The notes: generated from the sequence alone by a model not told the origin. 42,987 nucleotides of DNA from Alienimonas chondri (GCF_013036045.1 NZ_WTPX01000074.1:1-42987), one strand, 5' to 3'. Shown: positions 1 to 42,987, numbered from the stretch's first letter. A program made the numbers and translations.

Positions 1-309
1 TTAGCCCCGACGCCGCCCTGGCGATACATGTTTGGAAGCGAAAAAACGGGCCGAAAGCCCGTAATTCGTAGCTGTTCCGTACGACGACCCCCGGCGTGGC
101 CCCAAAACGATGCCGGATGCGACAAGCTCGGAAAATTGCCCGGCGGGGCCTTCACGAGGACCCGCCGAGCGCCCCCGCGGCCGGGGCGAGAATCGACAGT
201 TGGACCCGGCCGGACCCCGCCCAAAATTCGCCGCGTGCCGGACACGTCGGCCGATCTGCACGGTCGAGTCTTCGACGAGGTGCCGCATCACCCGGTTCCG
301 GCATGGGCG
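1..309. other. Left edge, no gene recognised
   Basis: Reading frames are open on both strands here, but their translations are Arg/Pro/Ala-rich with no recognisable domain, as expected for GC-rich noncoding DNA. Homology to the downstream IS110 copy fades out at about position 300, so this stretch probably holds whatever replaced the missing 5' half of that element. I see no promoter, RNA gene or repeat that I can support. Confidence 0.5.
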
Positions 310-1157
310 ACGGCACGCCGACCGGGCGCCGGCGATCCTTCCCGCGGCTGAGGCTGCGGCCGACGACGAGGCGCCTCTGGACGATTGCGGGCGTGGCGTG
401 GCTGGAGTCCTTGGACCCCCGTTCCCACCGCCGTCTGCTGATCGACCGCCGCCTGTGCCGGCGGCGGCACGCCGCCGAGAAGTTCGAACGGGTCGACCGG
501 ATTCTCTTGGGGATCGCCCGCGAGGAGCCGGGGGGCCGACTGCTCATCACGCGGCCGGGGATCGGCCACGTCGCGGCCGTCGGTCTGCGGGCAGCGCTGG
601 ACCCGATCGGTCGCTTCAAGGACGGCGACCACGCCGCGGCGTACCTGGGGCTGGTCCCGACCACCCGGCCGTCCGGAACCAAGGCGTACCACGGGCGGAT
701 CGCCAAGGTCGGCGCCCCGCAGATTCGGGGGCTGCTCACGCAATCACGTCAGCGCGTCGCTCGGCGCCCCATCCTGCTCGGGGCGTTCTATCGCGAGCTG
801 CCGAGGCGGAAACCGCCGCAGGCGGCGATCATGGCTCTGGCCCGGAAGCTGGTCACGATCGCGGACCTAATGCTCAAGCACGACGAGCCGTGCCGCGACG
901 CGCAGCCGATGCTAACGGACCGGAAGTTCACGAAGCTCCAGCGGAAGCGCCGCCCGAAAGAACGCGGCAAGCCGCGGCCCGCCGAAGGACTGACGGCGGT
1001 GTACGACGGGGTCGACCTGCCGGAGACGACCGGGCCTGACGCTCTGCCGACCGGGGAGCGCAGGATGCTGCTGGACAAAGATGTGATGCGGTACGTCGAG
1101 GAGTTGCGCCCCGCGGACGAAGCGGTCCGACGAACCGGTCCCGTAGATCAGATCTGA
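310..1157 (+). pseudogene. Truncated, frameshifted IS110-family transposase
   Basis: This is the C-terminal part of an IS110 transposase, closely similar along its length to the intact copy at 1505-2767. Shared segments include GVAWLESL, the Transposase_20 region with AAYLGLVP followed by a PSG motif (RQSG in the intact copy), and a near-identical C-terminus ending around LLDKDVMRYVEEL. The N-terminal RuvC-like DEDD domain is missing. Homology begins near 310 in one frame (RRHADRAPAIL matches GRHANRVQAML) and shifts frame near 340, so no full protein can be made. Without the DEDD catalytic half the product would be inactive. It is a decayed relic standing head-to-tail with the intact copy. 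Confidence 0.85.
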
Positions 1158-1164
1158 CGACGAT

Positions 1165-1202
1165 CGGGCCGTCCTGCGGGGCGGCCCGGGCGCCGTTTCT
1201 TT
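1165..1202 (+). terminator. Hairpin of the relic IS110 right end
   Basis: A stem of 7 G-C pairs (1165-1171 with 1182-1188), extended inward by wobble and C-G pairs, is followed by a T-rich stretch ending at 1202. The 22-nt core is identical to the one after the intact transposase (2790-2811). Conservation of a noncoding hairpin between two diverged copies marks it as part of the element's right end; it may also stop transcription. Confidence 0.6.
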
Positions 1203-1205
1203 ATC

Positions 1206-1504
1206 GGGTATGAGGGTGATAGATCGCGGCGTTCACCTGAAAGCCGTTGATCGGACCGGTCTCCTCCGGTCTGCTGCCCTTCGCCGGGCCGCGGACCGAG
1301 GCGACCCGTGTTTCTCAACCTGTTCGAACGCGTGCGGGCGTTCGCCTCGGGGGCTGGCCGATGACGCCTATGGGCCGCGAGCCCGCTTTTTTAACTGGCC
1401 ACCCCGCGGCCCGCCCGGCTGGGCTTCGAGCCCGAAGAGGTAGTTGCCGATTCGCCCGTTTCGTCCGCCCGCGTCGAACCCTTCCCCATCCCGGGAGTCC
1501 GTCG
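1206..1504 (+). ncRNA. Candidate bridge-RNA region of the IS110 element
   Basis: This is the noncoding leader of the intact IS110 transposase. It holds several local hairpins: 7 bp at 1325-1331 with 1338-1344; GGGC/GCCC at 1372-1375 with 1381-1384 followed by six T (1387-1392), which looks like an intrinsic terminator; and GGGCT/AGCCC at 1421-1433. IS110 elements are known to encode a bridge RNA in the longer noncoding end, and for the IS621 type this lies upstream of the transposase. RNA ends and the target- and donor-binding loops cannot be assigned from one copy. The call rests on position and structure only. Confidence 0.35.
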
Positions 1505-2767
1505 ATGATCCGATACGTGGGGGTCGACCTGCACAAACACTTCATCGAAGTGTGCGTAACCGACCGCAAGGGAAAGGTGCTCCAGCGTCACCGCGTGGAG
1601 TGTCTCCGCGACGAGCTGACGGCGTTCGCCCGCAAGATCCTCAAGAAGACCGATCAGGTCGCGTTGGAGGCGACCACGAAAACCTGGAGCGTGGTCGACC
1701 TGCTCCGCCCGCACGTGAAGCGGGTCGTCGTCGGCAACCCGGTGAAGACGAAGGCGATCGCCGAGGCGAAGATCAAGACCGACAAGGTCGACGCCGAGAC
1801 GCTGGCTCAGCTGCTGCGGTGCGATTACCTGCCGGAGGTCTGGCAGCCGGACGGCGACACGCAGATGCGGCGGGACCTGATGACCCATCGCACGGCGCTG
1901 ACGTCCCGCCGGGGCCGGCACGCCAACCGTGTGCAGGCGATGCTCTCGCGGCTGATGCTCCGGCCGCCGGTGAAGTATCTCTGGTCCAATGCCGGGGTGG
2001 CGTGGTTGGAGTCGCTGGCGCTCAACCCGCACGACCGCGTCCTGCTCGGCAGCCACCTACGGCAGTGGCGGCACGCCGGCGAGGAACTCGAACTGGTCGA
2101 CCGGGCCCTCGTGGAGATCGCCCGCGCGGACCCGCGGGTCCGCCTGCTGATGACGCTCCCGGGCGTCAGCCACGTCGTGGCCGTGGGGCTGCTGGCCGCC
2201 CTGGGGCCGATCGACCGATTCAAGGACGGCGACCGCGCCGCCGCGTATCTGGGGCTCGTCCCCTCGACCCGGCAGTCGGGGAACAAGTGCTACCACGGGC
2301 GGATCACCAAGGCGGGCAACCCGCAGGCGCGGGGGCTGCTGACCCAAGCCTGCCAGCACGTCGCCCGCCATCAGGGGCCGCTGGGGGCGTTCTACCGGCG
2401 GCTGGCGAAGCGGAAGCCGCGGCAGGTCGCGATCATGGCCTTGGCCCGGAAGCTGGTCACGGTTGCGTACTTGATGCTCAAGAACGGCGAGCCGTACCGG
2501 TACGCCCAGCCGATGCTGATGGCCGAGAAGTTCACGAAGCTCCAGCGGAAGTACCGGTCGGCGGAACGCGGCAAACCGCGTCCCGCCCATGCTCGGGCCG
2601 CTGACGGGCTGCCGTCCGTCTACGACGAGGTCGATTTGCCGGAGGCGACCGGGCCGAACGCCCTGTCAACCGGAGAGCGGCGGATGCTGCTGGATAAGGA
2701 CGTGATGCGGTACGTCGAGGAACTGTACGCCCCGCGGACGAAGAAGGCGGTCGACCCGATCCCGTAG
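1505..2767 (+). CDS. IS110-family transposase (DEDD recombinase)
   Basis: This 420-residue recombinase moves its own IS element, guided in this family by an element-encoded bridge RNA. The N-terminal RuvC-like domain shows the DEDD set: D8 (GVDLHK), E55 (LEAT), D93 and D96 (KTDKVDAE). The C-terminal Transposase_20 domain (about residues 215-300) carries AAYLGLVP and RQSG, with S258 the likely nucleophilic serine of the family. The open frame extends upstream to 1247, but the ATG at 1505 begins exactly where IS110 proteins normally start (MIRYVGVDLHK). Length is normal for the family, there is no frameshift, and the key residues are present, so the protein is probably active. Confidence 0.95.
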   Translation: MIRYVGVDLHKHFIEVCVTDRKGKVLQRHRVECLRDELTAFARKILKKTDQVALEATTKTWSVVDLLRPHVKRVVVGNPVKTKAIAEAKIKTDKVDAETLAQLLRCDYLPEVWQPDGDTQMRRDLMTHRTALTSRRGRHANRVQAMLSRLMLRPPVKYLWSNAGVAWLESLALNPHDRVLLGSHLRQWRHAGEELELVDRALVEIARADPRVRLLMTLPGVSHVVAVGLLAALGPIDRFKDGDRAAAYLGLVPSTRQSGNKCYHGRITKAGNPQARGLLTQACQHVARHQGPLGAFYRRLAKRKPRQVAIMALARKLVTVAYLMLKNGEPYRYAQPMLMAEKFTKLQRKYRSAERGKPRPAHARAADGLPSVYDEVDLPEATGPNALSTGERRMLLDKDVMRYVEELYAPRTKKAVDPIP

Positions 2768-2781
2768 AACGAACGCGTGGG

Positions 2782-2826
2782 AGACTGCCGGGCCGTCCTG
2801 CGGGGCGGCCCGGTCAGTCTTTTCTT
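2782..2826 (+). terminator. Intrinsic terminator after IS110 transposase
   Basis: A long hairpin starts 15 nt after the stop codon: AGACTG at 2782-2787 pairs with CAGTCT at 2815-2820, and the inner GC stem spans 2788-2813 with one bulged T. It runs straight into TTTCTTA. The GC core matches the hairpin after the relic copy. It can both end the transposase transcript and form part of the right end of the element. Confidence 0.75.
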
Positions 2827-2968
2827 AGATTTCGGGAACTCACGTCGAGATTCGGTCGGTCGGGCTCGCTTGACGACCGCCAGCGTTTTCGAGACCGCCG
2901 GGTGCGGTTCGGGCCCCGGCCTGCGCCGACCTCGCCGAGACGGCAAAAACATTCGCCGCATTCGGGAT

Positions 2969-3018
2969 GCTGAGACTGGAAACCCTCAGAGGTGCTGAGA
3001 CTGGAAACCCTCAGAGGT
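2969..3018 (+). repeat. Two tandem 25-bp hairpin repeats
   Basis: Two identical 25-bp units abut exactly (2969-2993 and 2994-3018). The core is GACTGGAAACCCTCAGAGG; CTGAG and CTCAG within each unit form a 5-bp stem. There is no spacer, so this is not a CRISPR array. The units lie about 130 bp beyond the IS110 right end. Confidence 0.9.
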
Positions 3019-3163
3019 AGGCATCAGGAACCCGCGTCGAACGCCGATCGGTCACGGTTCGACCGATCGCCCAACCTTCTGAACTCCGCTTTCGGGGCGG
3101 CGGCGTCCGCTCTCTGCGCCGCCGCCGACCGAGAGCGGGAAAGTCTTGCCGAAATCGAGACCG
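3019..3163. other. Hairpin-rich stretch between repeat copies
   Basis: Between the second and third repeat copies there are two clear inverted repeats: a 9-bp stem (3045-3053 with 3061-3069, 7-nt loop) and an 8-bp stem (3107-3114 with 3131-3138). No credible gene is present. It could be a structured RNA or a small non-autonomous element bracketed by direct repeats. From 3187 to the oxidoreductase stop at 3343 I see nothing except a possible short hairpin near 3319-3340. Confidence 0.5.
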
Positions 3164-3186
3164 GAGACTGGAAACCCTCAGAGGTA
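3164..3186 (+). repeat. Third, displaced copy of the 25-bp repeat
   Basis: This copy matches 23 nt of the tandem units (2971-2993 equivalent) plus the following A of unit two. It lacks the leading GCT, so one side of the CTGAG stem is weakened. It lies about 145 bp downstream of the tandem pair. Confidence 0.85.
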
Positions 3187-3342
3187 GCCCCCGGACGGAT
3201 CGGGAACGTCGAAGGCCTCCGACGACTGCCCGGGGGCGCGACTTCGACTGCGGGTAAAGAGCGTGATTGACGCGACGGACTGAACTCGCGGCGGGGTCTG
3301 CGTCAGAAGCGACGCCTTGCCGGCCCGTCACCTGGCCGGTGT

Positions 3343-4596
3343 TTATAAGTCATACTGCGGGATCTTCATCCACTCGCCGTGCTTGAGCGCGGATTGATGG
3401 GCGATCGTGCCGGCGAGTGTCATGTTCAGGGCGTCGCCGATATCCACGATGGGCTTTCGATCGAGCAGAATCGATTCGATAAAGTCATTGGTCAATCTCC
3501 CGTGAGAACCGCCGTGCCCGCCGCCGGCGACGCCGGGCGGGAGAGGCGGGCGGCTTCCGTCGACGTTCCCGTCATGGGGCTTCTCGCCGTACACGCGTCC
3601 CTGCTCCCCGTGGGCGTCCTTCATGTCCCAACTCACTCCCATGCGGGAGATGCCGCCCTCGCTCGTCTTCAGCATGGCGATCTCCGTGCCGAACGCGTTC
3701 TGATACTGGTTAGCCCCCTCCTTGTAGACCGGGTAGTAGCTCTCAGTCCCGAGACCGGACGCCTCCGTGAACCGGCCGCCTGTCACGGACACGTAGTAGG
3801 CCGTGGCGTGCGTCGGATACCACATCGGCGGCAACGCCCGGCGCCATCCATGCGGGTCGATGTTGCCGGTCTTCGGGTTGTAACTGCCGAGGGCGCCGAC
3901 GCCGTCGTGCCAATACTCCCCTTCCGAATAGATGATCTTCCCGAGGGCTCCGGATCGGTATTGCATCCTTTTCGCGTAGAGATCCTCATGGAACGTCGAC
4001 GTTTCGTTCATCATATATTTCAAGCCGCTCCTCTGGACGGACTTGAACAGTCTTTCCGCTTCATCCTCCGCCTCGAACCCGAAAACAGCGGGGACGGCGG
4101 AGCACACATGCTTGCCGTGATCGAGCGCCATGATCGCCAGACGCGCGTGGCTCGGGGCGTCGGTGGCGATGAAAACGGCTTCGACGCTCCTGTCCTTGAT
4201 CATTTCTTCGCAGGACGGATAGGTCTTCTTGGCGCCGACCGCCCCGGCCAGTTCGGCGCACCGCCCGGGATCGAGATCGGTCGCGGCCGCCACTTCGACG
4301 TTGGGATGGTTCTGGTAGAAGAAGGCCGCTCCGAACTTGCAGAGGCCGTATCCGGCGATCCCCACCTTCACCTTGCGATCGGAGACCGGCCGCCAGCTCT
4401 TCGGAGCGGTCGACTCATCCTCGGTTTTCTCGAAACCGGGAATGATGTTCCCGTCTGCATCCGTCGGCGCCTCCTGAGCTCCCAACGCCGACGCGCGACT
4501 CATTCCGCAGACCGCACCGGCCAGGCCGAGCATCCCCCCGAATTCACGCCGAGTGATCGTCGCTCGGCGGGCAGTCTCTTCGACGGCGTGTTTCAT
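3343..4596 (-). CDS. Tat-exported Gfo/Idh/MocA-family oxidoreductase
   Basis: This is a predicted NAD(P)-dependent sugar or inositol dehydrogenase-type protein of 417 residues. The N-terminus carries a twin-arginine signal (TRREFGGMLGLAG, about residues 15-27), so it should be exported folded with its cofactor. The Rossmann fold follows at about 75-195, with G79-IAGYG as nucleotide loop and the APSHARLAIMALDHGKHV segment. The EKP triad usual after GKHV is replaced by SAVPAVFG (166-173), so the usual catalytic lysine is missing there. The C-terminal domain ends with AHQSALKHGEWMKIP, typical of planctomycete members. The frame is open 15 codons further upstream, but the ATG at 4596 gives a normal Tat peptide. 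It stands alone. Substrate is unknown; a role in extracytoplasmic sugar oxidation is plausible given the neighbourhood. Confidence 0.88.
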   Translation of the reverse strand: MKHAVEETARRATITRREFGGMLGLAGAVCGMSRASALGAQEAPTDADGNIIPGFEKTEDESTAPKSWRPVSDRKVKVGIAGYGLCKFGAAFFYQNHPNVEVAAATDLDPGRCAELAGAVGAKKTYPSCEEMIKDRSVEAVFIATDAPSHARLAIMALDHGKHVCSAVPAVFGFEAEDEAERLFKSVQRSGLKYMMNETSTFHEDLYAKRMQYRSGALGKIIYSEGEYWHDGVGALGSYNPKTGNIDPHGWRRALPPMWYPTHATAYYVSVTGGRFTEASGLGTESYYPVYKEGANQYQNAFGTEIAMLKTSEGGISRMGVSWDMKDAHGEQGRVYGEKPHDGNVDGSRPPLPPGVAGGGHGGSHGRLTNDFIESILLDRKPIVDIGDALNMTLAGTIAHQSALKHGEWMKIPQYDL

Positions 4597-4658
4597 CGTT
4601 CCAGTGTCGTGATCGGCTCGTGGTTCTCCGACGCTCCGCAAGAGAACGCTCGCACGTT

Positions 4659-4694
4659 CTCATGCGTCGAGTCGGGCTCATGCGTCGAGTCGGG
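4659..4694. repeat. 18-bp tandem duplication
   Basis: The 18-mer at 4659-4676 (CTCATGCGTCGAGTCGGG) is repeated exactly at 4677-4694, about 60-100 bp upstream of the oxidoreductase start. It could be a duplicated regulator site or a chance slippage product. Confidence 0.85.
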
Positions 4695-4942
4695 ATCGGG
4701 AAGCGTGAAGTCGGCCGGGCCGACCATGCCCCGGCCGCCGCGGTTCAAACCGTGGGGGGCGTCGGCGGCGGGGGACGGCTGGCATGTGCGACGGCTTTCG
4801 CAGACACGGTGGGACGTACGGGCTTCCGCGTCAACGCGTTGCGGCACGGCCCCGATCGTCCGCTCGCGGGGCGGGCGGCGGGGCTCCGGAACGAGTCGTG
4901 CCGATCGGAGCTTCTCGGAGCCGAGACGGCCGGACCGCCCGC

Positions 4943-5079
4943 CGTCGGGGGCGTCAGGGGGATCCGGCGACTCCTTGGAGCAGGAACACGACGTCGCCCT
5001 CCTCGAGAAGCGGGTCCGACGGCTCCTCGCCGCCGGCGCGGGAGGAATGAGTGCGGCGTCCCCCCTGACGCCCCCGACG
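4943..5079. repeat. Long inverted repeat, 19-bp arms
   Basis: CGTCGGGGGCGTCAGGGGG at 4943-4961 is the exact reverse complement of 5061-5079. The arms enclose about 100 bp. The layout resembles a small MITE-like element or a long-range RNA stem. No target duplication is evident. Confidence 0.7.
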
Positions 5080-5116
5080 CCTCGCCGACCTCGCATTGCG
5101 ACGGCAAGCTCGGCCT

Positions 5117-5149
5117 GACCGCTGCCGAGGAACTGAGCCGCCGGCCGGC
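5117..5149 (+). repeat. 33-bp imperfect repeat, copy A (before operon A)
   Basis: By hand alignment 29 of 33 positions match 16445-16477, including the exact 12-mer GAGGAACTGAGC. The two copies lie on either side of operon A in the same orientation. In the plus frame both read TAAEELS, so they could be remnants of a common coding or 3'-end sequence. Confidence 0.7.
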
Positions 5150-5533
5150 AAGCGAGGCGATCGACGGGCAAAAGGAGCGGGTCGGATCCTGAATGACGGT
5201 CCAGTTGGGAGATCCCGCCCGACCCGGGGTCCGGGCGGGATTCCTTTCGCTTTCCAGCCCCTTCTGCACGCGAGCGAATGCGGCGTAACGGCCCGGCCTT
5301 CGCCCGCCGGAGACTTCCGAGGTTGAGCGGAGAAATATTTGCGGAATTTGTTCCGTTCCGCCGGAGAAACCGTCGGCGGGCGGAATGACGGGGCGGCCCT
5401 CCTTTCACGAGGCCGGCCCTCGGCGCCCGCGCCGGGGGCGAAGTCGTGGACGAATTCTGACCGCCCTCTCGGCTGCCCCCGCTGTAAATCGTCTTCCTCG
5501 CGGAATGACCTGTCGCCTCCCCCCGACTTCGCA

Positions 5534-6094
5534 ATGTCCTCGCCCCGCCCGTCCCGCGATCGCCAGTACGACCTGTTCGTAAGCTTGCTCACGCACAATG
5601 AGCCGGCGCTGCGGCGGTTCGTGCGGTCGCTGCTGCCCGGCGGCGAGGGGCTGGACGACGTGATGCAGAACGTCGCGTTGGAGTGCTGGCACAAATTCTC
5701 CGACTTCGTCGCCGACGGGCAGGACCCGCAGACAGACTTCCGCCGGTGGGCGTTCGTCGTGGCTCGGTTCAAAACGCTCAGCTACCTCCGCGACGCGAAG
5801 CGGCGTCGGCTGGTGTTCGACGCGGACGTCATCGCCCGGCTCGCCGCCGCGGCGGAGGCGGCCGAAGACGCCTCCCGGGACGAACGTGCGGCCGTCGAAA
5901 CCTGCCTCGCGTCCATGGCCGAGGAATCGCGGCGCCTGCTGCTCAGCGTGCATTCGGCCGGGGACTCGGTGGCGAGGATCGCCGCTGAATCGGGCGAGAA
6001 GGCCCGCCGGTTGTATGCGAGGCTCGAGCGGCTGCGAACGGATCTTTTATCCTGCGTCGAAAATCGACTCGCCGGGAGAGCTTCCAATGGCTGA
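5534..6094 (+). CDS. ECF RNA polymerase sigma factor
   Basis: This 186-residue sigma-70 family protein directs RNA polymerase to a dedicated promoter set. Region 2 is seen at about residues 20-80 (RRFVRSLLPG, DDVMQNVALECWHKF, then RRWAFVVARFKTLSYLRD). Region 4 is at about 118-180 with a helix-turn-helix-like VARIAAESGEKARRLYARLERLR. It resembles the sigma-70 subfamily common in Rhodopirellula and Verrucomicrobia. The start chosen is the ATG at 5534 (MSSPRPSRDRQYDLF), where family proteins begin; the upstream extension is low-complexity. Its last 8 nt overlap the start of the FecR-LamG gene, so the two are translationally coupled. It is the first gene of operon A and probably controls it. Confidence 0.92.
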   Translation: MSSPRPSRDRQYDLFVSLLTHNEPALRRFVRSLLPGGEGLDDVMQNVALECWHKFSDFVADGQDPQTDFRRWAFVVARFKTLSYLRDAKRRRLVFDADVIARLAAAAEAAEDASRDERAAVETCLASMAEESRRLLLSVHSAGDSVARIAAESGEKARRLYARLERLRTDLLSCVENRLAGRASNG

Positions 6095-7811
6095 TTCGAC
6101 CCGACCTGCCGATTCGCCCGGGGCGGCCGGCGTGAGCGCCGAGGTACGCCGTCGCTGTCTCGCGGCCGCGGACGGCACGATTTCGGACGAGGGTTTCGCC
6201 GCCCTGCAGGATGCTCTGCGTCACGACCCGGCGGCGGTCGAGTACTACCTACGGGCGTCGCGAATGACTCACGTCCTTGAGGAAATCGCCGCCGAACGGG
6301 CGACCGACGCGGTCTCGCCCGCGCCGCTGACGAAGACTGTCGCAGGCTCCCCGCGGCGTCGGGTCGCCGGGTGGGCGGCCCTGGCGGGGGCGACCTTACT
6401 GGCGATCCCGCTCGCGTTCTTCCTCTGGCACGACGGCGAACCGGCGGGCGAGGGGGCGGGAATCGCCGCGGCGGCGTCGGCCGGCGACGGACCGGAGGAG
6501 ACGGTCGTCGGACATGCGACGCTGCGGCGGGCGGTGGACGTGGTCTGGGCGAAGGGAGCCCCGTCCTACCGCGGAGGCGCCCTGCTGCCGGCCGGCCCCG
6601 TGGCGTTCGACGCCGGGTTGGTCGAGATCGACTTCTTCTGCGGGGCGACGGTCGTGGTGGAAGGGCCGGCAGCGTTGACGATCGACTCCGACTGGGCGGC
6701 CCGGGTGATGCGGGGGCGGCTGCGGGCGGACGTCCCGCCGGCCGCCCGGGGCTTCACCGTGCGCACCGCCGAGACGGAGGTGCTCGACCTGGGCACCGCC
6801 TTCGCCCTCGACGTTTCCCCCGACGGCACCTTCGCGGAGGTGCTGGACGGGGAGGTCGAGCTGCGTTCGTCGTCAGGCGAGGCGGCGGAGACGCGACTGA
6901 CGACGGGGCAGAGTCGCTGGCTCGGCGAGGGGACGGCGCCGGCGGGCGGCGGAAGCTGGCCCGGGGCGGCGGACCTGGAGGCAAAGCGGGTGTCCGAAAC
7001 CCGTCGCCGATTCGGCGAATGGAAAGCGGCGGCGGCGCAGCGGGCCGGCGACGCCGGGCTGCTCGCCTATTACCCCATCGCCGCGGGCGGGTTCGATCGC
7101 GTGCTGCCGAACGAAGCCGCGGCCGACGGACCGCCCGCGGCGGCCGGCGACGGCGCGCTGGTGGGAATGGTCGCGGCCGTCGACGGCCGATTCGGGGCCG
7201 AGTCCGCCGGCCTCTCGTTCGAACGGCCCGGCTCCCGCGTCCGGACCGTCCTGGACGGGGAGTTCCCGGCTCTCTCCTTGAGCTGCTGGGTCCGCATCGA
7301 CGGCCTGGACCGCCGATACAATGCCCTGTTTATGGCGGATGGATACGAGAACGGCGAGCCGCACTGGCAGATCCGCGACGACGGCCGGCTGATGTTCAGC
7401 GTGATGGTCGACGATTCCGCCGTCGTGGAACACTTCAGCGAACTGGAGGGCCGCGTCGTCCGCGACGCCGGCCTTCACCGGATTTACCTCACGCCGCCGA
7501 TCTGGGACCTGTCCAAGAGCGGCCGCTGGTTCCACCTCGCATCGGTCTACGACCCGGCCGCCGGCCGAGTGCGGCAGTACGTGGACGGCGAACTCGTCGC
7601 CGACGAAACTATTCAAGAGAAGTTCCTCGTCGAGTCGCTGCGGATCGGTCCGGCGGAAATCGGCAACTGGGGCCAACCGTTCCGTCAGTCGCCCGCCTTC
7701 GCCCTGAGAAACTTAAACGGGGTGATCGACGAGTTGGCCGTCTATCGGTCGCCGCTGTCCGGCGACGACGTGCGGCGGTTGTACGACGCCGGCAAGCCGT
7801 CAGATCACTAA
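6087..7811 (+). CDS. FecR-LamG membrane protein, putative anti-sigma/sensor
   Basis: This 574-residue protein is probably the membrane partner of the preceding sigma factor. Order of parts: a cytoplasmic N-terminal region (about 15-70, VSAEVRRRCLAAADG) like small anti-sigma domains; one membrane helix at about 94-114 (ALAGATLLAIPLAFFLW); a FecR domain at about 145-290 (VDVVWAKGA, VEIDFFCGATVVVEGPA, LDLGTAFALDV); and a LamG/concanavalin-like domain at about 355-565 (LSLSCWVRIDG, GRWFHLASVYD, VRQYVDGELV). A GGGAGAG Shine-Dalgarno at 6074-6080 supports the ATG at 6087, which overlaps the sigma stop by 8 nt. FecR relays external signals to ECF sigma factors in known systems; that the LamG domain senses a glycan is inference. 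Confidence 0.9.
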   Translation: MADSTRPADSPGAAGVSAEVRRRCLAAADGTISDEGFAALQDALRHDPAAVEYYLRASRMTHVLEEIAAERATDAVSPAPLTKTVAGSPRRRVAGWAALAGATLLAIPLAFFLWHDGEPAGEGAGIAAAASAGDGPEETVVGHATLRRAVDVVWAKGAPSYRGGALLPAGPVAFDAGLVEIDFFCGATVVVEGPAALTIDSDWAARVMRGRLRADVPPAARGFTVRTAETEVLDLGTAFALDVSPDGTFAEVLDGEVELRSSSGEAAETRLTTGQSRWLGEGTAPAGGGSWPGAADLEAKRVSETRRRFGEWKAAAAQRAGDAGLLAYYPIAAGGFDRVLPNEAAADGPPAAAGDGALVGMVAAVDGRFGAESAGLSFERPGSRVRTVLDGEFPALSLSCWVRIDGLDRRYNALFMADGYENGEPHWQIRDDGRLMFSVMVDDSAVVEHFSELEGRVVRDAGLHRIYLTPPIWDLSKSGRWFHLASVYDPAAGRVRQYVDGELVADETIQEKFLVESLRIGPAEIGNWGQPFRQSPAFALRNLNGVIDELAVYRSPLSGDDVRRLYDAGKPSDH

Positions 7812-7846
7812 ACGCTCTCTCCGCAGACGCTCACCCCCAAACGCTC

Positions 7847-9313
7847 GTGACGACGTGTTCCAACCGCCGGTCGCTCGCCGCCCTGTCGCTCGTCCTGTTG
7901 TTCGCCCCCGCGGCGTCGGGCGACGACCGGCCGAACGTGGTCCTGATCTTCTGCGACGACCTCGGTTACGCCGACGTCGGCTTCAACGGCGGGAAGGACG
8001 TCAAGACGCCGAACCTCGACGCCCTCGCCGCCGGCGGGACGATCTGTTCCTCCGGCTACGTCGCCCATCCGTTTTGCGGGCCCAGCCGCATGGCGTTGAT
8101 GGCCGGCCGCTACCCGCACCTGTTCGGCGGCCCATATAATCTGCCCAACGCCGGGGCCGGCATCGATCAGTATAACGCCTTGGGGCTGCCCGTCGGCGAA
8201 GCGACCCTCGCCGCGACGCTGCAAAAGGCCGGTTATCGCACTGGGGCGGTCGGCAAGTGGCACATGGGCGTCTCCGCCCCGTACCACCCCAACGCCCGCG
8301 GCTTCGACGAGTTTTACGGCTTCCTCGGCGGCGGCCACATGTATTTCCCGGAGCGATATCGCCCCATCTACGAGCGTCAGAAGGCGAACGGAACCGAGGT
8401 CTTCAACGAATATATCGTCCCGCTGGAGCGGAACGGCGAAGAGGTCGTCGAGACGGAATACCTGACGGACGCCCTCAGCCGCGAGGCGGTCCAGTTCGTA
8501 GAGGAGTCCGCGGACGGCGACGCCCCGTTCTTCCTGTACCTCTCCTATAACGCCCCGCACACCCCGCTCGAGGCGAAGGAGGAGGATCTGGCCCTGTTCG
8601 AACAAATCAGAAACGAGAAACGCCGCACCTACGCCGCGATGGTATATGCGGTGGACCGCGGGGTGGGCGAACTGGTCGACGCTTTGAAGGCCAGGGATGA
8701 GTTGGAAGACACGCTGATCGTGTTCCTCAGCGACAACGGCGGAAAGCTCGGCGCCGGAGCGGATAATACGCCGCTGAAGCAGGGCAAGGGCAGCGTCTAC
8801 GAGGGCGGCGTGCGGGTGCCGATGTTCTGGTCTCAGCCCGGGACCGTGCCGGCCGGTCGAGTATATGAACACCCCGTGTCCGCGATCGACTTTTACCCCA
8901 CCTTCGCCGGGCTGGCGCAGACGGAGGCGCCGGAGGATCAGGCCCTCGAAGGCGTCGACGTGTGGGACGCGCTGCTCGCCGGCCGGCCCGCCCGGGACGG
9001 CGATCCGATCTATGCGGTTCGGTACTACCGTGGGTTCGGCAACGTCGGCATTCGCCGGGGGCCGTGGAAGATCGTCAAGGTCGGCTCCCAGTCGGGGTGG
9101 CAACTCTTTGACGTCACCCGGGACGTCGGCGAGACCAAGGACGTCAGCGCCGACCACCCGGAGGTGGTCAAGTCGTTGGTCGCCGAGGCTGAGACGTGGA
9201 GCCGGTCCCATGTGAAGCCGCTCTGGTTCCACACTGAAAAAGCCGGTCAGGATTGGGAGGAGACGGATATGCCCAATTACAATCGTACGTTCTCCACCGG
9301 TCTCCCCCGGTAA
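7847..9313 (+). CDS. Type I sulfatase (secreted)
   Basis: This 488-residue formylglycine-dependent sulfatase hydrolyses sulfate esters, most likely on a carbohydrate. A GTG start at 7847 gives a signal peptide (NRRSLAALSLVLLFAPAASG). Metal-binding FCDDLGYADVG follows, then the FGly motif CGPSR with C77. GKWHMG, APHTPLEAK and LSDNGGKLGAG are further active-site blocks of the family, and KQGKGSVYEGGVRVP is typical of arylsulfatase A / N-acetylgalactosamine-6-sulfatase-like members. The start is 35 bp after the FecR-LamG gene, with no strong ribosome site. The frame stays open far upstream but that part is a shadow of FecR-LamG. No FGly-generating enzyme is in the window. The exact substrate cannot be told. 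Confidence 0.93.
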   Translation: MTTCSNRRSLAALSLVLLFAPAASGDDRPNVVLIFCDDLGYADVGFNGGKDVKTPNLDALAAGGTICSSGYVAHPFCGPSRMALMAGRYPHLFGGPYNLPNAGAGIDQYNALGLPVGEATLAATLQKAGYRTGAVGKWHMGVSAPYHPNARGFDEFYGFLGGGHMYFPERYRPIYERQKANGTEVFNEYIVPLERNGEEVVETEYLTDALSREAVQFVEESADGDAPFFLYLSYNAPHTPLEAKEEDLALFEQIRNEKRRTYAAMVYAVDRGVGELVDALKARDELEDTLIVFLSDNGGKLGAGADNTPLKQGKGSVYEGGVRVPMFWSQPGTVPAGRVYEHPVSAIDFYPTFAGLAQTEAPEDQALEGVDVWDALLAGRPARDGDPIYAVRYYRGFGNVGIRRGPWKIVKVGSQSGWQLFDVTRDVGETKDVSADHPEVVKSLVAEAETWSRSHVKPLWFHTEKAGQDWEETDMPNYNRTFSTGLPR

Positions 9314-9359
9314 TCGTTCCGACAGCCGCCCCGTCCCCGCCTTAAAAACGCCCTCAATC

Positions 9360-12155
9360 GTGACGCTCGCCGCCCCCGCCGTATTGCTGTTCGTCGCCTT
9401 CGCCCCCCCGGCGAACGCCGCCGCCCCGGCGAACGACGGCCCCGCCGCCGAGGTCGTGGATTTCGTCCGCGACGTGGAACCCATTCTTGAGGCCCGCTGC
9501 TACGACTGTCACGGCGAGTGGGTGCAGGAGTCGAAGCTGCGTTTGGACAGTCGCGTCGGCATGTTGAAGGGCGGGAACACCGGGTCGGCGGTGTTGAAGC
9601 CGGGGAACGTGAAGGGCAGCTATCTGCTGGACGTCGTCCGACACCTCGATCCCGGCATGGAGATGCCGCCGGAGTCCGACAAGATTCCGGACGAGGAAAT
9701 CGCCGTCCTCGTGAAGTGGGTCGAACAGGGGGCCGTCTGGCCGGGTCAGATGAACGACGTGGTCGAACGGGAAACGTCCGACCATTGGGCGTATCAACCC
9801 GTCGTCCGACCGGAGCCGCCGGCCGGCCCGGGGATCGCCGACGGGGCCGTCCCGATCGACGCGTTTCTCGCTCGGAAACTGCACGGGGCGGGACTGTCGT
9901 TCTCACAGCCGGCGGAGCCTGAGGCGCTGGTCCGGCGGGCGTCGATCGTGCTGACCGGCATGGCTCCCACGCCGGAGGAAGTCGAAGCGTTCGTTGCGGC
10001 CTCGGCGGAGGACCCGGACGCCGCGTACGTCGCCCTGGTGGACCGCTTGCTCGCCTCCCCGCGGTACGGCGAGCGGTTCGCCCAACACTGGCTGGACGTG
10101 ATCCGCTGGGCGGAGACCAACGGGTCGGAGTCGAACATGTACCGCAAGAACGCCTGGATTTACCGGGACTACGTCGTCCGGTCGTTCAACGAGGAGACGC
10201 CGTACGATCGGTTCCTGAAGGAGCAGATCGCCGGCGACGTCCTCGGCGCGGGCGAGGCGACGGGCTATCTGGTGTCCGGGCCGCACGTGCCGGCGGCGAC
10301 GGTGGGACAGGAACCGACCGCCCGCCGGCAGGCGAGGGCGGATCGGCTGGACGAGGTCGTGCAGACCGTCGGCGCCTCCGTGATGGGTTCCACGATCGGC
10401 TGCGCCCGGTGCCACAACCACAAATTCGATCCGATCTCGATTCAGGATTATTACTCCCTGACCGCGGTGTTCGCGGATGTGGAGTACGGCGCCCGCCGCC
10501 CGGAACTCGCCCCCGACCATCCCCGCCGACGCCGCGGCGAGGAGCTGTGGAACGAGGTCCGCTCCCACCGTCGGTTGCTCCGCGAGGCCGGCGGTCCGTG
10601 GACGGAGGACTGGCGGACCCACCGGGAGATGTATTTCAACCCGGTCGAAACCGACGCCGTCCGCCTGACGTTCGAGGGCAAGGGCGTCGGCTTGGACGAA
10701 TGGGAGATCTACGGCCCGGCGGATTGGCAGGAGAACCTCGCCGCCGCGGACGCCGGCGCCGTCGCCTCCGCGAACCCGGCCACGGCCGTCCCGCGGGGGG
10801 GGGTGGAGAAAGTGAACGACGGCCAGACCGGCACCGAGGCGTGGCGGGCGAAGGTCCCGGACGGTTCCGACGAGAAGCCGTGGGTCACGATCGAGTTCCC
10901 GCAGTCCCGGCGAGTCAATCACCTGCGCTACAGCCGCAACCGGGATGATCTCGCGGAGACGGACTACCTGGAGGGTTTGGCGACCTCCTGGCTGCCGCAC
11001 TTCACCGTCGAAGTCCGCAATCCCGCGGGCGAATGGGAGCCGGTCGCGGAGACGAAAGAGATCGACCGCCGCCTCGGTCGGGGCGGGGATCTCAAAGCGA
11101 CTCACGCCGCCTTGCAGGCGTCGATCGACGCCCTGCTGGAAGAGGGTCCGCAGCACAGCTTCGTCGGGAAATTCGTCGAGCCGGCGGACACGTTCGTCTT
11201 CCGCCGCGGCAGCCCGGAAAGCCCCGGCGCCCAGGTCGCTCCGGACGGCCCGGGCGCGTTCGGCGAGAGTCTGAATCTGCCGGCGGACGCCCCGGGTCCG
11301 GTCCGCCGCGAGGCGTTCGCCGACTGGCTGGCCCGGCCGGACCATCCCCTCACCGCCCGGGTGATGGTCAACCGCCTCTGGCATCACCTGTACGGGGCCG
11401 GGCTGGTGACGACGACCGCCGACTTCGGCGCCGCCGGGACCGATCCGACGCACCCGGAACTGCTGGACTGGCTCGCCGCGGAGTTCGTCGATCCTCAAGT
11501 CCCCGGCCCTCATGCCGAGCCTTGGTCGGTGAAACACATGGTTCGCCTGATGGCCCTGTCGCGGGCGTTCCGTCAGTCGAGCCTGCCCCGCGAGGAGGGC
11601 CTCGCCGCGGACGCCGGGGCGTCGCTGCTGTGGCGCTATCCGCCGAAGCGCGTCGAGGCGGAGGTGATTCGCGACTCGATTCTGCAGGCGTCCGGCGCGC
11701 TGGACGAGACCGTCGGCGGGCGGAGCTTCCGCATTCACAACGTCAAGCAGCGGTACGCCCAGTGGGAAGTGGTCGATAACCACGGCCCGGAGACCTGGCG
11801 GCGGATGCTGTATCAGGAACGCATGCGGCGGGTCGACGACCGCATTTTCACCGCCTTCGACTTCCCGGACTGCGGGCAGGTGAAGGGCAAGCGTCCGGTC
11901 TCGACGACGCCGCTGCAGGCGTTGAATCTGATGAACAGCGAGTTCGTCATCGATCAGGCCCGCCGCATCGCCGAGCGGGCGGAGACCCGAGCGGAGGACG
12001 GCGACGACCCGGTCACGCAGTCCTTCCTGCTGATCTTCGGCCGTGAGCCGACCGCCGAGGAGCGAATCGCGGCGGAAGAGGTCGCCGCGGAGCACGGCCT
12101 GCCGGTCCTCTGCCGCACGCTGCTGAACGCCAACGAGTTCGCCTTCCTGCCGTGA
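9360..12155 (+). CDS. PSCyt1-DUF1549-DUF1553 planctomycete cytochrome with discoidin-like insert
   Basis: This 931-residue exported protein of unknown biochemical role typifies planctomycetes. It starts at GTG 9360 with a short signal peptide (VLLFVAFAPPANA). PSCyt1 carries a c-type heme site C47YDCH51. DUF1549 (PSCyt2) spans about 163-385, with a second CxxCH at C348-ARCH. A discoidin (F5/8 type C)-like segment at about 423-545 ends in VTIEFPQSRRVNHLRYS. DUF1553 (PSD1) runs from about 647 to the end (HPLTARVMVNRLWHHLYGAG). A run of nine G at 10795-10803 lies in the discoidin-like part. It is followed 49 bp later by a DUF1501 gene, its usual partner. A heme protein with a carbohydrate-binding module suggests redox chemistry at a polysaccharide, but that is inference. 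Confidence 0.93.
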   Translation: MTLAAPAVLLFVAFAPPANAAAPANDGPAAEVVDFVRDVEPILEARCYDCHGEWVQESKLRLDSRVGMLKGGNTGSAVLKPGNVKGSYLLDVVRHLDPGMEMPPESDKIPDEEIAVLVKWVEQGAVWPGQMNDVVERETSDHWAYQPVVRPEPPAGPGIADGAVPIDAFLARKLHGAGLSFSQPAEPEALVRRASIVLTGMAPTPEEVEAFVAASAEDPDAAYVALVDRLLASPRYGERFAQHWLDVIRWAETNGSESNMYRKNAWIYRDYVVRSFNEETPYDRFLKEQIAGDVLGAGEATGYLVSGPHVPAATVGQEPTARRQARADRLDEVVQTVGASVMGSTIGCARCHNHKFDPISIQDYYSLTAVFADVEYGARRPELAPDHPRRRRGEELWNEVRSHRRLLREAGGPWTEDWRTHREMYFNPVETDAVRLTFEGKGVGLDEWEIYGPADWQENLAAADAGAVASANPATAVPRGGVEKVNDGQTGTEAWRAKVPDGSDEKPWVTIEFPQSRRVNHLRYSRNRDDLAETDYLEGLATSWLPHFTVEVRNPAGEWEPVAETKEIDRRLGRGGDLKATHAALQASIDALLEEGPQHSFVGKFVEPADTFVFRRGSPESPGAQVAPDGPGAFGESLNLPADAPGPVRREAFADWLARPDHPLTARVMVNRLWHHLYGAGLVTTTADFGAAGTDPTHPELLDWLAAEFVDPQVPGPHAEPWSVKHMVRLMALSRAFRQSSLPREEGLAADAGASLLWRYPPKRVEAEVIRDSILQASGALDETVGGRSFRIHNVKQRYAQWEVVDNHGPETWRRMLYQERMRRVDDRIFTAFDFPDCGQVKGKRPVSTTPLQALNLMNSEFVIDQARRIAERAETRAEDGDDPVTQSFLLIFGREPTAEERIAAEEVAAEHGLPVLCRTLLNANEFAFLP

Positions 12156-12204
12156 CGGCCGATCCCGGCCGCGACGTCCCGTCCCGCTTCCTCCCCCGCC
12201 CGTC

Positions 12205-13731
12205 ATGTCGAACCCCGAACGCCTCACCCCGACCGGTCGCGGCCTGCTGGACCGCCGGTCGTTTCTCGCCCAGTCCGGGCTGTCGATGGGGGCGCTGTCC
12301 CTCGCACAGTTGCTGTCGACCGACGGGCTGCTGGCCGCCGAGGCCCCGGCGAGCGGCGACGAAGGGCCGCAGACGGCGGGCGGGGTCGAACCGATCCGGC
12401 CGGACGTCGATCCGGCGAACCCGTATCGGCCCCGGAAGCCGCACTTCGAGACGCAGGCGAAACGGGTGCTGGTGATCTACTGCCCCGGGGCGGTCAGCCA
12501 CCTCGATACGTTCGATTACAAGCCGGATCTGTTCAAATTCCACGGGCAGAAGCCGCCGGGCCTGCCGGAGGTGACGTTCGAGGGGCCGACCGGGAACATC
12601 GCCAAGCCGTTCTGGAAGTTCAAACCCCGCGGCGAGACCGGGAAGATGGTCTCCGACCTCGTCCCGCACCTCGCGGAACTGACGGACGACCTGTGCTTCG
12701 TGCACTCGCTGCACACGGAAACCAGCGCCCACCCGCAGGGCGAGAACTTCTTCAACACCGGCTTCACGCAGGAGGGCTACCCCTCGTTCGGAGCGTGGGC
12801 GACCTACGCACTGGGCACGGAGAACCAGAATCTGCCGGCGTTCGTGGCGATCAACGACCCGCGGGGGCTGGCCCGCAGCGGGAAGAACAATTTTGGCAGC
12901 GGATTCCTGCCCGCGGCGTTCCAGGGAACGGACTTCACCGCCGCCTCGCCCCCGGCGAACCTCAAGCGCCCTCCCGCCGTCTCGCCCGCCGCCGACCGGG
13001 AGAGCGTCGATTTATTGCAACGCCTCAACGCCGCGCACCTCGAACGCTACCCGGACGACGCGGACCTCGCCGGGCGGATCGCCAGCTATGAACTCGCCGG
13101 GCGGATGCAGACCAGCGTCCCGGACGTGATGGACGTCTCCGGCGAGACCGCCGCCACCCACGCCGCGTACGGCACGCAAACCGGCTCGAAATTAAAGCAG
13201 GCCTACGCGCAGAACTGCCTGCTCGCCCGGCGGTTGCTGGAGCGGGGCGTGCGGGTCGTGCAGTTGTTCAACGGCAGCGACCCGGCCGGCGGCAACGGCA
13301 TCACGAATTGGGATTCGCACTCCGATATCGCGGAGACCCACGCGATGCAGGCGGAGATCATGGACCAGCCGACCGCCGCCCTCATCGCGGACCTCAAACA
13401 ACGCGGCATGCTGGAGGACACGCTCGTCGTCTGGTGCACGGAGTTCGGCCGGATGCCCTTCCTCCAGGCCAACGGCACCGGGCGGGACCACAACCCGGGC
13501 GCCTTCACCTGCTTCCTCGCCGGCGCCGGGGTGAAGGCCGGCTACAGCCACGGCAAGAGCGACCGTTTCGGGTTCGAAGCGGCGGAGGACAAAACCAGCG
13601 TGTACGACTTCAACGCCACGCTGCTGCACCTGATGGGCCTCGATCACGAGCGCCTCACCTTCTACCACAACGGCCTGGAACGCCGACTCACCCACGTGCA
13701 CGGCCACGTCGTGAAAGAACTCGTTGCGTAG
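12205..13731 (+). CDS. DUF1501 protein, Tat-exported
   Basis: This 508-residue protein belongs to the alkaline-phosphatase-like superfamily (DUF1501), with no settled function. A twin-arginine signal (LDRRSFLAQSGLSMGALSLA, about residues 15-34) begins it. Family blocks follow: VLVIYCPGAVSHLDTFDYKP, LVPHLAELTDDLCFVHSLH and a C-terminal WCTEFGRMPF / GRDHNPGAFTCFLAGAGVK stretch whose Asp and His suggest a metal site. The ATG at 12205 comes 49 bp after the cytochrome gene; the same gene pair recurs at 17341-21680. The pairing is conserved across planctomycetes and suggests that the two proteins act together outside the cytoplasm. Confidence 0.92.
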   Translation: MSNPERLTPTGRGLLDRRSFLAQSGLSMGALSLAQLLSTDGLLAAEAPASGDEGPQTAGGVEPIRPDVDPANPYRPRKPHFETQAKRVLVIYCPGAVSHLDTFDYKPDLFKFHGQKPPGLPEVTFEGPTGNIAKPFWKFKPRGETGKMVSDLVPHLAELTDDLCFVHSLHTETSAHPQGENFFNTGFTQEGYPSFGAWATYALGTENQNLPAFVAINDPRGLARSGKNNFGSGFLPAAFQGTDFTAASPPANLKRPPAVSPAADRESVDLLQRLNAAHLERYPDDADLAGRIASYELAGRMQTSVPDVMDVSGETAATHAAYGTQTGSKLKQAYAQNCLLARRLLERGVRVVQLFNGSDPAGGNGITNWDSHSDIAETHAMQAEIMDQPTAALIADLKQRGMLEDTLVVWCTEFGRMPFLQANGTGRDHNPGAFTCFLAGAGVKAGYSHGKSDRFGFEAAEDKTSVYDFNATLLHLMGLDHERLTFYHNGLERRLTHVHGHVVKELVA

Positions 13732-13783
13732 CGGCGGACCGCTCCGCAAGAGCGCCTTGATCTTTCCTCCAGACTCTAAGCTG

Positions 13784-14743
13784 ATGATCGATTGGAACTG
13801 CCCGGCGACCTGTCTCGGCGGGCTGCTCATCGCCGCCCTCGCCGCCCCCGCATGCGGGGACGACAACCCCGCGGGGGCGCCGGACCCCGTCGGGATTGAT
13901 GCGGGGGAAGGGCGAAGCTGGATTCCGAACAAGTCCTTCTCCGACGAGTTCGAGGATCCGAAGATCGACTTCGAGAAGTGGCGGACGGACCCGGAGCATT
14001 TCTCCGCCTGGAGTTGGTCGCAAAAGAACGCGTTCGTCAACGGCGGCGTGTTGAACCTGCGGATGACCCGCGAACCGCACGAACGAATGGATCCCGCCGC
14101 CCGGGAGCGGCGAACGTTCGACTATAAGTCCGGCATTCTCCGCTCCCGAGCCAAAACGACCTACGGCTACTTCGAGGCCCGCGTGCGGGGCTGCGCCCGG
14201 TTCCCGGGCGCGTCGCCGGCGTTCTGGCTCTATAGCCAGGGCGAAATGAACAACCCGTCGCCGACGAAATACTGCGAAATCGACGTCTTTGAATTGCAGC
14301 AGGGCGAAGTCGAACAAGGCGGCGCGCGGCACGGTCCGGGTCGGATCGATATGAACCTGCACTGTCGGACGATGATCGACGGCGAATTGCGGTGGCTGCG
14401 ACCGCATTCGAATCCGGAGTTATGTCGGCACGTCTGGGACGCGCCGTTCGACCCGCGGGAGACGTTTCACGTCTACGGCTGCGACGTCACGCCGGCGGAG
14501 ATCGTCTGGTACGTCGACGGCGTGGAGCGGGCGCGGGAGGAGAACCGGCATTGGCACCTGCCGATGTTCGTCACGCTGTCGCTGGGCCTGCGGACGCCGT
14601 TTGCGGGCTGGCGCGACCAAGCTCTGCACCCTGTCCCGGACGCGGCGACCGACGAAGGTTTTCCGACCGATCTGCGAATCGACTACGTCCGAGCGTGGAC
14701 GCGGTCCCCGATGCCGGAATCCTCCGCGACGATCGCTCCGTAA
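13784..14743 (+). CDS. GH16 family glycoside hydrolase (secreted)
   Basis: This 319-residue endo-acting hydrolase belongs to the GH16 fold, which includes agarases, porphyranases, kappa-carrageenases and laminarinases. The signal peptide ends near residue 24 (CLGGLLIAALAAPACG). The catalytic beta-bulge motif is E165-I-D167-V-F-E170: E165 nucleophile, E170 acid/base. YGYFEARVRG and SPAFWLYS shape the cleft. The start is the ATG at 13784; an upstream in-frame start would add 20 unlikely residues. FDPRETFHVYGCDVTPAEIVWYVDG is the usual second half. With sulfatases on both sides, a sulfated galactan is a reasonable but unproven substrate. Fifth or sixth in its class of hydrolases is not needed to explain the locus: it is the only GH in operon A. 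Confidence 0.9.
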   Translation: MIDWNCPATCLGGLLIAALAAPACGDDNPAGAPDPVGIDAGEGRSWIPNKSFSDEFEDPKIDFEKWRTDPEHFSAWSWSQKNAFVNGGVLNLRMTREPHERMDPAARERRTFDYKSGILRSRAKTTYGYFEARVRGCARFPGASPAFWLYSQGEMNNPSPTKYCEIDVFELQQGEVEQGGARHGPGRIDMNLHCRTMIDGELRWLRPHSNPELCRHVWDAPFDPRETFHVYGCDVTPAEIVWYVDGVERAREENRHWHLPMFVTLSLGLRTPFAGWRDQALHPVPDAATDEGFPTDLRIDYVRAWTRSPMPESSATIAP

Positions 14744-14802
14744 TTCCCCTCCGGGCGGTCCGTCGCCCGTCGTTCAATTCTTCATTGAGAGAATGCGCCC
14801 CC

Positions 14803-16422
14803 GTGTCCGCTTCACGACTCATCGGCCTACTCGTCACGGCGACGCTGTTCGCCGCCCCCGCCGCCGCCGGGGAGCGGCCGAACGTGCTGTTCATCGCGAT
14901 CGACGACCTGCGACCGGAATTGGGCTGCTACGGGAACGACCTCGTTCACAGCCCGAACCTCGACGCCCTCGCCGCCGACGGGATGCGGTTCGACCGGGCG
15001 TACTGCCAACAGGCCATTTGCAGCCCCTCCCGGGCCAGCCTGATGACCGGGAAGCTGCCGGACGAGATCGGCGTCGTGGAGAACACCGCCTATTTCCGCG
15101 AGTTGAACCCGAACATCGTCACCCTCCCGCAACACTTCCGGAGCCGGGGATACGAGACGGTGTATTCCGGCAAGATCTATCACGGGACGATGACGGACGA
15201 GGAGCACAGCTGGTCGCGGCCGGCAAGCCGGAAAGGCATCCCCCGTCCGCAAACGCCCGGCGGGTACGCGGTCCCGGAGAATCAGCGGACCTTCTTCGCG
15301 AATCGCGACCGGATCCTCGCTCAATACGGCCGGGAACGCAGCGGCGGGCTGATTCACGGCCCGGCCTTCGAAGCCGGCGACGTGCCCGACGCCGCCTATA
15401 TCGACGGCTACAACACCGAAGTCGCGATCCAAACGCTCGGCGAGCTGACCGACGGCGACAAGCCGTGGTTCCTGGGCATGGGCTACGTCCGCCCGCACCT
15501 CCCGTTCAACTGCCCGAAGAAATACTTCGAGTTATACGACCGGGCGGAGATCGGTTTGCCGACGAACGCGGCCCCGCCGACCGACGGCTCCGCCCTCGGC
15601 CTGCACGCGTCGTTCGAACTGCGGACCCGCCACGGCATCCCGAAGGACGGCCCGATCGGCGAGGAGCTCTCTCGTGACCTGATTCACGCCTACCTGGCCT
15701 GCACCAGCTACGTCGACGCCCAGATCGGCCGGTTGCTCGCGGCGCTCGACGAGGCCGGCGTGCGGGAGAACACGATCGTCGTCGTCTGGGGCGATCACGG
15801 CTGGCACCTCGGCGAGATGGGCGTGTGGGGCAAAGCCACGAACTACGAAATCGCGACCCGGGTTCCGCTCATCGTCTGGACGCCGCCCGGCCTGGTAGGG
15901 AACGGGGCGGCCCGCGGGGCGTCGACCGACGCGCTGGTCGAGTTGGTCGACCTCTACCCGACCCTCTGCGACCTCGCCGGGCTGTCGACGCCGGACGGCC
16001 TCGCCGGGACGAGCTTCCGCCCCCTGTTGATCGATCCCGATCAACGCGGGAAGTCGGTCGCCCGCTCCCAGTTCCCGTCGCCGGCGCTGCGGGAGTGGGC
16101 CGCCAACCCGCTCTCGCCCGGTATGCGGGAGACGTTCTTCGGCCCGCTCATCACTGAGGTCGAGGCCGGCGTCGCCGAGCAGCACGGGGACGACTGGGAC
16201 CGCACGCTCTTCGAGAGCCACGTGATGGGGTATTCCGACCGCACGGACCGCTACCGGCTGGTCCGGTGGGTCGACCGGCGGACGCCGAACGCGGCCCCGC
16301 TGTTCGTCGAACTCTACGACCACGAGACCGACCCCGCGGAGACGACGAACGTCGCCCCCCGCTTTCCCGATGTCGTGGCGCGGCTCTCCGATCGACCAAC
16401 GGCAGGCGGCGACGGCGACTGA
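14803..16422 (+). CDS. Type I sulfatase, iduronate-2-sulfatase-like
   Basis: This is a 539-residue secreted sulfatase. GTG at 14803 is preceded by a GAGAGA-type ribosome site about 11 nt upstream and opens a signal peptide (LIGLLVTATLFAAPAAAG). AIDDLRPELGCYG provides metal ligands and C73-SPSR is the FGly motif. LPQHFRSRGYETVYSGKIYH, VVWGDHGWHLGEMGVWGK and the C-terminal LYDHETDPAETTNVA match the iduronate-2-sulfatase-like subfamily. That subfamily acts on several sulfated sugars in bacteria, so the name does not fix the substrate. It is the last gene of operon A, 59 bp after GH16, with a hairpin right after its stop. Confidence 0.93.
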   Translation: MSASRLIGLLVTATLFAAPAAAGERPNVLFIAIDDLRPELGCYGNDLVHSPNLDALAADGMRFDRAYCQQAICSPSRASLMTGKLPDEIGVVENTAYFRELNPNIVTLPQHFRSRGYETVYSGKIYHGTMTDEEHSWSRPASRKGIPRPQTPGGYAVPENQRTFFANRDRILAQYGRERSGGLIHGPAFEAGDVPDAAYIDGYNTEVAIQTLGELTDGDKPWFLGMGYVRPHLPFNCPKKYFELYDRAEIGLPTNAAPPTDGSALGLHASFELRTRHGIPKDGPIGEELSRDLIHAYLACTSYVDAQIGRLLAALDEAGVRENTIVVVWGDHGWHLGEMGVWGKATNYEIATRVPLIVWTPPGLVGNGAARGASTDALVELVDLYPTLCDLAGLSTPDGLAGTSFRPLLIDPDQRGKSVARSQFPSPALREWAANPLSPGMRETFFGPLITEVEAGVAEQHGDDWDRTLFESHVMGYSDRTDRYRLVRWVDRRTPNAAPLFVELYDHETDPAETTNVAPRFPDVVARLSDRPTAGGDGD

Positions 16423-16429
16423 GAAGCGG

Positions 16430-16453
16430 GCGGCGGTTCGGGCCGACCGCCGC
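16430..16453 (+). terminator. Terminator-like hairpin after operon A
   Basis: GCGGCGGT (16430-16437) pairs perfectly with ACCGCCGC (16446-16453) around an 8-nt loop, 8 nt after the sulfatase stop codon. There is no T-run, so efficiency is uncertain. Its right arm overlaps copy B of the 33-bp repeat. Confidence 0.5.
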
Positions 16454-16477
16454 GGAGGAACTGAGCGGCCGGCAGGC
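16445..16477 (+). repeat. 33-bp imperfect repeat, copy B (after operon A)
   Basis: It matches 5117-5149 at 29 of 33 positions, same orientation. It begins 23 bp after the last stop codon of operon A. Confidence 0.7.
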
Positions 16478-16488
16478 TGCGGGAGGCG

Positions 16489-16698
16489 GTGGAGGAAACG
16501 CCGCTCGTACCGCCGCTGAAGGGGCAGACCAAGCGCGCCGCGCAGCGATCGCTGGAGAAGATAATCGACAGTCCGCCGGAAAGGTCGGTTGAGCTGGACC
16601 TCTACCCGATCCTGCGTCTCCGTGAGGCTGTCGGAACGGCGAACGTCGGTCAGGCGAAAGTCCGGGCTGAAAGACTCTCGAAGGCGCAGGCCGTCTAG
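16489..16698 (+). CDS. Possible small hypothetical protein or gene remnant
   Basis: A GTG-initiated frame of 69 codons (METPLV-like start, ending LSKAQAV). Residues 20-69 have a balanced composition (RSVELDLYPILRLREAVG) unlike the Arg/Pro-rich shadow frames nearby, and the same frame resumes after the stop. No ribosome site is clear and no family is recognised. It could be the surviving piece of a decayed gene. Confidence 0.2.
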   Translation: MEETPLVPPLKGQTKRAAQRSLEKIIDSPPERSVELDLYPILRLREAVGTANVGQAKVRAERLSKAQAV

Positions 16699-17340
16699 AT
16701 CCTGCGTTCCGCGCCGATTGCCGAAGCGGGCGACGAGGACCGCGGGCGGTAACGACGAAGCCTCGTACGGATCGCTGGGGCGACCCGACTTTCTGCAGAC
16801 CGGCGAGCGTCCCGGCGTCAACCGCTCTCCGCCCCGGCGTAGCCCCGCAACCGGGCGAGTTCGGGGCGGTCGTACTCGCGGCCGGTGACCAACGCGTTCG
16901 GGTCGAATCCGGCCGCCCCGTCGGCGGCTCTCGGGGCCGCCGAACCGCGTTCCGGCGCGGGCCAGGAATCGGCTACGCCCTCGTCGCGCGGTCGCAGGAG
17001 GCGGACGCGGTCGGAGTGCGGCCGGGGCCGACCCGAATGCGGCCCCGCCGCCCCGGGGGCGTCGCCTGATCGCCGTCTGGCGGAGGAGCAGGCCGTCCTC
17101 GGGGCCGGCCCGTGACGGACAGGGCGCTTGTCCGAAGAGCCGACGTCTGGATAGGCTCGCCCGCTCCCCGTCCTTCGTCGACTTGGAGAGTGGCGCCATG
17201 CCGGTCCGAACCAGGACGGAATCGCAGGACCTCGCCCCGCCGGCGGCCGACCGGCTCCGGCAACGCATCCCGGAGCCCCCCACGCACCTCCGGCGGTCGG
17301 AAGAGCACGGCGTCGCCCCGGGGCGATCCGGAGAGGCGCC

Positions 17341-20199
17341 ATGACGGCGGCGTTCCGTGGGGCCGTCGCGGCACTGGTCGTCGTCGCAGCGCGTCCCGCG
17401 CCCGCGGGAGAGGAGATCGACTTCGCCCGCGACGTCGCGCCGATTCTGGAAACGCGCTGCGTCCGCTGCCACGACCCGGCGAATCGGAAGGGGGAACTCT
17501 CGCTGGCGACGGCGGACGACCTCGTCTCGCTCGGATACGTCGTTCCCGGCGACGCGCGGGGCAGCCACCTGCTCGACGTGGTGCGTCCGTCGGACGACGG
17601 ACCGCCGACGATGCCGAAGGAGAGCGCCCCGCTGTCGGAGGAGGAGGTGGCGATCCTGACCGCCTGGGTCGAAGCGGGGGCCGTCTGGCCGGCGGGGGTC
17701 GTCATCAAGGAGCGGGCTGCGACCGATAAGTCGTTCTGGTCGCTGCGTCCGCTCGTCGACCCGGAGCCGCCCGCGCCGGAGGGGCTCCCGGAGGCCTGGG
17801 CCGCGAACCTGATCGACCGGTTCGTCTTCGCGAAGCTCCGCGAGGCCGGGCTGGAACCGAACCCGTCGGCGGACCGCCGCACGCTCGTCCGGCGGGCGAC
17901 GTACGACCTGACGGGCCTGCCGCCGACGCCCGAGGAGGTCGAGGCGTTCGTCGCCGACCCCTCGCCCGACGCCTACGAGCGGTTGATCGATCGCCTGCTC
18001 GACTCGCCGCGGTACGGCGAACGGTGGGGGCGCCACTGGCTGGACGTCGCCCGGTTCGGCGAGAGCAACGGTTATGAGCGAAACGTGCTCATCGACGGGC
18101 TGTGGCCGTACCGCGACTACGTGATCCGGTCGTTCAACGAGGACAAGCCGTTTGATCGGTTCGTCCTCGAGCAGTTGGCCGGCGACGTCCTCGGCCCGGG
18201 CGATCCGTCGGTCGAGGTCGGCACGTCGTTCCTCGTCTGCGGTCCGTACGACGACGTCGGGAACCAGGATGCGGCGGCGGCGGCCGTGATTCGGGCGAAC
18301 GCGATCGACGACATGATCCGGGCGACCTCCGAGGCGTTCCTCGGCCTGACGGTCGGGTGCGCCCGTTGCCACGACCACAAGTTCGACCCGATCACTCAAG
18401 CGGACTATTACCGCTTCTACGCGGCCTTCGCCGGCGTCCGGCACGGTGCCCGCGAGATCGCCACGCCGGAGCAGCGGGGGGAACGGGACGCGGCGCTCGC
18501 CCCGCTCGTCGCCCGCCGGGGGGCACTCGAGACGCGTCGGTCGGAATTCGTCGCGGCGATCGCCGCCCGCGCCGAGGCGCACGCCGCCGAGCGGGAGGCG
18601 GGATGGACCCGTCCGCCGGCGGACCGGGGCGGCGTCGAGGAGCGGTTCGAGGCGACCGGGGCGAAGTTCGTGCGGCTGGTCGTCACCGGGACCGACCGAT
18701 CCCCGGCGACGCCCTCCAACTTCCGGGTCGATGAGTTCGAGGTCTACTCCGCCGGTCCGGACCCGCGGAACGTCGCCCTCGCCTCCGCGGGGGGGCGGGC
18801 GACCGGGGCGAGCCGCAGGGCCGACGACTTCCAAGAGGCCTACGCCGCGGCGCTGGCGATCGACGGGCGGCCGTCGACGCGGTGGCATGCCCACGGGCCG
18901 ACCCTCACCGTCGAATTCGCCGCCCCGGCGACGATCGACCGCGTCGTCTTTTCGGCGGATCGGGAACGGCTGAGGCCGTCGGAGCCCTTCGCGGCGGAGT
19001 ACCGGATCGAGGTGTCGGCCGACGGCGAACGGTGGACGCCGGTCGCCGACTCGTCCGACCGGAAACCCCTCGGCGACGCCCACCGGCGACACCGCCTGTT
19101 CGAGGCGGAGATCACGCCCGGCGAGCGGTCGCGGGTCGCCGAGTTCGACGCCGAACTCGCCGAGGTCGGCCGCCTGATCGCCGCGGTCCCGACGTTCCCC
19201 TCCTGGTGGGTCGGGACGTTCTCGCTGCCGGAGGACCGCGACGTCCACGTGTTCCTCGGCGGCGACCCCCAACGGCCGGGCGACCCGGTCGCGCCGTCCA
19301 GCCCGACCGTGCTCTCGGAGGTGACGACCGGCTACCAGCTCGACGCCGATGCGCCCGAGCCCGACCGCCGGCTCGCGCTCGCCCGGTGGATCGTCCGCGA
19401 CGACAACCCGCTCACCCCGCGGGTCCTAGCGAATCGACTCTGGCGCTACCACTTCGGCGCGGGCCTGGTCGCCACGCCGAGCGACTTCGGCGACATGGGG
19501 GGGCGCCCGAGCCACCCGGCGCTGCTCGACTGGCTCGCCGCCCGGTTACGGACGGACGGTTGGCGTCTGAAGCCGCTGCATCGCCGGATCATGCTCTCGC
19601 AGACCTACCGCCAGTCGTCCGCGTGGCGCCCGGGAGCCGCGGCGGACGATTCGGACGATCGTCTGCTCTGGCGTTTTCCGCCCCGCCGGCTCGCCGCCGA
19701 GGAGGTCCGCGACACGATCCTCACCGTATCCGGAAAGCTCGACCTGCGGGCGGGCGGGCCGGGATTCCGGCTCTACCGTTACCTGCAGGACAACGTCTCG
19801 ACGTACGTCCCGCTCGACGAGCACGGCCCCGAAACCTACCGCCGGGCGGTCTACCACCAGAACGCCCGGGCGGCGTCGGTCGACCTGCTGGCAGAGTTCG
19901 ACTGTCCGGACAACGCCTTCGCCGTCCCGAATCGGTCGTCGACGACGACCCCGCTCCAGGCGCTGACGTTGCTGAACCACAGTTTCACGCTCGACATGTC
20001 CGGCCACCTCGCCGATCGGCTCGAGCGGGAGGCGGGCGCCGAACCGGCGGCGCAGGTGGACCGGGCGTTCGCCCTGTGCTTCGGCCGCCGGCCTGACGAC
20101 GCCGAGCGGGGGGCGGCCGTCACGCTCGTCGTCGACCACGGCCTGCCCGCCTTCTGCCGGGCCATGCTCAACTCCACCGAACTCCTCCACATCGACTGA
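17341..20199 (+). CDS. PSCyt1-DUF1549-DUF1553 planctomycete cytochrome with discoidin-like insert
   Basis: A second 952-residue cytochrome of the same architecture as the one in operon A. Signal peptide to about residue 22; PSCyt1 heme site C40VRCH44; DUF1549 at about 155-385 with C340-ARCH; discoidin-like segment at about 433-580 (FRVDEFEVYSAG, AIDGRPSTRWHA, LTVEFAAPATIDRVVFSAD); and DUF1553 from about 676 (NPLTPRVLANRLWRYHFGAG). GGAGAGG a few bases before the ATG is a good ribosome site. The DUF1501 gene starts 11 bp after its stop, so the pair is one transcript. Unlike operon A, no sulfatase or hydrolase accompanies it. A G-run also occurs in the discoidin-like part (18789-18795). Function is unknown. 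Confidence 0.93.
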   Translation: MTAAFRGAVAALVVVAARPAPAGEEIDFARDVAPILETRCVRCHDPANRKGELSLATADDLVSLGYVVPGDARGSHLLDVVRPSDDGPPTMPKESAPLSEEEVAILTAWVEAGAVWPAGVVIKERAATDKSFWSLRPLVDPEPPAPEGLPEAWAANLIDRFVFAKLREAGLEPNPSADRRTLVRRATYDLTGLPPTPEEVEAFVADPSPDAYERLIDRLLDSPRYGERWGRHWLDVARFGESNGYERNVLIDGLWPYRDYVIRSFNEDKPFDRFVLEQLAGDVLGPGDPSVEVGTSFLVCGPYDDVGNQDAAAAAVIRANAIDDMIRATSEAFLGLTVGCARCHDHKFDPITQADYYRFYAAFAGVRHGAREIATPEQRGERDAALAPLVARRGALETRRSEFVAAIAARAEAHAAEREAGWTRPPADRGGVEERFEATGAKFVRLVVTGTDRSPATPSNFRVDEFEVYSAGPDPRNVALASAGGRATGASRRADDFQEAYAAALAIDGRPSTRWHAHGPTLTVEFAAPATIDRVVFSADRERLRPSEPFAAEYRIEVSADGERWTPVADSSDRKPLGDAHRRHRLFEAEITPGERSRVAEFDAELAEVGRLIAAVPTFPSWWVGTFSLPEDRDVHVFLGGDPQRPGDPVAPSSPTVLSEVTTGYQLDADAPEPDRRLALARWIVRDDNPLTPRVLANRLWRYHFGAGLVATPSDFGDMGGRPSHPALLDWLAARLRTDGWRLKPLHRRIMLSQTYRQSSAWRPGAAADDSDDRLLWRFPPRRLAAEEVRDTILTVSGKLDLRAGGPGFRLYRYLQDNVSTYVPLDEHGPETYRRAVYHQNARAASVDLLAEFDCPDNAFAVPNRSSTTTPLQALTLLNHSFTLDMSGHLADRLEREAGAEPAAQVDRAFALCFGRRPDDAERGAAVTLVVDHGLPAFCRAMLNSTELLHID

Positions 20200-20210
20200 G
20201 GCCCCGGGCG

Positions 20211-21680
20211 ATGTCGCGTCACGAATCCGCAGCGCCGCCCGAGCCGGGGCTCTCCCGCCGGAGCCTGCTCGGCCACGCCGGCGCCGGCCTCGCCGGCATC
20301 GGCCTCGCGGATTTGCTGGCGCGGACCGGGACGGCGGGCGAACCGGCGGGCGGCTCGAAATCCGGCCCGGGATCCGGCGCGGGAGCGACGCACCACGTCG
20401 CCCAGGCGAAGCGGGTGTTGCAGATCTTCTGTCCGGGCGGCGCGTCGCACATGGACCTCTGGGAGCACAAGCCGGCGCTCGACGCGCACGACGGGGAACC
20501 GTTGCCGGGCGAGCCGCTCGTCTCGTTCCAGGGCCGGAACGGTCCGCTCATGCGGAGCCCCTGGCCGTTCCGGCCGGCCGGCGAAAGCGGCAAGATGATC
20601 TCGTCGATGCTGCCGGCGATGGCCCGCCACGTCGACGACATCGCCTTCGTCCACTCGATGACGTCCGAATCGAACACGCACGGCCCCGGCTGCGTGTTCA
20701 TGAACACCGGACACACTTTCGAGGGCTTCCCGAGCGCGGGGTCCTGGGTCGGCTACGCCCTGGGCAGCGCCAACGAGAACCTGCCGACCTACGTCGCGAT
20801 CCCCGACCTGCGGGGCGAGCCACCGAACGGCAAAGCGAACTGGAGCAACGGCTTCCTGCCGGCCGAGCACCAGGCAGTCGTCCTCTCGGCCCAGCAGCCG
20901 ATCCGCAACCTCGCCCGCCCCGGGGCGATCGCGCCGGCGACCGAGCGGGCGACCCGGGAGTATCTCGAGTTCCTCAACGGCCGGCACGCCGAGGAGCGGC
21001 CGGGCGATTCGGAACTGCGAGCCCGCATCGCCTCCTACCGGCTCGCGGCGCGGATGCAGCTCTCGGCCCCGGAGGTCGCCGATCTCTCCCGGGAGACCCG
21101 CGAGACGCACGCCCTGTACGGCACGGACGACGGGAACCGGCTCAAAGCGGCCTACGCGCGGAACTGTCTGCTCTCCCGCCGGCTGCTCGAGCGCGGCGTC
21201 CGGTACGTCAGTCTCTACTGCGCCTCGCGGGCCTCGGGGGTCGACGGATTGCTGAACTGGGACGCCCACAAGACGCTGAAGTCCGACTATGAACGGCACA
21301 TGCCGGTCTTCGACGGGCCGACCGCCGCGCTGCTCTCCGACCTGAAGCGTCGCGGCCTGCTCGAAGACACGCTCGTGCTCTGGACGACGGAGTTCGGCCG
21401 GATGCCGACCCGCCAGGAGGGCGTGGCGGGCCGGGACCACAACCCGGACGGCTTCACCTGCTGGATGGCCGGGGCCGGGGTGAAAGGCGGCGTCAGCCAC
21501 GGCGCGACCGACGAATTCGGCCGCCGGGCCGCCGTCGATCCGGTCACCGTCTGGGACTTCTACGCGACGGTCCTGCACCTGCTCGGCTTCGATCACACGC
21601 GGCTCACCTGGTACAACAACGGCTTGGACCGTCGGCTCACGAACGTGCACGGGACGCTGATCCGCGACGTGCTGGCGTAG
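20211..21680 (+). CDS. DUF1501 protein, Tat-exported
   Basis: This 489-residue paralogue of the DUF1501 protein in operon A has a twin-arginine signal (SRRSLLGHAGAGLAGIGLAD, about 16-35). VLQIFCPGGASHMDLWEHKP, MLPAMARHVDDIAFVHSM, WTTEFGRMPTRQ and GRDHNPDGFTCWMAGAGVK are the same family blocks with the same Asp/His pattern. It is translated right behind the cytochrome gene, and a strong hairpin 74 nt after the stop closes the two-gene unit. Confidence 0.92.
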   Translation: MSRHESAAPPEPGLSRRSLLGHAGAGLAGIGLADLLARTGTAGEPAGGSKSGPGSGAGATHHVAQAKRVLQIFCPGGASHMDLWEHKPALDAHDGEPLPGEPLVSFQGRNGPLMRSPWPFRPAGESGKMISSMLPAMARHVDDIAFVHSMTSESNTHGPGCVFMNTGHTFEGFPSAGSWVGYALGSANENLPTYVAIPDLRGEPPNGKANWSNGFLPAEHQAVVLSAQQPIRNLARPGAIAPATERATREYLEFLNGRHAEERPGDSELRARIASYRLAARMQLSAPEVADLSRETRETHALYGTDDGNRLKAAYARNCLLSRRLLERGVRYVSLYCASRASGVDGLLNWDAHKTLKSDYERHMPVFDGPTAALLSDLKRRGLLEDTLVLWTTEFGRMPTRQEGVAGRDHNPDGFTCWMAGAGVKGGVSHGATDEFGRRAAVDPVTVWDFYATVLHLLGFDHTRLTWYNNGLDRRLTNVHGTLIRDVLA

Positions 21681-21753
21681 CGTGTCGCTCGGGACCGCCC
21701 GGGGCCGCGGCTCCGCCCCGCGGGGGGGCGGCGATCGAACTCGACCGCGGTCC

Positions 21754-21794
21754 CGGATCCCGTCCCGTCCGGGGGAAGGGCGGGGCGGGATCCG
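21754..21794 (+). terminator. Strong hairpin after the cytochrome/DUF1501 pair
   Basis: A 17-bp stem (21754-21770 with 21778-21794), containing two G-U pairs in RNA, encloses a 7-nt loop. No T-run follows. It lies 74 nt after the DUF1501 stop and about 100 nt before the transporter gene, so it probably separates the two transcripts. Confidence 0.6.
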
Positions 21795-21892
21795 CCGATC
21801 CCCGCCGGTCGTCGGTCGACGCGCTATGGCGCCGCCTTCTCTCTTTCAGGCGAGCGGATCGTCGCCTCTGTCTCCGACGATCGTTCCGCAGT

Positions 21893-23254
21893 ATGTTCCC
21901 GACGGTCCCGCTTCGGCGCGCCGGGGCAGGACGCGGGCTCGTACCGGCGAAAAGGCGTCTCGGTCTCCGGGGCGCGGCAGCGGTTCCGAACGTCCGTCCC
22001 CTGTGCGCGAGGAGCGACACGCTGAATCGCACCCCTCTGCGGCGTCCCCCGAGCGGACGTTCCTGGTTCGGCCCGAGCACGCTGGTCACGGCGGCCTTGA
22101 TCGGCCCCGGAACGCTGACCACCTGTACGCGGGCCGGGATTCAACACGGCTACGATCTGCTCTGGGCCCTCGGTTTCGCCGGGCTGACGACCGTCGTGCT
22201 GCAGGAAATGGCGGCCCGACTGGGCTGGGCGACCGGCGCCGGGCTCGGCGAAGCGATTCGCCGCGAATTTCGGACCCGGCGGTCGCGGACGCTGTCGTTC
22301 GGGCTGGTGATCGCCGCGATTTTGGTCGGCAACATGGCGTACGAGAGCGGGAACCTGTCCGGGGCCGTGATCGGACTGGAGCTGCTCGTGGGGCCGACGC
22401 CGATCGGCGCTGTCGCGGTCGCGGCGGCGTGCGGCGGCCTTCTTTGGTGGGGCCGCTACCGCGGGCTGGAACGCGTTTTGATCGGGCTGGTGCTGCTGAT
22501 GAGCGGCTGCTTCCTGGCGACGGCGATCACGGTGCGGCCGGATCTGTCGGCCCTCGTCGCCGGATTCCGGCCGAAGGCGATGGAGCCGGAACACTTCCTG
22601 ACCGTCATGGGGCTGATCGGGACCACGGTCGTGCCGTACAACCTGTTTCTGCACGCGTCCACGATTTCCACCCGTTGGGGTCCCGAGGCGCCGATCCGCG
22701 ACGTCCGGCGGGAAACCGTCGTCGCCGTGCTGCTCGGCGTCTTGATCTCGGTCCTGATCGTCGTGACGTCCGCCGGCAGCCGCGCGCGACTGCCGAATCC
22801 GGGTGCGATCGACAACGTCTCGGATCTGGCGGTGCAGCTCGGACCGCTGGCCGGACGATTCGCGGAGGTTCTCATGGGGATCGGCTACCTCGCCGCCGGC
22901 GTCAGTTCGGCCCTGACGGCTCCCCTGGCGGCGGCGCTGGCGGCTCGGGGGTTGTTCGGCTGGGAGTCGAACGACCGGGATCGGCGGTTCGTGGGCGTTT
23001 GGGCGGTGATTTTGCTGGTCGGGGCCGCGGTGGGCCAAAGCGGCGTCAAGCTGGTGTCCGTCATCCTGTTCGCACAGGTCGCGAACGCCGTCATCCTGCC
23101 CCTGATCGGTGCGTATCTGCTGAGGCTCGCCAATTCCCGATCGACGATGGGCGGGGCGACCAACGGCTGGATCTCCAACGCGGCCGCCGCGGCCGCGCTG
23201 CTCGTCCTCGCGGCGATTTCGTCGGTCTCCCTCTGGAAGGTCCTGGGCGCGTAA
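21893..23254 (+). CDS. Nramp-fold transporter, YcsG-like, next to pxpABC
   Basis: This 453-residue membrane protein has the Nramp fold (about ten to eleven helices from residue 60 on). The usual metal ligands are absent: the TM1 DPGN motif reads G71-PGT74, and the TM6 MPHN motif reads V247-PYN250 (VVPYNLFLHAS). So all three side chains that bind Mn2+ or Fe2+ in MntH/Nramp (Asp, Asn, Met) are changed, and it is unlikely to be a normal manganese importer. The gene stands 149 bp before pxpABC. In B. subtilis the Nramp homologue ycsG also neighbours ycsF and kipI/kipA, as recalled. Transport of pyroglutamate or an ion that serves the pathway is a reasonable guess. The first 50 residues look non-conserved, so the true start may lie further in. 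Confidence 0.85.
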   Translation: MFPTVPLRRAGAGRGLVPAKRRLGLRGAAAVPNVRPLCARSDTLNRTPLRRPPSGRSWFGPSTLVTAALIGPGTLTTCTRAGIQHGYDLLWALGFAGLTTVVLQEMAARLGWATGAGLGEAIRREFRTRRSRTLSFGLVIAAILVGNMAYESGNLSGAVIGLELLVGPTPIGAVAVAAACGGLLWWGRYRGLERVLIGLVLLMSGCFLATAITVRPDLSALVAGFRPKAMEPEHFLTVMGLIGTTVVPYNLFLHASTISTRWGPEAPIRDVRRETVVAVLLGVLISVLIVVTSAGSRARLPNPGAIDNVSDLAVQLGPLAGRFAEVLMGIGYLAAGVSSALTAPLAAALAARGLFGWESNDRDRRFVGVWAVILLVGAAVGQSGVKLVSVILFAQVANAVILPLIGAYLLRLANSRSTMGGATNGWISNAAAAAALLVLAAISSVSLWKVLGA

Positions 23255-23403
23255 CGCCATGTCGGCCTGGCCCCATATCGGCCCGGCGCCTGCGGCCGCG
23301 GCCGCGGTCCGGCATCCGTCGCGATAGGGGCGCTGCGATTCCTTAAGCTCATCCGACGGGGGCGGGCGGATCGAGCGACGCGGCCCCCGGGGAAGACGCC
23401 TCA

Positions 23404-24186
23404 GTGAAGACCTCCGACAGCGAATCAACGGCCCCGGCGATGGACCTGAACGCGGACGTAGGCGAAACGACGGTCGAGCGGGACCGTCGACTGCTGCCCT
23501 ATTTGACGTCGTGCAACGTGTGCTGCGGTGCGCACGCCGGCAGTGCGGAGTTGATCGTGGCGACGATTCGGGAAGCAGTCCGATTGCGGGTCGCGGTCGG
23601 GGCCCACCCGTCATACCCGGACCGGCCGAATTTCGGTCGGCGGTCCGTTGCGCTGTCGGACGAACGGCTGGAGGCGGAGCTGCTGTTCCAGATCGCGACC
23701 GTCAAGTCGCTGGTCGAAGCGTTCGGGGCTCGACTGCGTCACGTGAAGCCGCACGGGGCCCTGTATCACGACGTGCGTTCGCCCGGCCCGCGGGCGGCGG
23801 CGCTGATCCGGGCGGTCAAGCGAATCGCCCCGGACGCCGCGATCGTCGGACAGGCGGGATCGGCGCTCTCCGAATCGGCGAGCCGGGAGGGATTGGCGTT
23901 CCGGCACGAGGCGTTCGCCGATCGACGCTACGCGGCGGCCGACGCGCTGGTTCCGCGGTCCGACCCGCGGGCGCTCGTCGAGACCGACGCCGACTTCCGC
24001 GAACAACTCCGCGGACTGCTGGATCGGCAGGTCCGCGACCTGTCCGGGGAGCGGCACGCGATCCCGGTCGATACGATCTGCCTGCACGGGGACTCGCCGC
24101 ACGCCGTTCGGTTCGCACAGATCGCCCGCAGCATGATCGACGGCCGGACGCCCGCGACCGCCGCCCGCGGCGGGGCGCCGTCATGA
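23404..24186 (+). CDS. pxpA: 5-oxoprolinase subunit A (LamB/YcsF family)
   Basis: PxpA is part of the ATP-dependent prokaryotic 5-oxoprolinase PxpABC, which opens 5-oxo-L-proline (pyroglutamate) to L-glutamate. Family signatures are clear: DLNADVGET, SCNVCCGAHAG, AVGAHPSYPDRPNFGRR, VKPHGALYHD and TICLHGDSPHA. The 260 residues match the usual length. Most PxpA proteins begin at the residue here numbered 13 (MDLNADVGE), but GGGGAAGA nine or so bases before GTG 23404 favours the longer form. Its stop overlaps the pxpB start by 4 nt (ATGA). It acts in the cytoplasm. Confidence 0.93.
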   Translation: MKTSDSESTAPAMDLNADVGETTVERDRRLLPYLTSCNVCCGAHAGSAELIVATIREAVRLRVAVGAHPSYPDRPNFGRRSVALSDERLEAELLFQIATVKSLVEAFGARLRHVKPHGALYHDVRSPGPRAAALIRAVKRIAPDAAIVGQAGSALSESASREGLAFRHEAFADRRYAAADALVPRSDPRALVETDADFREQLRGLLDRQVRDLSGERHAIPVDTICLHGDSPHAVRFAQIARSMIDGRTPATAARGGAPS

Positions 24187-24842
24187 CGATCCGGCGCCAC
24201 GAGCTTCGCCTCTTCGGCCGACCGATCGTCGCGACCGAGTATCACGGCGAGTTCCTGTTGCTGCGCCCGGCGTCGGCCGACGAGCGGCTGCCGGCGAGTT
24301 TCGGCGGAAAGTTGCTGTCCCGTCGGCCGGAGTTTTGCGACGAGGTGATCGCCACGGAGCGCGAAATCTGCCTGAAGCTCAACGACCGCTACGCGGAGCA
24401 GAGCCTGAACGCTTTGAAGGGCATTCCGATCGACGACGACGCGGGCGTCGCCCAGGGGCGGGCGGTCCGCCTGCCGGTCCGGTTCGGGGACTCGCCGGAC
24501 TGGGACCGCGTCTGCCGCCACACGGGTCTGACGAAGCAGCAGTATCAAACGGACCTGCTGCGGTGCCGGCTGTTGGTCGCCATGATCGGGTTCCTGCCCG
24601 GCTTCGTTTATTTCAACGGCCTGCCGGACCGCCTGCAGGTTCCCCGCAAGGAGACGCCGGACCGCCGCGCGGCGGCGAACTCGTTCGCCGTGGGCGGCGC
24701 TTACGCGGGTCTTTATTCGCTGGAAAGCCCGGCGGGCTGGAACGTGCTCGGCGAGGTGGGAACGAACGTGTTGCGTCTGGACCGGTTGCCCCCCGTCAGC
24801 CTGCAGCCGGGCGACGTCGTCACGCTGGCAGAACAGTCCTGA
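24183..24842 (+). CDS. pxpB: 5-oxoprolinase subunit B (KipI-like)
   Basis: PxpB, 219 residues, carries the carboxyltransferase-type C/D domain found in KipI. GFLPGFVYFNGLPDRL and VPRKETPD are the conserved centre, and the C-terminal SLESPAGWNVLG corresponds to the usual SPGGW block with one Gly replaced by Ala. The following GEVGTN diverges from the common GRTP. The start is the ATG at 24183, in ATGA overlap with pxpA; pxpC starts 13 bp after the stop. It works with PxpC as the ATP-using partner of PxpA. Confidence 0.9.
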   Translation: MTIRRHELRLFGRPIVATEYHGEFLLLRPASADERLPASFGGKLLSRRPEFCDEVIATEREICLKLNDRYAEQSLNALKGIPIDDDAGVAQGRAVRLPVRFGDSPDWDRVCRHTGLTKQQYQTDLLRCRLLVAMIGFLPGFVYFNGLPDRLQVPRKETPDRRAAANSFAVGGAYAGLYSLESPAGWNVLGEVGTNVLRLDRLPPVSLQPGDVVTLAEQS

Positions 24843-24855
24843 GGGGGAGCGAGCG

Positions 24856-25761
24856 GTGCCGACTGACACGCCGACAAAGATCAGCGGCGAAGCCGTCGGG
24901 CGGCTGTCCGTCGTCCGCGCCGGGATGCTGAGCCTGCTGCAGGACCGGGGGCGCCGGGGTCTGGCCTTTTACGCGATCCCGCCCTCCGGCCCGTTGGACC
25001 GCCGATCGGCCGAATTGGCCAGCGCGATCCTCGGGAACGACCCGGACGCCCCCGTGATCGAGTGTCATTTCACGCCCCCGACGCTGCGGTTCGAATCGGC
25101 CGCCGTGATCAGCCTGACGGGGGCGGAGATGGGCTGGACGCTCGACGGCCGACCGGCGCCGCGCGACGCCACGGTCGCCGTCGCGTCCGGCCAGACGCTG
25201 TCGGGCCGGCCCGCCGAAGACGGCTGCCGGGCGTACGTCGGCGTGCAGGGCTTCATTCAGACGAGTCAAACCTTCGGTTCGGCGTCGACCTACGCGCTCG
25301 GACGGTTCGGCGGCAACGGCGGCCGGCCGCTGGCGATCGGCGACGTCGTCCGCTGGCGCCCCCCGGAAGACGTCAGACCGCAGATGAGCCTCGTCGTATC
25401 GCACGCGTCCGCGGCGAACCTCGCGATCGCGTTGCGGCCCGGACCGGAATACGACTGGCTCACTCCGACCGCGCAGAACGATTTGAAGAACGGCGAGTTT
25501 CGGGTCAGCCCGCACAGCGACCGCATGGGGGCCCGGTTGGAGGGGCCGACGCTGACGCTGCGGGACTCCGCCCTGGCCGACAGCGTGCCCGTCCTGCCGG
25601 GCATGATTCAGCTGCCGCCGTCCGGCCGGCCGATCGTGCTTCTCCAGGACGGCCAGACCGCCGGGGGCTATCCGAGGATCGGTTACCTGCCGGCCGCGGA
25701 GCTCGACCGACTGGCGCAGATCCCGCCGCGGCGACCGTTTCGTTTCCGATTCTCCCCCTGA
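24856..25761 (+). CDS. pxpC: 5-oxoprolinase subunit C (KipA-like)
   Basis: PxpC, 301 residues, has the biotin-dependent carboxyltransferase-like A/B domain of KipA. LSLLQDRGRRG, IPPSGPLDRRSAELA, IECHFTPPTLRF, RVSPHSDRMGARLEG and VLLQDGQTAGGYPRIGYL are classic family blocks. GTG 24856 follows GAGGGGGAGCGA, a strong ribosome site. It is the last gene of the pxp transcript and runs convergent with operon B; a hairpin lies between. Confidence 0.93.
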   Translation: MPTDTPTKISGEAVGRLSVVRAGMLSLLQDRGRRGLAFYAIPPSGPLDRRSAELASAILGNDPDAPVIECHFTPPTLRFESAAVISLTGAEMGWTLDGRPAPRDATVAVASGQTLSGRPAEDGCRAYVGVQGFIQTSQTFGSASTYALGRFGGNGGRPLAIGDVVRWRPPEDVRPQMSLVVSHASAANLAIALRPGPEYDWLTPTAQNDLKNGEFRVSPHSDRMGARLEGPTLTLRDSALADSVPVLPGMIQLPPSGRPIVLLQDGQTAGGYPRIGYLPAAELDRLAQIPPRRPFRFRFSP

Positions 25762-25834
25762 GGCTGTCCTCTCCGGAACAGGGCGGGAGACCGTCGGTCG
25801 ACCCTGCGGACTCCCGCTCATTTGGACTGGCAGA

Positions 25835-25853
25835 CGGCGGCAGGATGCCGCCG
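25835..25853. terminator. Hairpin between convergent pxpC and operon B
   Basis: CGGCGGCA (25835-25842) pairs perfectly with TGCCGCCG (25846-25853) around GGA. It is the clearest structure in the 137-bp convergent gap and could stop transcription from both sides, though no T-run is present. It may instead be a dispersed palindrome of the REP kind. Confidence 0.5.
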
Positions 25854-25898
25854 CTACGGATCGACCCGGACCGCTCAAGCGATCGATCTCCGCACCAC

Positions 25899-28800
25899 CT
25901 ACAGCCCGCCTTCCGGTTGGAATTTCGCCGTGCCGTCCACGGCTTTGAGTTCGACACGCAAGCCGCGGTCCCGGCGCTCGGGGCTCAGGCCGAACGTCAG
26001 CGTGCGGCGTCCCTTGTTCAACTGGATCGGGGCGTTCGGGTCGGCGACCCGCGTACCGTCGAGCCAGAGCGTCAGCCCGTCGGTCGCATTGACGTCGAGC
26101 CGCACCGGCCCGGCCGCGAGGACCTGGACGAAGCCGCGGGCGAAGGTGCGATCGCCGGCCGGGTAGTCCTCGGGCGGCAGTTCTCCGCTCACTCTGCTGT
26201 AGGCAGGCGACCAGCCGGACTCCTCCTCCGGCGGACCGCCTCCGTCGGACGTTGACACGACTCGCCACTTCCGAATCACCGGACTTTCGTCGTTCGCGTA
26301 CGCGCCGGGCTTTCCCAATGCGGAGACGAAGCTGACGAGGTCGAGAAATTCGTCGCGGCTGTGCAGTTGGTCCGCCAAGCCGGCGGGCATCAACGACGTG
26401 CCGGCGATTTCGTCCTGGATCTCGTCGACCGCGAGGCGGACTTCCCTGCCGAGTTGGGTCGAGTCGCGGACGACCACCTCGCGTTCGTTCCGGAACGCGA
26501 CGATGCCCGTCAGGACTGTGCCGCTGTCGAGCAGAAACATACGGGTTTCGTAGTGCTCCGCGATGGCGGCGTTCGGCTGGAGCAGGGACTCGACGAGATA
26601 CTTCGTCTTCGCCGCGGCTCCGACGGCCACGAGATTCGGGCCGATCGGCGGGCCGGCGGGACCGATCGCGTGGCAACTCGTGCAGGCGACGGCCTTGCGA
26701 CGGTAGATCAATTCGCCGCGGGCCGGGTCGCCGCGCTTCTCGACGTCCGCGGTCAGGGCGTCCAAATCCTCCGCGAGCAGCCGTGCGCTGAGCGAACCGG
26801 ACGCCGCCCGCGGACGGACGCGTTCCGCGAGGTCCTCGGGAAGCAGTCCGGTGTCGCGGTGGAACCGGTCGACGCGCGTCGCGACCGCGGGGTGCAGATC
26901 GAGGTCCTGGAGCGCGTCGTTCAGCAGGTCGCCGCCGCGGCGGCGCTGGAGGACGGTCCTGACGAGCGGGACTGGATCGGCCCCCCGCGGATCCTCCGTG
27001 AGCAACCGGGCCGCGGCTTCGACGCCCCGCGGCAGATTCGCCTGAGCGAGCCCGGCCGCCGCGGCGTACCGCGTCTCCAGGTCCCCCGACTCGGCCAACT
27101 CCGCGAGCGCCCCTTCGAATCGTCCGCCGCCGGCGGCGGCGACCGCGGACGCCAACGCCCGCTTGACTCCGGCGCCGTGGGCGTCGCTTTGCAGGGCGGC
27201 GACCTCACCGCGACCGACGAGGCCCCAGGCGCCGAGCGTCTCCGCTGCAGACGCCGCGATCGTTTCGTCCGCATGGCCGATCAACGCCCTCAATCCGCGC
27301 ACGCTCCGCTTGAGCGATCTCATCGAGTCCGGCTTCGCGGTCCTTGCCATGTCCCGAAGCGCCTCGAGCATCCCGATCGTCGCCGCGGGCGATTTGAGAC
27401 CTTCGTTTCGCGTCAGCGCCGTCGCGATCATCCGCACCTCGGCTTCGGCGCCGACCTCGCGCAACTGAGCCTGAACGGCCGCGATCTCGTCGTCCGTCGG
27501 CGATCTCTGTTTCAGAAACTCGGCCAGGCGCCGTTCCAGACCGACCCCCGCCCCCCGCTCGGCGAACTCGCGGTGAGACGGTTTGGCGAACTTCAACGTG
27601 CCCGCTTCCAGCGCCGGGCGCCAATACGGTTCGAGGGCCCGGGCCGTCTGCGGCAGCGCCTTGTCGAGCTCCCGGTCGCCCGGACGATCCAGGGAACGCA
27701 GGGCCGCGGCGAACGCCTCCGCCCGCGGAACGAAGCCGGCGGACAGCACGGCTTCCATCCGGGTCCGGGGGAACGGATCCGCCGCCGCCTCGGCGAGCAG
27801 GCCGATCGGATCGGACAGTTCGTCGTGCCAGTAGCGGAGGATCCGGGCGCCGGCGCTGCGGGCGTGGCCGTCCTCCGCGGCGAGGACGCGCGTCAGGATC
27901 TTCTCGCTGACCCGTTCGACGTTCTGACAGGCCCACATCGCTTCGACGAGGTGATGATCGTGGTCCGCCGCGTCGGGATCGAGCGCCTCGACCCACCTCT
28001 CCAGTGCGGCGAGAACCTCGTCCGGATCCCGTTCGCTCAGCTCTTTGCGCGCCTGATGGCGCGTCCAGGCCTCCGGGCTTTTTAATTGCTCGATCAACGC
28101 TCCGATCGGGGCGCCGACGAGGGCCGGCTTCTCGACCAGCGGCCGTTCCTTGTGCGTGATCCGCCAGATGCGGCCGTGCTCGTGATCGCGACGCGGATCG
28201 CGGAAGTCGTGTTGGGCGTGGTTGATAATCGAGTTGTACCAGTCCGCCACATAGACGGCGCCGTCCGGGCCGATCTTCACGTCGACCGGGCGGAAGTTCG
28301 GGTGCCGGGAGCGAATCAGCGGTTCGAGCACGTTCGCGCTAAAGCCGGCGCCGTCTTCGATGAATTCGTAGCGGACGACGGCGCGGCTTTTAAATCGCCC
28401 CGTCAGCAATTGGCCGCGGAGGTCGTCGCCGACGTGAGAGCCGGTCGCCAGATCGCCGCCGCACTGTTTCTCGGTGCTGATGAGCGTGTCGACCCGGACC
28501 GCCTCCTCGCTGTTTCCCGTCGCCGGCGACAGATACATGATGCGGGGGTTGTTCACCATGAAGGACTGTCCCCAACGATCGAAGACGTGTCCCCAAGGGT
28601 TGCCGCCCGTCCCGCGGCAGAACATCCGCAGTTCGCGCGTACGGGGATTGAACTGATAGACCCCGCCGTTGAAGTTCCGCACGACGCCGTACTGCGTTTC
28701 GACCTGCGAGTGCAGGAAGATCCCTTCTTGAAAGTAGATCCAGCCGCCCGGGCCGCGACGCCAGGCGCTGATGGAATGGTGACTGTCTTCGATCCCGAAC

Positions 28801-29318
28801 CCTGTCAGCGCGAGTTCTTTAACGTCCGCGACGTCGTCGCCGTCGGTGTCTTTCAGGAAGAAGACGTCCGGCGACTGCGCGACGTAGCAGCCGCCGTTGG
28901 CCAGTTCGAGCCCCGTCGGCAGATACAGGCCGTCCGCGAATACGGTCGACTTGTCCGCCGCCCCGTCGCCGTCCGTGTCTTCCAGAATAATGATTTTATC
29001 GTCGGCGACCTCGCCCGGTTCGAGCTGCGGATACGCCCAAGAGCAGGCGACCCACAGTCGCCCTCTCGAATCCCACTGCATATGCACCGGGTTCGCGAGC
29101 ATCGGATCGGCGGCGAACAGATTGACCTGGTAGCCCGGCAGCAGGTCGAAATGCTCCAGCTGCGACGCCGGATCGTGATTGTTCATCAGATCCAGATCGG
29201 CGCCTTTGAGATTGGCAGTCTTGATGCCCTCCGCATCCTGTGCGGGCGCCGCGGGCGCCAGGGCGCACCCCGCCAGCAGCAAGCCGATCCGGACGGGGAG
29301 GGAAGGCGTTCGATTCAT
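25899..29318 (-). CDS. PVC-type CxxCH protein: beta-propeller dehydrogenase-like, HEAT-like, heme c
   Basis: This 1139-residue exported protein has three family modules. Residues about 45-400 form the membrane-bound-dehydrogenase beta-propeller domain (PGYQVNLFAADPMLANPVHMQWD, DTDGDGAADKSTVFADGL, ISAWRRGPGGWIYFQEG, DGAVYVADWYN), related to soluble sugar dehydrogenases. About 400-820 are HEAT-like helical repeats. About 860-970 is the heme c domain with C879-TSCH883, typical of PVC proteins. The last about 150 residues (VRLDVNATDGLTLWLDGTRV) look like a PA14-type beta sandwich. Signal peptide LLLAGCALAPAAPA. It is the last gene of operon B. A role as a sugar-oxidising enzyme passing electrons to heme c is inferred from the fold; whether PQQ binds is not visible. 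Confidence 0.9.
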   Translation of the reverse strand: MNRTPSLPVRIGLLLAGCALAPAAPAQDAEGIKTANLKGADLDLMNNHDPASQLEHFDLLPGYQVNLFAADPMLANPVHMQWDSRGRLWVACSWAYPQLEPGEVADDKIIILEDTDGDGAADKSTVFADGLYLPTGLELANGGCYVAQSPDVFFLKDTDGDDVADVKELALTGFGIEDSHHSISAWRRGPGGWIYFQEGIFLHSQVETQYGVVRNFNGGVYQFNPRTRELRMFCRGTGGNPWGHVFDRWGQSFMVNNPRIMYLSPATGNSEEAVRVDTLISTEKQCGGDLATGSHVGDDLRGQLLTGRFKSRAVVRYEFIEDGAGFSANVLEPLIRSRHPNFRPVDVKIGPDGAVYVADWYNSIINHAQHDFRDPRRDHEHGRIWRITHKERPLVEKPALVGAPIGALIEQLKSPEAWTRHQARKELSERDPDEVLAALERWVEALDPDAADHDHHLVEAMWACQNVERVSEKILTRVLAAEDGHARSAGARILRYWHDELSDPIGLLAEAAADPFPRTRMEAVLSAGFVPRAEAFAAALRSLDRPGDRELDKALPQTARALEPYWRPALEAGTLKFAKPSHREFAERGAGVGLERRLAEFLKQRSPTDDEIAAVQAQLREVGAEAEVRMIATALTRNEGLKSPAATIGMLEALRDMARTAKPDSMRSLKRSVRGLRALIGHADETIAASAAETLGAWGLVGRGEVAALQSDAHGAGVKRALASAVAAAGGGRFEGALAELAESGDLETRYAAAAGLAQANLPRGVEAAARLLTEDPRGADPVPLVRTVLQRRRGGDLLNDALQDLDLHPAVATRVDRFHRDTGLLPEDLAERVRPRAASGSLSARLLAEDLDALTADVEKRGDPARGELIYRRKAVACTSCHAIGPAGPPIGPNLVAVGAAAKTKYLVESLLQPNAAIAEHYETRMFLLDSGTVLTGIVAFRNEREVVVRDSTQLGREVRLAVDEIQDEIAGTSLMPAGLADQLHSRDEFLDLVSFVSALGKPGAYANDESPVIRKWRVVSTSDGGGPPEEESGWSPAYSRVSGELPPEDYPAGDRTFARGFVQVLAAGPVRLDVNATDGLTLWLDGTRVADPNAPIQLNKGRRTLTFGLSPERRDRGLRVELKAVDGTAKFQPEGGL

Positions 29319-29419
29319 GGGGCCGTCGTCTGTTCGTCAATCACTGTTACTAAAACCGGACACGGCCGTCGCCGGAGCGTCTGGCGAAGCGAACCGGCGA
29401 CGCCGGGCGCGGCTCGGAT

Positions 29420-30664
29420 TTACTCGGGAACTCGCGTGAGCCGCCAGCGCCGCGTTTTGAGTTCCATTCCCTCGCTCAGAGTTTCGTCGAGGGCGTTCGC
29501 CAGCTGGTTGAATTCGATCACCTCCCCCGGCAGCGCCCGGCCGCTGGGAGACGAGCGGCGTTCGCCGACGATGTGCACCTGATTCAGCGCCTTCCAGCTA
29601 TACGTAAACTGCAGGTTCTTGTCGTTGACGACGTTTCTGAAGGCTTCGGCGGCCTGGTGGGCCGGCGAGGCGTCGACCGGCACGCCGTCGGCCCAGTCCT
29701 CCGCCGAGGCGGTCGCGACGGGCGTTCCGTCGATCGTCAGCTCGTAGGTCCCCGGCTCGAGGTTCTCGACGGCGAGCGCGTCCCGGGCGAATTCCAGTTG
29801 CGGGGGCAGCGGACGCTCCGTCGGCGGCGGCAGACTCGGCGGAGCGTCTTCGGCGACCTGAAAGCTCAGCCCCGAATCGTCCGCCGCCAAGTCGGACACG
29901 CTCACGCCGCGGCCGGCGGCCGACCGCTTCGCGGCGTCGATCCGCAGCAGCCACGGTCGTTGATCCGGGGACGGGTCGTCGGCCGTCAGCTGATCGAAGA
30001 AGGCGTGGCTGACGGCCCAGTGGCCGTAAGGATTCAGATGGATGCCGTTGCTGGTGAGCTTCGGGCCGACCGATTCGTCCATCAAATAGCGGGACGCTTC
30101 GAACAGATCGACGAAGGGCGTCCCGGCGTCGTCCGCGACGTCTCGCATCGCCCGCGTATACGCTTCCAGATCGCGGTTTCGCTCGTCGCGATTCGGGGTC
30201 AGTTCGCCCAGATCCTCGCACGCGATCGGCGAGACCAGAATGAGCCGCACCTCCGAGACGCCGTTATATGTCTTGCCGGCGTGCGAGGCGATCAATTCTC
30301 GCAATTGGCTCTTAAAGTCGTCGAGGCCGCGTTCGCCGTCGAACGATTCGCCCATGCCGAAGCAGGCGATGAGGACGTCGGTCTCGTGTTCGGTCAGCGT
30401 CGCCTCCTCCGTCGGGAACCCGGTTGGGCGGTCGCGGGCGGTCAGCATGTCCCCGGCCCAACCCAGATTGCGGATCGAAACGGGGTTCTCGCGGGTTTTG
30501 TTGAGGAGCGCCGTCTCCAGATACCCGTGGATCCGCAATTGGTCGGCGAACGTGTTGCCGATGACGGCGATGCGATCGCCGGGGCGGATCGGCGGCTCGG
30601 CCGCGGCGAACGCGGCGGCCGTCAGCCAGATCAGAACCGCGGGGACGGCGTGTTTGCGGGACAT
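29420..30664 (-). CDS. SGNH/GDSL hydrolase-like protein with altered active site
   Basis: This 414-residue secreted protein has the SGNH fold. Block I reads IGNTFAD instead of GDS, putting Thr where the nucleophilic Ser normally stands. Block III reads CFGMGESFDG. The final block reads SNGIHLNPYGHW, where the usual Asp of DxxH is Asn while His is kept. The same substitutions seem common in planctomycete relatives, so they are probably a subfamily trait. It may be a binding protein or use altered chemistry. The frame has a TTG just before, but ATG 30664 begins a normal signal peptide (VPAVLIWLTAAAFAAA). It lies 79 bp after the ThuA-like gene and 101 bp before the CxxCH gene. Confidence 0.85.
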   Translation of the reverse strand: MSRKHAVPAVLIWLTAAAFAAAEPPIRPGDRIAVIGNTFADQLRIHGYLETALLNKTRENPVSIRNLGWAGDMLTARDRPTGFPTEEATLTEHETDVLIACFGMGESFDGERGLDDFKSQLRELIASHAGKTYNGVSEVRLILVSPIACEDLGELTPNRDERNRDLEAYTRAMRDVADDAGTPFVDLFEASRYLMDESVGPKLTSNGIHLNPYGHWAVSHAFFDQLTADDPSPDQRPWLLRIDAAKRSAAGRGVSVSDLAADDSGLSFQVAEDAPPSLPPPTERPLPPQLEFARDALAVENLEPGTYELTIDGTPVATASAEDWADGVPVDASPAHQAAEAFRNVVNDKNLQFTYSWKALNQVHIVGERRSSPSGRALPGEVIEFNQLANALDETLSEGMELKTRRWRLTRVPE

Positions 30665-30743
30665 CAATCCGAAACGCGTGGGAGGCGAAACTCGACCGGA
30701 GCCGCGCGGCGACCGGAGCCGCGCGAGCCGTCGCGGCGCCCGG

Positions 30744-31676
30744 TCATTGCCGGGGCTTTTTGTCGGCGCGGGTGACGTTCCAGGTCGAAACCTTTGCGTC
30801 CGCGTCGGGCAGCGGGCGATCGACGGCCCAGTGAACGGCGTTGAGGAGGATCCGCATGAACGCCTCCTCGCCGAAGTCGCCGGGATGCCCGAAGGACGTG
30901 CCGAACACCTTGCCGCCCCATTCGTTCTCCCAGGCCCAGGCGACGACGTCGGACTCCTGCGGCTTCACCTCGATCGTCCCGAACGCTCGTTTGACCGTGC
31001 GGGCGCGGCCGGTGCCCGTTCCGGTCGCCAACGGGACGCAGCCCTCTTCCAACCGGGTTAGATAGAGCGTGCCGGGCGAGGTCCACTCCGTTTTGTGGAC
31101 GTTCGTCAGGATGGGGTGGTCCGACGCCTCGTCGACGACGCGGATCTGCGTGGCGCTGGTCTGGTGCACGAGATACGGGGTTCCCATCGCCCGCCGTCCG
31201 AAGCCGTCGTTCCACTCCTGCCGCGGATGTCCCGCCGGATATTTGAATGCGTGGCTGGCCGTGCGGAGTCCGATCACGGGTTTGCCGGACTTGAGGTAGT
31301 CCTCGATCGGCTGCCATTCCGCGTCGGGCAGTCGGAGGAACCGCATGAAGAAGATCGCCAGATCCGCGTCGGCCAACGCCTCGATGCCGGGCAGCACGTC
31401 TTCCGTCTTCTTCTCCGGGTTCCCCTCGCCCATCACGACCGTCGTGCGGAACCCGAACCGTTCCAACTCCTTCGCCAGGAGGGGCATCGTCAGTTCCGGC
31501 GAGTAGTGCAGCGTCCCGACGACGAGCACCGCGTGCGGCCGGTCGTCGTCATCGTTCGCCGCCGCGTATCGGGGAGCCGATGAGAGAAGTGCGATCGCCG
31601 TCGCGAGCGCCAGCACGCAGGTGCGTCGTTTTATAAACATCGGATTCGCGGGCGTCTGGGTGGCGGGCGTGCTCAT
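30744..31676 (-). CDS. ThuA-like domain protein (secreted)
   Basis: This 310-residue protein carries the ThuA-like fold (flavodoxin/amidotransferase-like), a family linked to sugar use; ThuA itself belongs to a trehalose pathway that goes through 3-keto sugars. AVLVVGTLHYSPELT, EALADADLAIFFMRF, YLKSGKPVIGLRTASHAF and VFGTSFGHPGDFGEEAFMRILLNAVHWAV match the family. A signal peptide (TCVLALATAIALLSSAP) follows either ATG 31676 or ATG 31640. The first has CAGGAG just 3 nt upstream, the second no clear site; the longer form is listed. Its biochemical role is unknown. Confidence 0.88.
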   Translation of the reverse strand: MSTPATQTPANPMFIKRRTCVLALATAIALLSSAPRYAAANDDDDRPHAVLVVGTLHYSPELTMPLLAKELERFGFRTTVVMGEGNPEKKTEDVLPGIEALADADLAIFFMRFLRLPDAEWQPIEDYLKSGKPVIGLRTASHAFKYPAGHPRQEWNDGFGRRAMGTPYLVHQTSATQIRVVDEASDHPILTNVHKTEWTSPGTLYLTRLEEGCVPLATGTGTGRARTVKRAFGTIEVKPQESDVVAWAWENEWGGKVFGTSFGHPGDFGEEAFMRILLNAVHWAVDRPLPDADAKVSTWNVTRADKKPRQ

Positions 31677-31871
31677 GCGCTCCTGCAGGTCAACACGCCC
31701 CCGCCGCCGTTCGTCGCGTCGGCACGCATCGGTCCGAACTGTTCCGTTCGTCTGCGACGGCAGAGTACCGCGGCGGTCTCGCAGGTCAAACGGTTCGGGC
31801 GCGTCCGCGGGACGCCGTCGGCGGGGCGTCGCCGGTGGGGCCGGAACGGGCCGCGGTCGCGATGGATTCGT

Positions 31872-33419
31872 TTATCGCCCGCCCCGCTTCCGCTGCCGAA
31901 CTTCCGGGTTCGGGTCCGGCTTTAACGCGTCGGTTTTGGCGTCCCACGGCAGGCCGCGGTCGAACAGGACGGCGAAGCGGCGGTAGTCGTTGTGGCCGAC
32001 GGCGTGGTCCCGCCAGTGGGCGACCCAGCCGTCGTACAGCGCCCGCATCGCGTCGCGGTCGGCGGCGCGGGCCGGGTGCTCGTCGAGGTCGGTCAGCTCC
32101 AGCGGGTCGGCGGCGGTGTCGTACAGCTCCTCCGTCGGGGTCATGCCGTCGCCGCCGTGCGGCCAGAAGACGAACTTCTGATCCCGGGTGACGACCGCCA
32201 GCGAGTGGACGGCCGGCGGCCCCCAGACGTTGATTAACGGCAGGGACTCGTGGATCGCCGCGTCCGCGTCGTCGAGCAGCGGGAGCAGGCTGCGGCCGTC
32301 GACGCCGTCCTTCCCGGCCGCCGCGGCCGGCTGCGGGACGCCGGCGAGGGCGCGGATCGTCGGGGCGAAATCGACGTTGCCGGTGAGGGCGTCCCGCCGC
32401 GTCCCGGCGAGGTCCGGGCGCCGCGGGTCGTACACGATCAGCGGCACGCGGGAGGCCTCCTCGTACGGCAGCACCTTCGAGCCGTACCCGTGCGCTCCGC
32501 ACAGGAAGCCGTTGTCGGAGGTGAAGATCACGACGGTGCGGTCGGCGACGCCGGCCTCCTCCAAGGCCGCTCGGATCATGCCGACGGCGGCGTCGACGCC
32601 GTACACCAGCTGGTGGTACCGCCGCATCACGGCGTCGTAGTCGTCGGCGTAGCCCCAAGAGTGGAACCGTTCGTACTGGCGGCCCTGGCGGCTCTGTTCG
32701 GAGAAGTGCAGACCGTGCTCGCGGCCGTAGTTCGCCGGCTTGCGGAAGGTCTTCCCGGCGTACACGGCGTCGAACCGCGGGTCGGGCGTGTCCGGCATAT
32801 GCGGGGACTTGAAGCTGATCGACAGGCAGAACGGCTCGCCGCTCCCCGCGGCCTCTTGGACGAAGTCCCGGCCGAACGCCCCGTAGGAGAGCGTCGAGTG
32901 CGGGAACTCGTCGGCGTACTCCCGCATCGAGGCGTTCTGGCGGGTCGCGTAGGAGGTCTGCCCGGGGCTGCCGCCCCAGCGGTCGAAGTCGTCGGCCGGC
33001 AGGCGGGCGTTCTCGGCGCCGGGAGCGTCGACGACCTCGAACCCGAACTTGCCGGCGAACGCCGTCCGATACCCGGCCCGTTTCAACGCCATCGGGTAGC
33101 TTTGCTCCCACAGGGATTGCGTCAGCGGGCCGTGGCTGAAGTTGCAGCCGGTGCGGTACTCCAGCAGGCCGGTCATCACCGTAGCCCGGCTGGCCATGCA
33201 AATCGCGGTGGTGTCGTAGTGGTTGTCGAACGCCACGCCGTCGCGGGCCAGGCGGTCGAGGTGGGGCGTCTGCACGTCCGGGTTGCCGTAGCAGCCGAGG
33301 CTGTCGCAGGACTGGTCGTCGGTCAGCAGGAAGACGACGTTCGGCCGGTCCTCCGCCGCCGCGGTTCCCGCGGCCGCCGCGAGGCAGAGAAGCAGACAGG
33401 CTGCGAATCGAGGGGGCAT
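31872..33419 (-). CDS. Type I sulfatase, CMASR type
   Basis: This is a 515-residue secreted sulfatase. The FGly motif is C74-MASR, the CxAxR variant that formylglycine-generating enzyme and anSME can also accept. LTDDQSCDSLGCYG binds metal; YRTAFAGKFGFE, SFKSPHMPDTP and VVIFTSDNGFLCGAHG are further blocks. The protein ends with a Lys/Arg-rich tail (VRQRKRGGR). The chosen ATG 33419 gives a signal peptide (PRFAACLLLCLAAAAGTAAA); an upstream frame of 58 codons is a shadow of the gene behind it. Third sulfatase in order of transcription, 50 bp after the second, with a 195-bp gap before the ThuA-like gene. Confidence 0.92.
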   Translation of the reverse strand: MPPRFAACLLLCLAAAAGTAAAEDRPNVVFLLTDDQSCDSLGCYGNPDVQTPHLDRLARDGVAFDNHYDTTAICMASRATVMTGLLEYRTGCNFSHGPLTQSLWEQSYPMALKRAGYRTAFAGKFGFEVVDAPGAENARLPADDFDRWGGSPGQTSYATRQNASMREYADEFPHSTLSYGAFGRDFVQEAAGSGEPFCLSISFKSPHMPDTPDPRFDAVYAGKTFRKPANYGREHGLHFSEQSRQGRQYERFHSWGYADDYDAVMRRYHQLVYGVDAAVGMIRAALEEAGVADRTVVIFTSDNGFLCGAHGYGSKVLPYEEASRVPLIVYDPRRPDLAGTRRDALTGNVDFAPTIRALAGVPQPAAAAGKDGVDGRSLLPLLDDADAAIHESLPLINVWGPPAVHSLAVVTRDQKFVFWPHGGDGMTPTEELYDTAADPLELTDLDEHPARAADRDAMRALYDGWVAHWRDHAVGHNDYRRFAVLFDRGLPWDAKTDALKPDPNPEVRQRKRGGR

Positions 33420-33469
33420 ACGTTCCGGCGGTCGTGGGGTGTGGGAGGCGGGCGGGAACCGCGCGGCGT

Positions 33470-34996
33470 CTACGGCGTCCAGGCGGGGATGCCGAGGTTC
33501 GCCTTCTGCCGTTCGTACCGCACCGCCTGCGGTTGCTGCGGGGCGAGCGGGGCGTCTTCGTTGACCATCAGCGGGACCGTCTCGTCCCACCACCGGTCGT
33601 AGGCGACCCGCAGGTCCGCTATCACTTCGGGATGCTCGGCGGCGACGTCGGTCGATTCATAGGGGTCGGCGGCGATGTCGTAGAGCTCTTTATTGTTAAC
33701 GAACCGCCACCGCTGCGTGCGGACCGCGCAGCCGGCGAACTTGCTGTCGTTCGGGTCCGCCCCCTTCTTCCACCGGCCCGTGTGCACGAACAGGGCGCGG
33801 TCGGGCCACGCGGCGGCCGGGTCCTCCAACAGCGGCAGGAGCGAACGGCCCTCGAGGGGCTGCACGTCGTCGGGGATCTCCGCCCCGGCGAGGTCGCAGA
33901 ACGTGTTGAACAGGTCGACGTGCGCCGTGAGCGCGTCGATGTCGACGCCCTCGCCCAGTCGCCCGTCCCAGCGCCAGAAGCAGGGGACGTGCGTCCCGCC
34001 CTCGTACGGGGAGTTCTTGCCGGTCTTGAAGCCGGCGGTGTGCATCCTCACCGGTTCGCCGTTCAGTCGGCCGCTCCGGCCGGCCTGGCCGTTGTCCGTC
34101 ATAAAGATGACCAGCGTGTCGTCCCACGCGGACCACTCGTCGAGCTTCTCCGTCAAGCGGCCGAAGTTATAATCAATGTTCTCGATCATGCCGTACCGGC
34201 CGGCGGTGTTCTGGTCCCAGCCGGCTTCCAGGAACCGCCGTTTATACTTCTCCGGGGCGATCATCGGCCCGTGGGGGGCGTTCGGCGTGATGAGGGCGAA
34301 GTACGGCGTGCCGGCCGCCCGCTGCTTCTCGATCCAGGCCAGTGCGCCGTCGAAGAACACGTCGGTGCAGAAGCCCTCGGTTTGCACGAGCGTGTCGTCG
34401 CTCAGCAGGACGTTGTCGAAGTACTTGCCGTCGGCCTCGCGGTTGGGCGGGAAGTCGGCGCAGCTGCCGGGGAAGGACTGCCCGATGCCGCCGGCCCCAT
34501 GAATGAAGACCCGGTCGAACCCGCGGTTGTACGGCTGGTAGGCGTCCTCGTCGCCGAGGTGCCACTTGCCGAACAGGCCGGTCTCGTAGCCGGCGGTTTG
34601 CAGCACTTGCGGGAACGTCGTGGTCGACAGCGCCATCCGCTCCCGCTCCAGGATCGTGTGGGTCACGCCGTTGCGGAACTCGTGCCGCCCGCTGAGGAGC
34701 GCCGCCCGCGTGGGAGCGCAGGTGGGGCTGACGTGGAAGTCCGTGAACCGCGTGGAACGCTGATAGAACCGATCGAGGTGCGGCGTTCGCAACACCTCGT
34801 TGCCGAGGCAGGACAGGTCGCCCATCCCCTGATCGTCCGTCATCACAAGGATCACGTTCGGCCGCGACCCGGCGAGGCCGCCGGACGACGCCCCTGCGGC
34901 GTCCGAGTCCTCAGCGAGCAGGACCGCGGGGGCGGGGGCGGCGGCGAGGCAGAGCAGGGCCGCGGCGAACGCGCGGCGGCTGGGGTGGGCGGTCAT
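33470..34996 (-). CDS. Type I sulfatase, arylsulfatase-like
   Basis: This is a 508-residue secreted sulfatase with FGly motif C93-APTR. MTDDQGMGDLSCLG, GLFGKWHLGD, TPNAPHGPM and FMTDNGQAGRSG are active-site blocks. The N-terminus (SRRAFAAALLCLAAAPAPA) is a signal peptide with a twin Arg. It is clearly paralogous to the next sulfatase (35048-36856): both share GFCTDVFF, the NAPHxP block and a MIxNID helix in the same order. Tandem duplication followed by divergence is likely, giving enzymes for different sulfate positions. Confidence 0.93.
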   Translation of the reverse strand: MTAHPSRRAFAAALLCLAAAPAPAVLLAEDSDAAGASSGGLAGSRPNVILVMTDDQGMGDLSCLGNEVLRTPHLDRFYQRSTRFTDFHVSPTCAPTRAALLSGRHEFRNGVTHTILERERMALSTTTFPQVLQTAGYETGLFGKWHLGDEDAYQPYNRGFDRVFIHGAGGIGQSFPGSCADFPPNREADGKYFDNVLLSDDTLVQTEGFCTDVFFDGALAWIEKQRAAGTPYFALITPNAPHGPMIAPEKYKRRFLEAGWDQNTAGRYGMIENIDYNFGRLTEKLDEWSAWDDTLVIFMTDNGQAGRSGRLNGEPVRMHTAGFKTGKNSPYEGGTHVPCFWRWDGRLGEGVDIDALTAHVDLFNTFCDLAGAEIPDDVQPLEGRSLLPLLEDPAAAWPDRALFVHTGRWKKGADPNDSKFAGCAVRTQRWRFVNNKELYDIAADPYESTDVAAEHPEVIADLRVAYDRWWDETVPLMVNEDAPLAPQQPQAVRYERQKANLGIPAWTP

Positions 34997-35047
34997 CGGA
35001 GACGTTCCGGTGGGAGGGCGAGCGGGAGAGCGATCGGACTCTAAAAA

Positions 35048-36856
35048 CTAATCGAGCTTCGTGACGACGACGTAGTACGCCCCCAGTTCGCCCTGTTCGA
35101 TCTCGAAGAACGGGGCGAGACGGTGCGATCCCTCGGCGAGTTCCGTGACGAAGCGGACCTCTTCAGCAGCCTCTCCGACCGGTTTGCGGGCGAGATCCTG
35201 ATCGTCGATCCGGAGGACCGCATGCGTCGCGGCGATCGAAGCGCCGGGCACGTTGCGGAAGGCTCGCGTCGCCCCGGGCACGTTGTCGCCGGCGGGCAGC
35301 GCCGCGTTGATCGCGGCGCCGGACTCCGCGGGCCAGCGACGCAGCGACACCCGATACTTCCCGTCCTCGACGACCTTCACCGCCCAGTGACCCAGGTGTT
35401 TGAGCTTCTCCTGGCCTCTGGCCGGTTTGCGATCCGCGGCCCGAATGGAGCCCTGATGCCACGGGGGATAAACCTCCTGAATCCAGTCATGGGCCGTCAG
35501 GGTCACGACCGGATGCTCGGGGTGACCTAAATAGATCTCGGTGGTCTGGGAGAACGTCGGCTCCAGCTCCGCCCACCACCGCTCGTAGAAGTCGCGCATC
35601 TCCGCGACGATCTCCGGGCGCTCAGCGGCGATATCGTTCTTTTGCCCGGGGTCGACGGAGACGTCGTATAATTCGTCGCGATTGACTAAGCGATATTTGC
35701 CCGTCATCACGGCCGAGCCCCGCCACTTGATCGGATCGCGAACGCGTTGCGAGTCGCTGATCACGAACCGCTTCGGCCAGTCGACGTCCTTCGACGGGTC
35801 GAGCAACGCGGCGATCGACACGCCGTCGAACTTGACGCTCTCGGGCTTCGCCACGCCCGTCATTTCCAGCAGCGTGGGTACGACGTCGACGGCGTGCGTC
35901 AACTCGTTCACGTCGTGCTGTTCGGTAAGCCCTCCGTTCGGCCAATGCACGAAGAGCGGGACGCGATGCCCGCCCTCGTACGGGCTTCCTTTTCCCGCTC
36001 GCATGCCGGCGTTGTAGATCTTGGCGCCGCTGGCCGTGCCGTTGTCCGTCGTAAAAATAAAGATCGTGTCGTCCGCGATCCCGAGCGTTTCGAGCAACTC
36101 TCGCGTCCGGCCGACATTGTCGTCGATATTGGTGATCATGCCGTAGAACGCGGCGATGCCGTCGGACTGATCCTCGTACATCTCCATGTACTGCGGCGGG
36201 CAGTGCAGCGGTTTGTGCGGCGCGTTGGTCGAGATATACGCGAGGAACGGCTTCTGCTGTTTCGCGCTCTCGCTGATGAAGGCGTTGGCCTGCTCGAAGA
36301 AGACGTCCGTGCAGAAGCCCTCGGCCGGGACGATCTCGCCGTTGTGAAAATAGGCTCCGTCAAAGTAGGCGTTGTCCCACACGTCGGGCGTCTGACCGAC
36401 GCCGCCGCCGCCATGCCGATACACCTCCGTGAAGCCCCGATCTTCGGGGCGATAAGGGTAGTTATCGCCGAGATGCCATTTTCCGAACATGCCGGTCTCG
36501 TACCCGGCGTTGGAGAACATCCGCCCGACCGTCACTTCATCCTCCCGGAGCATCGATCGACCCATGATCGTGTGCCAGACTCCGGTCCGGTTGGTCCAGT
36601 GCCCCGTCAGAAACGCGCAACGGGTCGGCGAACAGGTGGGAGCGACGTGGTAGTCGCTCAACCCGACGCTTTCCGACGCCAGGCGGTCGATCTGCGGCGT
36701 TCGGATGATCGGGTTGCCGGTGCATCCCAAATCGCCGTACCCCTGGTCGTCGGAGATCACGATGACCACGTTGGGGGAGTCCGCAGCGGCCGCCGCGGCC
36801 TGGGGCGCCAGGACCGTCGCGACCGCGGCGAGGCAGCCGGAAATTACGTTGCGCAT
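35048..36856 (-). CDS. Type I sulfatase with extra C-terminal domain
   Basis: This 602-residue secreted sulfatase has FGly motif C75-SPTR; SDDQGYGDLGCTG, GMFGKWHLGDN, STNAPHKPLHCPP and FTTDNGTASGAK complete the active site. After the catalytic part (to about residue 455) it has about 140 more residues (GHWAVKVVEDGKYRVSLRRWP, VRFVTELAEGSHRLAPFF) with a beta-sandwich look; this could bind carbohydrate. The start ATG 36856 opens a signal peptide (ISGCLAAVATVLAPQAAA). Second gene of operon B, 64 bp after DUF1080. Confidence 0.93.
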   Translation of the reverse strand: MRNVISGCLAAVATVLAPQAAAAAADSPNVVIVISDDQGYGDLGCTGNPIIRTPQIDRLASESVGLSDYHVAPTCSPTRCAFLTGHWTNRTGVWHTIMGRSMLREDEVTVGRMFSNAGYETGMFGKWHLGDNYPYRPEDRGFTEVYRHGGGGVGQTPDVWDNAYFDGAYFHNGEIVPAEGFCTDVFFEQANAFISESAKQQKPFLAYISTNAPHKPLHCPPQYMEMYEDQSDGIAAFYGMITNIDDNVGRTRELLETLGIADDTIFIFTTDNGTASGAKIYNAGMRAGKGSPYEGGHRVPLFVHWPNGGLTEQHDVNELTHAVDVVPTLLEMTGVAKPESVKFDGVSIAALLDPSKDVDWPKRFVISDSQRVRDPIKWRGSAVMTGKYRLVNRDELYDVSVDPGQKNDIAAERPEIVAEMRDFYERWWAELEPTFSQTTEIYLGHPEHPVVTLTAHDWIQEVYPPWHQGSIRAADRKPARGQEKLKHLGHWAVKVVEDGKYRVSLRRWPAESGAAINAALPAGDNVPGATRAFRNVPGASIAATHAVLRIDDQDLARKPVGEAAEEVRFVTELAEGSHRLAPFFEIEQGELGAYYVVVTKLD

Positions 36857-36920
36857 GGGAAACCGTTTGGAAGGGACGAAGTGCTTCAGCGGTGCGACGG
36901 AGGAAGCAATGCGGCTGGGG

Positions 36921-37691
36921 CTACGGATCGTCGGTGCGTTCGAGGACCCAGATGTTGCGGAACTTCACGGGCGACCCGTGTTCCTGAAGGACGATGGGCG
37001 ACGTCGGTCCTTCGGGGTAGGCGGCGTACTTGTTCCGCCGCAGCGACAGTCGTACGTCGTCGTGGATCAGCTTGCCATTGAGTCGCACGGTGACGCGGGC
37101 GGCGCCGCTCTCGGTCATAAACCCGTTTCGGCCGATCTCCGCCGCTTGGTATTCCAGGTCGATCGTCTGCCACGCGCCGGGGGCCAGGCAGGCGTTCACG
37201 TCTGGCGGGCGGATCTGATAAATCGCGCCGCAGTCGCCCAGCCCCGCCTCCTCTTTCTGCCCGCTGTCGAGAATCTGCAGTTCGTATAACGGACCGAAGA
37301 AGACCCCGCTGTTGCCCTTGCCGCCGTCTTCGGGCAGCTGAAATTCCAGATGCAGCCGGTAGTCGCCGAACTCCCGTTTCGTGCGTAAGAACTGCTTGCG
37401 ACGCTTGCCGTTGAATTCAAACGCGATCTGCATCGCCCCGTCCTCGACGATCTTCCATTGAATCTCATTCTGGTCGTCGTCCGGATTGATCCACTGCCAC
37501 GAAAACGGCTGCCAGGCCTCCAGATCGGTTCCGTCGAACAGCGTCGTCGCGCCCTCGGGCGGGGCGAGCCCCAACGTCGCCGTCGCCGGATCGTCCGCCT
37601 GCGCCGGCGAGATCGCCGCGACGACGAGGACGGTCCAGGCGGCGAAGGGCCAGGCGGCGAAGAGGGGACTCAGTCGAATGGGGAGTCTCAT
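36921..37691 (-). CDS. DUF1080 / 3-keto-glycoside hydrolase-like protein
   Basis: This 256-residue secreted protein belongs to DUF1080 (3-keto-disaccharide hydrolase family), members of which cleave glycosides already oxidised at C3. GATTLFDGTDLEAWQPF, GDYRLHLEFQLP, GNSGVFFGPLYELQILDS and QTIDLEYQA are the diagnostic strands of the concanavalin-like fold. ATG 37691 gives a signal peptide (LFAAWPFAAWTVLVVAAISPAQA). It is the first gene of operon B. Its presence, with a dehydrogenase-like CxxCH protein at the other end of the same operon, suggests an oxidative cleavage route. Confidence 0.9.
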   Translation of the reverse strand: MRLPIRLSPLFAAWPFAAWTVLVVAAISPAQADDPATATLGLAPPEGATTLFDGTDLEAWQPFSWQWINPDDDQNEIQWKIVEDGAMQIAFEFNGKRRKQFLRTKREFGDYRLHLEFQLPEDGGKGNSGVFFGPLYELQILDSGQKEEAGLGDCGAIYQIRPPDVNACLAPGAWQTIDLEYQAAEIGRNGFMTESGAARVTVRLNGKLIHDDVRLSLRRNKYAAYPEGPTSPIVLQEHGSPVKFRNIWVLERTDDP

Positions 37692-38128
37692 ACGATCTGC
37701 TTGATGGAGTTCGCTCGCTCTCGTCTGCCGGAAGCTCATCTGCCGGAAGAACGACGACGATGCGGCGACGCCGTCGTTCTTCCGCATCCGGATTCCGCAT
37801 CCGGGCCGGTCGGCGTCGGGAATCGGTCGGCGTCGGGGAGGGGAGGCCCGGGGACGCATGACAACCGGTCCGGCGGGGACGCGTCAAATCACGGGGCTGG
37901 GCGGCGCCCGCCGTCGTCCGCAGTGCGATCACGGCGTCGCCCGCGTGACGCGCCACGGCGCTGGTCGTCGTCCCGTTTCGTCCGCGGACCTAACCTTCCC
38001 CGGCGGCCGTCCCCGGAGACGTCCGGTAGGCAAAGCCTTGTGGGGCGGCCGCCCGCCGACAGAATGGGAGACGCCCCGCGCCCGATTCATCCGCATCGGC
38101 CCTCTCCCGCCTGTCGCGTCACGCCCTC
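37692..38128. promoter_or_regulatory. Divergent regulatory region with nested repeats
   Basis: This 437-bp gap serves operon B (leftward) and the TPR-redoxin gene (rightward). The half nearest operon B holds a 13-bp perfect inverted repeat (37744-37756 with 37772-37784) and three pairs of direct repeats: TCTGCCGGAAG at 37724 and 37739, TTCCGCATCCGG at 37780 and 37793, CGGTCGGCGTCGGG at 37807 and 37824. These may be regulator sites. No -10/-35 boxes can be called. The other half is GC-rich and shows nothing clear. Confidence 0.45.
37744..37784. repeat. 13-bp inverted repeat upstream of operon B
   Basis: CGGAAGAACGACG (37744-37756) and its exact reverse complement (37772-37784) enclose 15 nt. 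The centre lies about 75 bp upstream of the DUF1080 start, fitting an operator or a leader hairpin. Confidence 0.8.
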
Positions 38129-40438
38129 ATGCTATGCAATAGAGTCGCCCTCGGTGCGATGTTGAGCGTCGTCCTGCTCCCGGCCGGACGAGCTGACGAA
38201 CCGGCGACGGAAACCGACGGAACGCCAACGCCCGAGACGCCGGCCGGGCACTCGGATCACGGGGAGGCGTTCAACGAAGGCCCCCGACAGGCGGCCTACC
38301 TGATGGGCGGGACCGGCGCGATCGACTTTCCGGTGACGACGAGCGAGCCGGACGTTCAACGGTTTATCAATCAGGGCGTCGGCCAGCTTCACGGGTTCTG
38401 GTACTTCGAAGCGGAGCGGTCGTTCCGACAGGCGGCCGCGCTGGATCCGGAGTGCGGCATGGCCTACTGGGGCATGGCTATGGCCAACGTGAGCAATCGC
38501 GAACGAGCCGAGGGGTTCATCAAAGAGGCGTCGTCCCGCAAGAACGGCGCGACGCCGCGCGAAGCGAAATACATCGACGCGCTCCGTGCGTACTACGACG
38601 CGGGAAAGGACGATCAACGTCGCCGCAATCAGAAATACACCGAGGCTCTTGAAGAGATCGTTCTCGAACATCCGGACGACCTCGAAGCCAAAGCGTTCCT
38701 CTGTCTGCAGATCTGGCGGAACGGCCGGGAGGGGATCCCCATCAGCAGCTATCTCGCCGCCGACGCGCTGCTGGGGGAGGTCTTTGACGAGCAGCCGATG
38801 CACCCGGCTCATCACTATCGCATTCACCTCTGGGACCGAAAGCGTCCCGAAAAAGCCTTGGCCTCCGCGGCGCTGTGCGGCCAGTCGGCGCCCGGCGTCG
38901 CGCATATGTGGCACATGCCGGGGCATATCTATTCGAAGCTGAAACGGTACGACGCCGCCGCCTGGCAACAGGAAGCCTCCGCGCGGGTCGATCACGCCCA
39001 CATGATGCGGGACCGCGTGTTGCCGGATCAGATTCATAACTTCGCGCACAACAACGAGTGGCTCATTCGCAATCTCGTCCACCTGGGACGGGCGTCGGAC
39101 GCGATCGACCTGGCCCGCAACATGACGGAGCTGCCGCGCCATCCCGAGTACAACACCCTGAATAAAAGCGGAAGCGCCCGCTACGGCCGCCGCCGGCTGT
39201 TCGAGACGCTGAGCCGCTTCGAGTTGTGGGACGAGCTGTTGGCCTACAGCGAGACGCCTTATCTGGGCGACGTCGAGGGTCTCTCGGAGCAGGTGCAACG
39301 TCTGCGTTACGTGGGACGAGCGTGCTTCCTGTCGAATCAGATTGGACGGGGCGAGGAGCAGGTCGAACTGCTCGAGCAACTGCTCGCCGAACAGGAATCC
39401 CGTCGGGACGAGGCGGTCGAGAAGGTCGCGGCGGACGCGGACGCAGAGCTCTCCGAAAGCGACCTCAAAAAGGCTCAGGAGAAGGCGCGTCGACCCTTCT
39501 CCTCGGAGATCAAGACGATCGAAACGGCGCTCGATGAACTTCGCGGCCATCAAGCCCTGCTCGACGGCGACGCCGAGGCCGCCCTGAAACTGTTCGACGA
39601 GGCGGGGGGCGTCGAAGTCGAGTTTCTCGTCCGCGTGGAATTGGCCGCCGGGAGGACCGAGGAGGCTGTGAAGCGGGCCCGGGACAACGTTAAGAAGCAT
39701 GAGAACGAGGTGGTTCCGCTCGCCACGCTCGTCGACGCTCTGTGGACCGCGGACAAGCGGCAGGAGGCCCAAAAGCAGTTTGCAGCGCTCCGCCGAGCGG
39801 CCCGCTCGGCGGATCTCGACACGAAGATTATGGAGCGAGTTCGGCCGGTCGCGGCGTCGCTGGAGATCGAGGGCGACTGGCGCGAGGTCGAGCGCGAACC
39901 GGCGAGCGATCTCGGCGTGCGTCCCGATCTGGATTCGCTCGGACCGTTCCGCTGGGCGCCGGGCCCGGCGTCGCCCTGGACGTTGACCGACGGCGACGGC
40001 AAGCCGCGTTCGCTCGCCGATTATCAGGGCGAGCCGGTGATCGTCATCTTCTATCTGGGGGCCGGGTGCCTTCACTGCGTCGAGCAGCTTCAGTCCTTCG
40101 CGCCGATGACCGAACAGTTTCGGGAGTCGGGCATCGCGCTGCTGGCCGTGAGCACGGATTCGCCGGACGCGCTCGCCGAGTCGCAACTGGTCTACGGCGA
40201 CGAGCCGTTTCCCTTTCCGCTGGTGTCGGACGACACGCTGGAGGTGTTTCGCCAGTACCGGGCGTACGACGACTTCGAGGAGAAACCGCTGCACGGCACG
40301 TTCCTGATCGACGGCGACGGTTTAATTCGCTGGCACGATGTCAGCTACGAGCCGTTCAACGATCCCGAGTTCCTGCTCGAGGAGGCGAACAGGTTGTTGA
40401 AACAATCCGAAGCGCCGGTCCGGACCGGCTCGGAATAA
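38129..40438 (+). CDS. TPR-repeat protein fused to a redoxin (AhpC/TSA) domain
   Basis: This 769-residue exported protein begins with a short signal (VALGAMLSVVLLPAGRA). Residues about 65-600 are TPR-like helices (FINQGVGQLHGFWYFEAERSF, AALDPECGMAYWGMAMAN, GHIYSKLKRYDAAAWQQE). Residues about 625-750 are a thioredoxin-fold AhpC/TSA domain with C647-LHC650 (FYLGAGCLHCVEQL), followed by LLAVSTDSP and GTFLIDGDGLIRW. A CxxC in this place implies thiol-disulfide exchange, perhaps tied to the many heme c and Cys-containing secreted proteins nearby; the target is unknown. The start ATG 38129 has a weak ribosome site. The cyanophycinase-like gene starts 44 bp after it. Confidence 0.88.
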   Translation: MLCNRVALGAMLSVVLLPAGRADEPATETDGTPTPETPAGHSDHGEAFNEGPRQAAYLMGGTGAIDFPVTTSEPDVQRFINQGVGQLHGFWYFEAERSFRQAAALDPECGMAYWGMAMANVSNRERAEGFIKEASSRKNGATPREAKYIDALRAYYDAGKDDQRRRNQKYTEALEEIVLEHPDDLEAKAFLCLQIWRNGREGIPISSYLAADALLGEVFDEQPMHPAHHYRIHLWDRKRPEKALASAALCGQSAPGVAHMWHMPGHIYSKLKRYDAAAWQQEASARVDHAHMMRDRVLPDQIHNFAHNNEWLIRNLVHLGRASDAIDLARNMTELPRHPEYNTLNKSGSARYGRRRLFETLSRFELWDELLAYSETPYLGDVEGLSEQVQRLRYVGRACFLSNQIGRGEEQVELLEQLLAEQESRRDEAVEKVAADADAELSESDLKKAQEKARRPFSSEIKTIETALDELRGHQALLDGDAEAALKLFDEAGGVEVEFLVRVELAAGRTEEAVKRARDNVKKHENEVVPLATLVDALWTADKRQEAQKQFAALRRAARSADLDTKIMERVRPVAASLEIEGDWREVEREPASDLGVRPDLDSLGPFRWAPGPASPWTLTDGDGKPRSLADYQGEPVIVIFYLGAGCLHCVEQLQSFAPMTEQFRESGIALLAVSTDSPDALAESQLVYGDEPFPFPLVSDDTLEVFRQYRAYDDFEEKPLHGTFLIDGDGLIRWHDVSYEPFNDPEFLLEEANRLLKQSEAPVRTGSE

Positions 40439-40482
40439 GCGGCGCCGGATCGCCCCCCCGAACGTAAGACGAGACCACGCTG

Positions 40483-42147
40483 ATGCACCGTGTCGTGATC
40501 ACCGCAGTCCTCGCGGCACTGGCGTGCGGCACGCCGGCGATTGCGAGCGCCCAAACGGCCGCGGCCGCCGCGGAGGCCGTCTATAGCCATTGGCCCGAAG
40601 ACCTCCGGATCGGCGGACGCCTCGTCGTCTTCGACGGCGCCGCGGACGTCGCCGTGCTGCAGCCGACCTTGGAACGCGTCGCGTCCGGGCAGTCCGTGTT
40701 CTGCCTGGGCCGCAGCGAAGACGCCGGTGCGACCGCTGTGCGCGACGCGCTCGAAGCGGCGGTCGGAGAGAACGGGAGTTATGCCGCCGGTTCCCCGGCG
40801 AACGCCTCGGCTGAACTGCTCGCCGCCGTGGCCGCGGCGGACTGCGTGTTCGTCGCCGAACTGCCGAGCGATCCGAAACGGCTCGCCGCGTTCAAAGCGC
40901 CGCTGCACGCGGTCGTCCGGCGCGGCGGCACGCTGATCGCCGAGGCGCCGGTCGCCCGGCGGTTCGGCAAGCGTTACGTGACGAACGGCGACGCCTCGAG
41001 CACGGCGGCCGGGCTGAACCTCCTGCCGGACTGCATCCTGGACGCCTCGCTCGGCGAGCGGGAACTCTTGCAGGTCTTGGAAAAGCATCCGCGATCCGTC
41101 GGCCTGCATCTCGCCGACGAAGCGGCGTTCGTGCTCGCGGGCCGGAAGGTGATCGCGATCGGGCCCGGGGCGGTGACCGTCTGCGTGACGCAGGGAACCG
41201 CCGAGGAGTCGGCGTCCCTTTCTATTTCCGCGCCGACGCGCCGCCGCCGGAACCCCGAAAGCGTCCTGTTCGATCTGACGCAGTGGCGGCGGATGGCGAT
41301 CGATCGCGATCTGCCCCCGTTCCCCGGCGAATCCCCGCCCCCGCCGGTCGTCGAGCACGGGACCCTGCTGATCGTCGGCGGCGGGGGATCGCCGCGGGGA
41401 TTGACGGACCGCTTCGTGGAACTCGCCGGCGGCGTCGAGCACGCCCGCCTCGTGTACGTCCCGTGCTCCGAGAACGACTCCGTCGGCGAGCGGCACGGCA
41501 TCGTGGAAAGCTGGCGGCGGATGGGCGTCGAGCACGCCACGTTCGTGCACACCAAGGACCGACGCCAAGCCGACACGGACGAGAAGTTTCTAACGCCGCT
41601 GCGGGAGGCGACCGGGATCTACTTCGGCGGCGGCCGGCAGTGGAACTTCTCGGATTCCTATTACGGCACGCGGGCTCACCGGTTGATGAAGGACGTGCTG
41701 CGGCGAGGCGGCGTGATCGCCGGGTCGTCGGCCGGCGCCTCGATCCAGGGGCGGTATCTGGCGCGGGCGACGCCCATCGGGAACGCCGACATCATGGCGC
41801 CGGGCTACGAACGGGGCGGGCTCGGGTTTCTGCCGGGCGTCGCGATCGATCAACACTTCAGCCAGCGCGGTCGTCAGCCGGATCTGACCGAACTGATCGC
41901 CGTCTATCCGCAGTTGCTCGGCATCGGCCTGGACGAAGCGACCGCGATCGAGGTCCGGGGCTCCGTCGCCGAGGTGACCGGCCGGGGCCGGGCGTTCTTC
42001 TACGACGCCGGCGCCGAACGTGCGGCAGGCGACCCGGACTACACGGCCCTGCCCGCGGGGTCGTCCTACGACCTCGCCCGACGTGCGGTTCTCCACGACG
42101 CCCGCGAATCCCCCGACGAGCCGTCGGGGGCTGAACGAGAGGACTGA
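40483..42147 (+). CDS. Cyanophycinase-like S51 peptidase with degenerate N-terminal copy
   Basis: This 554-residue exported protein has two related halves. The C-terminal half (about 290-530) is a full peptidase S51/cyanophycinase domain: LLIVGGGGSPRG, GIYFGGGRQWNFSD, nucleophile S416 in GSSAGAS, and DQHFSQRGR with H458. The N-terminal half (about 40-240) aligns with it but lacks the catalytic residues. VRRGGTLIAEAPVARRFGKRY stands where LRRGGVIAGSSAGASIQGRYL is expected, and VGLHLADEAAFVLAG matches IGIGLDEATAIEVRG. Known cyanophycinases release beta-Asp-Arg dipeptides from cyanophycin; the substrate here may be another isopeptide. Signal peptide ITAVLAALACGTPAIASA. A 9-bp hairpin (42110-42130) sits in the last codons. 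Confidence 0.87.
   Translation: MHRVVITAVLAALACGTPAIASAQTAAAAAEAVYSHWPEDLRIGGRLVVFDGAADVAVLQPTLERVASGQSVFCLGRSEDAGATAVRDALEAAVGENGSYAAGSPANASAELLAAVAAADCVFVAELPSDPKRLAAFKAPLHAVVRRGGTLIAEAPVARRFGKRYVTNGDASSTAAGLNLLPDCILDASLGERELLQVLEKHPRSVGLHLADEAAFVLAGRKVIAIGPGAVTVCVTQGTAEESASLSISAPTRRRRNPESVLFDLTQWRRMAIDRDLPPFPGESPPPPVVEHGTLLIVGGGGSPRGLTDRFVELAGGVEHARLVYVPCSENDSVGERHGIVESWRRMGVEHATFVHTKDRRQADTDEKFLTPLREATGIYFGGGRQWNFSDSYYGTRAHRLMKDVLRRGGVIAGSSAGASIQGRYLARATPIGNADIMAPGYERGGLGFLPGVAIDQHFSQRGRQPDLTELIAVYPQLLGIGLDEATAIEVRGSVAEVTGRGRAFFYDAGAERAAGDPDYTALPAGSSYDLARRAVLHDARESPDEPSGAERED
42110..42130. repeat. Palindrome inside the end of the cyanophycinase-like gene
   Basis: A perfect 9-bp stem (42110-42118 with 42122-42130, loop AGC) overlaps codons for the C-terminal SPDEPSG. 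It could act as terminator or be a dispersed palindrome that invaded the gene end. Confidence 0.6.
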
Positions 42148-42249
42148 CCCCGGGGACGGGAAGGGCGCTCGGAGTCGGCATCGGTCCGGGGGCCGACAGT
42201 CGCGGGGGGAGCGCCGACGGCGTAGCGTGAGGAGCGGCAAGGCGATGGC

Positions 42250-42924
42250 ATGAGCGACGTCACGCGACTACTCGACCGATTCGGGGCCGGCGACGCCGCC
42301 GCCGCGGACGAGTTGCTGCCGCTGGTCTATGACGAGCTTCGCCGGATCGCCCGGCAGCAGATGATCGGCGAGGCCGCCGGTCACACGTTGCAGGCGACCG
42401 GGCTGGTCCATGAGGCGTACCTGCGGCTCGTCCGTTCGCCCGGCGGCGATCCGACGGACGTTCCACGGTCCGCCGACGGGGAACGCATCCGATCGACGCG
42501 GGGATACTTCTTCGCCGCGGCCTCCGAAGCGATGCGACGCATCCTCGTGGACGACGCCCGCCGCAGAGCCCGCCTTAAGCGGGGCGGCGATCGACGGCGG
42601 ATCGACTTTGAAGACGTGCCGGCGATGGAACTCGCGCGGGACTCGGGCGACGAAGATCCGGCCGAACTCCTGGCGCTGGACGCCGCTCTCCGGCGGTTCG
42701 AAGCGACCAATCCCCGGGCGGCCTCCGTCGTGAAGATGCGGTACTTCGCCGGTCTGAGTTTTCAGGAGACCGCCGCGGCGCTCGACATCTCCCGCGCCAC
42801 CGCGGTCCGGGACTGGACCTTCGGCCGGGCCTGGCTGCACCGCGTCCTCGAAGGAGGCGCTTCGCACGGCGACCTCTCGGCTGAGGATCCCGCCGGCACG
42901 ATCGAGGGGCCGATTTTTCTGTGA
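42250..42924 (+). CDS. ECF sigma factor (Sigma70_ECF family)
   Basis: This 224-residue sigma factor is of the type abundant in planctomycetes. Region 2 is at about 10-110 (ELLPLVYDELRRIARQQM, ATGLVHEAYLRLV, GYFFAAASEAMRRILVDDARRR). Region 4 is at about 145-205 with helix-turn-helix FAGLSFQETAAALDISRATAVRDW. AAGGCGATGGC before ATG 42250 offers a ribosome site. Such genes are often followed by a serine/threonine kinase gene. The last 60 bases of the window may lead into one (an ATG at 42983), but too little is present to call it. Confidence 0.92.
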   Translation: MSDVTRLLDRFGAGDAAAADELLPLVYDELRRIARQQMIGEAAGHTLQATGLVHEAYLRLVRSPGGDPTDVPRSADGERIRSTRGYFFAAASEAMRRILVDDARRRARLKRGGDRRRIDFEDVPAMELARDSGDEDPAELLALDAALRRFEATNPRAASVVKMRYFAGLSFQETAAALDISRATAVRDWTFGRAWLHRVLEGGASHGDLSAEDPAGTIEGPIFL

Positions 42925-42987
42925 GCACGCTTCCGTGGAAACGTCGCACGGCAGGTAGGCCCCGTGCACACGAGACGCTTTGATGCC

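Follow-up and report, generated by a model that had tools for sequence, protein, structure and literature searches.

The window, that is, the whole stretch of 42,987 nucleotides of Alienimonas chondri DNA that was analysed, carries an Nramp-family transporter gene which is directly followed, on the same strand, by the three 5-oxoprolinase genes pxpABC (Table 1). This arrangement had been claimed in a preliminary description of the sequence and is borne out by matches to the Pfam families PF03746, PF02682 and PF02626. PxpA, PxpB and PxpC are all present, intact and in order, and pass the Pfam cut-offs; most of the NCBIfam equivalog cut-offs are not reached. The most likely start of PxpA is ATG 23443, the one used in the congener (G092), which would leave an intergenic gap of ~188 bp (23255-23442) behind the transporter gene. 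The next gene, pxpB, begins at ATG 24183, overlapping the stop codon of pxpA. A scan of the locus for sigma-70-type promoters found none, a result that says little for a planctomycete. The surroundings consist of ordinary planctomycete genes, for example DUF1501, PSCyt/PSD1 and sulfatases.

Table 1. Features of the transporter-pxpABC locus, with coordinates counted from the first letter of the window.
Feature	Position	Strand	Evidence
GPGT/VPYN Nramp-family transporter gene (proposed 5-oxoproline/cyclic-amide importer)	21893..23254	+	PF01566; AlphaFold2 (AF2) model
TM1 break IGPGT, residues 70-74, replacing xDPGN	22100..22114	+	DraNramp/EleNRMT alignment; helix break at model residues 26-29
TM6 break TTVVPYN, residues 244-250, replacing ATVMPHN	22622..22642	+	DraNramp alignment; helix break at model residues 202-205
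pxpABC cassette	23295..25787	+	blastn, 86% identical to the congener's (G092)
pxpA, 5-oxoprolinase subunit (LamB/YcsF)	23443..24186	+	PF03746, E 6.8e-71; NCBIfam PxpA models; longest ORF from GTG 23404
pxpB, 5-oxoprolinase subunit (CT_C_D)	24183..24842	+	PF02682, E 1.1e-30; TIGR00370 below its cut-off
pxpC, 5-oxoprolinase subunit (CT_A_B)	24856..25761	+	PF02626, E 2.4e-76

The transporter ORF matches the Pfam Nramp family PF01566 with an E-value of 1.8e-83 (281 bits, cut-off 29.8; positions 2-356 of 357) and hence belongs to the Nramp family in the broad sense. It also passes the NCBI equivalog model NF037982 (84.7, cut-off 50) and falls short of the Slc11/MntH subfamily cut-offs of NF001923 (161 versus 430 bits) and TIGR01197 (107.5 versus 272.5). 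The AF2 model, built with 48 homologues (pLDDT 91, pTM 0.90), adopts the Nramp/LeuT fold. As determined by structure search, its closest relative is DraNramp (6d91; Z 49.4, rmsd 2.3 over 387 residues); EleNRMT (7qia) scores Z 45.4, and amino-acid transporters of the APC superfamily come next at ~Z 30. The start of the ORF is uncertain: homology to solved Nramps sets in at about residue 58, near 22064, and the AF2 model is weak before this residue, so that codons 1 to ~45-60 may be non-coding. The Alienimonas chondri genome encodes four PF01566 proteins in total, and a whole-genome scan revealed none of the DPGN type. One paralogue in the same genome (L002) reads GPGT in TM1 as well and has a different TM6.

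That TM1 reads GPGT and TM6 VPYN, with all three canonical metal side chains changed, was the starting observation of the preliminary description, and alignment with DraNramp and EleNRMT confirms it. HMMER places IGPGT of TM1 on MDPGN and TTVVPYN of TM6 on ATVMPHV. In DraNramp numbering, the family alignment converts the metal-coordinating D56, N59 and M230 into G71, T74 and V247, and A227, H232, E134 and E124 into T244, Y249, N154 and L144, respectively. The window protein shares its fold as well as Q378 and Q89 with canonical Slc11/MntH proteins (DraNramp, EcoDMT), but is only 27% identical to them and lacks both their metal ligands D56/N59/M230 and their proton-path residues H232, E134 and E124. 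Nor does it display the NRMT pattern (TM1 D kept, N59 replaced by G, M230 by A), with GPGT/VPYN facing DAGG/APWM in EleNRMT. This Mg2+ transporter has the same fold, a Thr at A227 and the conserved Q378, but is 25% identical and keeps D56 and E134, neither of which is found in the window protein; the two sites are therefore different.

The residues G, T, V, T, Y and N at D56, N59, M230, A227, H232 and E134 are invariant in 107 of 107 aligned clade members, 80 of which came from a motif-patterned genome scan, so that their loci are no proof of motif conservation. The latter rests on scans without a motif requirement, namely three Planctomycetia, the plasmid-borne copies, 20 Pseudomonadales genomes and a family scan of Flavobacteriaceae. 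Q378 and Q89 are likewise invariant across the 107 members, the window protein included, whereas position D131 is E or Q and position E124 mostly hydrophobic or G. The homologues, ~38-54% identical to the window protein, span Bacteroidota, Pseudomonadota, Planctomycetota and Halobacteria, and the constancy of the motif pair across these four groups argues that it is more than chance.

The Flavobacteriaceae scan covered 31 genomes with 50 PF01566 proteins matching over most of the family. The gene for PxpA is adjacent to 15 of the 17 GPGT/VPYN copies and to 0 of the 33 other PF01566 proteins (Fisher p 6e-11); the expectation that the motif change would correlate with pxp linkage thus held. D56/N59/M230 is kept in none of the 50 proteins, which are of the types GPGT/VPYN, GTGS, GPGS and GxSH. 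We therefore rejected ligand loss as a specific signal, as only the full combination of GPGT and VPYN tracks pxp. PF01566 unites Slc11, NRMT and an outgroup at <30% identity and with other specificities, and outgroup clades lack the ligands (PMC9606685). Since such clades are many, the window protein need not derive from a metal transporter, and the earlier reading of ligand loss as a mark of this derivation is not supported in that form.

Among the best 80 loci of the motif-patterned scan, after reclassification by hand of those with coordinate overlaps of a few bases, pxpA is adjacent in 71, 1.9 kb away in one, replaced by HyuA and HyuB in one, and neither is in view in seven. For seven genomes with stand-alone transporter copies (G148, G149, G150, G152, G154, G079 and G094), pxpA lies elsewhere in the genome, and no pxpA was found in three transporter-bearing genomes (G151, G153 and G106). 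Among Pseudomonadales, pxpA is present in 20 of 21 transporter-bearing genomes and in 110 of the 223 others (p 3.5e-5), and omission of the two seed genomes yields 19 of 19 (p 3.5e-6), both p-values being optimistic because the genomes are related and not independent. The two genes are nearly always unlinked in this order, with a single adjacent copy, and the many stand-alone transporter copies have varied neighbours. Planctomycetia often encode a DPGN-type protein and pxpA in one genome, yet never as neighbours in the approximately two dozen genomes compared by eye. A scan of viral_contigs with the clade alignment retrieved no relatives, and a phage scan two weak partial matches only.

Three haloarchaeal copies on megaplasmids (Haloferax, Halocatena, Haloarcula) are directly followed by HyuA and HyuB, and the same holds for one Bacteroidia copy. 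These proteins represent the other oxoprolinase/hydantoinase family, which is non-homologous to PxpABC and acts on the same substrate class. That the transporter is apparently retained while the enzyme is swapped is, of all the genomic evidence, what hints most strongly at the substrate as the shared factor; the haloarchaeal HyuA/HyuB may, however, have hydantoins as their substrates. One haloarchaeal Hyu locus in addition contains an Asp/Glu-racemase-type gene. Our literature search for 'hydantoinase' together with 'Nramp' found no paper joining the two.

A further partner of the clade is DUF2891 (PF11199), which is encoded directly upstream of the transporter in 47 of the best 80 loci and elsewhere in the locus in a further four (nine of the 80 were judged by hand owing to small overlaps), and also upstream of two stand-alone planctomycete transporter copies. 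It has a helical fold and, in Bacteroidota, a lipobox-like, lipoprotein-type leader, and is probably extracytoplasmic. As the genome scan found no DUF2891 in Alienimonas chondri itself, the protein is not essential. In a structure search, CJ0554 of C. jejuni, the sole solved homologue, was the sole match above background, and no enzyme class emerged. The genes cj0552-4 encode DUF969, DUF979 and DUF2891 proteins, and their mutant cannot use 5-oxoproline in an experiment that its authors call preliminary (PMC12795558). DUF2891 thus accompanies two separate candidate transporters of 5-oxoproline: the C. jejuni system has the DUF2891 partner and the proposed substrate in common with the window clade, but its putative transporter DUF969/DUF979 is, by published description rather than by sequence comparison, a distinct protein pair.

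A second group of PF01566 proteins beside PxpA came to light in Pseudomonadales, where four of them read GPGF in TM1 and GGYI in TM6. In Acinetobacter baumannii (locus L204), the order is LysR, the Nramp-like GPGF/GGYI protein, PxpA, D-glutamate cyclase, a PxpBC fusion and biotin carboxylase; this is the order of the published mum operon (PMC5050338), which identifies the Nramp-like protein as MumT. Like the window protein, MumT is encoded next to PxpA-type and PxpBC-type genes and lacks all three metal side chains (G, F, G), but it is 18% identical to the window protein and was published as the Mn2+ importer of a urea operon. GPGF/GGYI proteins beside PxpA are also present on plasmids of Shinella, Klebsiella, Lactiplantibacillus and Deinococcus. 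Five members of this clade are 44-67% identical among themselves and 18-20% identical to the window protein.

The preliminary description had drawn a parallel to ycsG of Bacillus, which is apt for the gene order but not for orthology, because structural alignment of B. subtilis YcsG (PDB 9a52) with the window model yields 17-19% identity. PxpT (Cg1142) of C. glutamicum shares 50% identity with YcsG; a 2026 study showed that growth on 5-oxoproline depends on PxpT (PMC13274462). Judged by these identity figures rather than by TM1/TM6 letters, YcsG and PxpT very probably belong in or near the GPGF/GGYI clade; two GPGF proteins used as queries against the PDB sequences found no match. Both resemble the window protein as Nramp-family secondary transporters encoded with pxpABC, but their clade, most likely GPGF/GGYI, differs in the TM1/TM6 letters and in the usual extra partner, which is D-glutamate cyclase there and DUF2891 or none in the window clade. 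We accordingly rejected orthology of the window protein with YcsG/PxpT on the low identity to YcsG and to the GPGF clade, and the published 5-oxoproline genetics does not transfer to the window clade by this route.

The best match of the window transporter is a Bacteroidota protein (54% identical), and in the transporter tree it nests with Bacteroidota proteins in a set of five rows (support 100/90), on a long branch of its own; most of its closest Bacteroidota relatives have no adjacent pxpA. The tree reads the origin of GPGT as two changes, one also being possible, and puts the GPGF clade on a very long branch whose attachment point is not fixed. In the PxpA tree, in which 13 intended sequences are absent and deep nodes lack resolution, the window PxpA pairs with that of the congener. 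The congener has pxpABC, but no match to the GPGT transporter and none beside the cassette. A second pxpA copy, 94.7% identical, is located at the end of a contig (G000:C93), and the cassette flanks differ between the window, the congener and this contig. A Bacteroidota-type transporter gene has thus likely joined a pxpABC cassette that was already in the genus; alternatively, the transporter may have been lost in the congener. Such a fresh pairing of transporter and pxpABC, if it took place, would speak for a functional link between them.

On balance, we consider it probable that the window protein, with its LeuT/Nramp fold, acts as a secondary transporter and would import 5-oxoproline or a related cyclic amide for PxpABC. 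We infer its substrate, direction of transport and any ion coupling from the gene context and the binding-site residues. 5-Oxoproline (pyroglutamate) is the best substrate candidate, well supported by genomic linkage and co-occurrence; that it would be a new substrate for the Nramp family, as suggested at first, no longer applies, since the idea has been published for PxpT of C. glutamicum (PMC13274462). The proposed mechanism follows that of other LeuT-fold carriers and places substrate binding where TM1 and TM6 are broken. The central site would hold no metal, and G71, T74, T244, V247, Y249, N154 and Q395 would be shaped for a small cyclic amide. Contacts to the lactam and the carboxylate of 5-oxoproline could come from backbone groups that the breaks set free and from T74, T244, Y249, N154 and Q395; with no negative charge at position 56, the site would be better suited to an anionic substrate. 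The transporter would then bring the substrate into the cytoplasm, where PxpABC would open the ring with ATP to yield glutamate.

It is unlikely that another cyclic amide or small amino-acid derivative, such as hydantoins or pyroglutamyl peptides, is imported, with 5-oxoproline at most one of several substrates. This view fits the haloarchaeal HyuA/HyuB neighbours, joined in one locus by a racemase-type gene, and the varied neighbours of the Pseudomonadales stand-alone copies; it also fits DUF2891, whose leader and fold suggest that a precursor could first be processed outside. However, no other partner is nearly as common as PxpABC, which is known for 5-oxoproline (PMC13274462). Less probable still is a metal importer (Mn2+ or Mg2+) that would provide nitrogen metabolism with a cofactor, the role put forward for YcsG/MntG and MumT. 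PF01566 membership and the NF037982 score are consistent with metal import, overexpression of YcsG (MntG) raised (PMC10448178) and deletion of mumT lowered (PMC5050338) cellular Mn, and EcoDMT with the mutations N54G, M235A and A232T still carried Mn2+ (PMC8806188). In the clade of the window protein, however, the remaining carboxylate D56 is also gone in 107 of 107 members and H232, E134 and E124 are replaced, whereas the Mg2+ transporter EleNRMT retains D56 and E134. Moreover, both Mn papers deal with another clade, and metal supply would not account for the association with DUF2891 and with two oxoprolinases that are unrelated to each other.

Export of 5-oxoproline that relieves its accumulation, rather than import of food, is very improbable: direction is not readable from sequence, and most pxpA-bearing Planctomycetia genomes lack the transporter, so that PxpABC works alone too, perhaps as a repair enzyme, but growth on external 5-oxoproline requires the comparable systems PxpT and cj0552-4 (PMC13274462, PMC12795558). 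We give equally little credence to a coincidence, in which the pxpABC cassette moved beside an unrelated transporter gene, as its boundaries and differing flanks do indicate that it sits in different places, but dozens of distant genomes have the same two genes side by side.

Beyond the window, the case for a broader proposal appears evenly poised to us: at least two distant ligand-less PF01566 clades, GPGF/GGYI and GPGT/VPYN, may each have come to serve the uptake of 5-oxoproline or cyclic amides in company with ring-opening enzymes, with the GPGT/VPYN clade, which seems unreported so far, pairing with PxpABC or HyuAB and with the probably extracytoplasmic DUF2891. Databases label such proteins divalent metal transporters, and NF037982 accepts the window protein despite its missing metal ligands. 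For pxp-linked Nramp-family proteins, two physiology papers point to Mn2+ import and one to 5-oxoproline uptake, a dispute that the binding-site letters make testable. If the proposal of two clades is true, MumT and MntG would import 5-oxoproline rather than Mn2+. For DUF2891, which is widespread and of unknown function, a concrete candidate pathway emerges, and at stake is whether the Nramp scaffold serves an organic substrate.

A gene for a DUF2891 protein lies directly 5′ of the transporter gene, that is, of the GPGT/VPYN clade of PF01566, in the three compared loci tabulated below and immediately upstream of it in about 50 further loci. DUF2891 proteins are probably extracytoplasmic, and a homologue, CJ0554, is encoded in the Campylobacter jejuni operon required for 5-oxoproline use (PMC12795558). 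On haloarchaeal megaplasmids, the transporter gene follows a CopG-type regulator and precedes HyuA/HyuB; because of these neighbours and a racemase-type gene additionally present in one of the three loci, hydantoins are possible candidate substrates of these copies.

Coordinates of the compared features
Feature	Locus	Position	Remarks
DUF2891	L046	4914-6023	directly 5′ of transporter
DUF2891	L048	4687-5793	directly 5′ of transporter
DUF2891	L010	2748-3905	directly 5′ of transporter
Megaplasmid transporter locus	L037	5189-8826	haloarchaeal
Megaplasmid transporter locus	L041	5180-9089	haloarchaeal
Megaplasmid transporter locus	L044	5180-8799	haloarchaeal
mum operon	L204	5661-13166	A. baumannii NZ_CP064203.1; LysR, GPGF Nramp-like, PxpA, D-glutamate cyclase, PxpBC fusion, biotin carboxylase
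Plasmid operon	L208 and other Klebsiella plasmid records		GntR, GPGF Nramp-like, PxpA, hydro-lyase, PxpBC, biotin carboxylase
Second pxpA copy	L200 (window genome G000, contig C93)	1-794	truncated by contig end; flanking genes differ from the window's

The GPGF Nramp-like protein of the mum operon lacks the metal side chains. A role in Mn/urea metabolism has been published for this operon (PMC5050338); its gene content suggests an operon for 5-oxoproline or D-glutamate. A GPGF Nramp-like transporter is also present in 93 Klebsiella plasmid records.

The second pxpA copy in the window genome shares 94.7% DNA identity with the window pxpA, and represents either a true duplicate or assembly redundancy.

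Further PF01566 clades without metal ligands, with GTGS or GxSH in TM1, are frequent in Flavobacteriaceae (L226-L258). The window protein (21893-23254) and those of L037, L038 and L147, all devoid of metal ligands, qualify as members of NF037982, an NCBI equivalog model named ‘Nramp family divalent metal transporter’, and their product names are therefore probably misleading.
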